The notes beneath the pieces are model-generated. The model made no database searches, was not told where the DNA came from, and was given only the letters and a program-made list of their open reading frames with translations. 64,000 nt of DNA, from positions 310,001 through 374,000 of the forward strand of contig NZ_WIQM01000004.1 of assembly GCF_015732185.1 (NCBI RefSeq), given 5' to 3'. This stretch comes from Pectinatus haikarae. GTDB taxonomy: Bacteria > Bacillota > Negativicutes > Selenomonadales > Selenomonadaceae. How positions within the stretch are numbered: position 1 is the stretch's first letter; each line of letters begins with the position of its first letter. A program made the position numbers and the translations under genes. Of the stretch, positions 1 to 64,000 are shown one piece after another.

Positions 1-73
1 AAGTTTAGCCGGCAGGACGATCTTCATATAAATAAGATCAATGATGTGTTTACTGTTCAATCTAATTTCAAAT

Positions 74-967
74 TTATCTGCGCCATAATTTATCTGCTGC
101 TGCGCTTAATTTTTTTTTATTTTCATCAGTCAGTGCAGACAAGGGTTCCTTGCAATATTCCTGTATAGGCTTATGCATTTCCTTCATGGCCCATTTCATA
201 ACAGGATTAAAAGTGGAATTGATTTCATAGAAACTCATATATTTATCTATTTGCCGCTGCAGCTGCTTTATCCGTTCAAGATCTTCCTGCCGGAGAGATT
301 CTATAACTTCATGGCACAGTTTGGGATAAACATTGGAAATAGCTCCTATGCAGCCGTTGCCGCCGGATATTACGGAGGCAATGCAGTTATTGTCGTATCC
401 GGTAAAAATTTTGAAATCGGGATAATTGGGCTTGATATCCTGTATATATTTTTGGGTATGGCGCAGCACAGGATGGGTATCTTTTACGCCGACAAGATTT
501 TTGTGCTTTGCCAGCAGTCGTAAAATAGTGTCGCTGGATACATCATAGCCTGTCCGATCGGCATAATTGTAAATGAGAACATTGCCGTTTATTTTGCTGA
601 GTATATCATCATAGTAATTGAATACATCTTCCTGACTGCAGGCACTGTAATAAGGTCCTACTATGATTGCTGCATCGGCACCTGCTGCCAGAACCTCATT
701 TGACAAACTGATTGTTTCGGATTTAGCCATACGTCCTGTGCCGGCAAGGACAATTACCCGGTGATCGATATATTTTACGGCATCAAGAAGCAGTGACTTG
801 ATTTCATCATAGGTAAAGGCATAGAATTCACCGGCACTGCCGCCGCTTAAAACACCATCTATCCCGGCTTCTACAAGTCCGTCATATAGTACGTGCATAT
901 CCTCATAAATCACACTGCCAGATTCATTTATTGACGTTAAAATAGGACATATATATTTGCACTCCAT
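74..967 (-). CDS. DapA/NanA-family aldolase, probable 2-keto-3-deoxy-L-fuconate aldolase
   Basis: A 297-residue class I aldolase of the dihydrodipicolinate synthase/N-acetylneuraminate lyase family, a cytoplasmic TIM barrel. The GGSAGEF loop (about residues 42-48), the tyrosine of the IYNYADRTG segment (Y133) and the Schiff-base lysine of VGVKD (K162) are all present, so it should be active on a pyruvate-releasing substrate. It is the last gene of the fucose operon and starts 5 bases after the lactonase-mutarotase stop, with a good AAGGGAGA ribosome site. The context favours cleavage of 2-keto-3-deoxy-L-fuconate to pyruvate and L-lactaldehyde, as proposed for Cj0481 of Campylobacter jejuni. 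A role in lysine synthesis is unlikely here. The family is certain; the substrate is inferred. Confidence 0.85.
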   Translation of the reverse strand: MECKYICPILTSINESGSVIYEDMHVLYDGLVEAGIDGVLSGGSAGEFYAFTYDEIKSLLLDAVKYIDHRVIVLAGTGRMAKSETISLSNEVLAAGADAAIIVGPYYSACSQEDVFNYYDDILSKINGNVLIYNYADRTGYDVSSDTILRLLAKHKNLVGVKDTHPVLRHTQKYIQDIKPNYPDFKIFTGYDNNCIASVISGGNGCIGAISNVYPKLCHEVIESLRQEDLERIKQLQRQIDKYMSFYEINSTFNPVMKWAMKEMHKPIQEYCKEPLSALTDENKKKLSAAADKLWRR

Positions 968-972
968 AAATT

Positions 973-2094
973 TTAGTCTCCCTTTGGTATTTTTTTGTTT
1001 AGATCATATACGGGCTGCATATCAGCCCACCATTCATCCTTAGCGGCACCTTCTATGCGTGTTTGGCATGGATCTGTTTCCTTCCACCATTGTATGGTTT
1101 CGGGATCATGTGCCATCTTTTCCATATCGTATTCATAGTCATCACCGCAGTATTCCATGATTGAAAAAAGCAGATCATCACGATTGAAGATTTTGTATTG
1201 GTTTATGCCGCACTGCCTGATCATTTCATTTACACTCGGATAAGGAGAGGCATGCAGTTTTTTATAATATGATGCTTTTTCAGTCCGAAGGCGTATGACA
1301 CTGGCCCTGATCTGAGGTTTATTGATTTTATATAGTTTCTTTGCATTTTTGCTGAAAAAATCGGCATTATCATTAAAATATTTTCTTAATGTGTTTAAAT
1401 GTTCATCAAAAGATGAATAAAGACTAATAACAGGAAAATTTGAAGCGTAGAGTAGTCTTGAGGTACGGAAAATGCTTGTCAGAAAATCAAGCAGTTTTTT
1501 CAGAAATACTGTATCACCGGTGGGAAAACCGGAAACTTTGCAATATACATTTGGCAGGCTTGCCAGCTTTTTCATGATTTGCTGATAATCGGTATTAAAT
1601 TCTGTTATATTGCCGCAATGATTGATAACTGCCTTTACCTGAGGTACGGAAGAAAGAGCTTTATGCAGATCTGTCAGCTCTTCCACTCGGTTGCAGCTTT
1701 CAAAAATCAGATCATTGTCCGCCAAAATTTCAAGACCCTCGATAAAATCTTTTTTCAAGCAGCGCCCACGCGGTGACTGCACAGTGTGAAGCGGTTCTCT
1801 GACACCTGCCACACCTAAAGGCAGCCGCATGCTTTTGCATAACTGTGCCCGCATTATTTTGGCGAGTATCAGAGGGTGATTAAGGTTGAATATAAATTCA
1901 TCTTCTTTTGCGGTATTATCACAGTCTACCTCTACGTAGACACCTCCTTTGAAAAGCACATCATGACTGCCGTAGATTTTGCAAAGATTGTCCATAGTAT
2001 AGTTTTTTTTCAATGACGGGTAAGCTTCAAGCCAGGGCAGATTTAAAACATTTAAATCCCAGATATGAAAATGACTGTCTACAATTTCCAGCAT
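973..2094 (-). CDS. Fused L-fuconolactonase (amidohydrolase) and L-fucose/L-rhamnose mutarotase
   Basis: A 373-residue protein with two parts. Residues 1-260 are a COG3618-type amidohydrolase, with a metal-binding HFH (H8, H10) in SHFHIWD and INHCG (H159). Residues 263-365 match the RhaM/DUF718 mutarotase family, with a candidate catalytic histidine in KKLHASP (H281) and the WW pair near 337. In Campylobacter the corresponding functions are separate neighbours (Cj0487, Cj0488). The catalytic Asp of the usual GSDWPV motif is Asn here (YASNFPV, N219), as also happens in some amidohydrolase subgroups. The ATG at 2094 is preferred because AAGGAG lies 8 bases before it; an in-frame GTG three codons upstream overlaps that site. 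Predicted to hydrolyse L-fuconolactone and interconvert L-fucose anomers. Confidence 0.8.
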   Translation of the reverse strand: MLEIVDSHFHIWDLNVLNLPWLEAYPSLKKNYTMDNLCKIYGSHDVLFKGGVYVEVDCDNTAKEDEFIFNLNHPLILAKIMRAQLCKSMRLPLGVAGVREPLHTVQSPRGRCLKKDFIEGLEILADNDLIFESCNRVEELTDLHKALSSVPQVKAVINHCGNITEFNTDYQQIMKKLASLPNVYCKVSGFPTGDTVFLKKLLDFLTSIFRTSRLLYASNFPVISLYSSFDEHLNTLRKYFNDNADFFSKNAKKLYKINKPQIRASVIRLRTEKASYYKKLHASPYPSVNEMIRQCGINQYKIFNRDDLLFSIMEYCGDDYEYDMEKMAHDPETIQWWKETDPCQTRIEGAAKDEWWADMQPVYDLNKKIPKGD

Positions 2095-2106
2095 TTTGCC
2101 CACTCC

Positions 2107-3360
2107 TTATACTTCAACTTGATGGTGTTCAGCCGCATCAAGTTCGATACTGCAGCCTTTGAAACTGTACCATGTAACAAACAAATAACAGGGAGCTAAA
2201 AGCAGGTATCCGGCTGCGGTGCCAAAATTATCTGCCACATGTCCCATGAAAAAAGGCATTATAGCACCACCAACGATACTCATAATGATTATGCTGGAAG
2301 CCGTTTTTACGAGATTTTCCGGTATATGCACAATGCTTAACGCAAAAATAGTCGGGAAACTGATCGACATGAAGAAAAAAGAAGCAATAAGTAAAAATAC
2401 GCTTACGCTGCCCGATGTGATGTTGAGGAGCAGCATTATAAATACATTTATTATAGAATATATACCGAGTATTTTACTGGCACTGAATTTTTTCATCAAT
2501 GGAGTGGTTACTATTCTGCCTGCCATAAAGGCGATCAAGGCTATACCAAAAAAATAAGCTGCTTTACTGTCCGACAACCCGTGCCAATGCTCAACACTAT
2601 AATTTATAAAAAATGCTCCGGCTCCCACTTGTGCCGCAATATAGAAAAATTGTGCCATAGCACCCAGCCGGAAATGACGGTAACTGAAAAGCTGTCCGTA
2701 TGTCCCACTGCCCTTTGCCGCGTCTTCACCCCCGGATATTTCGGAACCTTCAGGGAGTTTTACTGCCAGAAAAGTTATGAGCAAACATATGACTATGGCT
2801 GCTATTCCGACATAAACCATTTGGACATTGCGCATATTTGCGGCAATATCGGAACCGTTGGCAATGGACAAAAATAAGCTGCCGCCTATTATCGGGCCGA
2901 TGAACTGCCCTACACCGTTGAAACTCTGGGCTACGTTTATACGAAAAGCCGCATCCTCATCGTGACCAAGTTTTGTTATATATGGATTGGCATTCGTTTC
3001 CAGACTGGCAAGACCGCAGGCAAGAATAAAAAACGCGCCGAGAAACATATAAAAACTGTGTACATTACTTGCCGGTATGATCAATAACGCTCCTACGGCA
3101 TACAAAAACAAACCCATGATGATGCCGCCTTTAAAACCGTACTTTTTTGCTACCAGCGATGCCGGTGTGGCAAATACGAAATATCCGCCGAAATAAGCTG
3201 CCTGTAAAAGTCCGGAAGTGGCTTTGGTTATGCCGAGCTGGTTCTGGAAATTCTTATTCATTACATCAAGCAGCCCATAACTCAGACCCCATAAAAAAAA
3301 TAAGGTAGTGACCAGACAAAAAGCTATTTTTATACTTTTGCTGCTTATTTTATTTTCCAT
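2107..3360 (-). CDS. fucP: FucP-type L-fucose:H+ symporter
   Basis: A 417-residue major facilitator protein of the FucP family with about 12 membrane segments. The amino end shows the family pattern: FFLWGLSYGLLDVMNKNFQ, then the KKYGFKGG loop after segment 2 and LETNANPYIT in segment 4. Its place between a fucose-dehydrogenase-like SDR and the lactonase-mutarotase supports L-fucose uptake across the inner membrane. The GGAGGAAGG ribosome site 5 bases before the ATG fixes the start. Other FucP-like carriers move glucose or galactose, so substrate choice rests on the neighbours. Confidence 0.88.
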   Translation of the reverse strand: MENKISSKSIKIAFCLVTTLFFLWGLSYGLLDVMNKNFQNQLGITKATSGLLQAAYFGGYFVFATPASLVAKKYGFKGGIIMGLFLYAVGALLIIPASNVHSFYMFLGAFFILACGLASLETNANPYITKLGHDEDAAFRINVAQSFNGVGQFIGPIIGGSLFLSIANGSDIAANMRNVQMVYVGIAAIVICLLITFLAVKLPEGSEISGGEDAAKGSGTYGQLFSYRHFRLGAMAQFFYIAAQVGAGAFFINYSVEHWHGLSDSKAAYFFGIALIAFMAGRIVTTPLMKKFSASKILGIYSIINVFIMLLLNITSGSVSVFLLIASFFFMSISFPTIFALSIVHIPENLVKTASSIIIMSIVGGAIMPFFMGHVADNFGTAAGYLLLAPCYLFVTWYSFKGCSIELDAAEHHQVEV

Positions 3361-3377
3361 TTTTCCTTCCTCCGTTT

Positions 3378-4157
3378 TCAGGTCAAGGCCCGATCAAGAT
3401 GAACATAACCGCCGTCCACGAATATCCACTGTGCAGTGGTATGCGAGGAGACCGGCGACAGCACGAAAACCGCCATGTCAGCAATTTCTTCAATAGTGGT
3501 GAAACGATGTTCGTAAGGAATTTTATCGGTAATAATTTTTTTTCTGGTCTCCGGATCATCAAAAGTTTTGATCCAGTTAGCATAAAGAGGCGTCCAGCAT
3601 TCGCTGACTACCACAGCATTACTGCGGACATGATCCTTTGCCAGAGCTGAAGCCCATTCTCGTGTCAGCCCAAGAATAGCACCTTTGGCGGCAGCATAGG
3701 CACTTGTTTTGCCTTGACCTGTCAGTGCTGTTTTTGAAGTAATATTTAGGATTGAACCATGACTGTCTTTCAAATACTGTACAGCTGAATGGACAAGCTC
3801 GTAATAATGGGTCAGGTTGCCATGCAGACTTTTTTCAAATTCCTGCCATGAGGTAGATTCCAAATCCTTGTTGTCATTTGCACCGGCATTATTGACGATA
3901 CCGTAAATACTGCCATGTCTTTTCGCGATATCATCAACAATAGGTTTTATTTTATCTGCTTCATTTAAGTCAATTTTAATAAATTCATAATTGTTGGTAT
4001 ATTTCTCCAACTTTTCTTTGAAATCGGCAGTGATTGCTGAGCGGGAAAGAATTATCGGAACAGCCCCCTCTCTGGCAAGAGCGATACTGATGCCGCTGCC
4101 TATTCCCTTACCTCCGCCCGTAACAAAAACTATTTTGTCTTTTAACTGTAAATCCAT
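3378..4157 (-). CDS. Short-chain dehydrogenase, probable L-fucose dehydrogenase
   Basis: A 259-residue classical SDR. The cofactor motif TGGGKGIG (13-20), NNAG (89-92) and the catalytic set S141, Y154 and K158 are intact. The carboxy end GGYVHLDRAL resembles L-fucose dehydrogenases of the FucX/Cj0485 type more than general 3-oxoacyl reductases. Expected reaction: NAD(P)-dependent oxidation of L-fucose to L-fuconolactone, the first committed step of the non-phosphorylated route. It lies between the dehydratase and the transporter, with a strong GGGAGGG ribosome site. Enzyme class is sure; the sugar is inferred from the operon. Confidence 0.85.
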   Translation of the reverse strand: MDLQLKDKIVFVTGGGKGIGSGISIALAREGAVPIILSRSAITADFKEKLEKYTNNYEFIKIDLNEADKIKPIVDDIAKRHGSIYGIVNNAGANDNKDLESTSWQEFEKSLHGNLTHYYELVHSAVQYLKDSHGSILNITSKTALTGQGKTSAYAAAKGAILGLTREWASALAKDHVRSNAVVVSECWTPLYANWIKTFDDPETRKKIITDKIPYEHRFTTIEEIADMAVFVLSPVSSHTTAQWIFVDGGYVHLDRALT

Positions 4158-4180
4158 CTAAAAGTCCCTCCCTATATTTT

Positions 4181-5698
4181 TTAAACTGTAGTAGCCAGAC
4201 GCCAGATAGAAAAATCATTCTGTTTATTTATTTCGGCTTTTGTCAGCATGCCATTACTGACTGCTGTGATAAAATCCAATATTTCTTCGCCCATTTCACA
4301 AGTGTTTTTTTCACCCGTTATGACAGCACCGGCATCAAGATCTATCATGTCATTCATTTTTCTGAATGTTTCAGAATTTGAAGATACTTTGATAGTAGGT
4401 ACGATAGGACTGCCGGTAGGTGTTCCGCGCCCCGTGGTGAATACGCATATGTTGCAGCCGCCCGCGGCCATTCCGCTCAATTGTTCAATGTCATTGCCCG
4501 GAGTATTCATCATAGTAAGCCCTTTGTCTGTGATTTGTTCGGCATATGCCTTTACAGCAGTTACCGGCTGGCTGCCTGCTTTATAAATGCAGCCCAATGA
4601 TTTTTCTTCTATACTGCTTAGTCCACCCTCAATATTTCCGGGACTGGGATTGGCACCACGAATATCCGCGTGTGCGTCTATAACAGCCTGTTCAAAACCT
4701 CGGACTGTGTCAAGTATATCTTTTTTTACTTTTTCATTTTCAGCCCGCTCCGCCAAAAGATGTTCGGCACCGATCAATTCTGTAGTTTCGGCTAAGATCA
4801 CGCTTCCGCCATGTTCGATAACAATATCAGAAACTGCACCCAGACTAGGATTGGCGCTCAGTCCTGAAAAACTGTCGCTGCCACCGCATTCTGTACCGAG
4901 AATAACATCAGCCAGGGTACCTTCGGTTTTTTTCCCCTGAACAGCTTCCGCAAGCATCTTTTTGACGATTTTCACACCTTGTTTTATAGTTTCATTGACA
5001 CCGCCAACTTCCTGAATTACAAGATGGTGAACTTTTTTATAAGGCGCGCGTTCACTGATTTCTTTTGCTACGTCTTCGGCTGGGACACCTTCACAGCCGA
5101 GTCCCACTACCAGAACGCCATACACATTCGGATTTGCGCCTGTGCCGACTATCACAGATTTTGTCTGAGCGGCGTCATAGGATAATTCACTGCAGCCATG
5201 CTGATGAGTCACATAAACTACGTTTGTTTCCTGAGTGGCGGATAGATCACTGTAAATAATAGAGTTAGCTATTTGTTCAACGGTTTTGTTTGCGCAATGG
5301 ACACTGGGAATTACTAAGATATGATTACGAAAACCAAAACTGCCATCACCTCTGCGGTAGCCCATAAGCGAATATTTTTTATCGCTGTGTGCAGTCTCGG
5401 GATGGATGAGGCGGCTCTGTATGATTTTTCTTACCTTGGAATCGGTATCGCCCCGGCCGCGCTCGCTTTCAAGATTGTGGATATGCACCCACTGACCTGC
5501 TTTTATATCACTTGCGGCAACGCCTATATGCGAACCATATTTAATGATGGTTTTCCCTTGGCGAATGTCTGTCGTGGCAAATTTATGACCCTGCTTTATA
5601 TCTTGGAGAAGAACGGTGTCCAGAGCAATGTCGCCTTTTGGCAGAAACTTTAATGCTGTTGCGACATTATCTGCCACATTTACATGCAATGCTTTCAT
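4181..5698 (-). CDS. uxaA: UxaA-family sugar-acid dehydratase, probable L-fuconate dehydratase
   Basis: A 505-residue altronate-dehydratase-like protein. An amino-terminal SAF domain (about 1-90) precedes the large UxaA domain with its Cys-rich iron-site motifs (GCSE, GLGCEG, GTECGGSD, GGCNICVF). It is the first gene of the fucose operon. In C. jejuni the same protein is encoded as two ORFs (Cj0482/Cj0483) and is assigned to fuconate dehydration; here it is one chain. The ATG at 5698 is chosen over an in-frame upstream ATG because AAAGGAAG precedes it, and the extra 19 upstream residues overlap the leader just after the promoter. An altronate role is possible but no uxaB or uxaC is nearby. 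Confidence 0.82.
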   Translation of the reverse strand: MKALHVNVADNVATALKFLPKGDIALDTVLLQDIKQGHKFATTDIRQGKTIIKYGSHIGVAASDIKAGQWVHIHNLESERGRGDTDSKVRKIIQSRLIHPETAHSDKKYSLMGYRRGDGSFGFRNHILVIPSVHCANKTVEQIANSIIYSDLSATQETNVVYVTHQHGCSELSYDAAQTKSVIVGTGANPNVYGVLVVGLGCEGVPAEDVAKEISERAPYKKVHHLVIQEVGGVNETIKQGVKIVKKMLAEAVQGKKTEGTLADVILGTECGGSDSFSGLSANPSLGAVSDIVIEHGGSVILAETTELIGAEHLLAERAENEKVKKDILDTVRGFEQAVIDAHADIRGANPSPGNIEGGLSSIEEKSLGCIYKAGSQPVTAVKAYAEQITDKGLTMMNTPGNDIEQLSGMAAGGCNICVFTTGRGTPTGSPIVPTIKVSSNSETFRKMNDMIDLDAGAVITGEKNTCEMGEEILDFITAVSNGMLTKAEINKQNDFSIWRLATTV

Positions 5699-5733
5699 CG
5701 AGACACTTCCTTTTGTTAGTATATAAAAACTTA

Positions 5734-5753
5734 GTTCGTATATAATTACAAAC
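5734..5753. promoter_or_regulatory. Candidate operator at the fucose operon start site
   Basis: GTTCGTATATAATTACAAAC is an imperfect inverted repeat: 7-base arms with 6 of 7 matching, and a 6-base centre. It lies immediately downstream of the -10 box, over the expected transcription start. That placement suits a repressor, most simply the adjacent IclR-type regulator. Binding is inferred. Confidence 0.5.
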
Positions 5754-5755
5754 AT

Positions 5756-5784
5756 ATTATATCAAAGCATAAAATATAGGTCAA
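5756..5784 (-). promoter_or_regulatory. Sigma-70-type promoter of the fucose operon
   Basis: On the minus strand TTGACC and TATAAT are separated by exactly 17 bases, close to consensus. The predicted start lies about 50 bases upstream of the dehydratase ATG, giving a short leader that contains the candidate operator. Confidence 0.8.
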
Positions 5785-5831
5785 GATAATATTTTGACAA
5801 CTTCGTTAAGTATCAATTTTCTGTCATTACT

Positions 5832-5861
5832 AAAAAAAAGACCACTCGACGTGCAGTGATC
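5832..5861 (-). terminator. Intrinsic terminator of the IclR regulator gene
   Basis: On the minus strand GATCACT pairs with AGTGGTC (7 pairs including one G-U) and is followed by eight T. It lies about 40 bases after the regulator stop codon and upstream of the fucose promoter, which separates the two transcripts. Confidence 0.75.
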
Positions 5862-5901
5862 TGTTTAGTAAAAATTTTATTTTGTATTATACAATAAGAT
5901 A

Positions 5902-6675
5902 TTAATCAGAGAATAATTTTATGCCACCGGGTAGAGAAGATATTTCTGTTTCGATGGCTCTTTCGTGAAATCGTAATACATTTATAATATGTTCTATTTT
6001 TTCTGGTGTGGAGCGGAATATAGGCAGACTGACACTGATGGCAGCCTGTATTTTATTTTCTATCTTAATAGGAACGGCAAGACATTCAATGTCTATATTT
6101 GTCTCGCCGATTTCATGCGCATACCCTTTTTTCCGAACCTCTTGCAAAGTTTTTAAGAGACCAGTTCTGCTGGCAACAGTGTTTGCTGTGTAAGAAAAGA
6201 GCTTTTCCGGATACAATATGGTGATATTTTTCTCGGTCAGACCACTTAAGAGGCATTTGCCCAGAGCCGTGGCATAAGCAGCAATAGTTTTTCCGGCAGA
6301 TGATTCAATACGTATAGCCTGCTTTGGTTCAGTTTTTTCTATATAAAGAACATCTTTCCCGTCTAAAATGCCCAACTGGCATATTTCATCACAGGAAGTG
6401 ACGATTTCGCGCATATGCGGTTTGAGTATATACAGATAGCTGAGCGAATGAGCGTAAGAATATCCGAGCTTAAAAGCCCCTCTGCCTATTGAAATAAATG
6501 AGCCGTTGCTTTCAAGGTATTCTTTTTCTAAAAGTGTTGCAACTATGGGATGCAGCGTACCTTTTGCTATGCCGGTGCTGCGTGAAATTTCAGTTAAAGT
6601 AAGTCCCTTTTCATTATCATATATTGCCTTAAAAACTTCTAAGACGCGAAGTGTAGGCATATGTAATTTATCCAT
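5902..6675 (-). CDS. IclR-family transcriptional regulator, probable fucose operon regulator
   Basis: A 257-residue IclR protein. Residues about 8-65 form the winged helix-turn-helix (LTLTEISRSTGIAKGTLHPIV), and about 80-245 form the effector domain with AYATALGKCLLSG and the GYAHEIGE and CLAVPI segments typical of the family. It lies upstream of the fucose operon in the same direction, but its own terminator ends its transcript before the operon promoter. C. jejuni also has an IclR regulator (Cj0480c) beside the same gene set, so control by L-fucose or a pathway intermediate is likely. The ribosome site before the ATG is weak. Confidence 0.85.
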   Translation of the reverse strand: MDKLHMPTLRVLEVFKAIYDNEKGLTLTEISRSTGIAKGTLHPIVATLLEKEYLESNGSFISIGRGAFKLGYSYAHSLSYLYILKPHMREIVTSCDEICQLGILDGKDVLYIEKTEPKQAIRIESSAGKTIAAYATALGKCLLSGLTEKNITILYPEKLFSYTANTVASRTGLLKTLQEVRKKGYAHEIGETNIDIECLAVPIKIENKIQAAISVSLPIFRSTPEKIEHIINVLRFHERAIETEISSLPGGIKLFSD

Positions 6676-6708
6676 ATTTATCGCCGTTTCATAAATTTTA
6701 TTGTAGAA

Positions 6709-6724
6709 ATCATAATTTTATGAT
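6709..6724. promoter_or_regulatory. Palindrome upstream of the IclR gene
   Basis: ATCATAATTTTATGAT has perfect 7-base arms around a 2-base centre, about 35 bases upstream of the iclR-type start. It could be an autoregulatory operator, but it does not resemble the candidate operator at 5734-5753, so the same protein need not bind both. Confidence 0.3.
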
Positions 6725-6803
6725 GAAATATCAGGAGCAGATGCGAAAAACAATGTTGTTTTTCTTACGGTAAAAATATTAAGACTCTGAATTCGCGGGA
6801 ATA

Positions 6804-6965
6804 TTATTCATTGTATGATTGTTGGAGGTCGTAACGCAGTGCTTCCATGGCCCGTTTAGCCGCAGCCACATGGCACTCTGGAGTGCAGACAGAGCAGCGG
6901 CTGCATAATTTGTTAATGGCTTCTATAGCTTTTTCAATATTTTGCAGATCATCATTATTTTCCAT
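6804..6965 (-). CDS. Small 53-residue protein with a CxxCxxCxxxC motif
   Basis: A short gene supported by an AAAGAGG ribosome site 8 bases before its ATG and by its position 25 bases after the SGNH hydrolase stop, in the same direction. The product is 53 residues. A charged, probably helical start leads to C21, C24, C27 and C31 spaced as CxxCxxCxxxC, followed by His and another helical segment ending YDLQQSYNE. The spacing is that of a ferredoxin-type 4Fe-4S site but without the usual following proline, so a zinc site or redox-sensitive clasp is equally possible. The function is unknown. Confidence 0.6.
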   Translation of the reverse strand: MENNDDLQNIEKAIEAINKLCSRCSVCTPECHVAAAKRAMEALRYDLQQSYNE

Positions 6966-6990
6966 CAGTTAAGCCTCTTTATTTAAAGAT

Positions 6991-8268
6991 TTATAGCCGA
7001 GAGAGGATTACCGGGTATTTTTTTAACAGCGCAGTACTGATTGTTTCGCCGATTATTTTTTTGCCTGCAGCGTCAGGATGGAGTCCGTCAGTAGTAAAAC
7101 TGCTTTTTAGCAGCCCCTGATTATCGGCAAGGAGCAGATACGTGTCTATTGAGTCGGGATAGGAAAGTATCCAATGATTTAATAAGGAAAGTTGTCTTTG
7201 CCAGTCAGGTGCGGGTGTGATATCTATACGCTGCATTTTTTCGGGATAGATGGGACTGGCAGTGACCATAACAGGGATTATATTGTTGTCAAGGCATAAA
7301 CTGCGTATTGCCGAAAGATTTTGAATAGCTTCATCTGCGCTGATTCCGGCACGTATATCATTTATTCCGCCCATGATGACTAATATACGAGGATGGAAAG
7401 GCAGTACATCTTTGGAAAAACGATGCAGCATGGCTCCTGTGGTATCACCGCTGTAACCGATGTTTAAAATCGGTACGACGGAATAGGTCTGCCAATTGTA
7501 CATGGTATATCCTGGAGGAGTGCTGATAGCACCGCCGCCGTGAGTTATGCTGTCACCCAATGCGGCTACCTTTATATTCTTGTCGGTAACAGAAAAGTAG
7601 GATGGTGCGGACCAACGGCTTATAGGCTTATTATCAGCATCACGCGCCTGGACAGTCCAATAATACTTGCCCGCCTGTGTGTAAGCTGCCGGATCATAAA
7701 AATCAAATGTATCGTCGGTCTGATATTCATTAAGTAATTTGTCATGTGTCGGAACGTTGCTGTCATCGTCATAATATATGCGTAGAGTATATTTTGCGGC
7801 ATGAAGGTAGGGAATCCATGAATAAACGGGATAAAGCGGAGTATAAGCCATTTTATCGAACTGAGTGGTGGGAATAGGTCTGTCGCTGTTGATAATAGAA
7901 TTGCCCAGAGCTTTATAGGGACTGTAATCACTTATGGGATTGCCGTTGTAATCCAGTCCGCGCACCTGCCATTGCAGCTGATCGGGAGTTTCCGGTAAAA
8001 GTCCTGTATCCAATTCGTATCCTGTCGCGTAGATGGACTGTACAGCAGTTATCTGCTGACCTGTGAGCGCATTGCTGATATTAAGCTCATATTGAACCGC
8101 ATTGGGAACAGGTGACCACAAGATACTTATTTTGAGGGGCTGTTCTTTTACTGTTATACCATCAGCCACATTTTGTGCAGGAAGAGCGGCACAGGTATAA
8201 GAAAACTGCGATGCAAGCAAAACAGAAACGCAGAATGCAAATATTGCCTTAAACAAAGATAAAAGCAC
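6991..8268 (-). CDS. Secreted SGNH/GDSL-family hydrolase
   Basis: A 425-residue exported protein. After a signal-peptide-like start (cleavage probably after YTCAA, about residue 28) come roughly 200 residues with two repeated beta-sandwich-like segments (VQYELNIS..., AKYTLRIYYDD...). These resemble fibronectin-type domains that bind carbohydrate or wall material. The catalytic SGNH domain follows, with GDSITHGGG (block I Ser), GGINDI (block III Asn) and DGLHPDAAG (block V Asp-His). It should act in the periplasm or outside the cell, perhaps as a glycan deacetylase or esterase. The start is uncertain: the GTG at 8268 sits very close to AAAGGA, and a TTG four codons in is possible. Confidence 0.75.
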   Translation of the reverse strand: MLLSLFKAIFAFCVSVLLASQFSYTCAALPAQNVADGITVKEQPLKISILWSPVPNAVQYELNISNALTGQQITAVQSIYATGYELDTGLLPETPDQLQWQVRGLDYNGNPISDYSPYKALGNSIINSDRPIPTTQFDKMAYTPLYPVYSWIPYLHAAKYTLRIYYDDDSNVPTHDKLLNEYQTDDTFDFYDPAAYTQAGKYYWTVQARDADNKPISRWSAPSYFSVTDKNIKVAALGDSITHGGGAISTPPGYTMYNWQTYSVVPILNIGYSGDTTGAMLHRFSKDVLPFHPRILVIMGGINDIRAGISADEAIQNLSAIRSLCLDNNIIPVMVTASPIYPEKMQRIDITPAPDWQRQLSLLNHWILSYPDSIDTYLLLADNQGLLKSSFTTDGLHPDAAGKKIIGETISTALLKKYPVILSRL

Positions 8269-8302
8269 ATCCTTTAAAAAACTTTTAAATTTATTATAAC
8301 AT

Positions 8303-8336
8303 AAAAAGTACCAAACCGAATAAGTCGATTTGGTAC
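8303..8336 (-). terminator. Intrinsic terminator after ndh
   Basis: GTACCAAA and TTTGGTAC form perfect 8-base outer arms, with an inner CGA/TCG pair across one mismatch. On the minus strand the stem is followed by five T. It begins 28 bases after the ndh stop codon. Confidence 0.75.
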
Positions 8337-8363
8337 AAAATTATAGATAAATAAAGGCGGTAG

Positions 8364-9632
8364 TTATTGTTCATTACGATTGTCAGGAATATTGGTGATT
8401 ATGCGTCCGATACGGATACCGGATAAAAGATTCCAGCCCCATTTCAAAGCAACAGTCATGTTGGTATGTGTACCGGCCAGTCTCATTAGATGAATGAGCA
8501 TCCATGCACACCATGCGAAAAAGCCTTTCATTTTAATGCTGCCTTTAAACATGACAGCCTGACCTCTTCCGATTGTGGCCATACTGCCTACATCGTGATA
8601 AACAAATTCTTTTAAATCGGTTTTACCTTTTATAAGTTTCTTTATGTTTTCAACACACACGACAGAACCCTGTGTAGCAACGGGAGCGATGGTTGCCAGG
8701 GGACGACCGCTTTGTTCAAAATGGGAACAGTCACCTATAGCAAAAACTTCCGGATGATTGGGGATCTGTAATGTTTTTCCGACGACTACCCGCCCTGCAC
8801 GGTCCACTTCAGAACCAAATTTTTCTATAACAGGGACAGCTTTTACACCGGCGGCCCAAATTACTGTATTAGTCGAGATGCTCGTACCATCTTTCAATGT
8901 GAGCGTATTTTCGTCACAGTCGACTACTTGTGTGTTAAGACGGACATCGACATTTTTTGAACGGAGGACACGTACAGTTTCGTTGCGAAGATTTTCCGGC
9001 ATCATAGGCAGAACCTTGTCCGTGGCTTCAATAAGAATAATAGAAACTTCATTTAAGTCAAGACCGTGATACTCATCTTTCATGGCAATATGAACCAGTT
9101 CAGATAATGATCCGGCTTCTTCGATTCCGGTAGGACCACCGCCAACACAGACAAAAGTAAGCATTCTCTTGCGTACTTCAGGATCCGCTTCGCGTTCGGC
9201 ACGTTCAAACATGTGGAGTACGTGATTGCGTATATGAATTGCCTCACGTAAGGTTTTCATCCCATAGGTAGAGTATGCCAGCTTATTCATACCGAAGTAA
9301 TTGGTCGTTGAGCCGGCGGCGAGAATAAGGTAATCATATTTCACACGTTTATACGGTGTGATGACTTCCTTATTTTCTGCATCAAAACCCTGTACATGGG
9401 CAAGCATGAAACGGACATTTTTGTGCTTGCGGAAAAATGCTCTTGTCGGATAGGCAATTTCGTCGATTGACAGCATAGAGGTAGATACCTGGTACAATAA
9501 CGGTTGAAATAAATGAAAATTATTGCGGTCAATCAATGTTACATCCACATTTTCCTGAGCGAGTAACTGGGCTGCCTTAATTCCCCCGAATCCGGCGCCT
9601 ACAATTACTACATGAGGTCTTTTTTCTGACAT
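8364..9632 (-). CDS. ndh: Type II NADH dehydrogenase (NDH-2)
   Basis: A 422-residue FAD-dependent, non-proton-pumping NADH:quinone oxidoreductase on the cytoplasmic membrane face. The amino-terminal FAD fold has VIVGAGFGG. A second nucleotide-binding motif is VCVGGGPTGIEEAG. The family segment FAIGDCSHFEQSGRPLATIAPVATQGS follows, with the quinone-side AQPTAQ-type signature appearing as APVATQG. The carboxy end carries amphipathic helices for membrane attachment. The ATG at 9632 has AGGAG 8 bases upstream; an in-frame GTG three codons earlier overlaps that site. Its promoter is overlapped by Rex-like sites, consistent with control by the NADH/NAD+ ratio. Confidence 0.9.
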   Translation of the reverse strand: MSEKRPHVVIVGAGFGGIKAAQLLAQENVDVTLIDRNNFHLFQPLLYQVSTSMLSIDEIAYPTRAFFRKHKNVRFMLAHVQGFDAENKEVITPYKRVKYDYLILAAGSTTNYFGMNKLAYSTYGMKTLREAIHIRNHVLHMFERAEREADPEVRKRMLTFVCVGGGPTGIEEAGSLSELVHIAMKDEYHGLDLNEVSIILIEATDKVLPMMPENLRNETVRVLRSKNVDVRLNTQVVDCDENTLTLKDGTSISTNTVIWAAGVKAVPVIEKFGSEVDRAGRVVVGKTLQIPNHPEVFAIGDCSHFEQSGRPLATIAPVATQGSVVCVENIKKLIKGKTDLKEFVYHDVGSMATIGRGQAVMFKGSIKMKGFFAWCAWMLIHLMRLAGTHTNMTVALKWGWNLLSGIRIGRIITNIPDNRNEQ

Positions 9633-9719
9633 ATTTCCCACTCCTAGAATAAAATCTGATTAACTGCAATTATTGGCAGCAGTGCGGTACGATAAATACG
9701 TACCTTTTGTCACAAAGTT

Positions 9720-9748
9720 ATTATAAACGATTGTGAATAAAATAACAA
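9720..9748 (-). promoter_or_regulatory. ndh promoter
   Basis: On the minus strand TTGTTA and TATAAT are separated by 17 bases. The -35 box and spacer coincide with the first TTGTGAATAAAATAACAA element. Apart from this promoter, the Rex-like boxes and the mcp promoter, I see nothing else in the 304-base gap 9633-9936. Confidence 0.65.
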
Positions 9749-9772
9749 GTATATTTGTGAATAAAATAACTT
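9731..9772. promoter_or_regulatory. Two Rex-like operators as a 16-base direct repeat
   Basis: TTGTGAATAAAATAAC occurs twice, at 9731-9746 and 9755-9770. With its flank the first copy reads TTGTGAATAAAATAACAA and matches the Rex pattern TTGTTAA-N4-TTAACAA at 12 of 14 defined positions. The second copy has a weaker right half. The copies start 24 bases apart. The first covers the ndh -35 box and spacer, which would allow repression by the redox sensor Rex. Assignment is by similarity only. Confidence 0.55.
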
Positions 9773-9832
9773 TTTTAGGGATATGCATGAAAGGAGAAAA
9801 AAAGAATCATTTCGTATTAAAAATATAAAAAA

Positions 9833-9861
9833 TTGACTTTTTTGTATGAATAAATTACAAT
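9833..9861 (+). promoter_or_regulatory. Promoter of the chemoreceptor gene
   Basis: TTGACT and TACAAT are separated by 17 bases. The predicted start is about 70 bases before the ATG at 9937. Confidence 0.65.
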
Positions 9862-9936
9862 CAAGAGACGATAATTGTGTTATTCAGCAGTTTGTGTATT
9901 GATAAGGGACTTGTGTAGAGAGGATGTCTAATCGTA

Positions 9937-10779
9937 ATGAATTATCCGGAAAATATAAAGACAAATGAAGATATTTTGAATGCATTTAAAGTGGTTATGC
10001 CATATATTAAAAATATTGTTCGTGAAGATTTGGTCGTGGCGCTTACCGATCATGAAAAATATATAAGCTATGAAAAAGGCAAAAAATTCGACATAGATAT
10101 TGAACCGGGAAAACCGATCACAACAGCTATTGAGAAGAGTATAAACAGCAGATCGATCGTAGAGGAAGATACGGAAGAACATGTGTATGGTGTGCCAATA
10201 AGAGCAATTTTTTCTCCGATTTACGGAATTGATAATAAAGTAATCGGCACAGTCAGCAGCGGCATAGATATGAAGTCAAATGTTGAACTGCTGAAAGCTG
10301 TTCAGGATGTGGCCAAGTCCGCGCAGGTGGCCTATCAATCAATAGAACAGGTGGCAAACAGTGCCAGTGAGCTGGCAAAATCAGGGCAGGGTTCGATAAC
10401 AGAGGCAACCAATCTGAAGAGAAAAAGCGGTGAAACCGCAAAAGTTATTGAGTTTATCAATAATATTGCACAGCAGACAAACTTGCTCGGATTGAATGCA
10501 GCTATAGAAGCGGCAAGAGCCGGTGAGCATGGCAGAGGTTTTGCTGTTGTTGCCGAGGAAGTACGTAAGCTTGCTGATCAGTCCAAGACTGCGACTGAGC
10601 AGATTAATTCTATTCTGGAAGAAATGAATCATGCAGTGGCTGAGATATTCAAGTCGATAGAAACGGTAGCGGCGATCAGTGAAGAGCAGGCTGCCTCAAC
10701 AGAGGAGATAACGGCCACTCTTGGTCATATTACAAAAGCAGCGGATGATTTGGATGGTTTTATGGAAAGCTATAAATGA
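9937..10779 (+). CDS. Soluble methyl-accepting chemotaxis protein
   Basis: A 280-residue chemoreceptor-type protein without membrane segments, hence cytoplasmic. Residues 1-115 look like a small PAS/Cache-like sensor (conserved [30 protein letters not shown]). Residues 120-275 are the coiled-coil signalling domain, with the strongly conserved hairpin tip [21 protein letters not shown] and [15 protein letters not shown]. It should bind CheA/CheW and bias flagellar rotation; the ligand is unknown. It is shorter than membrane MCPs and resembles small soluble receptors common in Negativicutes and Clostridia. It is monocistronic, and its original terminator has been split by the IS256-type insertion. 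Confidence 0.85.
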
Positions 10780-10801
10780 CCTCAATAAATAAAAACAATG
10801 C

Positions 10802-10810
10802 CGGATGTGT
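10802..10810. repeat. Left 9-base target-site duplication of the IS
   Basis: CGGATGTGT here is repeated directly at 12225-12233 on the other side of the element. An 8-9 base duplication is usual for IS256-family insertion. The perfect match suggests a fairly recent event. Confidence 0.8.
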
Positions 10811-12224
10811 GGGACTTCTTCATAGATTGTGTAAACCTTCAAGCTGATGTAATATAAAATCAGTTTGGAGGTTTTATTTATGAGCAGGAAAAATGAAAGT
10901 ACCCAAAAAGCAGCAATGCGGGAAATGATGAAAAATTATTTAAAGGATACTAATACCAATGTTCGTGATGGTGCAGATGTTAAAAATGTCATGAGGGATA
11001 TGATGTCTGTTTTATTGGAAGGTGCTCTTGATGGTGAATTGGATGAATCTCTTGGCTACAGTAAATATGACTATAAAAATAAAGAAACTGACAATTCCAG
11101 AAATGGACATTCCAATAAAACAATGCATACGAGTTATGGAGATATGAATCTTGCTGTTCCACGAGATCGTAATGGCGAATATGAACCACAGATTGTAAAG
11201 AAATATCAGAACACTGTCACTCAGGATATGGAAGAAAAAATTATTTCTATGTATGCCAAAGGAATGACTACCAGTGATATAGAATCTCATATGCAAAATT
11301 TATATGGCCTGGAAATATCTGACAGCACCATCAGTCGTATAACAGACAAGATAATGCCCTTAGTTAAAGAATGGCAGGAAAGACCATTAGCAGAGGTATA
11401 TGCCGTTGTTTTTATGGATGCCATTCATTACCATGTTCGTTGTGATGGGCATATTGTAAAACGAGCTGTTTATATTGCTCTTGGCATAGATATGGACGGG
11501 CATAAAGATGTTTTAGGCATGTATGTTGGCGAAAATGAAAGTGCAAAATACTGGCTGTCCATAATGAACGGGTTGAAAAATCGTGGGGCAGAAGATATTC
11601 TAATAGCTTGTGTTGACGGTCTCAGTGGCTTCCCACAAGCTATTGAAGCAGTGTACCCTCAAACAGAAATACAGCAATGTGTAATTCATCAAATACGCAG
11701 TTCAACAAAATATGTATCTTACAAAGACATAAAAGCTCTGATGTCAGACTTAAAACTGGTATATGCTGCTCCAACAGAAGAAACAGCATTAGCTGAGCTT
11801 GATCATTTTAAAGAAACATGGGATAGTAAATATCCTAAAATTTATAAATCATGGCATGAAAAATGGGCTGTTTTAGCAACATATTTTAAATATCCACTCG
11901 CCGTTAGGCGACTCATTTATACTACAAATACCATAGAGGGCTTTAACAGGCAGCTTAGAAAAGTCACTAAATCCAGGACCATTTTCCCTTCAGACGACAG
12001 CCTCCTAAAAATGTTGTATTTAGCAATGATGGACATTACTAAAAAATGGACTGGACGGCGACAAGACTGGAGTCAAATAAGGGCACAGCTAGATATCTAT
12101 TTTGAAGAACGCCTTTTAGAAAGAGATGTTTAAAGGGCATCACTTTTACAAGCAATACTCTTAAATTATATTACTATTAATTTTATATTAGCTTTTAGTG
12201 TTTACACAAAACTTGAAGAGCTCT
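10811..12224 (+). mobile_element. Complete IS256-family insertion sequence, 1414 bases
   Basis: The element is bounded by 9-base direct repeats. Imperfect terminal inverted repeats lie at about 10813-10836 and 12199-12222, with 18 of 24 positions matching, including the common inner block TTGTGTAAAC. One uninterrupted transposase gene fills most of it. The length is normal for the family. It sits between convergent genes, so it breaks no coding region, only their shared terminator. Confidence 0.88.
10880..12133 (+). CDS. IS256-family (Mutator-type) DDE transposase
   Basis: A 417-residue transposase of the Transposase_mut family. Recognisable segments are the amino-terminal region with GALDGELDESLGYSKYD, then VPRDRNGEYEP, FMDAIHYHVR (first catalytic Asp), CVDGLSGFPQAI (second Asp) and IYTTNTIEGFNRQLRK (Glu). 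All three acidic residues are present, so it looks active. The ATG at 10880 has GGAGG 8 bases upstream; an in-frame TTG at 10865 overlaps that site. Its AT-rich codon use differs mildly from the adjacent rpoN gene. Confidence 0.92.
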   Translation: MSRKNESTQKAAMREMMKNYLKDTNTNVRDGADVKNVMRDMMSVLLEGALDGELDESLGYSKYDYKNKETDNSRNGHSNKTMHTSYGDMNLAVPRDRNGEYEPQIVKKYQNTVTQDMEEKIISMYAKGMTTSDIESHMQNLYGLEISDSTISRITDKIMPLVKEWQERPLAEVYAVVFMDAIHYHVRCDGHIVKRAVYIALGIDMDGHKDVLGMYVGENESAKYWLSIMNGLKNRGAEDILIACVDGLSGFPQAIEAVYPQTEIQQCVIHQIRSSTKYVSYKDIKALMSDLKLVYAAPTEETALAELDHFKETWDSKYPKIYKSWHEKWAVLATYFKYPLAVRRLIYTTNTIEGFNRQLRKVTKSRTIFPSDDSLLKMLYLAMMDITKKWTGRRQDWSQIRAQLDIYFEERLLERDV

Positions 12225-12233
12225 CGGATGTGT
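12225..12233. repeat. Right 9-base target-site duplication of the IS
   Basis: A direct copy of CGGATGTGT at 10802-10810, immediately after the right inverted repeat and before the right arm of the interrupted terminator. Confidence 0.8.
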
Positions 12234-12249
12234 TTATCCGGCATTGTTT

Positions 12250-13614
12250 TTATTTATATTGTTTTCTGCTGGGAGATGACTGATAACCAAGCTGTTCACG
12301 ATATTTCATAACTGTTCGGCGAGATATATCTATACCTTGTTTTTTCAGTAAGTCACATATTTTCTGATCGCTCAATGGCTTGGTAATATCTTCGTTGTCA
12401 ATAAAGTCTTTAATAAGCTGTTTTATTTGGATGGCGATAACTTCTTCACCGGTGGGTTTGGATACGACGTTCGCGGTAAAAAATTTTCTTATGCCTATAA
12501 TGCCGTGCGGTGTTTCCATATATTTATTGGCTATGGCCCGGCTTACCGTAGACTCATGTATATTTAATATTTCTGCTATCGTTTTCATAGACAGAGGACG
12601 CAGATAAGAGGAACCCTTGTCAAAAAAGGTTTTCTGATGGAAAACGATCTGGGAGGCCACATTATAAAGGGTTTGTCTGCGCTGCTCTATGCTGTTTATC
12701 AGCCATATAGCTGAGTTGACACGCTGCTCAACATATTTTTTTGTTTGTTTGTCCATACTGTGTGTATTGCGGTAAAGATCACTGATACGCAGACTGGGAA
12801 CGGTGTATTCATTTACAAAAATGATATATTTATCATCAATTTTTCGGACAGTAACATCGGGGATTATATGTTCTATTTCTTCATTGCCGTATGCTGCACC
12901 CGGTTTAGGATCGAACTGTTTTATTGTATCAGCGGCATTTTGCACGTCGATAATGGGGCAGTTTTCTTTTTCAGCTATTAATTTCAACTGATTTTTGGCA
13001 AGATTGTGAAGATACTTGTCGATGATAACAGCTACAAGACCATTATAAAGACCAAGGCTGCAGGCTTGAAGACGCAGACATTCTGACAGATCACGGGCGC
13101 CTATGCCGGCTGGTTCAAAGGTTTGAATGATACTGAGAATGTTTTTTACCGACTGCAGTTCTGTTTTGGTGAGAGCTGCTATTTCTTCCGCAGAAATTGT
13201 AAGATAGCCTTTTTCATCGATGCAGCCTATGATATAATCAGCGATGCGATGTTCCTGCTCGCTGCTGAAAGTCATACCGGCTTGTTCATAAAGATTATCG
13301 GCAAGGTCTTTGCAGGGCGCCGGCAATCTTTTGAAATCATAGCCTTCACCGGATGCTGCGGTGTGATGGGCAGTGCTGCCGCCTTCAAGAAATTCAGCTA
13401 ATTTTTTAATATCCTCGGCATTGAGTTTTTCGGGAGTGTCGGCAGAAATATCAGGGGCAGGTTCTGCAAATTCCAAAGTAGGATTTTCATTGTATTCCTG
13501 TTCAATGGTCTCATGAAGTTCCTGCGAAGACATTTGAAGAATTTTTACGGCCTGCTGCATTCTCGGCGTCATGATCATTTTTTGTTTTATGCTGAGACTC
13601 AGATCTTGTTTCAT
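12250..13614 (-). CDS. rpoN: RNA polymerase sigma-54 factor
   Basis: A 454-residue RpoN. The amino-terminal activator-interacting region begins LSLSIKQKMIMTPRMQQAVKILQ, and the core-binding region spans about 100-290. The helix-turn-helix is near 340-375 (SMKTIAEILNIHESTVSRAI). The RpoN box is SRRTVMKYREQLG at about 431-443, close to the usual ARRTVAKYRE. It directs transcription from -24/-12 promoters with AAA+ activators. It starts 10 bases after the hexokinase stop and is probably co-transcribed with it and the VOC gene. The IS has split its terminator just beyond the stop codon. Confidence 0.93.
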   Translation of the reverse strand: MKQDLSLSIKQKMIMTPRMQQAVKILQMSSQELHETIEQEYNENPTLEFAEPAPDISADTPEKLNAEDIKKLAEFLEGGSTAHHTAASGEGYDFKRLPAPCKDLADNLYEQAGMTFSSEQEHRIADYIIGCIDEKGYLTISAEEIAALTKTELQSVKNILSIIQTFEPAGIGARDLSECLRLQACSLGLYNGLVAVIIDKYLHNLAKNQLKLIAEKENCPIIDVQNAADTIKQFDPKPGAAYGNEEIEHIIPDVTVRKIDDKYIIFVNEYTVPSLRISDLYRNTHSMDKQTKKYVEQRVNSAIWLINSIEQRRQTLYNVASQIVFHQKTFFDKGSSYLRPLSMKTIAEILNIHESTVSRAIANKYMETPHGIIGIRKFFTANVVSKPTGEEVIAIQIKQLIKDFIDNEDITKPLSDQKICDLLKKQGIDISRRTVMKYREQLGYQSSPSRKQYK

Positions 13615-13624
13615 TTCGCTGTCC

Positions 13625-14911
13625 TCATTGTCTTTTTTTGCTCATAGCCGCTGCTATAGCTGCACCCAAAATGGAGCCGCCGTTTTCTGCCGCTAAAGTG
13701 ATCCCGGCAGCATCAGCACCGAGCACTTCATTGAGAGCTTTATACATGCTGCCTTCTACGCCGGGCATTTTTTCAAAAAGTGAACCATCTATGACTATTT
13801 TGTGCGGCGGAAGTGTATCTGGAAATATGTGCCATAAAATACCGCAATAGGTCGCGGCGGTGAGGCGGGCTGAACGATTTACTATAGATGCAGCCAGTTT
13901 TTGGATAAATAGGGCATCTTCCAAAGAAAGATCAATATTGGAGCGGGCTTTGAAAAGTTTTACTACAGGAGAAAAATCTGTATCAGAAACATTCAGAACA
14001 AAAGAAAGGTCCTCACTGATGAAGGCAGGTAATGTATGCATATCATATATATCCTGAACACAGTAGGAAAATAATTTACCAAGATAGCGCCCGGATACCA
14101 TTTTTTCCAAGCGCTGCTGATAAGGATATTCTGAGGCAGCGGCAAGATGGCTGTCATATTTATTAACAGACAATTTATCAAAATTGCCTATTTCAAGATT
14201 TAAGATCATAGGTGATGGAATTGAATCAGTGCTTCTTTCAAAATAACATGTATTATGACCTGTAGCATAGATAGAGCCTATATAAGTGTCTGCAGATTTA
14301 TAGGCTGCCGATAGAAGTACGGCTACCGTATCATTTATTACTGCAACAGGTTCCACATTGCCGATATTCTGTCTCTGCAGTGCCTCTTTAAGAAGATCAT
14401 TGACTATTTTTCCCTCGACATCTCTGGTGGCAAATTCCTTTGTCCAGGTCATCAAGCTGGAGTTATATATATTTGTCTGCCTTGAGGGAAAGGAAAATGT
14501 GTGGCCAAGATAGTATTTTTTCTTTCGATCGCCGTCGATCGCTTCGTCGATGACAGATGCAATAAAGTCAAAAAGCTCACTGCCCTTGGAACCGGAACCG
14601 ATAAAATCATACAGACCGGAAAACTTTAATGGTTTAGCAACTTTTTTGCTGATTTTAAAATTACCATTGCCATCTAAATGCACTAAGGCAGCACGCAAAT
14701 TTGTACCGCCAAAATCCAGCGCCAGATACTCACCTGTTTCATTGCCGGTGGGAAGACCTATATAAGATCTAAGCATTTTTAAAGAGCTGGGATTACCGGA
14801 TAAACCTTGCTCAATATCGTAACGAACACAAGCTGCTGCCTGTGCCAGAGCAGTTCCCGGTATGTCAAATTCATTGATTGCCTGCATAAAATAGCTGTGT
14901 TTCATCGTCAT
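13625..14911 (-). CDS. Hexokinase of the eukaryotic-type family
   Basis: A 428-residue sugar kinase resembling the eukaryotic hexokinase family rather than bacterial ROK or Glk. The phosphate-1 motif is LALDFGGTNLRAALV. The sugar-binding segment is LGHTFSFPSRQTNIYNSSLMTWTKEF, followed by VEGKIVNDLLKEAL, and VAVINDTVAVLL contains the catalytic Asp. The carboxy end has the ATP-site glycine run GGSILGAAIAAAM. It should phosphorylate glucose or another hexose in the cytoplasm. A complete set of motifs argues for activity. Its position directly before rpoN is unusual. The ATG at 14911 has GGAAAAGAG upstream; an ATG two codons later is an alternative. Confidence 0.82.
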   Translation of the reverse strand: MTMKHSYFMQAINEFDIPGTALAQAAACVRYDIEQGLSGNPSSLKMLRSYIGLPTGNETGEYLALDFGGTNLRAALVHLDGNGNFKISKKVAKPLKFSGLYDFIGSGSKGSELFDFIASVIDEAIDGDRKKKYYLGHTFSFPSRQTNIYNSSLMTWTKEFATRDVEGKIVNDLLKEALQRQNIGNVEPVAVINDTVAVLLSAAYKSADTYIGSIYATGHNTCYFERSTDSIPSPMILNLEIGNFDKLSVNKYDSHLAAASEYPYQQRLEKMVSGRYLGKLFSYCVQDIYDMHTLPAFISEDLSFVLNVSDTDFSPVVKLFKARSNIDLSLEDALFIQKLAASIVNRSARLTAATYCGILWHIFPDTLPPHKIVIDGSLFEKMPGVEGSMYKALNEVLGADAAGITLAAENGGSILGAAIAAAMSKKRQ

Positions 14912-14946
14912 GCTCTCTTTTCCATTTTATGATAACTTACTGCCGT

Positions 14947-15309
14947 TTATCTTATGGGAAGAATTTCCAGCCAGTAGCCGTCAGGATCGCTTATGAAATA
15001 GATGCCCATTCCTTTATTTTCATAGCAGATACAGCCCATTTCTTCATGCATTTTATGTGCTTCGTCAAAATTATCCACAGTGAAAGCGAGATGTACTTCA
15101 TTGTCCCCCAGATTATATTTTTCTTTGCGATCTTTAAGCCATGTCAATTCCAGTTCGTGTGTGCTTTTTCCGTCACCTAAGTATATAAGTGTAAAATTGG
15201 GAGTTTCTTTGCGGCGCACTTCCTTGAGTCCGAGCGCTGCTTCATAAAAAGCTATTGATTTTTTTAAATCAAAGACATTGATATTATTGTGAGTAAATTT
15301 AAAATTCAT
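14947..15309 (-). CDS. VOC-family protein, glyoxalase I-like
   Basis: A 120-residue single-chain vicinal-oxygen-chelate protein. Four probable metal ligands are visible in the order expected for glyoxalase I: H7 (THNNINV), E53 (HELELT), H74 (VHLAFTV) and E116 (YWLEILP). It may convert methylglyoxal-thiol adducts, or belong to another VOC branch. It leads the operon with hexokinase and rpoN and has an AGGAGG ribosome site. Methylglyoxal detoxification next to a hexose kinase would make metabolic sense, but the substrate is not proved. Confidence 0.78.
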   Translation of the reverse strand: MNFKFTHNNINVFDLKKSIAFYEAALGLKEVRRKETPNFTLIYLGDGKSTHELELTWLKDRKEKYNLGDNEVHLAFTVDNFDEAHKMHEEMGCICYENKGMGIYFISDPDGYWLEILPIR

Positions 15310-15325
15310 GATGTCAGCCTCCTGA

Positions 15326-15368
15326 TGTTAATATATATTATTTTAGCAGATTAAATATATATTAACAA
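15326..15368 (-). promoter_or_regulatory. Promoter bracketed by a 14-base perfect inverted repeat
   Basis: TGTTAATATATATT (15326-15339) and its exact reverse complement (15354-15367) are separated by 14 bases. On the minus strand the upstream arm overlaps a TTGTTA -35 box (15363-15368). A TAAAAT -10 box (15340-15345) lies 17 bases away inside the gap, and the other arm covers the expected start. This layout suits a dimeric repressor of the VOC-hexokinase-rpoN operon. It could alternatively form an RNA hairpin just before the ribosome site. Confidence 0.55.
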
Positions 15369-15448
15369 TCGATTTTGCTGTCTGAGCGATATATACACAT
15401 ATAAAGTGATAAAAGCAAAAATATGCTTTATGTAGAAGCTGACTGTGG

Positions 15449-15454
15449 TATAAT
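15449..15454 (+). promoter_or_regulatory. Extended -10 promoter element of dhaM
   Basis: TGGTATAAT contains a consensus -10 with the upstream TG of extended promoters. No good -35 is visible. The start would lie about 85 bases before the dhaM ATG. Confidence 0.4.
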
Positions 15455-15543
15455 AAAGAAAAATGTATTGCGCCGATAGAGGATACGGAATACTGTTTAA
15501 AAAATTCTAAGTTTTGCATTTTATCGGATAAGGATGGATGTAG

Positions 15544-15945
15544 ATGGTAGGAATTGTGATAGTGTCACATAGTCTGAAGGCAGCAGAAGGCATCAGAGAA
15601 ATAGCTGTCGAAATGGGAAAACCGGGGCAGCCGATTGCGGCAACGGGGGGCTGTGATGACGGATGTTTAGGAATAGATCTTGATAAGGTAGAACGTGCTA
15701 TCGAAGCGGTTGATGAAGGGCACGGCGTGATTTTATTTGTCGATTTGGGCAGTGCGATAATTTGTGCAGATATGATAAAGAACAGAAGAAAATTGCATGA
15801 AAAGGAAATCTGCATAGCGGATGCACCTGTTTTGGAAGGGGCTGTCATAGCGGCAGTGGAGGCATCACTAGGCAGTTCTATGGAAAAAATCCTGGAAGTA
15901 GCAGCCAAAGTTAAAGATATATCAAAAATACAGAAAATAAATTAA
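15544..15945 (+). CDS. dhaM: Orphan DhaM-type EIIA phosphotransferase protein
   Basis: A 133-residue protein of the EIIA-mannose/DhaM fold. The phospho-accepting histidine is H9 in VGIVIVSHS. GGCDDGCLGIDLDKVERAI and VILFVDLGSAIICADM are family segments. DhaM takes phosphate from HPr and passes it to ADP bound on DhaL, driving dihydroxyacetone phosphorylation by DhaK. No dhaK or dhaL is adjacent, so this copy may serve a distant kinase or act as a regulatory phosphocarrier. The ribosome site is AAGGATGG. Its final codons lie inside a very long terminator stem. Confidence 0.78.
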   Translation: MVGIVIVSHSLKAAEGIREIAVEMGKPGQPIAATGGCDDGCLGIDLDKVERAIEAVDEGHGVILFVDLGSAIICADMIKNRRKLHEKEICIADAPVLEGAVIAAVEASLGSSMEKILEVAAKVKDISKIQKIN

Positions 15946-15990
15946 AAAGAATCATGCATAACGCATGATTCTTTTTAATTTATTTTCTGT
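15930..15990. terminator. Bidirectional terminator with perfect 28-base arms
   Basis: Positions 15930-15957 and 15963-15990 are exact reverse complements around the loop ATAAC. Each direction ends the GC part of the stem with a T5 run. It separates dhaM (+) from the convergent secreted-protein gene (-). The left arm includes the last four codons and the stop of dhaM. Confidence 0.85.
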
Positions 15991-16018
15991 ACGAAATGTC
16001 AGGTACAGGAATACATTT

Positions 16019-16693
16019 CTATTGGAGAGTATCTTCGACAGTACCAGGAGTTAAATCGGAAGATAATACAAGCTGCCATTCGGCTATAAGGTTTTTGGGA
16101 AGTTCATAACGCTGCTCAGTTAATATAGAATCCTTCTTTAAGTCTTTTTTTTGGTAATGTGGTTTTTTATTACCCTTCTTGTCTTTGGTATAGCCCACAT
16201 TGCTGCCGTTCACTATTTCTGGAAATACTACTTCCACTTTGTCGGCATCATAAAGCGGAGTTAATAAATCAGGCGTAACTTTAAATGACATGAAATAAGA
16301 ATTGGTATAAGTGACTTTTTTCAGGGGCAGCGTTTTAGTTGAACCGTCCTTGGTATATTCTATTTTGGGCAATTGATCTTTATCAAATAATAAATCAACA
16401 GACTCAGTATGAGAGGTAAGAGACAATTCTCTGAGTAAACGATAATGTGTTTTACTGCGATTATAAAAACGTGTTGTTTTTACGTAAACAGAAAAAATAT
16501 TTTCAGGCTTAACTGAAGATGGTTTATTCGTACCGGCTGATGCTGCATCGGGCAGCGGCTCCGGAGCCTGCATATAGGTGAAAGCACTTTCTCTGGCAAC
16601 GACATTGCCGCTTTCTGTCTGGCGAATTTCGGCATGTGCACTCGTAGGAACATAAAACAGGACAAGAAACAGAAACAATAATATCTTTTTCAT
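16019..16693 (-). CDS. Secreted protein of unknown function
   Basis: A 224-residue exported protein. A clear signal peptide, MKKILLFLFLVLFYVPTSAHA, precedes the mature start EIRQTE. The rest is hydrophilic, with no cysteine pair and no motif I recognise. It is rich in Lys and Tyr and probably mostly beta (FSVYVKTTRFYNRSKTHYRLL..., MSFKVTPDLL...). The start at 16693 is chosen because the signal peptide begins there; the frame extends 14 codons upstream without a signal. It is the last gene of the operon with the P-type-ATPase-like protein and the HMA protein, so a periplasmic part in the same metal- or membrane-related process is possible. Confidence 0.65.
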   Translation of the reverse strand: MKKILLFLFLVLFYVPTSAHAEIRQTESGNVVARESAFTYMQAPEPLPDAASAGTNKPSSVKPENIFSVYVKTTRFYNRSKTHYRLLRELSLTSHTESVDLLFDKDQLPKIEYTKDGSTKTLPLKKVTYTNSYFMSFKVTPDLLTPLYDADKVEVVFPEIVNGSNVGYTKDKKGNKKPHYQKKDLKKDSILTEQRYELPKNLIAEWQLVLSSDLTPGTVEDTLQ

Positions 16694-16728
16694 GAAAATA
16701 AAATCCCTTTGCTGAAAATTTTGTATTA

Positions 16729-16938
16729 CTAACACTGTTCTATTTTAGTAACGCTATATCCTTCATCTTTGATAGCATTACGCAAAATATCTTCATCAGT
16801 ACTGCAGCTGACGAGCGCATACTTATCTTTCAGACTTATTTCTCGTATCTCATGCATTCCTTCAAGATCACCCAAGGCTGCTTTGATATAGGATATGCAG
16901 TGTTCACACATCATGCCGTCAATATAGATTTTCAACAT
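16729..16938 (-). CDS. Small heavy-metal-associated (HMA) domain protein
   Basis: A 69-residue CopZ-like protein: one HMA ferredoxin-like fold with the metal-binding motif GMMCEHC near the start and a further CSC-type site later (VSCSTDE). Such proteins bind Cu(I) or related soft metals and deliver them to transporters or sensors. AGGAGG lies 8 bases before the ATG at 16938; a longer in-frame ORF has no support upstream. It lies 98 bases downstream of the ATPase-like gene. It keeps its CxxC, while the ATPase-like partner has lost its own metal motifs. Confidence 0.82.
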   Translation of the reverse strand: MLKIYIDGMMCEHCISYIKAALGDLEGMHEIREISLKDKYALVSCSTDEDILRNAIKDEGYSVTKIEQC

Positions 16939-17036
16939 AATAAAGACCTCCTGAAATAATGATAAAGTAGTTATTCTAACGGGCAGGATCAGTCCGTTGG
17001 ATATTGAAAAATAAATCATCTGTGGATGTGAGTAAC

Positions 17037-19235
17037 TTAAAGCTTATGCAGGAAAAGAGGGATTTTGATTACTAAGAATCCCAGCAAAGTCATGGCAGTG
17101 GCGGCAGCAGCAGGAAAGAATTCAGCTGAACCCAAATAATAAGGAAAAATAAATATGCTGGCAAGCACCAGAAAAAAGAAAACAGCAGCACAAATAAGTT
17201 TACAATGTATATGCTTCATCATATATCTGCAAAATTTGATTGTTTCAGCTACCCGCTGCAAGCTGCCGCCTGGGTATATTATGTCAGCAGCGGAAACTGC
17301 GGCTGGATTTACATTGTGGTCTAGGAATATCCCTATATCTGCTGCCCTCAGCATCGGTAAATCATTGTCGGCATTGCCAACGGCAGCTACAGTAAGTCCG
17401 TGTGTATGCAGCAGTTCAATTTCCTGTGCCTTATCATCTGGGAGCAGCTCAGCTTTATATTGAGTTATAGACAGCTGGTCCGCGATATATTTGGCGGTAT
17501 TTTTATTATCACCGGTGAAAAGCATTGTATTTATTTTCATGTTGTGCAGATGGGCAAGAGCTGTCTTACTGCCATATTTTATAGAATCCGTCATTGTCAA
17601 AACACCGTGACAGTATTTTCTTAAAGCAATATAAATAGGAGTGCTTCCCTCCTTGGAAATTTGAAACCCCTTCATTTGAAGTTCATTGCTGATATTGATG
17701 CCTTCTTCCTTTAGCCATGAAGCTTTGCCTACACGGACTATATCTCCGTTGACAAGCGCTTCTGCGCCGCTGCCTTCTATCAACTGTGAGGAAGATATCC
17801 TTTGAAGATGAGCCTGATTTTTTACGGATGAGGCGAGTAATGCTTTAGACAGCGTGTGTTTGAGATCTTTTTCTGTGCTTGCCGCGAGAGATAACAGAAC
17901 TTTGGGAGTTATGCCTTCTGCCTGCAGAGCAGCAACAGCAGGCATCCCTTCGGTAAGTATGCCTGTTTTGCCAAGTATGACGGTGTCTATATGATATATC
18001 TGTTCAATGATTCTTATATTTTTGAAAAAAATGCCACAGGTATACCATTGCCTTGCAGCCAATAAAAAAGGGATGCGTGCAGAGCTGATGACAGACGGTG
18101 GATAGCCCGCAACTAGAATTGATGCAAGAACAGAAAAGATAAATGCAGGTGATTCTTTTATGTAAATAGCCAGAGCAGCAGCAAAAAGACTGGAAAAAAT
18201 AGTAAAAACAGCAGATGCTCTCACTATTTTTATTGTAGTATGTTCGATATCCGTATTCATATTTGCAGCTGTTTTTTGCAATTTTGTAAGCTGCAGCAAT
18301 ACGGACTCGTTCACAGCTGCCGATACGCGATAATGAAAAGTCCCCTTTGTGTTTATCGTTCCAAGGAATACTTTATCACCGGGAGCTTTATCAATAAGGT
18401 CAAAACTGCCGGTAAGCTTCGATTCATCAACACTGCCCTCTCCCCAGGAAATCTCCCCATCGGCGGGAATCGTCTGTCCTGTTTTAATCGTTACAATATC
18501 ATCCGGCTGCAGGTGAGATGAAGAAACTTGTTTTTCTTCGTCAGTATCAAGATCAAGTACAGCAGCAGAGGCAGGAAAATCAGCATCTTGGCGCAAAGAA
18601 TCAGTTAACCTTTCTATATGGCTGGTTTCACATACTTTAAGAGCAGTTGCAAGAATAATGATGAGGCACGATGTTTCCCCGTAGAAATTGCCGACAGAGG
18701 GGTTTATGCCCATGAATACAGGAATAGTTTCATATAGACCAAGTAAAAATACTATTATGATACCGGTACATATCAATAGGTCAGGACTTAAAAGACCGGC
18801 GGGGCCTTTCGTGCTGCCGAAAAAATATTGGATATTGATCAGCATAATAAATATGATAATGAAAAAACGGGCAGTAATAAATGCACCCTGATCATGAACG
18901 GGATCTATGATCACAGGCAGAGGCAATGCTGCAGCCTGTGCAAGGTTCAGATATATTAGAAAAAGTAAAGCTGTTATAGAAATCAGCAATATTTGCAGCG
19001 GATATTTGATAGTATAAAAACGAACTCTGGGCAGAGCGCCTACACAATATCCGGAATTTTGCAGAAGCTCTACGACAGCGGCAAGATCATTGTCTGAACA
19101 ACTGACAATCAGGGCAGGAACAGATGCGTCGAATGCTATTATTTTCGCGCCGATGACAGATTGAATAATAGCTGTAAATTGATCTGCCGTGGCATCATTG
19201 CTTATATCGACCAGTGAGATGGTATGCAGAGACAT
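17037..19235 (-). CDS. P1B-type ATPase homologue lacking catalytic residues (probable pseudoenzyme)
   Basis: A 732-residue protein with the full layout of a heavy-metal P-type ATPase: an HMA-like domain (1-70), membrane segments, actuator (230-300), membrane pair, P/N domains (420-650) and a final membrane pair. The key residues are changed. The phospho-Asp of DKTGT is Gly (LGKTGI, G422). CPC is YPP (378-380). TGE is TGS (277). The HP motif is HT (460-461). GDGIND is GNADND. The HMA CxxC is missing. Fold motifs such as PADG, TGDN and AADIGI remain. The frame is intact, with AAGGAG 8 bases before ATG 19235, so it looks maintained rather than decaying. It cannot follow the normal phospho-enzyme cycle; a sensor, scaffold or non-transport role is inferred. 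Confidence 0.82.
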   Translation of the reverse strand: MSLHTISLVDISNDATADQFTAIIQSVIGAKIIAFDASVPALIVSCSDNDLAAVVELLQNSGYCVGALPRVRFYTIKYPLQILLISITALLFLIYLNLAQAAALPLPVIIDPVHDQGAFITARFFIIIFIMLINIQYFFGSTKGPAGLLSPDLLICTGIIIVFLLGLYETIPVFMGINPSVGNFYGETSCLIIILATALKVCETSHIERLTDSLRQDADFPASAAVLDLDTDEEKQVSSSHLQPDDIVTIKTGQTIPADGEISWGEGSVDESKLTGSFDLIDKAPGDKVFLGTINTKGTFHYRVSAAVNESVLLQLTKLQKTAANMNTDIEHTTIKIVRASAVFTIFSSLFAAALAIYIKESPAFIFSVLASILVAGYPPSVISSARIPFLLAARQWYTCGIFFKNIRIIEQIYHIDTVILGKTGILTEGMPAVAALQAEGITPKVLLSLAASTEKDLKHTLSKALLASSVKNQAHLQRISSSQLIEGSGAEALVNGDIVRVGKASWLKEEGINISNELQMKGFQISKEGSTPIYIALRKYCHGVLTMTDSIKYGSKTALAHLHNMKINTMLFTGDNKNTAKYIADQLSITQYKAELLPDDKAQEIELLHTHGLTVAAVGNADNDLPMLRAADIGIFLDHNVNPAAVSAADIIYPGGSLQRVAETIKFCRYMMKHIHCKLICAAVFFFLVLASIFIFPYYLGSAEFFPAAAATAMTLLGFLVIKIPLFLHKL

Positions 19236-19262
19236 GGAAATAGCTCCTTCGATTATAATAAA

Positions 19263-19327
19263 ATCAGTGGTTTCGATAAATTTTGAAGCATGTGGCGAAA
19301 AATGCAAAATTTAACGAAACCACTGAT
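19263..19327 (-). promoter_or_regulatory. Long hairpin in the leader of the ATPase-like operon
   Basis: ATCAGTGGTTTCG (19263-19275) pairs perfectly with CGAAACCACTGAT (19315-19327). Inside, AAATTTT/AAAATTT and GCAT/ATGC extend the stem. It ends about 28 bases before the start codon, immediately upstream of the ribosome site. It may be a structured leader or a small inserted palindrome. Confidence 0.5.
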
Positions 19328-19335
19328 AAATAAGC

Positions 19336-19353
19336 TTTTATCCCCGGATAAAA
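19336..19353. promoter_or_regulatory. Palindrome, possible operator
   Basis: TTTTATCC-CC-GGATAAAA has 8-base perfect arms. It follows a TTGTTT sequence on the minus strand and could sit between -35 and -10 of the ATPase-like operon. Apart from this palindrome, the leader hairpin and the ispE promoter, I see only AT-rich DNA in the 426-base gap 19236-19661. A 61-codon frame at 19466-19651 has no ribosome site or recognisable product. Confidence 0.35.
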
Positions 19354-19509
19354 CAACTGTATCTGAACTTGGGGAATAATAGAATACTATTATGCTGAAT
19401 TTATAAATTTAACATAATTATGAACAATAAATTTAATAAATTAAATTATTAATTTCACCTCAATTATGCGATTTATTACCAATAATGTCAAGAAGAAAGA
19501 CTCAAACTA

Positions 19510-19538
19510 TTGCTGTTTGAATAAAAAATTGTTACAAT
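19510..19538 (+). promoter_or_regulatory. Promoter of the ispE operon
   Basis: TTGCTG and TACAAT are separated by 17 bases. TACAAT-CTT-ATTGTA forms a small palindrome over the -10 box. The leader to the ispE start would be about 115 bases. Confidence 0.5.
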
Positions 19539-19661
19539 CTTATTGTATTTTCTTTCATAGGAAGCATATACATGTGCATAGTTGCATGGAAAAACAATGT
19601 ATTTCGATGGAGAATAAGTTTTGCCTGAAAAGGGATTTTATCATAGGATGAGTGGAAAATT

Positions 19662-20528
19662 TTGATTACAATTACAGCAAATGGGAAAATCAATCTGACA
19701 CTTGATATTCTCGGCAGAAGAGATGATGGTTATCATGAGGTTGAAATGATCATGCAGTCAATAAATCTTAGTGATAAACTCACAATTGAAAAAATTGATA
19801 TTTGCGATATAATACTTGATTGTGTTGTAGAAGGCGTGTCAGATAAAAAAGATAATTTGATTTATAAAGCTGCCGAATTATTTTTACGTACTTATAATAT
19901 AAGCTGTGGCGTGAAAATATCTCTGGAAAAAAATATTCCTGTGGCGGCAGGACTAGCCGGCGGAAGTACTGATGCAGCGGCTGTGCTGCGCGGTATGAAC
20001 GATCTTTTTGATCTTGCTCTGCCGGCGAGGGAACTTTGTATATTGGCAGCTGAGCTGGGATCAGATGTTCCCTTTTGTGTAGTCGGAGGGACAATGCTGG
20101 CTAAAGGCAGAGGTGAAAAGATTTCTCCGATAGCATCACTGCCAAACTGTGCGTTTGTTCTTATAAAGCCGAAACTGGGAATATCTACAGCATGGGTGTA
20201 TAAAAATTACAGGGAGCAGCTGGTAAAAAAACATCCGGACAGTAATCTGATGATGGGGGAATTGGCTAAAAAAAATCTTGATGGAATTTGCGGTTCACTG
20301 GGTAATGTTCTTGAAAGCGTCACTATTGGAACCTATCCGCAGCTGGCGGTTTACAAAGAAAAGCTTTGTTTGTATGGTGCCAAAGCAGCTTTGATGTCGG
20401 GCAGCGGGCCAAGTATTTTTGCTGTATGCGGGGATGCGGCAGCCGCACGACGCATTGCAGTTAAAATGCGCCGTGAGTATGAAGAGTTGGAAGTATATGA
20501 GGCAGTACCGGCGAGTGCGGATAAATAG
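19662..20528 (+). CDS. ispE: 4-diphosphocytidyl-2-C-methyl-D-erythritol kinase
   Basis: A 288-residue GHMP kinase of the non-mevalonate isoprenoid pathway that phosphorylates the 2-hydroxyl of CDP-methylerythritol in the cytoplasm. The amino-terminal ITANGKINLTLDI with its catalytic Lys is present, as are the GHMP ATP loop PVAAGLAGGSTDAAAVLRG and the carboxy motif ALMSGSGPSIFAV. The start is TTG. The order ispE-GntR-glmU-prs is typical of Negativicutes and related Firmicutes. It supplies precursors for undecaprenyl phosphate, which links to uppP and the glycan genes in this window. Confidence 0.93.
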   Translation: MITITANGKINLTLDILGRRDDGYHEVEMIMQSINLSDKLTIEKIDICDIILDCVVEGVSDKKDNLIYKAAELFLRTYNISCGVKISLEKNIPVAAGLAGGSTDAAAVLRGMNDLFDLALPARELCILAAELGSDVPFCVVGGTMLAKGRGEKISPIASLPNCAFVLIKPKLGISTAWVYKNYREQLVKKHPDSNLMMGELAKKNLDGICGSLGNVLESVTIGTYPQLAVYKEKLCLYGAKAALMSGSGPSIFAVCGDAAAARRIAVKMRREYEELEVYEAVPASADK

Positions 20529-20540
20529 GGGGAAGTTATT

Positions 20541-21263
20541 ATGGGAAACAGCAAGAAGCTCATGCCGATAAAGCTGGACAGCTATCAGCCGCTGCGTGAG
20601 GTTGTTTTTGAAACCTTAAGAAATGCTATACGGACCGGAATATTAAAACCGGGTCAGCGTCTTATGGAAATACACCTGGCTGAGCAGCTTGGCGTCAGTC
20701 GTACACCGGTGCGTGAGGCTATCAGAAAGCTGGAGCTGGAAGGCTATGTGATAATGATGCCGCGCCGAGGCACTTATGTGGCCAATTTGTCCATTCGTGA
20801 TGTCAATGAGGTTTTTGAAATACGCACGGCGCTCGATTCACTGGCCAGCGGTTTGGCTGCGGAAAGAATTTCAGAGGACGAGCTGGAAGAATTGCAGCGG
20901 CTTTTGGTTCAAATCGGCGAATATATTGAAGAAAACGATATGAATAAAATTGTTGAAGTGGATACCAAATTTCATGATTTACTTTATAAAGCAAGCCGCA
21001 ATAATCGATTGGTAGGTATAATATCCAATTTGCGTGAACAGCTCACCAGTTTTCGTACTAAATCAATGTCCTATCCGGGGCGGCTGCGTGAAACGCTTGA
21101 GGAGCACAGACGTATCGTGGATACTATTGCGCAGGGGAATGTCATGGATGCTCAGAAGGCAGCGGAAAAGCATATGGAAAAATCAGAACAGACACTGCTG
21201 AAGAGTATGAAAGATATAAAACAGGATATGGAAAATATAGAAGGAGAAAGTGAAAACAATTGA
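20541..21263 (+). CDS. GntR-family regulator, FCD (FadR-like) subgroup
   Basis: A 240-residue repressor-type protein. Residues 10-80 form the winged helix with HLAEQLGVSRTPVREAIRKLELEGYV and the wing RRGTYV. Residues 95-225 are the all-helical FCD effector domain with the usual acidic/His metal-binding positions (D..FH in DTKFHDLLY, and EEHRRIV). It starts 12 bases after ispE, and its stop overlaps the glmU start, so it belongs to the housekeeping operon. The effector is unknown; an organic acid or sugar acid is usual for the subgroup. Confidence 0.85.
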   Translation: MGNSKKLMPIKLDSYQPLREVVFETLRNAIRTGILKPGQRLMEIHLAEQLGVSRTPVREAIRKLELEGYVIMMPRRGTYVANLSIRDVNEVFEIRTALDSLASGLAAERISEDELEELQRLLVQIGEYIEENDMNKIVEVDTKFHDLLYKASRNNRLVGIISNLREQLTSFRTKSMSYPGRLRETLEEHRRIVDTIAQGNVMDAQKAAEKHMEKSEQTLLKSMKDIKQDMENIEGESENN

Positions 21264-22627
21264 GCGCAGAAAAATTTTCTACTATAATACTGGCAGCCGG
21301 TAAGGGAACGCGGATGAATTCGTCTTTACCCAAGGTGCTGCATCGAGTGGGCGGGAAAACAATGCTGCAGCATGTCATTGATGCGGCAAACGGTGCAGGC
21401 GCCAAAAATAACGTCGTTGTTGTCGGTTTCGGGCGTGAAAAAGTAGAACAGGCTGTGGGAGACAGCGTGCGGATAGTTGTTCAGGAGGAACAGCTGGGAA
21501 CAGGACATGCTGTGCGTCAGGCAGAACCAATGATCGACAAAAATGATACGGTAATGGTATTGTGCGGCGATACGCCCCTGCTTACGGCTAAGATCCTGCG
21601 TAATTTTTATGAAATGCATCAAAAAGAAGAAGCACAGGCTTCTGTACTGACGGCTGTTATGCCTGATCCTACAGGCTATGGTCGTATAATCCGGACTTTC
21701 GGCGGAGAGTTTAAAAAGATTGTTGAACACAAAGATGCAAGCATTGCGGAAAAAGCAGTGACTGAAGTGAACACGGGAATTTACTGCTTTAATGCAGGGG
21801 AACTTTTCGCTGCATTGTGCAAAGTCGGACACGATAATGCCCAGGGCGAATATTATCTGCCGGATGTTTTGGAAATAATTCATGCAGAAGGGAAGAAAGT
21901 AACGGCTGTTGCCGCTGAAAGCTATAAAGCCACGTTGGGAATAAATTCGCGCGAACAGCTATCTCAGGCCGAAAAAATATTGCACCAGAGGAAAAATAGA
22001 CAGCTTATGGCAGATGGTGTTACAATAATGGATCCTGACACTACCTACGTAGACAGCGACGTCAAAATTGGCCGGGACACGATAATATATCCTTCGACAT
22101 GGATAGAAGGAGATTCTGTAGTCGGTGCTGAATGTGAAATAGGGCCATGCAGCCGTTTTTGTGATACCAGCATAGGAAGCGGTTCTGTGATATCTTTTAC
22201 TTATGCACATCAATGCGAGATCGGGGCGGATGTTACGATGGGACCGTATGTGCATTTGCGGCCAAATACAAAGATTGCTGACAGAGCACATATCGGTAAT
22301 TTTGTAGAAGTCAAGAATTCCAATATTGGAGAAGGAACAAAGCTGCCCCATTTGAGTTATATCGGCGACAGTGATATTGGAACAGGTGTAAATATGGGCT
22401 GCGGCTGTATCACTGTAAATTATGACGGTAAGAAAAAATACAGAACAACCATAGAGGATAATGCTTTTGTCGGCTGTAATTCCAATCTGGTGGCTCCGGT
22501 TAAAGTAGGAAAGGGTTCCTATATAGGTGCCGGCTCTACCATTACGAAAGATGTGCCGGAGGGAGAACTTGCCGTAGGCAGAGCACGTCAGACTAATATT
22601 GCTAAATGGCGGGATAAAAGAGAATAG
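21260..22627 (+). CDS. glmU: Bifunctional UDP-GlcNAc pyrophosphorylase / glucosamine-1-phosphate acetyltransferase
   Basis: A 455-residue bifunctional enzyme making UDP-GlcNAc for peptidoglycan and LPS. Residues 1-230 are the nucleotidyltransferase (ILAAGKGTRMNS, LPKVLHRVGGK, VLCGDTPLL). Residues 250-450 are the left-handed beta-helix acetyltransferase (GPYVHLRPNTKI, HIGNFVEVKNS, YDGKKKYRTTIED). It starts with TTG, overlapping the GntR stop. The length is normal. Confidence 0.95.
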   Translation: MSAEKFSTIILAAGKGTRMNSSLPKVLHRVGGKTMLQHVIDAANGAGAKNNVVVVGFGREKVEQAVGDSVRIVVQEEQLGTGHAVRQAEPMIDKNDTVMVLCGDTPLLTAKILRNFYEMHQKEEAQASVLTAVMPDPTGYGRIIRTFGGEFKKIVEHKDASIAEKAVTEVNTGIYCFNAGELFAALCKVGHDNAQGEYYLPDVLEIIHAEGKKVTAVAAESYKATLGINSREQLSQAEKILHQRKNRQLMADGVTIMDPDTTYVDSDVKIGRDTIIYPSTWIEGDSVVGAECEIGPCSRFCDTSIGSGSVISFTYAHQCEIGADVTMGPYVHLRPNTKIADRAHIGNFVEVKNSNIGEGTKLPHLSYIGDSDIGTGVNMGCGCITVNYDGKKKYRTTIEDNAFVGCNSNLVAPVKVGKGSYIGAGSTITKDVPEGELAVGRARQTNIAKWRDKRE

Positions 22628-22634
22628 AAATGTT

Positions 22635-22660
22635 TATAAAGGACAATATGTCCTTTTATA
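22635..22660 (+). terminator. Weak hairpin between glmU and prs
   Basis: TATAAAGGACA pairs with TGTCCTTTTATA around a 3-base loop, with one unpaired T. It is AT-rich and followed by mixed A/T rather than a clean T-run. It may be a weak terminator or an RNA-processing site. Confidence 0.35.
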
Positions 22661-22703
22661 ATAAAAAAATTATTTATGCATATGAATTGCAGGAGGAAAA
22701 TTA

Positions 22704-23678
22704 ATGATTTTGGACACAGACAAACTATGTATTCTTACCGGTAATGCCAATCCGCAGCTGGCACAAGAGGTAGTCGATTATATTGGTGTCGAGTTATGCC
22801 ATGCGTTTGTTGGGCATTTTAACAATGGTGAAACACAGGTTATGATCAGCGAAAGCATACGCGGCAAGGACGTGTTTATTATTCAGCCGACCAGTCAGCC
22901 CGTAAATGACAGCCTTATGGAACTGCTCATAATGGTCGATGCCTGTAAAAGAGCATCAGCACGCAATATTACGGCGGTAGTGCCATATTATGCTTATGCC
23001 CGTCAAGACAGAAAAACGCGTGGACGTGAACCTATTTCCGCAAAACTGGTTGCTGATCTTATGACGACTGCGGGTGTCAACAGAGTGGTTACTGTCGATC
23101 TGCATGCGGGACAAATTCAAGGCTTTTTTGATATTCCTGTTGATCATCTGGCGGCGGCACCGGTACTTGCAAAATATGTCCACGGAAAAAATCTTTCTGA
23201 TATTGTAGTTGTCTCACCGGACTTGGGTGGTGTAACACGCGCCCGCAGCCTTGCCGACAGACTGGGTGCACCTATTGCCATTATCGAAAAGAGGCGGCCA
23301 ATGCCGGGAAAAGCCGAAGTCATGAGTCTGATCGGTGAGGTAAAAGATAAAAATGCTATAATAATTGACGATATAGTCGATACAGCAGGCTCTTTGTGCG
23401 AAGGAGCTAAAGCTTTGAAACAGCGGGGAGTAAAATCGATCCATGCCTGCTGTACACACGGAATTTTGAGTGATCCTGCTATTCAGCGCATTGATGATTC
23501 ACCTATAGATGAGTTGGTTATCACTAACACTATACCGCTGCCAAAAGACAAGCATTCCAGCAAGATAATATCATTGTCTATGGCACCGGCAATTGGGGAA
23601 GCTATCGCACGCATTTATACACAAACCTCTGTAAGTAAGTTGTTTGATATGGCTGATGCTGTTCAGACAAAGGTTTGA
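22704..23678 (+). CDS. prs: Ribose-phosphate pyrophosphokinase (PRPP synthetase)
   Basis: A 324-residue class I PRPP synthetase making phosphoribosyl pyrophosphate from ribose 5-phosphate and ATP, for nucleotides, His and Trp. Signature segments are GHFNNGETQV, YARQDRKTRGREPISAKLVA, VDLHAGQIQGFFDIPVDHL and the PRPP loop IIDDIVDTAGSL. AGGAGG precedes the ATG. It is the last gene of the ispE operon and is followed by a strong terminator. Confidence 0.95.
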   Translation: MILDTDKLCILTGNANPQLAQEVVDYIGVELCHAFVGHFNNGETQVMISESIRGKDVFIIQPTSQPVNDSLMELLIMVDACKRASARNITAVVPYYAYARQDRKTRGREPISAKLVADLMTTAGVNRVVTVDLHAGQIQGFFDIPVDHLAAAPVLAKYVHGKNLSDIVVVSPDLGGVTRARSLADRLGAPIAIIEKRRPMPGKAEVMSLIGEVKDKNAIIIDDIVDTAGSLCEGAKALKQRGVKSIHACCTHGILSDPAIQRIDDSPIDELVITNTIPLPKDKHSSKIISLSMAPAIGEAIARIYTQTSVSKLFDMADAVQTKV

Positions 23679-23705
23679 TAAATGTGTTATATGTACTGAT
23701 TTTCA

Positions 23706-23733
23706 GGCCTTTCCTTTAGGAAAGGCCCTTTTT
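23706..23733 (+). terminator. Intrinsic terminator after prs
   Basis: GGCCTTTCC and GGAAAGGCC form a 9-base stem with a 4-base loop, followed by C and five T, 28 bases after the prs stop. Confidence 0.88.
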
Positions 23734-23863
23734 GAAAAGTGCAGTAGGAAAAACATCCTGCGGCATTTGAACTGCAGTGATTATTATGCAAATTTCAGCA
23801 GATCGTCTGGAGAATAAAGCACTGCTCCATAGGCTTGAAATTTGTGAGGAGGAACGGAAAACT

Positions 23864-24688
23864 TTGGACTTTATGATAATAATGGAAGCAATTCTTTTAG
23901 GAGTTGTTGAGGGTCTTACCGAATGGCTGCCAATAAGCAGTACAGGTCATATGATTCTTGTCAATGAATTTATAAAAATGCCGGTAGATCCTAAGTTTAT
24001 GGATATGTTTCTGGTGGTCATTCAGCTTGGAGCCATCATGGCAGTTGTTGTCCTTAATTTTAAAAAACTCAATCCGCTTGCCGCCAGTAAAACTGCAATT
24101 GAAAAAACGCAGACGATTTCTCTGTGGCTGAAAGTGATTTTTGCATGTATACCGGCAAGTGTCGTCGGACTGCTTTTTAATAATTATATGGAAGCGCATT
24201 TTATGAATTCTCATGTGGTGGCTTTTACACTTATTCTCTACGGAATCTTGTTCATAGCAGTGGAAAATTGCAATAAAAATAGACAGCCGCGTATAAATAC
24301 TCTGGAAGAACTTGATTATAAGACCGCATTTATCATCGGTGTTTTTCAGGTGCTGGCACTGGTCCCCGGGACGTCACGATCAGGTGCCACTATACTGGGC
24401 GGGATTATTTTCGGTGCTTCACGTTATATAGCCGCTGAATTCACTTTTTTTCTGGCTATCCCTGTTATGTTTGGTGCCAGTCTATTAAAGATGGTAAAAT
24501 TCGGACTGAACTATTCATTGGAAGAGGTTGTTATCTTACTTGTGGGAATGGCAGTTGCTTTCGTTGTTTCCATCGCCTCCATAAAATTTTTGCTGCGGTA
24601 TATAAAGAAAAATGATTTTAAAGCTTTTGGCTGGTACCGAATCATTTTAGGAGTAATTGTTTTCGCATATTTTATTTTAATCGGCTGA
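23864..24688 (+). CDS. uppP: Undecaprenyl-diphosphatase
   Basis: A 274-residue BacA/UppP membrane phosphatase recycling undecaprenyl pyrophosphate to the monophosphate carrier used for peptidoglycan and O-antigen. The catalytic motifs [18 protein letters not shown] and [13 protein letters not shown] are complete, with about eight hydrophobic segments. The open frame begins further left, but GGAGG lies 11 bases before a TTG at 23864, which gives the usual family length. The first ATG, three codons later, is 20 bases from that site. Confidence 0.9.
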
Positions 24689-24903
24689 AATATGTAGAGG
24701 TAAGAAGCACTTTCAACTGTTGAATGGAGATTTTTATTTTTTTTATCTGCCGGCAAATTATGCAGTCGATAGCTGTCCGTTTTGCCTAATGCTGCTTTTG
24801 CAGTACATCTGCGGCAGACGTTTGTCATAGATACTGCGCCTATAAATAAAAACTTGGGCATGAATGCGTTGCAAAGAGCTTTTAAAAGGAAGGAGTATAG
24901 GAA

Positions 24904-26688
24904 ATGCCAGACGAGGAAACAGATCTTTGTTCGCAAATAAAAGCACTCAAAGAACAATTAGAATATCATAAGAAACAATTAGAATATCACAAAGAAAATG
25001 ATGTATTGACGCAGATCTATAACAAGAGTACTTTTTACAGAAAAACGGCAGAGCTGCTGCAAAAAAGAGTTAACTATATAATAATTTGTATAGATATAGA
25101 AAAATTCAGCTTTATTAATGCCTTATATGGCAATAAAATCGGTGATGAAATCCTGCATTATTTAGCAGGACATTTGAAAAACAGTTTAGAAGGTGAGGCT
25201 GTTATCGGCCGTATAAGCGGTGATATATTTGCTGTATGTTTGGAAGAAAGACAACAAAAAATATTTTTGGAAAATATTTTTGCGATTTTTGCTGAAGCAC
25301 CCTTGCCGATGAAACTTGTTCCGGCCATCGGTATTTGTCCTGCCGAGAAAAATACAGCGGTCAGCTTTCTGTGCGATTGGGCTATTTTCGCTTTACGTTC
25401 AATAAAACGGAATTACTTTCAGCATGTGGCTGTTTTCAATGACAGTGTAAGAGGGAAAATGCTTGAGGAGCAGGAATTGCTGGGGATTGCAGAGCAGGCT
25501 CTCAGTGACGGTGAATTCAAACTGTATTTTCAGCCTAAATGCAATATGAACAATGGAAAAATCGCAGGAGCGGAGGTACTTGTCCGCTGGTGGCATCCTA
25601 AAAAGGGAATGATTATGCCGGGGGTGTTTATTCCGCTGTTTGAAAAAAACGGTTTTATAGAAAAACTTGATACCCACATATGGGAAAAAACAGTGCAATG
25701 GCTGAAAACACGTATAGCTTCAGGCGAAAATGTAGTACCTATATCTGTTAATATTTCACGCACAGATATAACTAATATGGATGTCTATTTGGTATTGACA
25801 GGATTGGTGGAAAAGTATGCGGTAAATCCGCAGCTATTGGAGTTGGAGATCACAGAAAGTGCTTATATCGATAAATCTGAGGAGATAATAAATTTATCGG
25901 CTAAGCTCATGGATTATGGATTTATAGTATTGATAGATGATTTTGGCAGCGGATATTCATCTTTGAATATATTAAAGGATATAAAAGCGAATATATTAAA
26001 ACTTGATATGCGCTTTTTGGAAACAGAAAATAAAAAAGGCAAGGACATTATCCAGTCAGTGGTCTATATGGGGCGCTGGCTTAATATGATCATCATAACG
26101 GAAGGCGTCGAAAAGCAGGAACAGGTGGATTTTCTGCGTAAGATCGGCTGTACTTATGCACAGGGATTTTTTTACCATCGGCCTATGGAACAAAGCGCTT
26201 TTGAAGAGCTTATAGGCAATCCGAAAAGCATTGATTATGCTATAAATAATTATTTGTCTGATGATAATTATATGCCAATAGATATAAGCGCACTGATACA
26301 AGAAAACGTTCTTGGCAGTCAGCTGCTGGAAAAAATAATGGGAGCATTAGCCATTTATTCTTACAAAGATGATAAATTGCATCTTCAACAGACGAATGAA
26401 GAATATGGGCGCATAATACAGGATAAAGGTCTGGGGAAGAATGCTGAAACTGATATAATCCATTTTTTGGATAAAAGAACACAGGAAAAAATAAAGCAGA
26501 ATATGAAAAAGGTTTTATTGGAAAATGTGCCGGTAGATATGATAGCCGCTTTGGAAAAAAGGGATAAAAGCAGATATTGGTTTAAAATAAGGCTGTTTAC
26601 GGTCGCGGAACTTTACAGGCGCAGTTTTTTCTATATGTCTATTTTTGATGTGACTGAATCAATGGGGAAATTTTTTGACAACGATTAA
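24904..26688 (+). CDS. Degenerate-GGDEF / EAL protein, probable c-di-GMP phosphodiesterase
   Basis: A 594-residue cytoplasmic protein. It opens with a short coiled coil containing the tandem QLEYHKK/QLEYHKE. A GGDEF fold follows (about 35-180), whose signature reads SGDIF (105-109) in place of GGDEF, so cyclase activity is unlikely. Residues 190-440 form an EAL domain with EVL for EAL, ITES, IDDFGSGYSS and ITEGVE; the DDFG loop is intact, so c-di-GMP hydrolysis is plausible. About 140 further residues resemble a PAS-like domain (YKDDKLHLQQTNEEY..., RYWFKIRLF). The overall design suggests a phosphodiesterase controlled by the degenerate GGDEF and PAS parts, perhaps linked to motility or surface glycans. 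Confidence 0.85.
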   Translation: MPDEETDLCSQIKALKEQLEYHKKQLEYHKENDVLTQIYNKSTFYRKTAELLQKRVNYIIICIDIEKFSFINALYGNKIGDEILHYLAGHLKNSLEGEAVIGRISGDIFAVCLEERQQKIFLENIFAIFAEAPLPMKLVPAIGICPAEKNTAVSFLCDWAIFALRSIKRNYFQHVAVFNDSVRGKMLEEQELLGIAEQALSDGEFKLYFQPKCNMNNGKIAGAEVLVRWWHPKKGMIMPGVFIPLFEKNGFIEKLDTHIWEKTVQWLKTRIASGENVVPISVNISRTDITNMDVYLVLTGLVEKYAVNPQLLELEITESAYIDKSEEIINLSAKLMDYGFIVLIDDFGSGYSSLNILKDIKANILKLDMRFLETENKKGKDIIQSVVYMGRWLNMIIITEGVEKQEQVDFLRKIGCTYAQGFFYHRPMEQSAFEELIGNPKSIDYAINNYLSDDNYMPIDISALIQENVLGSQLLEKIMGALAIYSYKDDKLHLQQTNEEYGRIIQDKGLGKNAETDIIHFLDKRTQEKIKQNMKKVLLENVPVDMIAALEKRDKSRYWFKIRLFTVAELYRRSFFYMSIFDVTESMGKFFDND

Positions 26689-26740
26689 ATTATATGATTT
26701 GGCAGCGGCTGAGAAACCGTCATGCAGGAGGAGTAATACG

Positions 26741-27358
26741 GTGAAAATAATAGCCGGGCTTGGTAATCCGGGCAAAGAATATGAAAAAACGAAACACAAT
26801 GTAGGGTTTATGTTTATAGATGCGTTAGCCAAAAAATTATCGGCAGGCGTTTGGCAGGAAAGATTCAATGGCAGTCTGGCAACAGCGATGATCGGAGCGG
26901 AAAAAGTGCTTTTGCTGAAACCGATGACTTATATGAATCTGAGCGGAAATGCAGTTGCACCGGCACTCAACTGGTATAAAATATCTCCGGCAGATCTTAT
27001 TGTCGTTCACGATGATATGGATTTGCCTGCGGGGATGATCAGAATAAGGGTAAAAGGAAGCTCCGGCGGCCATAACGGAATAAAATCGATAATATCGTGT
27101 ATAAAAAGCAGTGAATTTATTCATGTCCGGATAGGTATAGGGCGCCCTTTGCCGAATTGGAAAGTGAATGATCATGTTCTTTCAAAATTTTCAGACGAAG
27201 ATCAAAATGCTGTGGAAAAGGCCTTTGATACACTGATTCCTGCTGTTGAATGTATAATTACGGAGTCTGTTGATAAGGCAATGAACAAATATAATCCGCG
27301 CAAGGAAAAGAAAAAAACTGTAAGGAATGCTTTGAGTGAGGCAAAATGTGATGAGTAA
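26741..27358 (+). CDS. pth: Peptidyl-tRNA hydrolase
   Basis: A 205-residue Pth that frees tRNA from peptidyl-tRNA released by stalled ribosomes. The amino end KIIAGLGNPGKEYEKTKHNVGF contains the catalytic His (H20 region); KPMTYMNLSG, VHDDMDLP and GSSGGHNGIKSI are family motifs. The frame is open further upstream, but the GTG at 26741 has CAGGAGGAG in front and gives the family start. The basic carboxy extension (NPRKEKKKTVRNA) runs into the overlapping radical SAM gene. Confidence 0.93.
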   Translation: MKIIAGLGNPGKEYEKTKHNVGFMFIDALAKKLSAGVWQERFNGSLATAMIGAEKVLLLKPMTYMNLSGNAVAPALNWYKISPADLIVVHDDMDLPAGMIRIRVKGSSGGHNGIKSIISCIKSSEFIHVRIGIGRPLPNWKVNDHVLSKFSDEDQNAVEKAFDTLIPAVECIITESVDKAMNKYNPRKEKKKTVRNALSEAKCDE

Positions 27359-28589
27359 AACGAAAATAACACTTCTGTACGCTGACGAGGAAGGTGAAAT
27401 TTTCGATGCACCGGGTGTAAGTGCCGCAGGCAGGAGCGGTAATCAAAATATACCGCTCAGAAGGGAAGATCTGATACCTCTGCCGGAAAGTGCCGACCTG
27501 ATGTATCTGCCGGATCGGATGCCGGTGGGAGAAAAAGACGGTGAACTTCTCCCCGTATCAGGGCAGGCAGTGGCAGCACTTCTGCCGGCGGGTTATACAA
27601 GAATTTATATGCCTGCTTTCCAGAAAACTGAGGCTGCGCAGACACTTCCCCTATATGGTTATACAGCGGTGGCATTGTATAAGGATGAAATGTACGCGGC
27701 CGCAATTTATACTGATGAAAATAGTAAATGGGATCCCGCACGTTATAATACGGATAATCTGCCGGAATTGATAAATAAAGTCAAGCGTGATGTTCCCGGC
27801 AATCGTTTGGTGGAGCATTTGGCAAATTGTTCACTGCAATGGCATTGCTGTACGGCACAGAATCTTTTTTACGGAAGATGGGAAGCCGGTATACCGGTGT
27901 CGCCTGTCTGCAATGCGGACTGTCTGGGCTGCATATCACTGCAGGCGGCAGAATGCTGTCCGTCACCGCAAAGCCGTATTGATTTTAGTCCGTCGCCTGA
28001 TGAAATTGCACAAATAGGAAGCTATCATCTTTCCAGAGCAGCTGATGCCATAGTAAGTTTCGGACAAGGCTGTGAGGGTGAGCCGTCATTGGCAGCGGAT
28101 AATATAGTTCCTGCCCTGAAAATGATAAGAGCACGCACGGATAAAGGCCAGATAAATATAAATACTAACGCCGGTTTTACAGACGGCATTGCCAGACTTG
28201 CGGATGCGGGACTTAACAGTATGCGTGTCAGCATAATAAGTGCCGTATCGGAAAATTATAAAGCTTATTATCGCTGTAATTATGAATTGGAAGATGTTAT
28301 TGACTCTATCAGGTATGCAAAGAAAAAAAATGTATATGTATCGCTTAACATGCTTTATTTTCCGGGCTTTAATGACAGTAAGACCGAGGCTGCCGCATGG
28401 CGCAAATTTTTGCGCAGTGTTTCTGTTGATATGATTCAGGTGCGAAATTTAAATATAGACCCGGATTTATTTGCGCAAATAATGCCTGAATTTTCCCCAG
28501 CCTTGGGAACAAAAATGTTTTTTGGCGGACTGAAAGGCGAATTCTCTGCTGTGTCCATTGGCAGCTTCAGCCATTATCAGAATAAATAG
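27351..28589 (+). CDS. Radical SAM protein of unknown substrate
   Basis: A 412-residue protein. About 180 residues of unfamiliar amino-terminal sequence precede the radical SAM cluster motif CNADCLGC (C187, C191, C194). Family-type segments follow: FGQGCEGEPSL (GGE-like), ININTNAGF and MRVSIISA. A further CC pair (ECCPS) lies just after the cluster motif. It overlaps the pth stop by 8 bases and is translationally coupled to it. This suggests modification of RNA, a translation factor or a peptide, but that is inference from position only. ATG 27351 is preferred over GTG 27336. Confidence 0.8.
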   Translation: MSKTKITLLYADEEGEIFDAPGVSAAGRSGNQNIPLRREDLIPLPESADLMYLPDRMPVGEKDGELLPVSGQAVAALLPAGYTRIYMPAFQKTEAAQTLPLYGYTAVALYKDEMYAAAIYTDENSKWDPARYNTDNLPELINKVKRDVPGNRLVEHLANCSLQWHCCTAQNLFYGRWEAGIPVSPVCNADCLGCISLQAAECCPSPQSRIDFSPSPDEIAQIGSYHLSRAADAIVSFGQGCEGEPSLAADNIVPALKMIRARTDKGQININTNAGFTDGIARLADAGLNSMRVSIISAVSENYKAYYRCNYELEDVIDSIRYAKKKNVYVSLNMLYFPGFNDSKTEAAAWRKFLRSVSVDMIQVRNLNIDPDLFAQIMPEFSPALGTKMFFGGLKGEFSAVSIGSFSHYQNK

Positions 28590-28820
28590 GCGCTATTGGT
28601 GTAACGATTCAGCTGTCCTTTAAAAAAATTCCTCAAAATAGGAGCATCATTCTATCCTTCACAGATGTTTTATGATAAAATTACATTAGTTTTATAATGT
28701 ATAGTGTGAGGATGAAAACGCATGGATGCGAAAAAGAGGGAACAGGCACTGCAGATCGATGAAACATGGGGCGTGCCGATATATACTTTAAAAAATAATC
28801 TAGAAGGAGGGATCAGTCAA

Positions 28821-29603
28821 GTGGATGAACGTGATTGGATCGCTTTTAAACAAAAGCTGAAAAGCAAGACCGGAATTGATCTTGATTTATATAAAGAAGC
28901 ACAGATGAAACGCCGCATCAATAATCTCGTTACGCGTAAAGGCTATTCTACTTTTTCATCGTATTTTGATTTTGCTGTCAAAGACAAGGATGAGTTTGCT
29001 TCTTTTATAGAATACCTTACGATAAACGTATCTGAATTTTTTCGCACACCGGAAAAATTTTCTGAATTGGAATCTGTTATTATCCCTGAGCTGCTGCAAA
29101 AAAACACGAAACTTAATATATGGAGCGCGGGGTGTTCTATAGGTGCAGAACCATATTCTATCGCAATGATCCTGGATGAAAAAACACCGGGGGCGCGTCA
29201 TCGGATTTTGGCCTCTGATTTGGATGTAGATATTCTTGCTAAAGCTAAAGACGGAGTATATTCGGATAATGAACTGAAAGCTATTTCGCTCGGACGCAAG
29301 CAAAAATATTTCACAAAAACGGATGATGGCAGATATGCTGTCAGTCCGACGATAAAGGCAAAGATTGAATTTCGGCGGCATAATCTTTTGAAGGATTCTT
29401 TTGAAACAGGTTTTGATCTTATTTTGTGCCGCAATGTTGTTATTTACTTTACAGAGGAAGCTAAAGACAAACTTTATAAAGAATTCTTCAAGGCATTGAA
29501 ACCGGGAGGGATTTTATTCGTCGGCGGAACAGAAGCTGTACTGAATTACCGTGATATGGGATATGAAAATCACAGGCCGTTTTTTTATAGAAGGCCATTG
29601 TAA
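28821..29603 (+). CDS. cheR: Chemotaxis protein methyltransferase CheR
   Basis: A 260-residue SAM-dependent methyltransferase that methylates glutamates of chemoreceptors. The amino-terminal helical CheR_N (about 1-70, KRRINNLVTRKGYSTFSSYF) leads to the SAM domain with SAGCSIGAEPYSIAMIL, ILASDLDVDIL, LILCRNVVIYF and LFVGGTEAV. GTG 28821 is preceded by AAGGAGGG at ideal distance and yields the usual length. An in-frame ATG at 28722 would add 33 residues and is also possible. It probably serves the soluble receptor at 9.9 kb among others. No cheB is adjacent. Confidence 0.9.
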   Translation: MDERDWIAFKQKLKSKTGIDLDLYKEAQMKRRINNLVTRKGYSTFSSYFDFAVKDKDEFASFIEYLTINVSEFFRTPEKFSELESVIIPELLQKNTKLNIWSAGCSIGAEPYSIAMILDEKTPGARHRILASDLDVDILAKAKDGVYSDNELKAISLGRKQKYFTKTDDGRYAVSPTIKAKIEFRRHNLLKDSFETGFDLILCRNVVIYFTEEAKDKLYKEFFKALKPGGILFVGGTEAVLNYRDMGYENHRPFFYRRPL

Positions 29604-29708
29604 CCATTGTAAGAACAGGCTTATCTTACCTTCCTCAGATTGACCGATATTTCCTAAGTTTATGTTATAATAAGATCAGGAGACAGATTGCCTGGTGAAA
29701 AAAGGGTT

Positions 29709-29741
29709 CTTATTTAGGCCGGGAATTGCGGCTTAGATAAG
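29709..29741 (+). promoter_or_regulatory. Hairpin in the sbcDC leader
   Basis: CTTATTTAGGCCG pairs with CGGCTTAGATAAG (13 pairs, two of them G-U) around GGAATTG. It lies between a TATAAT-containing promoter region and the GTGGAGG ribosome site of sbcD. A T-rich but imperfect tail follows, so it may act as an attenuator or a simple leader structure. Confidence 0.4.
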
Positions 29742-29765
29742 AGCTTTCTTTATGTGGAGGTTTTT

Positions 29766-30896
29766 ATGAAATTTGCCCATTTAGCTGATTTGCATATAGG
29801 GAAAAGAATAAATAATTTTTCTATGCTTGAAGATCAAAAATACATATTGACACAAGTGGTAAATATTTTGCAGAAGGAGAAGCCAGAGGCTGTTTTTATT
29901 GCCGGTGACATTTATGATACACCACTGCCTCCCGTTGAGGCAGTGCGTCTTTTGGATAAATTTCTTACTGAACTTGCAGAGTTGAAAATGAAGGTATTTA
30001 TTATAAGCGGCAACCATGATTCGGCAGAGCGGTTGTCCTTCGGTACAGGACTCCTGAATAAAAGCGGTGTATATATATCTCCGGTATTTACAGGAATATT
30101 TTCACCAATAAAAATTCAAGATGAATATGGATCAGTCAATATATATATGCTGCCATTTTTGAAACCTGTATATGCAAAAAAAGCATGGCCGGAAGAAGAC
30201 ATAAGGACATATGATGATGCTGTCAGGACAGCTGTGGAGAAAATGCGCATTGACCGGGAGGCGCGCAATATAATAATTGCACATCAATTTGTTACGGGGG
30301 CACAGACGAGCGATTCAGAGGAAATAAGCATAGGCGGTCTGGATAATATTTCGGCAGAAATATTTTACCCGTTTGATTATGCCGCTCTTGGACATATTCA
30401 CAGACCTCAGCAGATCGGGCGTGCATTTGTACGTTATGCAGGAACACCTTTAAAATATTCCTTTTCTGAATGCGGGCACAAAAAAACTCTTGCAATTGTG
30501 AATATAAAAGAAAAAGGTAAGGTGGATATCAGTGCAAGAAATTTGCAGCCTTTACATGATATGCGCAGGATACGGGGAAATTATGCAGATTTGGTTTTAA
30601 GGGAAAATTATGAAGGCACAGATACAGAGGATTATTTAGCAGTTACTCTGACAGACGAAAATGAAATACCGGACGCGATAGGTAAATTACGTACAATTTA
30701 TCCGAATATAATGAAAATAGATTATGATAATAAAAGAACGCAGACAAATAATATCATCACGGCAAATACAGAAAAAAGCAAACTGCCTATTGATATGCTC
30801 AGTGAGTTCTATGCCTTGCAAAATAATAAACCATTCAGTAAAAAACAGCGGAATTTTGCCGAGAAATTGATAGAACAAATATGGGAGGAACACTGA
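29766..30896 (+). CDS. sbcD: Exonuclease SbcCD, nuclease subunit
   Basis: A 376-residue Mre11-type metallophosphoesterase that, with SbcC, cuts hairpins and processes double-strand ends. The metal-site motifs are all present: FAHLADLHIGK, FIAGDIYD, ISGNHDSAERL, AHQF and ALGHIHRPQ. ATG 29766 with GTGGAGG upstream is preferred over the GTG four codons earlier. The stop shares one base with the sbcC start, so the two are coupled. Confidence 0.94.
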   Translation: MKFAHLADLHIGKRINNFSMLEDQKYILTQVVNILQKEKPEAVFIAGDIYDTPLPPVEAVRLLDKFLTELAELKMKVFIISGNHDSAERLSFGTGLLNKSGVYISPVFTGIFSPIKIQDEYGSVNIYMLPFLKPVYAKKAWPEEDIRTYDDAVRTAVEKMRIDREARNIIIAHQFVTGAQTSDSEEISIGGLDNISAEIFYPFDYAALGHIHRPQQIGRAFVRYAGTPLKYSFSECGHKKTLAIVNIKEKGKVDISARNLQPLHDMRRIRGNYADLVLRENYEGTDTEDYLAVTLTDENEIPDAIGKLRTIYPNIMKIDYDNKRTQTNNIITANTEKSKLPIDMLSEFYALQNNKPFSKKQRNFAEKLIEQIWEEH

Positions 30897-33640
30897 TGCT
30901 GCCGAAAAAACTTGTTATGTCAGCCTTTGGACCTTATGCGGGTGAAGTGGATATAGATTTTAGTAAATTAGGTAAAAAAGGGATTTATCTTATAAGCGGT
31001 GACACAGGTGCGGGGAAAACTACTATCTTTGATGCTCTGGTTTATGCGCTGTACGGAGAGGCCAGCGGTCCTGTACGGGAGACGAATATGTTTCGCAGTA
31101 AATATGCTTCGACCGATACGCAAACTTATGTAGAACTTATATTTTGTTATGGAAATCGCGACTACAGACTGCGGCGCAATCCGGAATATGAGCGTCCGGC
31201 CAAAAGAGGCAGTAAAATAGTTGTGGAAAAACCTGCGGCGGAACTGTTCCTTCCAGACGGGGAAATAGTAAGCGGTGTCAAAGAAGTGACGCAGGCTGTG
31301 GCAGAGCTGATAGGCCTCGACAGAGCACAATTCACTCAGATAGCTATGATCGCCCAGGGCGATTTTTTGCGGCTTTTACTTTCACCGACAAAAGAACGCA
31401 GTGATATTTTCCGCAAGATATTCAATACAGGATTATATCGTTTTCTTCAGGAAAAATTAAAAAAGGAAGCGGAAGAAACAGCAAAAAAGCTGGAAAGTAT
31501 AAAAAGAGATATAGAACACGATAAAAAAAATATCCAGCTGGCAGAAAATGCAGTTTTGGAGGATTCACCGTTACTGTCTGAGCTTATCAGTAAAATTAGT
31601 GAATACACGAATAAAGATAGAAAAACTGCAGAACAGATAAGTAAAAAAATAGCAGATAACGAGGAAAAACTAGCTCAGAATAATTCCCAGCTGGGTTATG
31701 CTGCCTCTATGGAAAAGATAAAACAGGAAATGGCCTTGTGCAAGACGGAGATAGAAAAAAATATTCCTTTTGCACAACAGCTGGAAAAAAATTATAAAGA
31801 AGCAAAAGAAAGATATGATAAGGAATATGCGGCGGCAATAGAGGTTATAGCCGGTATAAAGGATAATATGGGCACATACGATGAGTATGATGCCGTTTTA
31901 GTACAGGAAAAAGAATATGTTTCTCAGCTGACAGTGATGGCACAGAAAGAAGAGGCAGAATGCAGGCAGCTGAAAATTCTCAGTAAGCAGATAGAAGAAG
32001 GGAAAAAACAGCAGAGCCTTTTACAGGAGGCGATGTTGAAAAAAGAACAATGCAGGCACAGAGAAGGAATACTGCAAAAACAGTTGGAAGATCTGCAGGA
32101 ACTTTTGGTAAATACGGCAGATTATAATGCACTGCTCAATAGATATAAAAAAGCATGTGAAGCATATAAGGCTGAACAGGGCAGCCAAAAAGTTATTCAT
32201 GCGGAATGTGACAAGATGGAAAAAGCATATTTGGATGAACAGGCAGGAATAATAGCCTCAGCTCTGCAAGACGGCAGACCATGCCCTGTATGCGGATCTG
32301 TGCAGCATCCGCAGCCGGCAGTTTTGGTGGAAAATGCACCTGACAAGGAACAACTGGATATCATTAAAAAAAAGAGACAGATGGCGGATAAAAAAGTGTC
32401 TGAGCTCAGTATGCGGGCAGGTGATCTGAAGGGACAGCTAAGTGCGCTCGACGGACAGATAATTAAAAAAGCAGAACAGCTTCTTGGCTGCCGGGAACGC
32501 GGCAGGATAAAAGAACAGGCGGCAGAATCACAAAAGAATGCAGACAGAGAAAGAACAGTTATCAGGCAGGAAATGGATAAGCTGCAAAAAGAAGTATTAT
32601 TAAAAGAAAAACTGGACAGAGAGCTGCCGCTGCTGTCTGGAAAATATGATGATATCGGTGAAAAAGCAAAAGAATATCAGCAGAAAAAAGCTGTTTTGAC
32701 AGCTAATATAGAAAATATCGGGGAAAAAAAGACAGAAAAGGCTAAACTGCTCACTTACAAAGATAAGACCGAAGCAGTAAAAATGCTGGAAAACAAAGAA
32801 ATGCATGCAGTCTTATTAGAAAAGCAAATGAATGAGGCTCAGAAAAAATTTGCGGAAAAAGAGAACTTTTTAAGCAGTGAAAAAGCTAAATTTACAGTTT
32901 TGCGCGGGCAGCTTGAAAAAAGCAGCACGCTCGATCTGGAAAAATTGAAGAGTATGCGCGCAAGTCTCACGCAAGCCAAAAAAGAATTGACAGAAAATCA
33001 GCAGCTGATACATATACGGATGGCAGCAAATGAAAAGGCACTGAAAGATATTATTGAACAAAAGGACAGTTATGAGGAGCTGACCGAACAGTATATCTGG
33101 CAGCTTGATTTAGCTCAGACTGTTGTCGGTATGCAAAGCGGAAAGAGTAAAATAACGCTGGAAACGTATATACAGATGCAGTATTTTGACAGAATAATAG
33201 AAAGAGCAAATACCAGATTTATGGTCATGAGCGCGGGACAGTATGAATTGATAAGAAAAACGGCAGCTCAGGATATGCGCAGTCAGAGCGGACTGGAATT
33301 GGATGTCATAGATCATTATAATGGCAGCCGGCGCAGTATAAAGACACTGTCAGGAGGAGAGGCGTTTAAGGCATCGCTGTCTTTGGCTTTGGGGTTATCC
33401 GATGAGATTCAATCATCGGCGGGAGGCATACAGCTGGATACTATGTTTGTCGATGAAGGTTTTGGTTCATTGGATGAAGAATCTTTGGAACATGCAGTCA
33501 GTGTGCTTAATACTCTCGCACAAGGCAATAAACTGATCGGGATAATATCTCATGTCGGTGAATTGAAGCAGCGCATCGACAAGCAGATCAAAGTAAGTAA
33601 AATGCCATACGGGGGCAGCCGGGCGGAAGTGATAAATTAA
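30896..33640 (+). CDS. sbcC: Exonuclease SbcCD, SMC-like ATPase subunit
   Basis: A 914-residue Rad50-type ATPase. It has an amino-terminal Walker A (SGDTGAGKTTIFDAL), long coiled-coil arms, the zinc hook CPVCG near the middle (about residue 465), then the ABC signature TLSGGEAFKASLSLALGLS and Walker B LDTMFVDEGFGSLD. It holds DNA ends and drives the SbcD nuclease. The coiled coil is Lys/Gln/Glu-rich. The length is slightly below that of E. coli but normal for Firmicutes. Confidence 0.94.
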   Translation: MLPKKLVMSAFGPYAGEVDIDFSKLGKKGIYLISGDTGAGKTTIFDALVYALYGEASGPVRETNMFRSKYASTDTQTYVELIFCYGNRDYRLRRNPEYERPAKRGSKIVVEKPAAELFLPDGEIVSGVKEVTQAVAELIGLDRAQFTQIAMIAQGDFLRLLLSPTKERSDIFRKIFNTGLYRFLQEKLKKEAEETAKKLESIKRDIEHDKKNIQLAENAVLEDSPLLSELISKISEYTNKDRKTAEQISKKIADNEEKLAQNNSQLGYAASMEKIKQEMALCKTEIEKNIPFAQQLEKNYKEAKERYDKEYAAAIEVIAGIKDNMGTYDEYDAVLVQEKEYVSQLTVMAQKEEAECRQLKILSKQIEEGKKQQSLLQEAMLKKEQCRHREGILQKQLEDLQELLVNTADYNALLNRYKKACEAYKAEQGSQKVIHAECDKMEKAYLDEQAGIIASALQDGRPCPVCGSVQHPQPAVLVENAPDKEQLDIIKKKRQMADKKVSELSMRAGDLKGQLSALDGQIIKKAEQLLGCRERGRIKEQAAESQKNADRERTVIRQEMDKLQKEVLLKEKLDRELPLLSGKYDDIGEKAKEYQQKKAVLTANIENIGEKKTEKAKLLTYKDKTEAVKMLENKEMHAVLLEKQMNEAQKKFAEKENFLSSEKAKFTVLRGQLEKSSTLDLEKLKSMRASLTQAKKELTENQQLIHIRMAANEKALKDIIEQKDSYEELTEQYIWQLDLAQTVVGMQSGKSKITLETYIQMQYFDRIIERANTRFMVMSAGQYELIRKTAAQDMRSQSGLELDVIDHYNGSRRSIKTLSGGEAFKASLSLALGLSDEIQSSAGGIQLDTMFVDEGFGSLDEESLEHAVSVLNTLAQGNKLIGIISHVGELKQRIDKQIKVSKMPYGGSRAEVIN

Positions 33641-33691
33641 AACAAACAGGAAGCCCGTCAGATATTTTTCTGACGGGCTTCCTGTTTGTTT
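33640..33691. terminator. Bidirectional terminator between sbcC and nrdG
   Basis: Perfect 23-base arms (33640-33662 and 33669-33691) surround a 6-base loop. The GC core AGGAAGCCCGTCAGA is bordered by A/T runs. It serves the convergent sbcC (+) and nrdG (-) transcripts. Confidence 0.9.
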
Positions 33692-33692
33692 T

Positions 33693-34196
33693 TCAGGTAA
33701 AATTTTTTAAAATAATAGTTCCTTTTTTTCTGGTTTCGTTCATATCGATGATACGTTGATTGCTGCTGCCGCGAAAGGATAAAGTCAGATCCCGCTTCTC
33801 AAGCAAGAATGGACCGTCTATAAGAATATCGGTAAGGTAAAGCAATCGGGTGATGTCCTTGTTATGCATAGCTGTGAGCTGCTCCAGCGTGTAGCCTGTA
33901 TAGGTAGTGATATTAAGAGGCACCGCATGGATTTTTTCCGCAAGAAGGGCAAGCTCGCCGGCCTGAAGAAAAGGTTCGCCGCCGCTGAAAGTCACACCTG
34001 ATAACAGAGGATTCTTGCAGATCTGCGTGAGCAGCGCATCGGGATCAGCATATTTCCCGCCGCTGGGATCGTGTGTATGCGGATTATGGCAGCCGGGACA
34101 CTTGTGCGGGCATCCCTGTGTGAAAATAGTGAAACGGTAGCCTTCACCGTCAACTACAGAATCATCAACAGTGCCGGCAATCTTAATTAAGCCCAT
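33693..34196 (-). CDS. nrdG: Anaerobic ribonucleotide reductase activating protein
   Basis: A 167-residue radical SAM activase that installs the glycyl radical on class III ribonucleotide reductase. The cluster motif is QGCPHKCPGCHNP (CxxxCxxC). TFSGGEPFLQ is the GGE-type segment, and DILIDGPF is a family motif. The start overlaps the end of the small glycyl-radical protein by 14 bases, so the two are coupled. In this operon its true substrate should be the small protein at 34183-34467 rather than the large NrdD chain. Confidence 0.93.
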   Translation of the reverse strand: MGLIKIAGTVDDSVVDGEGYRFTIFTQGCPHKCPGCHNPHTHDPSGGKYADPDALLTQICKNPLLSGVTFSGGEPFLQAGELALLAEKIHAVPLNITTYTGYTLEQLTAMHNKDITRLLYLTDILIDGPFLLEKRDLTLSFRGSSNQRIIDMNETRKKGTIILKNFT

Positions 34197-34467
34197 GTTT
34201 TACGCGGTCATGCTCTTCTGCACGTTTCGCATTGTTGAAACGGTCGGTAGTGCCGACAAGATAGCCGGTAATACGGCGGATTCGTTCAAATTTTGCAGGC
34301 CGCAGCTTATAATCAAGTGCGACATTGCCGTTGCCGTCATCTGCTATAGAAAGATACTTCAATCTTTTAGAAGATTGATTTTCTATACGGTCGATATAAC
34401 TTACGATTTCTTCCTCAGATATACCGGCTAAGCCGTTTAAGTTGATTTCAATGCCTTTTAGTAACAT
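34183..34467 (-). CDS. Detached glycyl-radical domain of class III ribonucleotide reductase
   Basis: A 94-residue protein. Residues 59-91 match the extreme carboxy end of NrdD proteins: ERIRRITGYLVGTTDRFN and AKRAEEHDRVKH, with RITGY as the glycyl-radical loop (radical glycine G68). Residues 1-55 are an added domain of unknown fold that full-length NrdD does not have at this place. The large NrdD upstream ends at its zinc site and lacks this loop. The gene starts 35 bases after the nrdD stop with AAGGA 10 bases before the ATG, and overlaps nrdG. It recalls the spare radical domain YfiD/GrcA of pyruvate formate-lyase, but here no intact copy is present on the large chain. Confidence 0.8.
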   Translation of the reverse strand: MLLKGIEINLNGLAGISEEEIVSYIDRIENQSSKRLKYLSIADDGNGNVALDYKLRPAKFERIRRITGYLVGTTDRFNNAKRAEEHDRVKHGLN

Positions 34468-34502
34468 GATCAGCACATCCTTTTTATTTAATATTTTTCA
34501 AA

Positions 34503-36776
34503 TCAGCACAGACATTCCGTACGGGGAATGACTATATGATGCATATGTTCTTCCTCTGTACGGCCGCACTTGGGGCATACATTATCTATTATACCCGTGT
34601 AGCCGCAGATAGGATCACGGTCAACGGGATGATTGACAGAACCATATCCTATGCCGCTGTCATGCATGCAGCGGATAATTGTTTCAAATGCTTTTAAATT
34701 TTTAAGTGGGTCGCCGTCCATCTCAACATAGCTTATATGTCCGCCGTTAGTCAAGCTGTGATATGGTCCTTCCAATTGAATTTTCTTATAGGCACTGATC
34801 GGATAATAAACCGGTATGTGGAAAGAATTGGTATAATAATCGCGATCAGTCACGCCGGGAATTTTTCCATAACGCTTGGCGTCTATTTTGACAAAGCGAC
34901 CGCTCAGACCTTCAGCAGGAGTAGCAATAAGTGAAAAATTCAGATGAGTATGCTCCGATTCTTCATCCATCCGCTTACGCATATGACCAATTATTTCCAG
35001 CCCCAGCTTTTGCGATCTGGCGCTCTCGCCGTGATGCAGCCCTGTCAGAGCCTTCAAAGCTTCGGCAAGACCAATGAAACCGATAGTCAATGTGCCGTGC
35101 TTTAATATATCGCCAATCTTGTCTTCAGCGGATATTTTTTCTGAATCAAGCCATATGTGTTCGCCGATGAGGAATGGATAATTGCGGCCGAATTTTGCCG
35201 ATTGGATTTTAAAGCGGTGCAGCAGCTGTCTGATAACGAGATCGATCATAGCATCAAGATCATTATAAAACTTGCTGATATCACCGTGTGCTTCAATACC
35301 CAGACGAGGCAAATTGATACTTGTAAAGCTTAGGTTTCCCCGCCCGCAGGTGGTTTCATGAGCGGGATCATACGCGTTTGCCATCACGCGTGTGCGGCAT
35401 CCCATGTAGGCAACTTCCGTATTGTAATCGCCTTTTTTATAATATTTTTTGTTGAAGGGAGCATCAAGAAAGCTGAAATTAGGAAAAAGTCTTTTGGCCG
35501 AAGTCTTTATTGCCAATTGAAAAAGATCATAATTGGGATCGGTATTGTTGTAATTTATACCTTCTTTTACCTTGAAGATCTGCACGGGAAAAATTGGTGT
35601 TTCGTTATTGCCCAAGCCGGCCGCAGTTGCCAGCAATAAATTCTTTACCGCCATGCGTCCTTCGGGTGAGGTATCCGTTCCGTAGTTTACAGAACTAAAG
35701 GGTACCTGAGCACCGGCACGGGAATTCATTGTGTTCAGATTATGAACAAAGGCTTCCATTGCCTGATATGTGGCCGCATCAGTTTCGGCAGTGGCAGTTT
35801 TTACGGCATAGGCGTGTGCCGCATTGATAACAGAAAGCGGAATAGGTTCAAATAAAGCTTCCTGCTGGTAATCATCAAAAAATCTGATAAGAGTATTACC
35901 GAAAGAATCAGCGGCAGCCATTGAGATTGAAGGAGAAACAGCCTTTTCTATTTTATTGACCAGCAGACGCGAGTCAGCGGCAGACTTATCGAGAGTTATG
36001 CTGAAGTATTGTGCAAGGGCCTTAAAATATTGTTTGACAAAGGTTTTTGCCACGCCGGGCGCCATGGAGTAATCGAAGTTGGGAACAGCCTGTCCGCCGT
36101 GCATTTCGTTCTGATTGGCTTGTATGGCTATACAGGCCAGCGCAGCGTAAGAGCGAATATCATTGGGTTCGCGCAATGCCCCATGCCCCGTGGAAAAACC
36201 GTTATGAAATAATTTCAGCAGATCGATCTGACAGCAGGTTTCTGTCAGCATGTAAAAATCCATATCATGTATATGAATATCACCATCAATATGAGCTGCT
36301 GCTATATCCTTGGGAAGAATATAATTATCAATAAAATATTTGGATCCTTCCGATCCGTATTTCAGCATTGTGCCCATAGCTGTATCGGCATCTATATTGG
36401 CGTTTTCACGTTTTAGATCGGCATCCTTTGCCTGCTTGAAAGTAAGTTCGCCGTAAATATCCATCAGATTAACTTTTGCTTCACGTATTTTGGTGTGCTC
36501 AGCACGGTACAATATATATGCTTTTGCCGTACTGGCAAGATTGTCTGCTATAAGTACGCGCTCAACAGCATCTTGTATTTGTTCAACGGTCGGAACGGGA
36601 AAAACCGCTGTATCTTCTATAACTTTTTGTGCAAGCCGCTGCAGTTTTTCTGGTGTGAAAGTATCATCAACTGATTCCAGATTCGCTTTTTTGATAGCAA
36701 TTACGATCTTTTGTGCGTTAAAATCGGCGATACTGCCGGTACGTTTTTTTATTGAGCTTATGGTTGTAGTAGTCAT
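34503..36776 (-). CDS. nrdD: Anaerobic ribonucleoside-triphosphate reductase, large chain without glycyl-radical loop
   Basis: A 757-residue class III reductase making deoxyribonucleotides in the absence of oxygen. Residues 5-95 are an ATP cone (IKKRTGSIADFNAQKI). The barrel carries ETCCQIDLLKLF, NEMHGGQAVPNFDY, YMGCRTRV and ETTCGRGNLSFTSINLPRLG. The chain ends after the zinc-site region CGYTGIIDNVCPKCGRTEEE and HHIVIPRTECLC. The RxxGY glycyl-radical segment that normally follows the zinc site is missing and occurs on the next gene. The frame ends with a normal stop and a 35-base gap, not a frameshift into the next gene. NrdR-like boxes lie upstream. Confidence 0.93.
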   Translation of the reverse strand: MTTTTISSIKKRTGSIADFNAQKIVIAIKKANLESVDDTFTPEKLQRLAQKVIEDTAVFPVPTVEQIQDAVERVLIADNLASTAKAYILYRAEHTKIREAKVNLMDIYGELTFKQAKDADLKRENANIDADTAMGTMLKYGSEGSKYFIDNYILPKDIAAAHIDGDIHIHDMDFYMLTETCCQIDLLKLFHNGFSTGHGALREPNDIRSYAALACIAIQANQNEMHGGQAVPNFDYSMAPGVAKTFVKQYFKALAQYFSITLDKSAADSRLLVNKIEKAVSPSISMAAADSFGNTLIRFFDDYQQEALFEPIPLSVINAAHAYAVKTATAETDAATYQAMEAFVHNLNTMNSRAGAQVPFSSVNYGTDTSPEGRMAVKNLLLATAAGLGNNETPIFPVQIFKVKEGINYNNTDPNYDLFQLAIKTSAKRLFPNFSFLDAPFNKKYYKKGDYNTEVAYMGCRTRVMANAYDPAHETTCGRGNLSFTSINLPRLGIEAHGDISKFYNDLDAMIDLVIRQLLHRFKIQSAKFGRNYPFLIGEHIWLDSEKISAEDKIGDILKHGTLTIGFIGLAEALKALTGLHHGESARSQKLGLEIIGHMRKRMDEESEHTHLNFSLIATPAEGLSGRFVKIDAKRYGKIPGVTDRDYYTNSFHIPVYYPISAYKKIQLEGPYHSLTNGGHISYVEMDGDPLKNLKAFETIIRCMHDSGIGYGSVNHPVDRDPICGYTGIIDNVCPKCGRTEEEHMHHIVIPRTECLC

Positions 36777-36864
36777 CTTTTACTCCCATTCATTTTATTT
36801 GACGGTTTATGAGACGGATGGCCCATCTTCCTGTCGATAAAAGTATTGCTGACTATATGAGATT

Positions 36865-36911
36865 TTACTATATATAGATGTGGATGTCAATTTAAGCACA
36901 ATATATTGAAA
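36865..36911 (-). promoter_or_regulatory. Two NrdR-box-like sites upstream of nrdD
   Basis: TTACTATATATAGATG (36865-36880) and GCACAATATATTGAAA (36896-36911) each resemble the NrdR box ACACTATATATAGTGT, with strong central palindromes CTATATATAG and CAATATATTG. Their centres are 31 bases apart, the three-turn spacing usual for NrdR. The site is about 90-135 bases before the nrdD start. This fits dATP/ATP-controlled repression of the operon. Confidence 0.65.
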
Positions 36912-36963
36912 AAATATTGACGGGGAAAAAAATACTATAACTGCGTTACGGGGATATATTATA

Positions 36964-37013
36964 GCACAAAAATGCCGCCAATCATATTTTTATGTTGGCA
37001 GCATTCTTGTGCT
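36964..37013 (-). terminator. Intrinsic terminator after the glucosaminidase gene
   Basis: On the minus strand AATGCTGCCAA pairs with TTGGCGGCATT (11 pairs, one G-U), followed by a T-rich stretch. An outer GCACAA/TTGTGC pair extends the stem. It lies 26 bases after the stop codon. Confidence 0.7.
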
Positions 37014-37038
37014 TTGGCATTTGATTGATGACAGGCAA

Positions 37039-37794
37039 TCAGGAATTCAATATGGCATTATATACATTGAGGATGTGCTGTCCGTATGTATCACCGGGAA
37101 CAGCCCAGCGACCGTTGAGATCCTGCCAGGAAGTCAGGGTCTGCTGCTGGTAAATTGATCTTACCAGTGAATATCGTGGATCGATGATAGGGGCCTGAGG
37201 AGGCATGAGAGAGGCATAAGCCAGCAAGTGCTGTATATGTGCTCTGACACCCATCTGGGATGTTGAAAAGTAAGCGCCCTTGACAATAGTGCTGGTGGTT
37301 CCCAGTCCGCCGTAATTATTCTGATCAGGAGTAACAGTACCTCCATAGCGGAAAAAACCGGTTTCGACAAGAGCCTGGGCAAAAGCCACATCGGGACGGA
37401 CACCTTCTTTACTGCCCTCCTGATAATAGTAGGATACAAGTTCCTGAGGAGAAACAGAGATTTCCGGCTTAGGATTTATACGCAGAAGATAGCTGACGCA
37501 TTGTTCCGGAGTGGCCATTGCTCTGCCAAGGATGGTTTCTGAATTGGCGGAGCGGGTGACAGACGGAACAGGAATGACGCTATCCTTTTTTTTGTAATCC
37601 GCCAATATTTGTTGGATCTTTCCGGAGAAAATTTGTCCGTGAGCCTGAACAGAATCAACTTTTACAGTGGTATTCAATTTGCTGTTGTGCTGAGGAACAA
37701 GCTGGCCGGCAAAACAGCTGCCTGCCGGAATAATGGAAAATGATGCTGCAGCCAAAAAACATATGAACAGCTTTTTCTTTTTTAAAATAGACAA
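37039..37794 (-). CDS. Secreted N-acetylglucosaminidase-domain protein
   Basis: A 251-residue exported protein with a signal peptide (MSILKKKKLFICFLAAASF..., cleavage probably after SCFA). Residues 120-245 form a glucosaminidase domain of the FlgJ/LytF type: YYQEGSKEGVRPDVAFAQALVETGFFRYGG (catalytic Glu in VETG), QNNYGGLGTT and GVRAHIQHLLAYA. It should cleave peptidoglycan glycan strands in the periplasm during growth, or locally for appendage assembly. It is monocistronic with its own terminator. Confidence 0.82.
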   Translation of the reverse strand: MSILKKKKLFICFLAAASFSIIPAGSCFAGQLVPQHNSKLNTTVKVDSVQAHGQIFSGKIQQILADYKKKDSVIPVPSVTRSANSETILGRAMATPEQCVSYLLRINPKPEISVSPQELVSYYYQEGSKEGVRPDVAFAQALVETGFFRYGGTVTPDQNNYGGLGTTSTIVKGAYFSTSQMGVRAHIQHLLAYASLMPPQAPIIDPRYSLVRSIYQQQTLTSWQDLNGRWAVPGDTYGQHILNVYNAILNS

Positions 37795-37813
37795 AGAAAA
37801 CCTCCTTTTGGAT

Positions 37814-39118
37814 TCAATGATTCATCATGATAAACTGTATTATAAATAATACCATAAAAACATACAGTAAAGGATGCACATCACGTATTTTGCCGCGGAA
37901 GATTTTTATGAGAGGGTAAAGAATAAGCCCTGCTCCCACACCATTAGTTATACTATAGGATAAAGGCATCCAGAAAAGTACAAAAAAAGCAGGCAGAGAT
38001 TCTTCAATATTGTTCCAGTCGACCTGATTGAGACTGCCCATCATTAAGAAGCCGACAACTATAAGAGCGGGAGAGGTTATAGCCGGAACGGCTGCCAGGA
38101 CTTGGGCAATAGGCGCGAGAAAAAGCATGAAGAAAAACAATACAGCAACGACCACAGAGGTAAAGCCTGTTCGGCCGCCTGCTGCCACACCTGCACCGGA
38201 TTCTATGTAAGCCGAGGTAGGTGATGTGCCCAGAAGAGAACCGAAAGTACTGGCAAAAGCATCAGCAAGAAGTGCGCTTCTGACATTTGGGAAACGATCA
38301 TTTTTAATTAATCCAGCCTGTTCGGCAATGCCGATCATGGTGCCGGTCGTATCAAATAAGGTAACAAGAAAAAATGTGAAAATTATTGCGAATAGATTAG
38401 GTGTGAAAGCACCGGCGATATCAAGCTGCATAAATGTACTTTCAAATCCTGTAGGCAGGCTGAAAATAGAAGCAGGCATATTTACATAGCCCAGAAGAAA
38501 AGAAATTATTGCCGTTATCAGCATACCCAGAAAAATTGCGGCCGGGACATTATTCACAAGCAGAATGATCGTGACTATAAGCCCGAGAATAGTCATATAG
38601 GCAACAGGTTCGGCGAAATTGCCAAGTGTTATTATTGTTGCGGGTGACGGAGCTACAAGATGGGCGTTCTGCATGCCGATAAAAGCTATGAAGAGACCTA
38701 TGCCACCGCTTATACCGGCCTTTAGTGAGCGTGGGATAGCCGCTATGAGGGCTTGTCTGAAGCTGGTGAGAGAAAGCAGCAGAAAAATGATTGAAGATAT
38801 AAAAACACTTCCCAGGGCCGACTGCCATGGAATACCCATACCGAGTACGATAACGAAAGCAAAGTAGGCATTGAGGCCAAGACCAGGCGCAATAGCTATC
38901 GGATAATTGGCGACGAGCCCCATTATCAGAGTGCCAATCATAGCTGCTAAGATAGTTGCTATGAACACACCGTTGAAATCCATACCGGCTTTGCTCAGAA
39001 CGCTAGGGTTTACTATGACTATATAAGACATTGTCACAAAAGTAGTAATACCGGCGATGATTTCAGTGTTCAAAGTAGTATTACGTTCGCTGAATTTGAA
39101 TTTGTCATTCAAAGACAT
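37814..39118 (-). CDS. NCS2-family purine permease (AzgA/PbuG type)
   Basis: A 434-residue inner-membrane protein with 12-14 hydrophobic segments. Family motifs include GITTFVTMSYIVIVNPSVLSKAGM, PGLGLNAYFAF, LVTLFDTTGTMIGIAEQAG and GTSPTSAYIESGAGVAAGGRTG. It imports guanine/hypoxanthine or adenine by proton symport. AGGAGG precedes the ATG. I looked for a purine riboswitch upstream and did not find one. The leader does contain two mutually exclusive hairpins at 39292-39354. Confidence 0.88.
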   Translation of the reverse strand: MSLNDKFKFSERNTTLNTEIIAGITTFVTMSYIVIVNPSVLSKAGMDFNGVFIATILAAMIGTLIMGLVANYPIAIAPGLGLNAYFAFVIVLGMGIPWQSALGSVFISSIIFLLLSLTSFRQALIAAIPRSLKAGISGGIGLFIAFIGMQNAHLVAPSPATIITLGNFAEPVAYMTILGLIVTIILLVNNVPAAIFLGMLITAIISFLLGYVNMPASIFSLPTGFESTFMQLDIAGAFTPNLFAIIFTFFLVTLFDTTGTMIGIAEQAGLIKNDRFPNVRSALLADAFASTFGSLLGTSPTSAYIESGAGVAAGGRTGFTSVVVAVLFFFMLFLAPIAQVLAAVPAITSPALIVVGFLMMGSLNQVDWNNIEESLPAFFVLFWMPLSYSITNGVGAGLILYPLIKIFRGKIRDVHPLLYVFMVLFIIQFIMMNH

Positions 39119-39291
39119 TAAAAATCAACCTCCTAAAAATAATAGATATAAGCATACAACTGTATCTTAACTTCCTAATTGTACTAAAATAGCAATAATT
39201 AGGCAAGGCGAAATAATGCCGGCAAAATAGCAAATGATCATCTTTATCCGATGACTAATCCGCTCTAATACTCCCTGGATAATTTCGACTA

Positions 39292-39354
39292 CTATTCAGG
39301 CGGCATAAAAACACCGTCTGAATTAAGTCTCCATTAATCTTTGTCCCTGAATAG
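39292..39354. promoter_or_regulatory. Mutually exclusive hairpins between purine permease and secreted-protein genes
   Basis: CTATTCAGG (39292-39300) is the exact reverse complement of CCTGAATAG (39346-39354). The overlapping TTCAGGCGG (39295-39303) also pairs with CCGTCTGAA (39314-39322), with one G-U on the plus strand. Only one pairing can form at a time, as in switches. It would be transcribed only in a long leader of the permease gene; on the plus strand it lies upstream of a promoter. No known riboswitch core was recognised. Confidence 0.35.
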
Positions 39355-39369
39355 ATAGTATGATATAAT
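39341..39369 (+). promoter_or_regulatory. Promoter of the secreted-protein gene at 39405
   Basis: TTGTCC and TATAAT are separated by exactly 17 bases, about 35 bases before the GTG start. The -10 box lies inside TGATATAATATCA, a perfect palindrome with 6-base arms. Confidence 0.65.
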
Positions 39370-39404
39370 ATCAGCATATCAATCACAGGAGGTCGATAGG
39401 AAAG

Positions 39405-40046
39405 GTGCATAAAATAATTGTTTTTTTGGCAGCGGTCGTTTTTCTGCTGACAGCAAATTTGCCGGCAGCAGCAGCGCAGGATGTGCCAAGCGATATTTAC
39501 CAGTGGGTACAGGCATCACCGAGGATAAGCTACTATTTTAACAAGGCGGAAATGAAATATGCGGTCGGCAGCGATGGCATGGCAGACACCAATGTTTTGG
39601 AGGTACCTGTTCTGCAGCAGTTTGACTGGATAGAAATACAGGATGTAACGGAAAAAAGACGCTGGAACAATGAAGATGTGACTGGTTTCAGCAATCTTTG
39701 GGGATTTGCCGGGATAGTGCACATTGATCTTAAAGCACGCACCGCGGTGTATGTGCAGGAAGAATATTTGAATACATGGTGGAGTTCCATAGCTGTTTTC
39801 ACATCAAATAATGTCGATAATATTGATAAAATGTCAGAAAAAAATCTGGACAGGATCTTTTATGACAATATAATAAGTTATGCAGCAGCTCATAAGATAG
39901 AATTAATGCAAAGACAGCATGATCAGTTGAAGCCTGATGATCTTAAGGCCGCTGGGCTGACGGAAAAACAGACACCGGCAGCCGATAAAAAAACAGAAAA
40001 GCAAAAAGTAAAAGAAATAATGGACAGATACCAAACAGATAAATAG
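39405..40046 (+). CDS. Secreted protein of unknown function
   Basis: A 213-residue exported protein with a standard signal peptide ending about LPAAAAQ (residue 25). The mature part is about 130 residues with many aromatic residues (YQWVQASPRISYYFNKAEMKY..., SNLWGFAGIVHIDL, EEYLNTWWSSIAVF), followed by a Lys/Gln/Asp-rich tail likely to be helical. I recognise no domain. It starts with GTG (AGGAGG about 12 bases upstream) and is monocistronic, with its own promoter and terminator. Confidence 0.65.
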   Translation: MHKIIVFLAAVVFLLTANLPAAAAQDVPSDIYQWVQASPRISYYFNKAEMKYAVGSDGMADTNVLEVPVLQQFDWIEIQDVTEKRRWNNEDVTGFSNLWGFAGIVHIDLKARTAVYVQEEYLNTWWSSIAVFTSNNVDNIDKMSEKNLDRIFYDNIISYAAAHKIELMQRQHDQLKPDDLKAAGLTEKQTPAADKKTEKQKVKEIMDRYQTDK

Positions 40047-40056
40047 AATGCTATGT

Positions 40057-40098
40057 AAAAACAGCTCCGTTGTAAAAAAACAGCGGAGCTGTTTTTTT
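40057..40098. terminator. Terminator between secreted-protein gene and ABC ATPase gene
   Basis: AAAAACAGCTCCG (40057-40069) pairs with CGGAGCTGTTTTT (40084-40096) and continues into T. On the minus strand the same stem is followed by five T, so it can serve both convergent genes. Confidence 0.85.
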
Positions 40099-40163
40099 TA
40101 CAGGCACATAAGAAATTTCGGATATCAACATGTTGCCTGTAAATCTGCATAAGGCAGGGCATA

Positions 40164-40934
40164 TTATTTCAGCATATTTTTCAAAAAAGATTTTGTTCGT
40201 TCTTCCTGCGGATTACTGAAAAAATCATGAGGTTTTGCTTTTTCTATTATATTTCCATCTGCCATAAAAATAACATTGCTGGCGGCATCACGGGCAAATC
40301 CCATTTCGTGTGTCACTACTATCATTGTCATTTGTTCCTCGGCAAGCTGCCGCATGGTGTTTAAAACACCGACGGTCAGTTCAGGATCAAGTGCGGATGT
40401 CGGTTCATCAAAAAGCATAATATCAGGGGACATACATAATGCTCTGGCAATGGCAACACGCTGCTGCTGTCCGCCTGACAAGCGGCTGGGATAGGCATCC
40501 CTCTTGTCAAAAAGCCCCGTTTTGCGCAAAAGTTCTTCAGCAACGGGAAGAATTTCATTCTTTTTCATGTTTTTAACATGCAAGGGAGCTTCCAAAAGAT
40601 TTTCCAGAACTGTCATATGCGGAAAAAGATTGAACTGCTGGAAAACCATGCACATTTGTCCGAGAATGTGCTTTTGAGTTTTTTTGTCGGCATATTCGGC
40701 TTTTCCGTCACTGTTTTTTGCCAGATATTCGCCCTTTATTTTTATACTGCCGCCGTCAATGGTCTCCAATGTATTCAGGCAGCGAAGAAGTGTTGATTTG
40801 CCGGAGCCTGAAGGTCCGATAACAGCAAGCACTTCACTTTTTTTTACTTCCAGGCTTATTCCTTTTAGGACAGGTATATTATTGAAGCTTTTATATATAT
40901 CGCTCATTTGAATCATAATTGTACTATTTTCCAC
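40164..40934 (-). CDS. Polar amino-acid ABC transporter, ATP-binding protein
   Basis: A 256-residue GlnQ/HisP-type ATPase. Walker A is GPSGSGKST, the Q-loop is VFQQFNLFPH, the signature is LSGGQQQR, Walker B is IMLFDEP and the switch His is VVTHEMGF. It powers uptake through the permease encoded directly upstream (the genes are 2 bases apart). The start is GTG, with GAGG 7 bases before it inside the end of the permease gene. The matching lipoprotein is encoded divergently at 42289. Confidence 0.92.
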   Translation of the reverse strand: MENSTIMIQMSDIYKSFNNIPVLKGISLEVKKSEVLAVIGPSGSGKSTLLRCLNTLETIDGGSIKIKGEYLAKNSDGKAEYADKKTQKHILGQMCMVFQQFNLFPHMTVLENLLEAPLHVKNMKKNEILPVAEELLRKTGLFDKRDAYPSRLSGGQQQRVAIARALCMSPDIMLFDEPTSALDPELTVGVLNTMRQLAEEQMTMIVVTHEMGFARDAASNVIFMADGNIIEKAKPHDFFSNPQEERTKSFLKNMLK

Positions 40935-40936
40935 GC

Positions 40937-41581
40937 CTATACCTCGTATTTTCCGTAATGTGCTTCAAGTCGTTTGAATATCCAGGTCAAAACAAAAGTC
41001 ATAGCCAAGTAGAAAACAGCAGCAACGACAAACGGAGTCATATCAAATTCACGTTGAACTATAGTTCTGGCTACACGCAGTAAATCGTTCATTGCCAGAA
41101 TATAGATCAGGGAAGTATCTTTTACCAGGTTGATGGTTTCATTGCTTATAGGCGGCAGAACGCGTCTTATCACCTGCGGCAGTATTATACGGCGCATTGT
41201 CTGAGTATAGCTCATGCCGAGTGTTTTTGCCGCCTCGTATTGCCCGCGGTTTATCGACTGGATGCCCGCTCGGAAAATTTCGGCAAAATATGCTGCGTAA
41301 TTCAGTGTAAATGCCAATAAAGCAGCTGTAATATCAGATAATTTTATGCCGGCCATCGGCAGGGCAAAATAAACAAATAATAATTGAAGCATCAAAGGCG
41401 TACCGCGCATTATCCAGATATATAATTCCATGAACCAGCTGACTGGTTTCAGTCGCGAAAGCCTTGCCAGCGACACCAGCATGCCTATAGGAATGGATAA
41501 GACGAGTGTGATAAAAAATATCTGCAGCGTAGTTTCCGTACCCTCCAGCATTAAAGCGATCGTGTTGAGAATATTGTGCAT
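40937..41581 (-). CDS. Polar amino-acid ABC transporter, permease
   Basis: A 214-residue HisM/GlnP-type inner-membrane permease with about five hydrophobic segments. It has the family GTPLMLQLLFVYFALP segment and the ATPase-contact loop EAAKTLGMSYTQTMRRIILPQ. It probably works as a homodimer with the ATPase at 40164 and the lipoprotein at 42289 to import an amino acid such as glutamine, cystine or arginine; I cannot tell which from sequence. Confidence 0.9.
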   Translation of the reverse strand: MHNILNTIALMLEGTETTLQIFFITLVLSIPIGMLVSLARLSRLKPVSWFMELYIWIMRGTPLMLQLLFVYFALPMAGIKLSDITAALLAFTLNYAAYFAEIFRAGIQSINRGQYEAAKTLGMSYTQTMRRIILPQVIRRVLPPISNETINLVKDTSLIYILAMNDLLRVARTIVQREFDMTPFVVAAVFYLAMTFVLTWIFKRLEAHYGKYEV

Positions 41582-41654
41582 AAATTTACTCCTGAAAGAC
41601 TAGATTTTATGAGACTGCATAAATAAATGATGAATGAAAGCTGGGGTGCTGCGT

Positions 41655-42179
41655 TCAATAATGATTCTGAGCGATAACATTCTTCAATTCCTTTATTTCT
41701 CCCGGTGTCAGCTGATAGTTGATTTTTTTGTCAGCAGAGACTATGCTGATATTCTGCGCAATTTTTAAACTGTCAATTAGCGCATCAGATAAAATAAATT
41801 CAACTCTGGATGCAGTATGAACAATAGGGAAATTGGTTATATTGCGTGAAAAATATTTTGCCTTTGGGAAAAATGTCTGATCATCAACGATGAAACTTAC
41901 GGATGAATCAACCGTGAAAAGATTCTGCCAGCCGCTGTTATATGCTGCGAATGAATAAAAGATCGGCGATCCGTCCATAGGAAAAAACTTCTGTATATAT
42001 AAGGAAACAGCGGGATCACCGGGATGGATATAGCTGCCGGCTGCATAGGCTTCATGCAATTGATCATAATTTTGAACAAACTGCGCTTTGGCGGTAAGCG
42101 GACTTGTGGACAAGAATATCATAAAGACTATTGTAAATAAATAATTTTTTATATTTTCTCTTTCCTTTCGTAGTTTCAC
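41655..42179 (-). CDS. Secreted protein of unknown function
   Basis: A 174-residue exported protein: a basic start, a hydrophobic stretch (NYLFTIVFMIFLSTSPL) and a probable cleavage near TAKAQF (about residue 32). The mature part is beta-rich, with AYNSGWQNLFTVDSSVSFIVDDQTFFPKA in the centre and a helical end. I recognise no motif. It lies upstream of the ABC permease in the same direction, 73 bases away, so it may be co-transcribed. The GTG start at 42179 lacks a clear ribosome site. Confidence 0.6.
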   Translation of the reverse strand: MKLRKERENIKNYLFTIVFMIFLSTSPLTAKAQFVQNYDQLHEAYAAGSYIHPGDPAVSLYIQKFFPMDGSPIFYSFAAYNSGWQNLFTVDSSVSFIVDDQTFFPKAKYFSRNITNFPIVHTASRVEFILSDALIDSLKIAQNISIVSADKKINYQLTPGEIKELKNVIAQNHY

Positions 42180-42193
42180 TTTGTAATTTTTTA

Positions 42194-42222
42194 TTGCAAT
42201 AAAGTAAAACGTAAATTATAAT
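42194..42222 (+). promoter_or_regulatory. Promoter of the amino-acid-binding lipoprotein gene
   Basis: TTGCAA and TATAAT are separated by 17 bases. TTACGCGTAA, a perfect 10-base palindrome, follows at 42229-42238 near the expected start and could be an operator. Confidence 0.65.
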
Positions 42223-42288
42223 ATAATTATTACGCGTAAAGCTTTATAAATCAAGTATTTTATACATTTTATTTTAGGGGGCCTTTTA

Positions 42289-43092
42289 GTGAAAAAATTT
42301 ATAATGGTATGCTTGTCTGCTCTGACAGCGGCAGTTTTTTTGACCGGCTGCGGCGGAGAACAGCAGCCGTCTGCATCCTCATCCTCCGGCAGTGACAAAG
42401 GAGGAAAAATCGTCGTTGGACTTGATGATAATTATCCGCCCATGGGATTTAGGGATGAAAATAATGAAATAACGGGTTTTGATGTTGATTTGGCGAAAGA
42501 AGCCGCGGTACGATTAAAAAGAGACGTTGAATTTAAACCTATAGACTGGTCCAGTAAGGAAGCCGAACTCAAAAGCGGAAGAGTTGATGTGCTTTGGAAC
42601 GGTTTGGATATAACGGAAGACCGTAAAAAGAATATGCTGTTCAGTAATCCATATATGGATAATAAACAAATAATATTTGTGGTAAAGGATTCACCAATAA
42701 AAGCACTGGATGATTTGAAGGGAAAAACTGTGGGAACACAGAGTGGCTCTACCGGAGAAGAAAATATTAACAAAGATCAGACTTTAAAAGATTCTTTTAA
42801 GGAAGTAAAAGCATATCCCGATTACATAGCTGCTTTTATGGACCTGGAAAACGGCAGAATAGATGCCATCGTTGGTGATGAAATAACCGGCAGATATTAT
42901 ATGAGTAAGCATCCCGATAAATTTGAAGCACGTGATTTGGCAGTCGGTGATGTGACAAGCTTTGGCATAGGTTTTGCCAAAGATAATACAGCATTGCGTG
43001 ACGAAGTACAAAAGGTAATGGATGAAATGAAAGCAGATGGCACAATGGCAAAAATTTCTCAAAAATGGTTCGGCAAAGATATAACAAAATAA
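42289..43092 (+). CDS. Amino-acid ABC transporter substrate-binding lipoprotein
   Basis: A 267-residue SBP_bac_3 protein with a lipoprotein signal (lipobox LTGC, Cys about residue 21) and a Ser-rich linker. The mature domain has the family pattern VGLDDNYPPMGFRDENNEITGFDVDLAKEAA, then DVLWNGLDITEDRKKNMLFSNPYM and VGTQSGSTGEEN. It should sit on the outer face of the inner membrane and feed the permease encoded divergently at 40937. The separation of binding protein and transporter into divergent units is unusual but not rare. The start is GTG with AGGGGG upstream. Confidence 0.9.
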   Translation: MKKFIMVCLSALTAAVFLTGCGGEQQPSASSSSGSDKGGKIVVGLDDNYPPMGFRDENNEITGFDVDLAKEAAVRLKRDVEFKPIDWSSKEAELKSGRVDVLWNGLDITEDRKKNMLFSNPYMDNKQIIFVVKDSPIKALDDLKGKTVGTQSGSTGEENINKDQTLKDSFKEVKAYPDYIAAFMDLENGRIDAIVGDEITGRYYMSKHPDKFEARDLAVGDVTSFGIGFAKDNTALRDEVQKVMDEMKADGTMAKISQKWFGKDITK

Positions 43093-43176
43093 TAAACAGC
43101 TTTTTGTTCTCCGTTTAAAAATAAAAGATTTGTATATAATAAAAGCTGCCTGACATAGTGGGCATATATATCATAG

Positions 43177-43222
43177 AAAAACCGCAGTACCGGCAATTTT
43201 ATTGCTGATACTGCGGTTTTTT
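43177..43222. terminator. Bidirectional terminator between lipoprotein and ygbA-like genes
   Basis: AAAACCGCAGTA pairs with TACTGCGGTTTT, with further inner pairing CAAT/ATTG. T-runs follow in both directions. The convergent gene stop is 20 bases to the right. Confidence 0.85.
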
Positions 43223-43242
43223 CCAGTTGAGAAACAACAATG

Positions 43243-43641
43243 CTATTTCTTTTGACCCTGCTTTTGCTTCATGTAAGCAAAGCCCCATTCTTTAAGCTTC
43301 TGTTTGATAAACATCATGGGATGACGGAAAAACATGCCTTTTCGTGATCCCTTCATGATTTTACGAAACTCGACCGTCTGCTTTTGCCCAAAACATGGGG
43401 TCTCACATATATGACAGAGAGGTTTGGTTATACCGTAAGGACACCGCTGGATTTTCGTCATAGCGGTCATCAGCAGAGCATTGCATTTTGGGCACAGTGC
43501 CTTGCCGCTTGTGCTGTGATGTCCGTGGCAATATACCCCGAAAGCCTTTCTGATAGTCTTTTTTTCTTCCGGCACAGTGTTTTTTATAGGAGCCGGTTGT
43601 TTGGCAGCGCGCTTATTGAAAAAGCGAGAAAAAATTCCCAT
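43243..43641 (-). CDS. YgbA-family Cys-rich protein (nitrous-oxide-stimulated promoter family)
   Basis: A 132-residue protein resembling E. coli YgbA. The conserved series is YCHGHHS, then LCPKCNALLMTAMTKIQRCPYG, KPLCHICETPCF and the tail MFFRHPMMF, with at least seven Cys/His suited to a zinc or iron-sulfur site. YgbA is linked to nitrosative stress and growth recovery after NO; the biochemical role is not settled. The start at 43641 follows AAGGACGGG; an in-frame start 25 codons earlier has no support. It is monocistronic. Confidence 0.8.
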   Translation of the reverse strand: MGIFSRFFNKRAAKQPAPIKNTVPEEKKTIRKAFGVYCHGHHSTSGKALCPKCNALLMTAMTKIQRCPYGITKPLCHICETPCFGQKQTVEFRKIMKGSRKGMFFRHPMMFIKQKLKEWGFAYMKQKQGQKK

Positions 43642-44059
43642 TATATTCCCGTCCTTATTTAAAAAATGATTGCAGTGAACCTTGTTTATTTTACGTTGTA
43701 TTATCTTTAAAGTCAATGCTTCTCAAAATAATACACAGCTATTTTCTTTCTTTAGATAATTTATATTAGGATGTTCTGCTTTTGTATAATATCAGTTTTA
43801 TGTGCGGTGAACTTGATATTCATAAGATCTTTAATGCAATGAAGCGGAAAGAACGTCTTTGTGTAGAAATAATCTGTGTAAAGGATATGAATGTTAATGA
43901 ATTGCAAGTTGCAGATTCAGCCAGCTGCAAAAAATTATAAAGTGCGTTTATATAGCCGATTTCATACAAATTTTAAATAAACTATGATAGGATATAAAAA
44001 CATATATAAGTTTATGTGAAAAGAACAAAAATAAATATTTTTAACGGAAAAATGTATAG

Positions 44060-44088
44060 TTGACAGTTTGGGACAGAGGCATTATAAT
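44060..44088 (+). promoter_or_regulatory. Perfect-consensus sigma-70 promoter
   Basis: TTGACA (44060-44065), 17 bases, TATAAT (44083-44088). Both boxes match consensus exactly, the only such case noticed in the window. No gene starts within 250 bases downstream. Confidence 0.85.
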
Positions 44089-44094
44089 AAGCAC

Positions 44095-44153
44095 ATAAAC
44101 AGCAACGGCGCCTATCCTTTTATCAACATAAGGATATGCGCTGTTTTTTATTT
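44095..44153 (+). ncRNA. Candidate small RNA or attenuated leader of about 60 nucleotides
   Basis: Transcription from the consensus promoter should begin near 44095. The transcript would fold into AACAGC/GCTGTT, then GC/GC and TATCCTT/AAGGATA around a loop, with the AACGGC side as an asymmetric bulge, and end in TTTTTTATTTTTT. This is a compact promoter-hairpin-terminator unit. It may be a stand-alone small RNA or a riboswitch/attenuator for the SDR-HisD operon 250 bases on. It matches no RNA family I recognise. Confidence 0.55.
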
Positions 44154-44398
44154 TTTGATAAATGAAATTATCATTAAACAGTAGAAATTATTTATTTAAA
44201 TTATAAAATGCATTGCCTTAATTAAAGTAAATGAACTGCTGGGAGTGAGTCAAAACATTTATTTTCCAAGACAAGAAAGTTTGATCTGACCACATAGATT
44301 TGACTACTGCCGCATGGTCGGCATGGGCTTAAGGCTCCTGATACGAACAGTTTTATATCGGCGGATTTTTATAAAGGAAAATAACGGAGGTATACATA

Positions 44399-45163
44399 AT
44401 GGCGGCAGCTTTATTCGATATCTCCGGCAAAATAGCTGTTGTTACAGGTGCAGGCAGAGGTCTGGGAAGGGGTTATGTCAAAGAACTGGCTCAGGCCGGA
44501 GCTGTTGTTATCTGCATAGGACGACATGAGGAAAGTCTCAGGACCGCAGTTCAGGAGATGACGGCTGAGGGAAATACGGCAGCATATTTTGCGGGTGATG
44601 TTACGGATGTTAATTTTATTGAAGAAGTCATGTCAAAAATATATTCGGTATATGGTGCGATCGATATCCTGGTGAATAATGCAGGAACGGAGATAGCAAA
44701 GCCGATCGAAATGGTTGCAGAAAGTGATTTTGACAAGATCGTTTCGGTAAATATCAAGGGTACATATATGATGGCTAAAGAAGCTGTAAAATATATGCGC
44801 CGCAGCAAATCAGGAAAAATAATAAATATCGCGTCACTGGGCAGCTTTATCGGACTTGCCGAGTCAACGGTCTACTGTGCTTCCAAAGGAGCCGTCGTAC
44901 AGTTTACAAAGGCATTGGCGCTGGAAACAGCAAAAGACGGGATCAGCGTAAATGCAATAGCACCTGGATATTTTTTGACGGAAATGACAGAAGAATTTTT
45001 TAAGGACAGGGAACACAGTGCATGGATATGCGAACGTATTCCTATGGGGCGCATAGGTACTTATAAAGATATTGCGGGTACATTGATATTTTTGGCGAGT
45101 AAGGCCAGTGATTATATAACAGGGCAGACCGTAGTCGTTGACGGCGGCTGGCTGGCAGGGTAA
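44399..45163 (+). CDS. Short-chain dehydrogenase, possible HpsO-like sulfopropanediol dehydrogenase
   Basis: A 254-residue classical SDR. It has TGAGRGLGRG (16-25), NNAG, catalytic Ser in NIASLGS and YCASKG (Tyr-Lys). The carboxy end DYITGQTVVVDGGW is typical of gluconate-5-dehydrogenase/oxidoreductase relatives. It is followed 11 bases later by a broken zinc alcohol dehydrogenase and then a HisD-like dehydrogenase. That trio matches the types of HpsO, HpsP and HpsN in 2,3-dihydroxypropane-1-sulfonate breakdown. A different polyol substrate is possible. CGGAGG precedes the ATG. Confidence 0.8.
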   Translation: MAAALFDISGKIAVVTGAGRGLGRGYVKELAQAGAVVICIGRHEESLRTAVQEMTAEGNTAAYFAGDVTDVNFIEEVMSKIYSVYGAIDILVNNAGTEIAKPIEMVAESDFDKIVSVNIKGTYMMAKEAVKYMRRSKSGKIINIASLGSFIGLAESTVYCASKGAVVQFTKALALETAKDGISVNAIAPGYFLTEMTEEFFKDREHSAWICERIPMGRIGTYKDIAGTLIFLASKASDYITGQTVVVDGGWLAG

Positions 45164-45174
45164 GGAGGCAGCGG

Positions 45175-45332
45175 ATGAAGGCAGTACGATTTTACGGTAT
45201 AGGTGATGTGCGATGCGATGACGTCCGGTTGCAGGTGTTACGCATGAATTTCCCATGGATAAATGTAAAGCAGCTTTTGCGCTTTTGATACAGCATGAAG
45301 AACTGGCGGCAAAGATAATTTTAAAACCATAG
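45175..45332 (+). pseudogene. Internally deleted zinc-dependent alcohol dehydrogenase
   Basis: After AGGAGG, an ATG opens MKAVRFYGIGDVRCDDV, the usual start of medium-chain zinc dehydrogenases (sorbitol/threonine type). The similarity breaks after about 22 residues. In another frame from about 45240 the sequence reads HEFPMDKCKAAFALLIQHEE and ends KIILKP with a stop, the usual end of the same family. About 290 residues between are gone. It is a decayed middle gene of the SDR/HisD operon. Confidence 0.8.
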
Positions 45333-45347
45333 AAAAGAGATTGGAAA

Positions 45348-46619
45348 ATGGAAATATTAAAACAGGCAGAACAAAAGACTTATGAACGCACTGCAGAACT
45401 TATAGAAAGTGTGGGAGCCATAATAAAAAATGTCCGGCAGAACGGTGATGAAGCTTTAAAAGAGCTCAGCCGCAAATTTGATGGGATAGAGCTTGATGCT
45501 ATACGCATAGAGCCGCAGCAGATAAAAGCAGCATATGATATGGTAAGCCCCGAAACAGTGGAATATCTCAAGTTTGCCGCAAAGCAGATCAAATTTTATG
45601 CTGAAAAACAAATGGACTGCTTAAGGGAACTGGAAATATCCAGCAAGGTCGAAGGTGTGACATTAGGACACAGGCTGGTACCGGTAAAAGCCTGCGGAGC
45701 TTATGTGCCGGGGGGACGTTATCCGCTGCCCAGTACAGCGCTGATGTTATCGATACCGGCAAAAATAGCCGGAGTTGAAAGGATCGCTGCTGCAAGTCCG
45801 GCATCAAAAAAATATGGGACTATTCATCCGGCTGTGCTCGTAGCTATGGACATAGGCGGTGTCGATGAAATTTACTGTGTCGGTGGAGCTCAGGCGGTAG
45901 CGGCACTGACCTACGGCACTCAGACAATACCGCCGGTGGATATGATTGTCGGGCCGGGCAATCGTTTTGTTACCGAGGCAAAACGGCAGGTGCTCGGGGA
46001 AGTGGGAATCGATAGTCTGGCCGGGCCCAGTGAGGTGCTGGTGATAGCCGATGGTTCCACCAATCCTGACTATACGGCCATAGATCTTTTGGCACAAAGC
46101 GAGCATGATCCCAATGCCAAGGCAATTTTAATAACTACGGACAGAGGCTATGCCAAAAGGGTGGAAGAAAAAATAGCCGGATTTGTGGAAGAGCTGCCTA
46201 CAGGGCAGACTGCTTATAAATCATGGCAGGATAACGGAACTGTTATTCTGGCTGAAGACGAAACAGAAATGATCGCTCTGGCTGATGAAATGGCACCGGA
46301 ACATCTTGAGATTCATACGAAGGACAGCGTTAAACTCAGCAAAAAGCTTAGAAATTATGGTTCGCTGTTTATCGGGGAATATACTCCTGTAGCCTTTGGC
46401 GATTACTGTTCGGGAACAAATCATACTTTGCCGACAATGCGTACTGCCCGATATTCCAACGGCGTTTATGTCGGAACTTTTATAAAAACTTCATTTTATC
46501 AGCATATAACAAAAGAAGGCTGTAAAAATCTGTCGGCTGCCTGTATGCATCTGGCTGAAACGGAAGGCCTTATGGCTCACCGGAAGTCTGTCGGCATACG
46601 AGTAAAGCAGGAGGACTGA
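45348..46619 (+). CDS. Histidinol-dehydrogenase-family protein, probable sulfopropanediol 3-dehydrogenase type
   Basis: A 423-residue HisD-family enzyme. It has GAYVPGGRYPLPSTALM, VGGAQAVAALTYGT, VGPGNRFVTEAKRQV, the catalytic EHLEIHTKD segment and zinc ligands in QSEHDPNA. No other histidine gene is near. The partner dehydrogenases point instead to an alcohol-to-acid oxidation like HpsN, which oxidises dihydroxypropanesulfonate to sulfolactate with NAD. The carboxy end (SFYQHITKEGCKNLSAACMH) differs from biosynthetic HisD. The exact substrate is open. Confidence 0.75.
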   Translation: MEILKQAEQKTYERTAELIESVGAIIKNVRQNGDEALKELSRKFDGIELDAIRIEPQQIKAAYDMVSPETVEYLKFAAKQIKFYAEKQMDCLRELEISSKVEGVTLGHRLVPVKACGAYVPGGRYPLPSTALMLSIPAKIAGVERIAAASPASKKYGTIHPAVLVAMDIGGVDEIYCVGGAQAVAALTYGTQTIPPVDMIVGPGNRFVTEAKRQVLGEVGIDSLAGPSEVLVIADGSTNPDYTAIDLLAQSEHDPNAKAILITTDRGYAKRVEEKIAGFVEELPTGQTAYKSWQDNGTVILAEDETEMIALADEMAPEHLEIHTKDSVKLSKKLRNYGSLFIGEYTPVAFGDYCSGTNHTLPTMRTARYSNGVYVGTFIKTSFYQHITKEGCKNLSAACMHLAETEGLMAHRKSVGIRVKQED

Positions 46620-46622
46620 ATA

Positions 46623-46733
46623 ATGGGAAAGCTTTTTACAATTCATAAAGAAACTGAATTCGCATCATACATGGGAATAAATAATAAGTTTCGGAACGAA
46701 CGATTAAATCATAAGCCAGTCACAACCGTCTAG
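46623..46733 (+). CDS. Short 36-codon frame after the HisD-like gene
   Basis: An ATG with a perfect AGGAGG 8 bases upstream follows the HisD-like stop by 3 bases. The product MGKLFTIHKETEFASYMGIN... ends at a stop inside the terminator stem. It could be a truncated remnant of a longer gene, consistent with the deletion in the same operon, or a small coupled peptide. I recognise no domain. Confidence 0.35.
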   Translation: MGKLFTIHKETEFASYMGINNKFRNERLNHKPVTTV

Positions 46734-46753
46734 CATTCGATAGGCGGTTTTTT
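46724..46753 (+). terminator. Intrinsic terminator of the SDR/HisD-like operon
   Basis: AACCGTCTA pairs with TAGGCGGTT (9 pairs, one G-U) around an 8-base loop, followed by T6. Confidence 0.8.
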
Positions 46754-46897
46754 GCTGTCGTCAAATGAAAATTTTAAGCAGCCGTGATATCCCTGAATGG
46801 TGATAGAACATACGTCCTGCATTGACAGAGAGACTTTTTTATGATAAACAATGTATATTATAAGAATATTTATTTTGAGAAAGGAAAGTGTAAACAA

Positions 46898-47959
46898 ATG
46901 ATAAAGCTTTCCCATATAAAGAAAGTGTATGATACACCGTCAGGATCACTGCAGGCATTGAAAGATATCAGTCTTACTGTAGAGGATGGTGACATTTATG
47001 GTATTATTGGGCTTTCGGGAGCGGGAAAATCAACTCTGGTTCGCTGTATCAATATGCTGGAGAGACCGACAGAGGGAACTGTGGAGATAGACGGGCAGGA
47101 TCTGACCAAAATGAATGAGGCACAGCTTCGCTCAGTGCGTAAGAATATCGGTATGATATTCCAGCAGTTCAATCTGCTTTCCTCAGCCACAGTATATGAA
47201 AATGTTGCTTTTCCTCTGAAACTTTCGGGTATGGCAAAAAAAGATATTGAAAAAAAAGTAATGCCTTTGCTGAAATTGGTAGGATTGGAGCAAAAAGCCA
47301 GACAGTATCCTTCGCAGCTTTCCGGAGGGCAGAAGCAGCGCGTAGGAATAGCCCGGGCACTGGCAAGCGATCCGTCTATCCTTTTGTGCGATGAGGCAAC
47401 ATCGGCGCTTGACCCTCAGACCACGCAGTCTATACTCAGACTGATCAAAAAGATAAATGAAGAGCTGGGAATAACCGTTGTGATAATTACTCATGAAATG
47501 CAGGTCATAAAAGATATCTGTACTAAAGTGGCAGTGATCGATCATGGCGTGATAGCTGAAAAGGGTTCTGTAATAGAAGTATTTATGAATCCTCAGCAGG
47601 CAATAACTCATGAATTCATAAGCGTTCTGCTCAGTGATGAATTACCGAGTGCCTTCAGACAGCAGCCTGTTTCAGCCGAACCCGTTGAGGACGGATATCT
47701 TCTGCTGCGTCTGACTTTTCTTGGTGAGTCGGCGGATGAGCCCGTGATCATGCAGCTTATAAAAAATGCGCCAAATGTGGATGTGAGCATACTGTTCGGC
47801 GATTTGGACCAAATACAAACGGTACCTTACGGACGTATGATAATAGGTCTGAAGGGAGATGCGCAGAAAGTGAAGGAAGCAGAGAAATGGCTGGGAGAAC
47901 AAGACGTAAAAGTAGGGGTGATAGGCTATGTCAAGCGACATGACGCTGCTGTTGATTAA
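46898..47959 (+). CDS. metN: Methionine ABC transporter, ATP-binding protein
   Basis: A 353-residue MetN. Residues 1-245 are the ATPase: Walker A GLSGAGKST, signature LSGGQKQR, Walker B ILLCDEATSALD, switch His IITHEM. The carboxy end is an NIL regulatory domain (RLTFLGESADEPVIMQL..., YGRMIIGLKGD) that senses internal methionine. ATG 46898 follows AAAGGAAAG; an upstream in-frame ATG at 46841 lacks one. It overlaps metI by 32 bases. I found no S-box upstream. Confidence 0.93.
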   Translation: MIKLSHIKKVYDTPSGSLQALKDISLTVEDGDIYGIIGLSGAGKSTLVRCINMLERPTEGTVEIDGQDLTKMNEAQLRSVRKNIGMIFQQFNLLSSATVYENVAFPLKLSGMAKKDIEKKVMPLLKLVGLEQKARQYPSQLSGGQKQRVGIARALASDPSILLCDEATSALDPQTTQSILRLIKKINEELGITVVIITHEMQVIKDICTKVAVIDHGVIAEKGSVIEVFMNPQQAITHEFISVLLSDELPSAFRQQPVSAEPVEDGYLLLRLTFLGESADEPVIMQLIKNAPNVDVSILFGDLDQIQTVPYGRMIIGLKGDAQKVKEAEKWLGEQDVKVGVIGYVKRHDAAVD

Positions 47960-48581
47960 GTCATTGGGACAAACATTGTATATGGTATCTATATCAATGA
48001 TTATCGCGGCTGTTATCGGCATACCTCTGGGGATTTTGCTGGTTACTACGGCGAAGGGACAGATTTTGGAGTGTGTTGCCTTTAACCGTATCATAGCGGG
48101 GCTTGTCAATGCTGTACGCTCCATACCGTTTATAATTCTGATGGTGGCCATCATACCTTTCACCCGCAGTATAGTGGGCACTTCAATAGGTACGACGGCG
48201 GCTATGGTCCCGCTTACACTGGCAGCTATTCCGTTTATCGGCAGACAGGTGGAAAACTCTATAAAGGAAGTTCCGTACGGGCTGATAGAAGCGGCGCTGT
48301 CTCTCGGAGCGACACCTTTGCAGATAATAAAGCATGTTCTTTTGCCGGAGGCCTTGTCCAGCATCATTTCACAGCTGACAACAGTTGTCATCGGGCTTAT
48401 CGGTGCTTCTGCCATGGCGGGGACCATCGGCGGCGGCGGTGTGGGAGATCTGGCCATACGCTACGGATATCAGCGCTTTCGTCCTGACATCATGCTTATT
48501 ACTGTTATAATACTGGTTGTCGTGGTGCAGCTCGTGCAATTCATCGGCAACTATATAGCGGCAAGATTAAATAAAAAATAA
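47928..48581 (+). CDS. metI: Methionine ABC transporter, permease
   Basis: A 217-residue MetI inner-membrane permease with five hydrophobic segments. Family motifs include VNAVRSIPFIILMVAIIPFTR, GTTAAMVPLTLAAIPF and the ATPase-contact loop EAALSLGATPLQIIKHVLLPEA. It forms the importer with MetN and MetQ. Confidence 0.93.
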   Translation: MSSDMTLLLIKSLGQTLYMVSISMIIAAVIGIPLGILLVTTAKGQILECVAFNRIIAGLVNAVRSIPFIILMVAIIPFTRSIVGTSIGTTAAMVPLTLAAIPFIGRQVENSIKEVPYGLIEAALSLGATPLQIIKHVLLPEALSSIISQLTTVVIGLIGASAMAGTIGGGGVGDLAIRYGYQRFRPDIMLITVIILVVVVQLVQFIGNYIAARLNKK

Positions 48582-48652
48582 CATTGCAGATCAATGTATA
48601 ATGAAGTACAATAAATATCAAAATACTTATGATTAGCAGGGGGAGGACTTTT

Positions 48653-49486
48653 ATGAAAAAGTTATTGTTTATTATATCAGCTCTTGTAATGATGCTGTTT
48701 GCTTTTACGGGCTGCGGAGCAAATAAAGATCAGGCAGCAGACAATTCATCATCGGGCAGTACTGAAAAGACAGTATTAAAGATAGGGGCCACGCCGGTAC
48801 CGCATGCGGAAATACTTGAACAGGTCAAAGATGATCTGGCAAAAGAGGGAATCGATCTGCAGATTCAGGAGTTCAACGATTACGTGCAGCCCAATATGGC
48901 ACTTAATGACAAAGAACTGGACGCAAATTTTTTCCAGCATACACCGTATCTGGAAAACTTCGATGCCGAACATAATATGACTCTTGTAAGTGCGGCTGGA
49001 ATCCATATTGAACCAATGGGTCTTTATTCTCATAAAATAAAGAAACTGGATGAACTTAAAAATGACGCGCAGATAGCTATTCCCAACGACCCCACAAACG
49101 GCGGACGTGCTCTGCTCCTGCTGCAGCAGGCAAACCTGATCAAGCTGAAGGACGGTGTGGGTGTAAAAGCTACAGTGCAGGATATTGTCGATAATCCGAA
49201 AAATATTAAAATCCAGGAAATCGAAGCCGCACAATTGCCCCGTTCTCTCGACGACGTAGACGCGGCCGTGATCAATACGAATTTTGCTGTGCAGGCCAGT
49301 CTGACACCGACTAAGGATGCTTTAGTGATCGAAGATGTTTCATCTCCGTATGCGAATATAATTGCTGTAAGAAAGGGCGATGAAAACCGTCCGGAAATAA
49401 AAAAACTTATTACAGCACTCCAATCTGAAAAAATTAAAAAATTCATTGAAGATAAATATAAGGGTGCTATAATCCCTGCATTTTGA
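48653..49486 (+). CDS. metQ: Methionine-binding lipoprotein
   Basis: A 277-residue NlpA/MetQ protein. A lipoprotein signal (FTGC, Cys about residue 20) and a Ser/Gly linker precede the binding domain: VLKIGATPVPHAEILEQVK, DYVQPNMALNDKELDANFFQH, IPNDPTNGGRALLLLQ and INTNFAVQASL. It delivers methionine to MetNI. ATG 48653 has GGGGGAGG 7 bases upstream; an earlier in-frame start overlaps that site. Confidence 0.93.
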   Translation: MKKLLFIISALVMMLFAFTGCGANKDQAADNSSSGSTEKTVLKIGATPVPHAEILEQVKDDLAKEGIDLQIQEFNDYVQPNMALNDKELDANFFQHTPYLENFDAEHNMTLVSAAGIHIEPMGLYSHKIKKLDELKNDAQIAIPNDPTNGGRALLLLQQANLIKLKDGVGVKATVQDIVDNPKNIKIQEIEAAQLPRSLDDVDAAVINTNFAVQASLTPTKDALVIEDVSSPYANIIAVRKGDENRPEIKKLITALQSEKIKKFIEDKYKGAIIPAF

Positions 49487-49523
49487 AAGCAGTGACCGTT
49501 TTTATGATCATGCATGCTTTTTG

Positions 49524-49549
49524 AAAACCTCCCTCAGGGGAGGTTTTTT
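49524..49549 (+). terminator. Intrinsic terminator after metQ
   Basis: AAAACCTCCC pairs with GGGAGGTTTT around a 4-base loop and continues into T. It ends the metNIQ operon. Confidence 0.88.
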
Positions 49550-49657
49550 ATTGGCAAAGTAGAAATATAATATAATCTAAATATATAGATCAGGCCATAG
49601 AATATATTTGTTAAGAATTTTCAGCTGGTTTATATAATATTCGGGGGAGTGTGAACA

Positions 49658-51256
49658 TTGAATTATATAAGAATCCTTATTACATTATTTGCAGTGCTTT
49701 GCGGAGGAATATTCAACGGAACAGCTTTGGCACAGTTTAATCAGACCATATTGTTTGTGCCGCATGACAATCGGCCGATTTCTTTTATGCAGACAGTCAG
49801 CAACATCCGGGCGTTGGGGTATAATGTCATAACTCCGCCGGAAAACTTGCTCGGCAATCGCGATGATCTTGGACATCCGGACGCTTTGACAAAATGGGTC
49901 AGTGAAAATGCAGGGAAAGCAGATTTTGCTGTTCTGTCTGCTGATTCTCTTGTTTATGGCAGTCTTGTGGCTTCACGCAAGCATGATATACCTGCGGATG
50001 TGCTGCAGCAAAGAGCTGCTGCGGCTTTTGGCGAGCTGCACCAAAAATATCCATATCTGCCAATTTATGTTTTCGGTTCGATCATGCGCACACCGCAGAC
50101 GAGTGCCGCATCCTCCGAAGAACCGGAGTATTATAGGCTTTATGGTACTATGATCGCCAGATATACGGCACTCCTTGACAAACGGGAAAAAGACGGACTT
50201 AAAGGCGGAGAACGACAGGAACTGGCAAATCTGGAAAAATCAATACCGCAGACTGCGATAAATGACTGGATGGCGCGCCGTGCGGGTAACTTTGAAGTGA
50301 ATAAATATCTGATCACATTGACCCAGAACAAGGATATATCATATCTTGTTCTGGGCTGCGATGACAATGCACCATATTCACAAACAGATAAGGAACGCCG
50401 TGAACTCGACAAATATGCCGGCCAGCTGGAGGCAGATAAATATCAATCCGTCGCAGGACTGGATGAACTGGGAATGATTCTTCTGACCCGTGCGGTCAAT
50501 GAACTTGAAGGAGATATCCCCTTTGTAAATGTACATTATGCGGAAGGCAGGGGGGCGGATACTATCCCTGCGTACTCCAATGAGCCGATAAAAGATTCTG
50601 TCAGAACACATATAAGACTGGCAGGCGGGCTGCAGGTGAATACCGCTAAAAGAGCAGATCTTGTGCTTTTACTGAATACTGATCAAAATGGCATCACCTA
50701 CGCAGCAAACGATCCCGGCAACACGACCGAGCTGAGAGCAAATACAGCATCCTTTGCGGATATGGCAGGAAAATATCTGAAAGAAGGAAAAAATGTGGGA
50801 ATCGCCGATATTGATTTTGGCAACGGGTCGGATAATGCTCTCATGAACCTTCTCTGGCAGAGAGGTTATCTGCCGAAACTTAAAGCTTACGCAGGCTGGA
50901 ATACGCCGACCAACAGCAGCGGCTATGCTATCGGACTGGGGATGCTTTCTTCCTATACGAACCAGCAGAATACAATAAAGATGCTGATACCGCGCTATCT
51001 GGACGAATGGCTTTATCAGGCAAATATCCGCCAGCAGGTTGCCAATAAGCTGGGCAGCTTTAAAGGCGAGGGAGATTATGGTGATACGAAAACACGCAAT
51101 GCACAGGCGCAGGAATATGCTACCGAATTGATGCGTCAGGATATCATAAAGTACGGGTTGGATAAACTTCCCGGTGAGGCAGCGCTGGACAGAGTTGAAG
51201 TGCGATTTCCATGGCATCGCTTATTTGAAGCCGAGGTAATAATACCGGAAAAGTAA
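49658..51256 (+). CDS. DUF4127-family secreted protein
   Basis: A 532-residue exported protein with a signal peptide (cleavage probably near ALAQF, residue 25). The family pattern is visible: ILFVPHDNRPISFMQTVSNIRALGYNVITPPE, ADFAVLSADSLVYGSLVASRKH, YLVLGCDDNAPYS and IADIDFGNGSDNALM. DUF4127 proteins occur in Firmicutes and have no assigned activity; the repeated Asp-rich loops suggest metal or sugar binding. It starts with TTG (GGGGGAG upstream). It lies at the left border of the glycan locus but has no shared promoter with it. Confidence 0.8.
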   Translation: MNYIRILITLFAVLCGGIFNGTALAQFNQTILFVPHDNRPISFMQTVSNIRALGYNVITPPENLLGNRDDLGHPDALTKWVSENAGKADFAVLSADSLVYGSLVASRKHDIPADVLQQRAAAAFGELHQKYPYLPIYVFGSIMRTPQTSAASSEEPEYYRLYGTMIARYTALLDKREKDGLKGGERQELANLEKSIPQTAINDWMARRAGNFEVNKYLITLTQNKDISYLVLGCDDNAPYSQTDKERRELDKYAGQLEADKYQSVAGLDELGMILLTRAVNELEGDIPFVNVHYAEGRGADTIPAYSNEPIKDSVRTHIRLAGGLQVNTAKRADLVLLLNTDQNGITYAANDPGNTTELRANTASFADMAGKYLKEGKNVGIADIDFGNGSDNALMNLLWQRGYLPKLKAYAGWNTPTNSSGYAIGLGMLSSYTNQQNTIKMLIPRYLDEWLYQANIRQQVANKLGSFKGEGDYGDTKTRNAQAQEYATELMRQDIIKYGLDKLPGEAALDRVEVRFPWHRLFEAEVIIPEK

Positions 51257-51274
51257 AATCTCTGAGAAAATAGG

Positions 51275-51303
51275 TTGTTGTAGATTACAAAGTATAGTAC
51301 AAT
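51275..51303 (+). promoter_or_regulatory. Probable promoter of the surface-glycan locus
   Basis: TTGTTG and TACAAT are separated by 17 bases, about 65 bases before the GT9 start. The following genes run in one direction with short gaps or overlaps up to 58042. Confidence 0.5.
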
Positions 51304-51368
51304 TTTTAAAGTATCTTGTAAAAATTAGAAAAGTATATAATCTGATAAAGAGAGAAATTAATATCACG

Positions 51369-52445
51369 ATGGATAAGGTGACAAAAAAGCCGGTCTACAA
51401 AAATATATTGGTGCTGAACCTGCGTAAAATAGGCGATACCATTATGGCAACTTCTGCAGCATATCTTTTGAAAAAAGCCTACCCAGAGGCCAGAGTCACT
51501 ATGCTGGTGAAACCGCTCACGCGGTCAATAGCAGAAAATAATCCTGTTATTGATCAGGTTTTGTTTTATGATTACTCACACAAGGCAAAGCTGAGGGACA
51601 TAAAAAAAATCACGCAGAAAATAAAAAAAGAAGGATTCGATCTGGCTGTGGTGATAGACAACAAACCTCGTTCAGCATTGCTGGCCTGGCTGTCAGGCGT
51701 ACCGCACCGTCTGGGTTTTGAAAAGGTAACCCTGCGCAATATTTATCTGAAACTTTTTTATACGAAAATTTATGATATCGACTATGATTTTGGAAATACG
51801 CAACAGGTAAAAAACCATGAAATCTTTATAAATAGAATAACGGGTAGGAACGATAAGGCAAAAATGATACTTCCTGACCTGCCGGCTGGCAGCAGGGAAA
51901 AAATCGATAAAATGCTTTCTGCACTTCCTGCCGGCAAGCTTAAAATTGCCTTATGCATACGAAGCGGTATTCCGTTCAAGGATTGGCCTATGGCAGATTT
52001 TGCAAAAGTCGTACACGGACTTGCCGAAAAATATGATGCTGTATTTTATGTAACAGGCTCAAGTGGTGACAGCTCTTATGCGGAGAAATTTATAAAAAAC
52101 AGCAAATATAGTGTTTGGAACTTTTGCGGTCAGACAAACCTGCCGGAGCTTGGCTGCCTCTTACGGCAGTCAGATCTCCTTTTATCGGTGGATACAGGAA
52201 CGGCGCATTTAGCAGCCGCGGCTGCTATACCTGAGGTCGTCATTTTTGCAGGAACTTCACACCGCCATTGGGCACCATACGGTGATAAAGTGAGCTGCCT
52301 GTATCCGGATATAGAATGCTATCCATGCAGCGATGAAACGAGGCGGCAGTGCACGGAGTACAGATGTTTGACGGCTGTACAGCCTGAGCAAGTATTGCGG
52401 GCATGTGAAATGATGCTTGAAAATAATACGGATATGGAAAAGTGA
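51369..52445 (+). CDS. Glycosyltransferase family 9 (heptosyltransferase-like)
   Basis: A 358-residue GT9 protein, the family of ADP-heptose:LPS heptosyltransferases. The start ILVLNLRKIGDTIMATSAAYLLKKAYP and the later LALCIRSGIPFKDWPM and LLSVDTGTAHLAAAAAIPEVVIFAGTSHRHWAPYG are typical, including the conserved Asp and Gly of the nucleotide site. A late Cys group (CYPCSDETRRQCTEYRC) is common in the family. It probably adds a heptose to the LPS core on the cytoplasmic side. Heptose precursor genes occur at 61.3-63.1 kb. Confidence 0.85.
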   Translation: MDKVTKKPVYKNILVLNLRKIGDTIMATSAAYLLKKAYPEARVTMLVKPLTRSIAENNPVIDQVLFYDYSHKAKLRDIKKITQKIKKEGFDLAVVIDNKPRSALLAWLSGVPHRLGFEKVTLRNIYLKLFYTKIYDIDYDFGNTQQVKNHEIFINRITGRNDKAKMILPDLPAGSREKIDKMLSALPAGKLKIALCIRSGIPFKDWPMADFAKVVHGLAEKYDAVFYVTGSSGDSSYAEKFIKNSKYSVWNFCGQTNLPELGCLLRQSDLLLSVDTGTAHLAAAAAIPEVVIFAGTSHRHWAPYGDKVSCLYPDIECYPCSDETRRQCTEYRCLTAVQPEQVLRACEMMLENNTDMEK

Positions 52446-52449
52446 TACG

Positions 52450-53484
52450 ATGTTCGAAAATGCGGTAAAACAGAAGAATTTTATACAGTGCAGTAAGGAC
52501 TTTTCTTCAAGGAAGGCCGATCTTCATATTGCCTTTGGGATAAGTGCCGATTTTACATATCCTGTCGGTATTTTGATGACTTCGCTTTTAGAGAACAATG
52601 CAAAACTTAAAATTGCTTTTCATGTATTCGCGGATAACAAAATTTCTCATGAGGAGTATGAAAAATATAGGCGGCTGGCAAAAAAATACAATACCTGCAT
52701 TACCTTTTATGAAATAGATAACAGTGTCTTTGCGGGACTCGACGATAGGGAATTTACTATTGCCGCATATTATCGCTTTATTATCCCTCATCAATTAAAA
52801 GATGAAGCAAGCTGTTTTTTATATCTGGATGCGGATATTACCTGTTTGAATGTGCTGACTCCCTTTTTGGATATTGACTTAACAGATTTTGCGGCCTGCG
52901 CAGTAGAAGATTTTAGCTTGGATGGAACCGGGAACCCCATACTTGTACAGAAAAAGGATGAACGTTATTTCAACAGCGGTATGATGTATATTAATATTCA
53001 TAAATGGCTCGACGAAAAAATATCCGAAAAATGCATGGAACTTCTCCGCGAAGTCAATGAAAAGCCTGAAGCCAAAAAAAAATACGGTTATGAATTTCGC
53101 TGCTTTGATCAGGATGCACTTAATATTATTTTAAAAAATAAAGTAAAATATCTGCAGCCGCATTATAATTTTTTGACAAATATAAGCTTGAAAAAAAATG
53201 AAAAACTGAGGAAAATACCGGAGAATGTGATCCTGCTGCACTATCATGGTTTTAATAAACCATGGCATGAATGGTGTTTTCATCCTTTAGCCGGATATTT
53301 TCGCAAATATTGGAAAATGTCACCGTGGGCTGATACGTCTTTGGTTAAAAACCCCGTAAAATATCGGCAGATGCGGCTGTATGCAAGATATTTCTTCAAA
53401 AAAAAAGAACTCTTTACAGCGGGGTATTGGCTTTTAAAATCTATAAGCAAAAAATATTGTAAGGGAAAGAGAAAAGATAAATGA
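52450..53484 (+). CDS. Glycosyltransferase family 8
   Basis: A 344-residue GT8 retaining transferase related to LPS glucosyl/galactosyltransferases (RfaI/RfaJ). It has ADLHIAFGISADFTYPVGILMTSLLENN, the metal/nucleotide-sugar DxD motif in FLYLDADITCL, then YFNSGMMYINIHKW, FDQDALNII and LLHYHGFNKPWHEW. It acts in the cytoplasm on the LPS core. ATG 52450 is preferred since it follows the GT9 stop; the frame is open further upstream. Confidence 0.87.
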   Translation: MFENAVKQKNFIQCSKDFSSRKADLHIAFGISADFTYPVGILMTSLLENNAKLKIAFHVFADNKISHEEYEKYRRLAKKYNTCITFYEIDNSVFAGLDDREFTIAAYYRFIIPHQLKDEASCFLYLDADITCLNVLTPFLDIDLTDFAACAVEDFSLDGTGNPILVQKKDERYFNSGMMYINIHKWLDEKISEKCMELLREVNEKPEAKKKYGYEFRCFDQDALNIILKNKVKYLQPHYNFLTNISLKKNEKLRKIPENVILLHYHGFNKPWHEWCFHPLAGYFRKYWKMSPWADTSLVKNPVKYRQMRLYARYFFKKKELFTAGYWLLKSISKKYCKGKRKDK

Positions 53485-54485
53485 ATAAACCAGATATATC
53501 GGTATTATTTTGGCAAACAGTAAAAGAGCAAAGAAACTTTTCCTTTATAAAAAATAAGAAAAACGCTGTGATGCATATAGCATACGGATTGGATAACAAT
53601 GCTGCCCGCATGGCCGGAGCATCCATTGCATCTGTTTGCAAAAACAACAACGGCGCAAATATGGTATTCAGTCTCTTATGCGCCGATATATCTGAGGAAA
53701 ATATCGATAAATTTGGAATCCTCGCTCAGAGATTTGATATAGATATAAATATATATTTTTTAGATATGGCAACTACACTGCTAAAAAATTTGGCTACTGA
53801 TGCGATATTTCCGCTGCCTATCTGGTTTAGGATATTTTTGCCGTATATCTTTGGTAAGGGCAGAATTCTTTATTTGGATACGGATGTTATTTGTGTCGGC
53901 GAAATCGCAGAATTGTTTACATTGGATATGCATAAAGCCATAGTCGGTGTTATACCAGATTTTGAACCTGTGCGCCTAAAAAGAACACAGGAATTGAAGC
54001 TGAAAGACCATCTGTATTTTAACAGCGGAGTCATGCTTATAGATGCAGAAAAGTGGTTAGGAAATCGGATAACGGAGCTATTGCTGCAAGTAATAAATGA
54101 GCATAAAAAGCTTTTAGATCAGGATATTTTGAACTTAGTATTTTCCAAAAAAACACATTTTTATCTGGATGAAATATATAACAGCATAGGCTTGTGGTGT
54201 GAACCAGACAATATCATAAAAGATAGGCTGCCGCAAATAAAATTAATTCATTTTGCCAATCATCCGAAACCATGGAATGTACTCTGGCAATATGAAAAAC
54301 GTCCATACATGGAAAATATCTATAAGGATTATGAAAAACTTTCACCTTGGAAGGGAACTCCTTTGGAAATGCCGCGGATATACCATCACAAAAGATGGTA
54401 TGCTGAGATTTTAAGAAATGACGGAAAGCTCAAAGAGGCCTTATACTGGTATTGGCAGTATATAAGAGGAAAATATAACTTCTAA
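53481..54485 (+). CDS. Glycosyltransferase family 8, second copy
   Basis: A 334-residue GT8 protein, a diverged relative of the preceding gene. Shared motifs are MHIAYGLDNNAARMAGASIASV, DxD in ILYLDTDVICV, YFNSGVMLIDAEKW, LDQDILNLVF and HFANHPKPW. It overlaps the previous stop by 4 bases (ATGA), so the two are coupled. It probably adds the next core sugar; the sugar and linkage cannot be read from sequence. Confidence 0.87.
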   Translation: MNKPDISVLFWQTVKEQRNFSFIKNKKNAVMHIAYGLDNNAARMAGASIASVCKNNNGANMVFSLLCADISEENIDKFGILAQRFDIDINIYFLDMATTLLKNLATDAIFPLPIWFRIFLPYIFGKGRILYLDTDVICVGEIAELFTLDMHKAIVGVIPDFEPVRLKRTQELKLKDHLYFNSGVMLIDAEKWLGNRITELLLQVINEHKKLLDQDILNLVFSKKTHFYLDEIYNSIGLWCEPDNIIKDRLPQIKLIHFANHPKPWNVLWQYEKRPYMENIYKDYEKLSPWKGTPLEMPRIYHHKRWYAEILRNDGKLKEALYWYWQYIRGKYNF

Positions 54486-54512
54486 AATAAATCTGGATGG
54501 GAATTATATTTA

Positions 54513-55745
54513 ATGGGGAAAATAAATAACTTTTCTGTAAATGAAAAGTTTGATAAACTAATATATGTATGTCTGATATTATTTGCACTGACTTTTTATA
54601 TGGACATACCTATCAATTTTATAGTATTGGCATTTGGGCTGGGACTTGTAAAAATCATTTTCATACGTACTGAAATCAGATTTAATTCCAAGCACATACA
54701 GTTCATTCTGTTCTTTTTACTCATGATATTACTATCAGTAATATTTAACAGTGAACAATCTTTTTGGGCAGGGATCAAGGCATATAAGTCTATGTACATA
54801 AGTCCATTGACGGGAATATTTTTGGCATGTTTTTTTAAATTCAGCAAACGGCGGGCAATAGTACTTTTATCGTGTTTTACCTTAATCTTATTTATAAATG
54901 CTTGTATTGCATTGGTACAATTCTCCTATGGAATTTCAGTAGACCATAATCGTGTGGTAGGTATTTTTAGCAGTATAATGCTTCTGGCGGCGGTGCATAT
55001 GATGGTGCTTCCAATAATATTTACTGTTGCTGTTTTTGCTGAAGATTTGCCCAAATCAGTGAGAATATTTTACTTTCTTACGATTATAATAAATATCCCG
55101 GCAGTAATTTTGGCGAATACCAGAATTGTCTGGATTGGATTGTCTATCAGTTACATTTTGATTTTATTCCTGGGAATAAAGAACAGGCTTAAGGTTACAG
55201 CCAGTATCATAGGAATTATTATAATTTCAGTAGCTATTATATATTCTGAGCCTGCATCGCAAAGCAGGCTGGATTCAATAACTAATATATCAACAGATGC
55301 ACAGACTGGTTATCACAATAATAGGGAGAGAATTTTTATGTGGCAGTCTGCCTGGCAAATGTTTAAGGATCATCCTGCTTTTGGCGTGGGAATGGATAAT
55401 TTTCATAAGCAATATGTTGAACATTATAAAAATCCCGAGGCAGTGGAAATGCAGTGGCATGCCCATAATTTATTCCTCAATACATTGGCGGAGAATGGGA
55501 TCGTTGGAACTGCTGGGTTAGTGTTTTTGCTGATTTATTTATATTATGATGTTATAAGGACATGGAGAAGGGGCAATGACGTCGTCGCTGCAGCATACTT
55601 CTTTTCTTTGCTGACATTCAGTATCGATTTTATGACAGATGTTTTATTTTGCGGGCACTATTTAAAAACACCAACATATATTTTTTGGCTGATAACAGGA
55701 ATATACCTTTCTTTAACAAAACATATAATTATAGAAAAACAATAA
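54513..55745 (+). CDS. O-antigen ligase-type membrane protein (WaaL/Wzy_C)
   Basis: A 410-residue inner-membrane protein with about 10-12 hydrophobic segments. It has the Wzy_C signature region: RERIFMWQSAWQMFKDHPAFGVGMDNF and, in the periplasmic loop, WHAHNLFLNTLAENGIVG, whose His is important in WaaL ligases. It probably joins undecaprenyl-linked O-antigen to lipid A-core. A second protein of this class is encoded at 58225, so one may be ligase and the other polymerase. Confidence 0.82.
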   Translation: MGKINNFSVNEKFDKLIYVCLILFALTFYMDIPINFIVLAFGLGLVKIIFIRTEIRFNSKHIQFILFFLLMILLSVIFNSEQSFWAGIKAYKSMYISPLTGIFLACFFKFSKRRAIVLLSCFTLILFINACIALVQFSYGISVDHNRVVGIFSSIMLLAAVHMMVLPIIFTVAVFAEDLPKSVRIFYFLTIIINIPAVILANTRIVWIGLSISYILILFLGIKNRLKVTASIIGIIIISVAIIYSEPASQSRLDSITNISTDAQTGYHNNRERIFMWQSAWQMFKDHPAFGVGMDNFHKQYVEHYKNPEAVEMQWHAHNLFLNTLAENGIVGTAGLVFLLIYLYYDVIRTWRRGNDVVAAAYFFSLLTFSIDFMTDVLFCGHYLKTPTYIFWLITGIYLSLTKHIIIEKQ

Positions 55746-55775
55746 TTGATTAAAATAAACTATAAAGAGTTGTGA

Positions 55776-57236
55776 GTGAACCCTATGAAATGTGAGAAGA
55801 TAAAAGTTACTAATATGGATCATACTGCATCGTATATTATGCCGCTTTTATTACTGGCAGCAGATTATTTGGCTATATTATCGGCACAGAAAGTTGCGAT
55901 ATATTTACGTCAGCATATCGGAGTTTTCTCAGTATATCATTTTATGCCAAACGTTCCAAATCTTTATTTTTATTTCCTTGTACCGGCTGTATTTATTGCA
56001 TTTCTTTATAATTCACATATCTATGTGAACAGGATGCCGTTTTGGGAAGTGATCCAAAAAGTTTTTTATGCGGCTGTGCTGAGTATGATGGTTTGCATAA
56101 CCATGATGTATTTCGGACATATTGCAGGGGGAGTATCACGGATATATGTTGCGCTATTGGGCGTAATAACATTTGTCTTTTTATGTGTATTCCGCTATTG
56201 TATAAAAAAAATACTATTTAGATTTAATATTTTACTGGAGCCTGTGATAATAATCGGTGCCGGTAAAACAGCTGAGCTTATTGTAGGACAATTTGGCAAT
56301 GATACAGGATTTGGCGTGAAAATTATAGGCTTTATCGATGATGCACCGGTATCAGAGAAACTACCTGAGCGATATCCTATTCTGGGTGGTTTCAATGAGG
56401 CCGAAGAAATAATAAAAACGACAAAGGTGAAAACGGTTCTTATCGCAGCCCCCGGGCTGAAAAAGGATAGCCTGCTTACACTGGTGAACAGAATACAGCC
56501 TTTAGTGAAGGATCTGGCTTTTGTGCCGGATCTGATCGGCGCTCCAGTCGGGAATATGGAAATACAAAGGCTGTATGATGCAAAAATAATGATGCTCAGA
56601 GTGCGCAATAACATGTCGCGCTGGTACAATAAGGTATTAAAGAAAATATTCGATCTGACGGTGGGCTTGTTATGTCTGCCTTTGATTATATTGATAAGCA
56701 TAGTAATTATTGTCTGCATATATATGGAATCACCTGGTCCGGTAATTTTTACACATCGCCGTGTCGGGAAAAATGGCAGAATGTTTCCATGCTATAAATT
56801 TCGCACTATGGTAATGAATGCTCAGGAAGTACTTGAGAAATCCTTAGAAAAGGATCCCGAATTGCAAAAAAAATGGGAACTGGCATTTAAACTAAAAAAT
56901 GATCCAAGGATAACAAGGGTGGGCAAATTTTTACGTAAGACCAGTCTTGATGAATTACCGCAGATAATAAATGTTTTCCTTGGACAAATGAGTTTAGTAG
57001 GTCCGCGCCCGATAATAACGAAAGAAGTAGAACGATACGGAGAATATATACATGATTATTATCTGGTTCCTCCGGGAATAACCGGTCTTTGGCAGGTGAG
57101 CGGACGAAGTGATACAACCTATGCTGAACGGGTAGAAATGGATACATGGTATGTGCGTAACTGGTCCGTCTGGATAGATATAGTGTTATTATATAAAACT
57201 ATATTAGCTGTATTTTTTCAGAAGGGAGCATATTAG
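55776..57236 (+). CDS. Undecaprenyl-phosphate sugar phosphotransferase (WbaP/polyprenyl glycosylphosphotransferase)
   Basis: A 486-residue initiating transferase. Four amino-terminal membrane segments are followed by a CoA-binding-like Rossmann part (VIIIGAGKTAELIVGQF, GFIDDAPVSEKLPERYPILGG), a fifth membrane segment and the catalytic carboxy domain: FTHRRVGKNGRMFPCYKFRTM, RVGKFLRKTSLDELPQIINVF, MSLVGPRPI and PGITGLWQVSGRSDT. It puts the first sugar phosphate on undecaprenyl phosphate. The start is GTG 55776 or ATG 55785. The stop overlaps the DUF4422 gene. Confidence 0.9.
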   Translation: MNPMKCEKIKVTNMDHTASYIMPLLLLAADYLAILSAQKVAIYLRQHIGVFSVYHFMPNVPNLYFYFLVPAVFIAFLYNSHIYVNRMPFWEVIQKVFYAAVLSMMVCITMMYFGHIAGGVSRIYVALLGVITFVFLCVFRYCIKKILFRFNILLEPVIIIGAGKTAELIVGQFGNDTGFGVKIIGFIDDAPVSEKLPERYPILGGFNEAEEIIKTTKVKTVLIAAPGLKKDSLLTLVNRIQPLVKDLAFVPDLIGAPVGNMEIQRLYDAKIMMLRVRNNMSRWYNKVLKKIFDLTVGLLCLPLIILISIVIIVCIYMESPGPVIFTHRRVGKNGRMFPCYKFRTMVMNAQEVLEKSLEKDPELQKKWELAFKLKNDPRITRVGKFLRKTSLDELPQIINVFLGQMSLVGPRPIITKEVERYGEYIHDYYLVPPGITGLWQVSGRSDTTYAERVEMDTWYVRNWSVWIDIVLLYKTILAVFFQKGAY

Positions 57237-58042
57237 TGTATAAAATTCGGCATGATCAAGAAAAATCATTGAAAATAAAAATATTAGTTGTAACGCATAA
57301 ACCGTATTGGATGCCTCAGGATACAATTTACCTGCCAATCTGTGTCGGAAATAGGATGCGTGATATGCAAATTACAAGTGACCGCAGCGGTGATAATATC
57401 GGTGATAAGAACCCCGACTATTGTGAATTGACGGGTATGTACTGGGCATGGAAAAATTTAAAAGCTGACTATGTGGGATTGGCACATTACCGCAGGCATT
57501 TTACTGTAAAAAAGTATGTGTGGAGTTTGGAAAAAAGGAAAAAAATTGTACTTACAAATGAGGAATTAATGCCGATACTGGCTAATACAGATATAATTTT
57601 GCCTGCTAAAAGGAAATATTATATAGAAACAAATAAATCTCATTATAATCATGCTCATCAACCTGTTTGGCTGAAAGAAACGGGAAATATAATAAAAAAA
57701 CATTATCCTGATTATGAGGCAGCGTTTAAACTAGTATGTGATCGCAGATGGGCTCATATGTTTAATATGTTTATTATGAGAAAAAATTATTTTGATGCAT
57801 ATTGTGAATGGTTATTTTCGGTTTTATTCATGTTGGAAAATAATGTAAAAAACTCCGGGATAAAGGCAGAGCCGCGACTGTATGGGTTTGTCAGTGAACT
57901 TTTACTGGATGTATGGATAGAAAAGAATAAAATTCACTATGCAGAAGTTGGTTTCATTTTTATGGAACGACAAAATTGGATAAAAAAGATTTTCGAATTT
58001 CTTAAACGAAAGGCAGTTCCTAAATTTGGCAGGATAAAATAA
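57236..58042 (+). CDS. DUF4422 protein, probable glycosyltransferase
   Basis: A 268-residue protein of the DUF4422 family seen in capsule and O-antigen loci. Typical segments are ILVVTHKPYWMP, GDNIGDKNPDYCELTGMYWAWKN, YVGLAHYRRHF and FNMFIMRKNYFDAYCEWLF. A GT-A-like sugar transferase activity is assumed for the family. The GTG start overlaps the preceding stop. AT content rises from here onward, and a 180-base AT-rich gap follows. Confidence 0.8.
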   Translation: MYKIRHDQEKSLKIKILVVTHKPYWMPQDTIYLPICVGNRMRDMQITSDRSGDNIGDKNPDYCELTGMYWAWKNLKADYVGLAHYRRHFTVKKYVWSLEKRKKIVLTNEELMPILANTDIILPAKRKYYIETNKSHYNHAHQPVWLKETGNIIKKHYPDYEAAFKLVCDRRWAHMFNMFIMRKNYFDAYCEWLFSVLFMLENNVKNSGIKAEPRLYGFVSELLLDVWIEKNKIHYAEVGFIFMERQNWIKKIFEFLKRKAVPKFGRIK

Positions 58043-58224
58043 GAAAATTTCTATTCTTATTTTCTAAAATAAAATTTTTCAAATGTAATGTATGGTATTT
58101 TTAGATGTACATACTACTAAACTGCTATAGTTATTATTCAGTATAATAAATTTTTATATAATCCTATTTATTAAGTTTTGAAATAATTATTCAAAGAGGG
58201 TAGTAAATATAATGGTGGTAGAAA

Positions 58225-60129
58225 ATGAAATTATTTGATGCGGTAATAAAAAATGAAAATACATTGATAAAAGTACAATATGTGATGTTTTTTCTTGCAG
58301 TGCTATTTATTCCTTTTCATGAGATTCACAAAAGTATGCGTTTATTTATATTAGGTGATATGTTTGGTAAACTATCTATATATCCAATTATATGTGGCAT
58401 GTTTTTGTGGTTTATACAGTTAAGCAGCAGACAAAAATTTTCATTAAAAAATCCAGTGGTTATGTTTTTACTGATAATGCTCTTATGGGAATATATTTCT
58501 TTAATCCATGGATTATATATTTTTCCATTTTGGGAAAAAATAGATGTATCACAATTTAGTCATATGGAAAAAATAATAATACTTTTTTCTGATTTTGGTA
58601 TAACGTTATCCCCGTTATATGTAACTAAAGCATGGCTTGTTATAAAGCTTTTGGAAAGTTCATTTATAAATTTGTTCTTTACATTCGGAGTTTCAGCATG
58701 GGGATATTTTTTATTTAGAAATGATTACATGAAAGGGATTGATTTATTTCAAAAAGGAATAATTACTGGAGCGTTTATTTGTATAGCTTATTCTGTAATA
58801 GAATTATTTTATTTACAGGGAAATATATTAGCAGCGCGTCTGTTAACAATGGTTAATCCCTTGTTATATGATGTTGCCAGTATTCACGGATGGTGGCCGC
58901 CTGTTTTATTTCCTGGCAGGATGAGATCTGTTTTTGCAGAACCGTCTTTTTTGGCTCTTTATTTAGCAGTAGCAATACCTGTTTTTGCTACGATGATGTT
59001 TACTAAAAAGAAAAAATATATATTATCATTTTTCTTTTTATGTTTTGCATTATTGGCAACGAAATCGAAAACGGCATTTGGTATATTTTTACTGCAAATA
59101 ATAAGCTTTTTGATAGGAATGAATAAGAGTTTTAAATATATGAAAAAACTAATTGCCCTGCTCTTGTGTCTGATTTTATTTTTTGCAGTATATGTGATAG
59201 GAATGAAATCTATTGCTTCCAGAGCGGGAATATATATGGCTGAGTATAAAGTCGTTTCTATAGATAAGAATAAAGTGGTTTTAAAAATAACTAATGCAGG
59301 TTCTCAAACCTGGCAGCAAGATGATAATATTAAAGTGTTTGGAATTTGGTGTAAAGATTATGATAAACCGGTAGAGCATGCCATGTCGATGTCATTGCCA
59401 TATGACATTCATCCAAAAGAAGCTTTTGAAGGCACATTTGTGTTTGATAATCCACCGCAAGGTGTTAATGGAATTATAGTTGATTTGGTTAAATTTGAAA
59501 ATAAAAGAGAATTTTGGTTTGCATCTGCCGGCAGCAAAATTTTTAATGCAAGTATAGATGCAGAAGGAAATATATCAGAAAGAAATAATTATAAGAATAA
59601 ACTAGGACGGTATATCGGAGAAATGGGAGATGTTTTTTCCTTGGAGTCCGGCAGCAATACGTCGCGTTACGGTATTATGATGGCTGATTTGAAAATAGGA
59701 ATGGAGCATCCTTTCCTAGGAGTTGGCGATACAATTTTAAAGCAAGGATATGTTACCGATGCTTTGCCACAATTTGCACTTGAATCAGACGAAGTTAACA
59801 TGTGGGTGCAACTTCAAAATAAAAAAGGAATATTAAAGAGTCAATATCCTGTTTTAAACGAATTAACTAATCAATTTGCACAAAAAGGAATAATAGGTGT
59901 TATGCTTTTTCTGTGTCCTGTTTTTTATATAATACGCAGTTTATTCCGCATATACCAAAAAACATTAGTTACAGGAGGTGAGCAAACATACGTTATAAGG
60001 TTTTTCTTTATAGCTTTTTTTGGAGTGTGTGTGGGTTTTTTTAGTAATTCAGCTAATGCATTGTACACATACTGGCTGTTGTTAGGAATAATTTTGTCTA
60101 TAAGTAGCTATTTTGACAAAAAAATTTAA
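58225..60129 (+). CDS. O-antigen polymerase/ligase-type protein with an inserted Ig-like domain
   Basis: A 634-residue membrane protein. About nine amino-terminal hydrophobic segments include ALLATKSKTAFGIFLLQIISF, and GIMMADLKIGMEHPFLGVGDT is the Wzy_C-like region with membrane segments after it. Between about residues 335 and 445 lies a beta-rich block (VVLKITNAGSQTWQ, FGIWCKDY, MSLPYDIHPKEAFEGTFVF, GIIVDLVKF, FWFASAG). It has the pattern of an Ig-like NxGxxxW domain placed in the periplasmic loop. No frameshift is seen. Codon use is strongly AT-rich, suggesting recent acquisition. Polymerase versus ligase cannot be decided. Confidence 0.78.
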   Translation: MKLFDAVIKNENTLIKVQYVMFFLAVLFIPFHEIHKSMRLFILGDMFGKLSIYPIICGMFLWFIQLSSRQKFSLKNPVVMFLLIMLLWEYISLIHGLYIFPFWEKIDVSQFSHMEKIIILFSDFGITLSPLYVTKAWLVIKLLESSFINLFFTFGVSAWGYFLFRNDYMKGIDLFQKGIITGAFICIAYSVIELFYLQGNILAARLLTMVNPLLYDVASIHGWWPPVLFPGRMRSVFAEPSFLALYLAVAIPVFATMMFTKKKKYILSFFFLCFALLATKSKTAFGIFLLQIISFLIGMNKSFKYMKKLIALLLCLILFFAVYVIGMKSIASRAGIYMAEYKVVSIDKNKVVLKITNAGSQTWQQDDNIKVFGIWCKDYDKPVEHAMSMSLPYDIHPKEAFEGTFVFDNPPQGVNGIIVDLVKFENKREFWFASAGSKIFNASIDAEGNISERNNYKNKLGRYIGEMGDVFSLESGSNTSRYGIMMADLKIGMEHPFLGVGDTILKQGYVTDALPQFALESDEVNMWVQLQNKKGILKSQYPVLNELTNQFAQKGIIGVMLFLCPVFYIIRSLFRIYQKTLVTGGEQTYVIRFFFIAFFGVCVGFFSNSANALYTYWLLLGIILSISSYFDKKI

Positions 60130-60153
60130 TAGAATATACTTTATTCAGATGGG

Positions 60154-61125
60154 ATGATTGCATTGTTGAATTTTACGGACAAAAAAATAAGTATTATTAT
60201 TCCTACATTAAATGCCAGTAAATATATAGGTGAATTGTTAAATTCTTTAATAAGACAGACCGTTTTACCGAGTGAGATAATTATTATAGATTCTTCTTCA
60301 GAGGATGATACTGAGAAAATCTGTAGAAACTTTGCTTTGGTAAAATTCATTTCGATAGAGCGACAGGCTTTTGATCATGGAAGAACCCGGGCAATGGCTG
60401 CTGAAATGGCCATCGGTGAATATTTATTATTCATAACACAGGATGCCATTCCTGCAAATGAAAATTATATAGAAAGCATTTTGCAGCCTTTTCTGGAGGA
60501 TGATAATGTATCAATGGTGACAGGGCGTCAGTGTCCGCGCGATGATTCCAGATGCAGTGAACGTCTGACACGTACTTATAATTATCCCGGTAAGAGTTAT
60601 CTAAGGACTAAGAAAGATATCAGCACATATGGGATAAAAACCTTTTTTTCGTCAAATGTATGCGCTGCTTATAAAAAGATCTGTTATGAAGCAATAGGGG
60701 GATTTGATTATCCGCTGCCAAGTGGGGAAGATATAATAATAGCAGCTAAATTCATATATGCCGGATATAGTGTGGTTTATAAAGCTGAGGCACAGGTAAT
60801 TCACTCACATAATTATACATTATGGCAGCAGTTTACAAGAAACTTTGATGCAGGAGTATATCTTGCACTTTATGGAAAATATTTTAAAAATGTGAAACTG
60901 AACCTCGAAGGTTTAAAAATGGTGAATTATGTACTAAGAGAATTGATAAGAGAAGGACAAATCAGTGAAGGTATATACTATGTATGTGAATGCATAGTTA
61001 AATTTATGGGAAATAAACTAGGAATGAAGTATAAATTTCTGCCGTATTTTTTTGTAAAGAAATGCAGCATGAATAAAAATTATTGGAAAGGGATGACCGG
61101 TAATGAAAAAAATTTAAGAGATTGA
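60154..61125 (+). CDS. Glycosyltransferase family 2 (rhamnosyltransferase-like)
   Basis: A 323-residue GT2 protein. It has ISIIIPTLNASKYIGELLNSLIRQT, IIIIDSSSEDDT, AFDHGRTRAMAAEMAIGEYLLFITQDAIP (metal-binding QDA in place of DxD) and FDYPLPSGEDIIIAAKFIYAGY (GEDI). This is the pattern of rhamnosyltransferases and relatives of the WbbL/RfbF type. It adds a sugar to the lipid-linked O-unit in the cytoplasm. It starts 24 bases after the previous gene. Confidence 0.85.
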   Translation: MIALLNFTDKKISIIIPTLNASKYIGELLNSLIRQTVLPSEIIIIDSSSEDDTEKICRNFALVKFISIERQAFDHGRTRAMAAEMAIGEYLLFITQDAIPANENYIESILQPFLEDDNVSMVTGRQCPRDDSRCSERLTRTYNYPGKSYLRTKKDISTYGIKTFFSSNVCAAYKKICYEAIGGFDYPLPSGEDIIIAAKFIYAGYSVVYKAEAQVIHSHNYTLWQQFTRNFDAGVYLALYGKYFKNVKLNLEGLKMVNYVLRELIREGQISEGIYYVCECIVKFMGNKLGMKYKFLPYFFVKKCSMNKNYWKGMTGNEKNLRD

Positions 61126-61290
61126 TATCTTTATAAGGTAATAAATAAAGTTTTTATGTTGTTGTAAGTTATTTTTAATAATAGATAAGTTGTGCATAAG
61201 AAATGATACTATACAGTTTTAAAATTTAGAGTTAGAAAGTATTTAGGTTTAAAATATATAGAGATATTAAATAATTAGGGGGTATATAGT

Positions 61291-61938
61291 ATGAAAAGAA
61301 GTGCAGAAAAATATATTTATGATATGTGTGTAAGATATCCTAATTTAGCAGTGGTTGAAGATAACGTAAAGAAATGTATAGAGAAAATGATAGATGTTTA
61401 TAAATCTGGAAATAAAGTGATAATATGCGGAAACGGAGGAAGTGCAGCAGATTCATTGCATATTGTAGGAGAATTGATGAAATGCTTTGTTCTGCCAAGG
61501 AAACTGTCCAATAGTATTGCTGAAAGATTAAAAAAATATAGTGTAAACTCCAAATATTTAGAGGATAACCTTCAGATGACTTTACCTACAATTTCACTAG
61601 TAAATGAGGTAAGTCTAATGACAGCATATGCTAATGATGTAGCTGCAGATTTGAATTTTGCGCAACAAGTATTAGGCCAAGGGAAAAAAGGCGATGTGTT
61701 ATTAGCAATAAGTACATCGGGAAATTCAAAAAATATAGTATACGCCTCAGAAGTAGCTAAAGCTTTGGATATGAATGTCATAAGTTTGACAGGAAAAACA
61801 GGTGGAGAACTAAAACGTGTTACAGATATATTGATAAATGTTCCAGAAACTGAAACGTATAAAATACAAGAATTACATTTGCCAATTTATCATACTATTT
61901 GTTTGGCAATTGAATCTGAATTCTATGCGATGAATTAA
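61291..61938 (+). CDS. gmhA: Sedoheptulose-7-phosphate isomerase
   Basis: A 215-residue SIS-domain isomerase converting sedoheptulose 7-phosphate to D-glycero-D-manno-heptose 7-phosphate. It has VIICGNGGSAADSLHIVGELM, LVNEVSLMTAYANDVAADLNFAQQV and LLAISTSGNSKNIVYA, and the late catalytic His in LHLPIYHTICLAIE. It begins a three-gene heptose set with hddC and gmhB. GGGGG lies before the ATG. Confidence 0.9.
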   Translation: MKRSAEKYIYDMCVRYPNLAVVEDNVKKCIEKMIDVYKSGNKVIICGNGGSAADSLHIVGELMKCFVLPRKLSNSIAERLKKYSVNSKYLEDNLQMTLPTISLVNEVSLMTAYANDVAADLNFAQQVLGQGKKGDVLLAISTSGNSKNIVYASEVAKALDMNVISLTGKTGGELKRVTDILINVPETETYKIQELHLPIYHTICLAIESEFYAMN

Positions 61939-61959
61939 AATTTAAAGGGATAAAATCTT

Positions 61960-62664
61960 ATGGAAACAATTATATTAGCAGGTGGTTTTGGAACTCGCTT
62001 ACAGCGTACTATCAAGAATATACCAAAATCAATGGCACGTGTTAACAATAAGCCTTTTCTTGAATATATAATAAAAAATCTGATTAATAATGGTATTGAT
62101 AAAATAATTTTGGCAGTAGGATATAAAAAAGAGAATATTATGGGTTATTTTGGAACCTCATATCAAAATATTCCTATCGATTATTCGATGGAAGAAGAGC
62201 CTCTTCTAACGGGGGGGGCTATAAAAAAAGCATTGAATATGACAACGGAAAAAGATGTGTTCATTGTAAATGGGGATACTTTTTTTGATATTGATTTCTC
62301 TGCAATGATAGATCTGCATTCTAAAAAAAATGCAGATCTGACTATTGCTGTAAAGAAAATGAAAAATTTCGATAGATATGGAACTATTGAAATAAAGGAT
62401 TATAGAATAATTAAATTTAATGAAAAAAAGTATTGCGAATTAGGAATTATTAATGGGGGAATATATTGCATGAAAAGAACTTGTCTTAATGAAATAGAAA
62501 AGAAATCTTTTTCTATTGAAAGAGGATATATGGAGGGAAATTGTAAAAAGAAATATTTTTATGCCTTTGAAAGTGATAAATATTTTATAGATATAGGAAT
62601 ACCAGAAGACTATTATAAAGCTCAAATTGATTTTAAAAGTATTTTTAAAGGGACTACTATATGA
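61960..62664 (+). CDS. hddC: Heptose-1-phosphate nucleotidyltransferase (HddC-like)
   Basis: A 234-residue RmlA-like nucleotidyltransferase. It has TIILAGGFGTRLQRTIKNIPKSMARVNNKPFLEYII, GGAIKKAL, VNGDTFFDIDF and FIDIGIPEDYYKAQ. Placed between gmhA and gmhB, it most likely makes GDP-D-glycero-alpha-D-manno-heptose; a plain sugar-1-phosphate nucleotidyltransferase is the alternative. The kinase step (HddA) is not in the window and may lie to the right. A run of eight G encodes the GG of the conserved TGGA motif at about 62212. Confidence 0.82.
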   Translation: METIILAGGFGTRLQRTIKNIPKSMARVNNKPFLEYIIKNLINNGIDKIILAVGYKKENIMGYFGTSYQNIPIDYSMEEEPLLTGGAIKKALNMTTEKDVFIVNGDTFFDIDFSAMIDLHSKKNADLTIAVKKMKNFDRYGTIEIKDYRIIKFNEKKYCELGIINGGIYCMKRTCLNEIEKKSFSIERGYMEGNCKKKYFYAFESDKYFIDIGIPEDYYKAQIDFKSIFKGTTI

Positions 62665-63137
62665 ATAGGGCGTTGTTCCTTGACAGGGATGGAACTATTA
62701 ATATAGATAAAGGACATGTTTATCGGATTGAGGATTTTGAATTTATAAGTGGGATACCAGAATTTATAAAACAGTATAATAATAAAGAATACAAAGTAAT
62801 TGTTATAACTAACCAGGCTGGAATAGCAAAAGGATATTTTACGGCAGAAGATGTTAATAAATTACATAAACACATTAATGAAGAATTAAATAAGATTGGA
62901 GCACATATAGATGCGTTCTATATGTGTCCACATCATCCCGATTATACAGGCGTTTGCAATTGCCGAAAGCCTAAGACAGGAATGATAGAACGGGCAATAA
63001 AAGAATTTAATATTAACGTATCACAGTCGATACTTTATGGAGATAAACCTTGGGATATAGAGTGCGGACTGAGGTGTGGAATAAAGTCGTATTATATAGA
63101 CACTGTATTGTCTGATTTTAAAAATAAAATTTCATAA
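62661..63137 (+). CDS. gmhB: D-glycero-D-manno-heptose bisphosphate phosphatase
   Basis: A 158-residue HAD phosphatase. The catalytic FLDRDGTINID (two Asp), VITNQAGIAKGYF, the zinc-binding CPHHPDYTGVCNCRKPKTGM and SILYGDKPWDIECGLRCG are all intact. It removes the 7-phosphate from heptose 1,7-bisphosphate. The start overlaps the hddC stop by 4 bases. Confidence 0.9.
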   Translation: MNRALFLDRDGTINIDKGHVYRIEDFEFISGIPEFIKQYNNKEYKVIVITNQAGIAKGYFTAEDVNKLHKHINEELNKIGAHIDAFYMCPHHPDYTGVCNCRKPKTGMIERAIKEFNINVSQSILYGDKPWDIECGLRCGIKSYYIDTVLSDFKNKIS

Positions 63138-63237
63138 AAAATGGTACCTTTATCATTATAATGGTTTGTAATGTTAAATGATTTTTATTTTGTGTATGTA
63201 TATGATTTTAGACATAATTAATTTGGAGGATTTATAG

Positions 63238-64000
63238 TTGATTATACAATCGCAGGCAGGAGAAAAAGTATATTCAGATGGAGATATAACTGAACATGAA
63301 ATGTTGAAAATTGCTCAGAAGTATCCAGGTGAATTATCCCAAGATTATATCAGTAATAACAGTAAATACACAATAAATAATACTTTTTCGCCAGTAAGGC
63401 AAAATATTTTAAACTGGTATAATTTTAAAGAGGATGCAACTATATTGGAAGTTGGTGCGGGGATGGGGGCCTTAACAGGGCTTTTTTGTGATCGCTGTGC
63501 TAAAGTTACGGCGATAGAGATGAATGAAGTAAGGGCCGAAGTTATCCGCGAAAGATATAGAGATAGAAAAAATTTGACAGTGCTGTGTCAAAATATAAAT
63601 ACATGGGAGAATATAGAAAAATACGACTATGTTGTTTTTGTAGGAGTTTTGGAATATGCAGCTATTTTTCAAAATACTAAAACTCCACACTATGATTTTT
63701 TAGAAAACGTGAGAAGATTTTTAAAAAGTGATGGTGTTCTTTTATTTGCTATAGAAAATCGTTTCGGTTTGAAATATTGGAGTGGTGCAGCTGAAGATCA
63801 TTTATGCAAGCCTTATGTCGGGATAGAAGGATATAAAGAACATGGTACAGCAGTTACGTTTTCTAAACAGGAATTGATAAACCTTTTAAAATCTACTGGT
63901 TTAATATATAATCGATTCTATTATGTTTTACCGGATTATAAGTTTCCGCAACTGATTTTTTCTGATGATTATAAACCAAATGGGCACGAACTTAGTAATG
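63238..64000 (+). CDS. SAM-dependent methyltransferase, cut by the right edge
   Basis: An open frame of 254 codons from a TTG start with GGAGG upstream, still open at 64000. It has the class I methyltransferase fold: ATILEVGAGMGALTGLFCD (SAM loop), KVTAIEMNEVRAEVI with the acidic ribose-binding Glu, YDYVVFVGVLEY and LLFAIENRFGLKYWSG. An amino-terminal extension of about 60 residues precedes it. The IENRFGLKYWSGA segment is typical of large surface-glycan proteins that join a methyltransferase to glycosyltransferase parts, so the gene may be much longer. Confidence 0.8.
   Translation, partial: MIIQSQAGEKVYSDGDITEHEMLKIAQKYPGELSQDYISNNSKYTINNTFSPVRQNILNWYNFKEDATILEVGAGMGALTGLFCDRCAKVTAIEMNEVRAEVIRERYRDRKNLTVLCQNINTWENIEKYDYVVFVGVLEYAAIFQNTKTPHYDFLENVRRFLKSDGVLLFAIENRFGLKYWSGAAEDHLCKPYVGIEGYKEHGTAVTFSKQELINLLKSTGLIYNRFYYVLPDYKFPQLIFSDDYKPNGHELSN

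Follow-up and report, generated by a model that had tools for sequence, protein, structure and literature searches.

In a 64,000-nucleotide stretch of DNA from Pectinatus haikarae (the whole stretch that was analyzed, referred to here as the window), we identified what is very likely a class III ribonucleotide reductase (RNR) whose glycyl-radical loop resides on a separate, obligate protein working as a GrcA-like cofactor; the complex between the two proteins, the transfer of the radical and a role in repair are inferred. Our best reading of the small protein and its relatives is that in phages and in many anaerobes, gut bacteria among them, they act as spare parts, and that in Selenomonadaceae they form an obligate subunit, with enzymatic activity, docking and rescue from oxygen again being inferences.

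Two chains covering complementary parts of NrdD

The features of the locus are collected in Table 1. The 757-residue large chain ends directly past its zinc site and matches the Pfam NRDD profile (PF13597) over positions 1–533 of 562 (E 1.1e-189); the small protein matches positions 533–562 of the same profile. An ATP-cone occupies residues 9–95 of the large chain (Pfam, E 5e-17), which scores 1046 bits against NF005497 (NCBIfam, cut-off 764). We aligned both proteins with the solved NrdD 8p23, which we take to be the Prevotella copri enzyme (presumably that of PMC11226230). The alignment of the large chain extends as far as residue 707 of 8p23, and residues 59–91 of the small protein align to residues 706–738 of 8p23, including the glycine loop. 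The two proteins thus cover complementary parts of 8p23 and together make up one complete enzyme. The small gene starts 35 bases past the nrdD stop, in a different frame, and overlaps nrdG by 14 bases; it encodes 94 residues counted from an ATG, or 97 from a GTG further upstream. Of the features that define a class III RNR, the NRDD barrel and the ATP-cone are met by the large chain. A radical loop on the same chain is not, the loop lying on the small protein; it is supplied inside the system, and the NrdG partner is encoded by the overlapping gene. These results bear out three claims of a preliminary description of this DNA, namely that NrdD lacks the loop and stops past the zinc site, that a separate 94-residue gene coupled to nrdG carries it, and that the small protein has a new N-terminal domain, whose 57 residues match no Pfam family above the cut-off.

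Table 1. Position of the reductase genes, their parts and the upstream boxes in the window
Feature	Coordinates	Strand	Basis or remark
nrdD, class III ribonucleotide reductase large chain, 757 aa	34503..36776	-	ATP-cone, barrel and zinc site, without glycyl-radical loop
Small glycyl-radical subunit, 94 aa (putative)	34183..34467	-	Pfam profile, conservation, 8p23 alignment
N-terminal domain of small protein, residues 1-57	34297..34467	-	AlphaFold2
G68 codon (putative radical glycine) in RRITGYLVG	34264..34266	-	aligned to 8p23 glycine loop
nrdG, radical-SAM activase	33693..34196	-	TIGR02491 above cut-off
NrdR-type box 1, upstream of nrdD	36896..36911		pair score 25.5 of 36
NrdR-type box 2, 31 bases from box 1	36865..36880		same pair

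A full-length nrdD elsewhere in the genome would have refuted the preliminary description. We searched for one and none is present: a profile search of the contigs (3.1 Mb in 17 contigs, 99.57% complete) found no second NrdD match. The small gene is present in a single copy. A class II-like RNR of 749 residues is encoded as well, its putative assignment to class II resting on a reading of the sequence.

Conservation within the small protein peaks at the radical loop, and the radical glycine, as judged from the motif, is G68 (RRITG68YLVG). In 40 rows obtained with a whole-protein search, F60, R62, I63, R64, R65, T67, G68, Y69, L70, G72, N78, K81, E84, R88, V89, and H91 are invariant. Twelve of these 16 positions also agree in a 124-row set, an agreement that is partly built in, since that set was fetched with patterns from the loop region itself. 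Strong purifying selection is apparent in nine pairs of close relatives (whole-gene dN 0.03–0.06 vs dS 0.3–1.7). AlphaFold2, using the 124-row alignment (mean pLDDT 79.7), predicts an N-domain of strand-helix-strand-strand order, followed by the loop and a short helix. The fold of the N-domain found no Foldseek match at E ≤ 0.001; its highest VIA Z (5.6) was obtained with ToxR periplasmic domains, an arrangement common enough that no kinship is drawn. Weak PDB matches of residues 23–79 to ankyrin proteins (E 0.05) were judged to be chance. Within Pfam and NCBIfam up to E 0.1, the small protein matched NrdD families only, plus one sub-threshold SMI1_KNR4, and none of the PFL, Gly_radical, or GrcA families, so that membership of GrcA by sequence is not met. 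Paralogues of the N-domain without the loop (L309–L312) also exist in the family.

The split NrdD in Selenomonadaceae

We surveyed a sample of 121 Selenomonadaceae genomes from 30 genera, in which some NrdDs are assembly fragments. NRDD is present in 115 genomes, and the six without NrdD all lack the small protein as well. A match to the small protein occurs in 114, three of which (G011, G030, and G052) have only a full-length NrdD, whose loop accounts for the match, and no separate small protein; a separate small protein is found in 111, intron-interrupted copies counted. Only one genome has a non-full-length NrdD without a small-protein match, and its NrdD runs off the end of a contig. Co-occurrence of truncated NrdD with the small protein extends across 26 of the 30 genera, which supports the earlier proposal that the radical subunit is obligatory. 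The main NrdD matches mostly end at profile positions 529–541 of 562, although not every gene was inspected; the exceptions are the three full-length NrdDs, extra full-length or divergent copies in five genomes, two matches that run through stop codons (ending at 548 and 552), and contig-cut or fragmentary NrdDs. In addition to the zinc site, the truncated chains retain a short tail, e.g., HHIVIPR. In three genomes, the small-protein copies listed are interrupted by an insertion. The intron-like insertions of genus g12 gave no Rfam match at gathering score, an Rfam search with one insertion (L055) up to E 10 returned nothing except a flpD fragment, and five aligned g12 insertions display conserved structure.

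The truncated NrdDs form two lineages. In lineage 1, which is the window type (about 620–642 bits), nrdD, the small gene, and nrdG adjoin, with the truncated NrdD at most 800 bases upstream of the small gene in 27 genomes among the inspected loci. Lineage 2 (about 563–587 bits) has ~50% identity to the window NrdD; its nrdD is found at another genomic site, and the small gene sits beside nrdG or, in genus g12, is solitary. Five genomes encode both kinds of truncated NrdD, yet one small protein. In our trees, the neighbors of lineage 1 are full-length NrdDs from other families of Negativicutes, and the sister of lineage 2 is likewise full-length. A single origin of the truncation within the family, which would place the truncated NrdDs of both lineages in one clade, is rejected by an AU test (p-AU 1.7e-48), with the caveat that the tested group was named only after the first tree had been viewed. 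The test comprised 36 truncated and 15 full-length rows; 16 rows of the larger tree (phage rows, L313–L317, and L324) were left out beforehand, and a loop-bearing row (L120) was excluded from both. Three long-branched rows (L324, L278, and L283) are placed unsurely in the larger tree. The NrdD loop was apparently lost more than once in Selenomonadaceae; the direction of change (loss, or in G011 and G030 a regain of the loop through fusion) is unsettled because the full-length sampling amounts to 15 rows.

Other divisions of NrdD were also observed. In other Bacillota (L313–L317), a truncated NrdD with a different tail is separated from nrdG by an ORF of 52–85 residues that contains the loop and lacks an N-domain of the window type. 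The same split is found within a divergent NrdD at L324 and L333. The small protein is naturally fused to NrdG in two genomes of one genus: L321 is the sole true fusion among the ORFs of the inspected loci, L329 is its relative, found later, and the other long frames at these loci resemble non-coding extensions upstream. Joint action of the small protein and its activase is suggested by this fusion.

We searched upstream regions for NrdR-type box pairs, using what we take to be the NrdR consensus and allowing only spacings fixed in advance (20–22, 30–33, and 41–43 bases); the pairs found are spaced by 30–32 or 42 bases. The pair upstream of the window nrdD is equalled by 2 of 200 shuffles. Pairs precede all eight lineage-1 truncated nrdD genes examined (at most 1 of 100 shuffles), 12 of 15 full-length nrdD genes (at most 3 of 100), 16 of 17 small-nrdG operons (at most 4 of 200 shuffles equal), and 13 of 24 lineage-2 nrdD genes (at most 3 of 100), being absent at the other 11; none was found at the lineage-2 nrdD in the five genomes that have both lineages. 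Unlinked parts of the enzyme would, by these putative boxes, often share a regulator; those of the small-nrdG operons may serve nrdG instead. The tested free-standing spares and phage copies show no sign of NrdR-type regulation, with boxes at 0/7 free-standing copies in other Negativicutes, 0/5 in genus g12, and 0/6 in prophages.

Free-standing relatives in other bacteria and in phages

The preliminary description had proposed a search of Negativicutes genomes. Among the matches listed from 300 genomes of the class, at least five genomes outside Selenomonadaceae encode a free-standing small protein and a full-length NrdD, and neither nrdD nor nrdG was found within ~6 kb or less on each side of their small genes. 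In a scan of named genomes, the best 80 loci belong to Selenomonadaceae, Clostridia, Eggerthellaceae (Adlercreutzia, Raoultibacter), and a few others. We examined the NrdD content of 41 genomes among these 80. All four Selenomonadaceae have truncated NrdD only. A full-length NrdD (profile 1–562) accompanies the small protein in 33 of the 37 non-Selenomonadaceae genomes; a truncated NrdD occurs besides the full-length one in G735. Two of the 37 have a contig-cut NrdD piece, loop included, and in two others, MAGs that are perhaps incomplete, no NrdD was found. The presence of NrdD in these 37 genomes is weak evidence when taken alone, NrdD being common in anaerobes. A free-standing loop protein beside a full-length partner, as expected of a GrcA-like cofactor, is thus met by the relatives (33/37), and not by the window protein, whose partner is loop-less.

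In viral contigs, 398 stretches encode relatives of the small protein, some of them loop-only. In 50 records drawn from 80 of these stretches, no nrdD was found in 43, a truncated nrdD is present in seven, and a full-length nrdD in none; five of the 43 nrdD-less records measure 113–251 kb, and any record may be a fragment. Neighbors of some phage copies include endolysins, an integrase, and a phage RNA polymerase. At five phage loci, truncated nrdD, the small gene, and nrdG follow in order, and two of these share the same NrdD. The preliminary description compared the small protein with YfiD/GrcA, and this comparison is strengthened by the free-standing copies in genomes that encode full-length NrdD and in phage contigs that gave no nrdD match. 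The breadth of the family, the unlinked arrangement, the phage copies, and the recurrent independent splits go beyond what that description covered. In other anaerobes, the free-standing copies probably repair oxygen-cleaved full-length NrdD, an inference that cannot be read from sequence, and phages probably use the small protein on the host NrdD, likewise by inference. We regard as reasonably probable the broader proposal of a widespread family of exchangeable NrdD cofactors (Bacillota, Eggerthellaceae, phages) that repairs oxygen-cut NrdD, is borne by phages to sustain the host enzyme, and has several times turned obligate, with one subunit serving two large chains.

Proposed mechanism, alternatives, and known systems

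In the proposed mechanism, the large chain contributes the zinc site, the ATP-cone and, in its barrel, the thiyl cysteine, and the small protein supplies the loop with G68 and the tail. The small protein would most likely fit an open slot at the end of the large-chain barrel, aided by its N-domain; NrdG would abstract an H atom from G68, and the radical formed there would generate the active-site thiyl radical. Oxygen cuts glycyl-radical enzymes at the radical glycine. We infer that NrdG puts the radical on G68 and that the radical subunit is exchanged after oxygen damage. By analogy with YfiD, as presented in the available portion of PMC8683613, the small protein would stand in for the loop, the tail, and the preceding strand, and its N-domain is inferred to be a docking or binding element in place of the N-half of YfiD.

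Several alternatives to an enzyme with a separate radical subunit can be considered. The two reading frames could represent one gene broken by a frameshift or a sequencing error or decaying as a pseudogene, or could be joined by programmed frameshifting; in favor of this, the small gene follows nrdD directly, with 35 bases between them and in another frame. We give this reading almost no credence, as the separate small protein recurs in 111/121 genomes, has an extra N-domain with its own start, and is under purifying selection, and the unlinked arrangement in lineage 2 refutes it. Pseudogenes and assembly artefacts are ruled out by the conservation across the family and by the unlinked genes; a sequencing or frameshift artefact, which would have undone the preliminary description, is excluded because the split recurs family-wide and the two genes sit apart in lineage 2.

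It is also very unlikely that the small protein is a repair part only, with the truncated NrdD inactive or working via another loop and dNTPs made by the class II RNR. The class II-like RNR (749 residues) of the same genome and the intact NrdD that goes with free-standing copies in other taxa are in line with this possibility, but the search of the genome yielded no further NrdD loop, truncated NrdD co-occurs with the small protein in 26/30 genera, and NrdR-type boxes are present at many of the genes. A decoy or regulator that inhibits NrdD or NrdG, above all in phages, would fit the 43/50 phage records in which no nrdD was found and the loop-less N-domain paralogues; we nonetheless hold it to be very unlikely, given that conservation is strongest in the radical loop and that inhibition cannot account for the loss of the NrdD loop or for the fusion of the small protein with NrdG.

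A class III RNR with a separate radical subunit would have the radical carrier parted from the catalyst in a DNA-precursor enzyme, akin to the class I enzymes, which consist of two subunits. It would provide a candidate spare-part family for a second, central glycyl-radical enzyme, with a natural obligate form that could be purified and directly tested. Such a subunit would be discarded by length filters such as that of an RNR phylogeny paper, which, in the portion available, states that sequences of <400 residues were removed (PMC9531940). Phages would gain a cheap means to influence host dNTP synthesis.

Canonical NrdD (8p23; 1h78, presumably that of phage T4) has in common with the window system an ATP-cone, barrel, zinc site, RRITGYLVG loop, DRVKH tail, and nrdG partner; the window system differs in that the loop is on a second chain, which also bears an extra N-domain. 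The split class II RNR NrdJa/NrdJb of Pseudomonas aeruginosa, whose second chain holds a C-terminal functional domain according to the accessible text of PMC9669993, is likewise an RNR in two chains, but it belongs to class II and has no glycyl radical. The fragmented phage nrdD genes described in the accessible parts of PMC3653736 and PMC12363816 are mostly due to intron, intein, or endonuclease insertions; among the open cases there, the cause is unknown in phage phiAS4, and a Jug phage has pieces of 230 and 91 residues with no splicing seen. The boundary in the Jug phage might be a split like that of the window.

Neither a spare part for NrdD nor a radical subunit separate from it is described in the open-licence literature searched, and the available text of a 2021 paper (PMC8683613) reports spare parts as validated for pyruvate formate-lyase only, adding that others might exist. 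These are the autonomous glycyl-radical cofactors YfiD/GrcA (E. coli) and Y06I (phage T4), which, as far as that text goes, resemble the window protein in being small and free-standing, in repeating the loop, C-terminal tail, and preceding strand of their partner, in having an N-terminal extra part, and in occurring in both host and phage. The analogy is inexact, because the N-half of YfiD is reported there to be disordered whereas the N-domain of the window protein is predicted to be folded. The window protein also differs in its NrdD-type rather than PFL-type loop, in its inferred partners NrdD and NrdG, and in its obligate look in Selenomonadaceae. What is new is thus a putative free-standing radical cofactor of the NrdD type, GrcA-like in its inferred working and not GrcA by sequence.

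Insertions within the small gene

In five loci of one genus of the Selenomonadaceae (L054, L055, L056, L057, and L077, genus g12), an insertion of 237–319 bases splits the gene for the small glycyl-radical protein directly 3' of the radical-glycine codon (RRITG / YLVG). The insertions share a conserved, covarying RNA structure, with two-sided changes at 20 of 69 pairs among the five sequences. We read them as group-I-like, without support from Rfam, a search of which returned no match for these g12 insertions. The small gene is likewise split in L058 and L067 by longer insertions, and a frame within that of L058 resembles an HNH endonuclease.

Fused, loop-less, and phage-borne forms

Single-chain fusions to the activase NrdG and the phage features are listed in the table below. 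The radical-loop part in L334 carries no annotation, and at the radical motif its gene seems to be in another frame than expected for a continuous reading. The reverse transcriptase in L231 lies ∼3.7 kb from the small gene. Paralogues of the N-terminal domain, with frames of 78–101 aa, occur at L309–L312 (G016, G010, G039, and G060); they retain the FERIRRI-like strand, lack the radical loop, and could possibly be regulators or antagonists.

Coordinates of fusion and phage features
Feature	Locus	Positions	Size or context
Small glycyl-radical protein + NrdG, single chain	L321 (G595)	4876–5739	287 aa
Small glycyl-radical protein + NrdG, single chain	L329 (G572)	1922–2833	303 aa
Truncated nrdD, then separate radical-loop gene	L334, Eggerthella phage EL753P1 (cultivated)	1–2587	
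Reverse transcriptase (PHROG 1423)	L231	900–2303	66.5-kb phage contig

Shared small protein and probable inteins

In G063, G021, G073, G080, and G114, one small protein is common to two truncated NrdDs, ∼50% alike, one of which belongs to lineage 2, where nrdD lies elsewhere in the genome; the lineage-2 nrdD of these five genomes has no NrdR-type boxes. Other lineage-2 NrdDs (genome:contig G070:C2, G107:C81, G102:C60, and G752:C19) have frames of 942–1127 aa in which the profile match is interrupted near 259–265, and we infer that they probably contain inteins.
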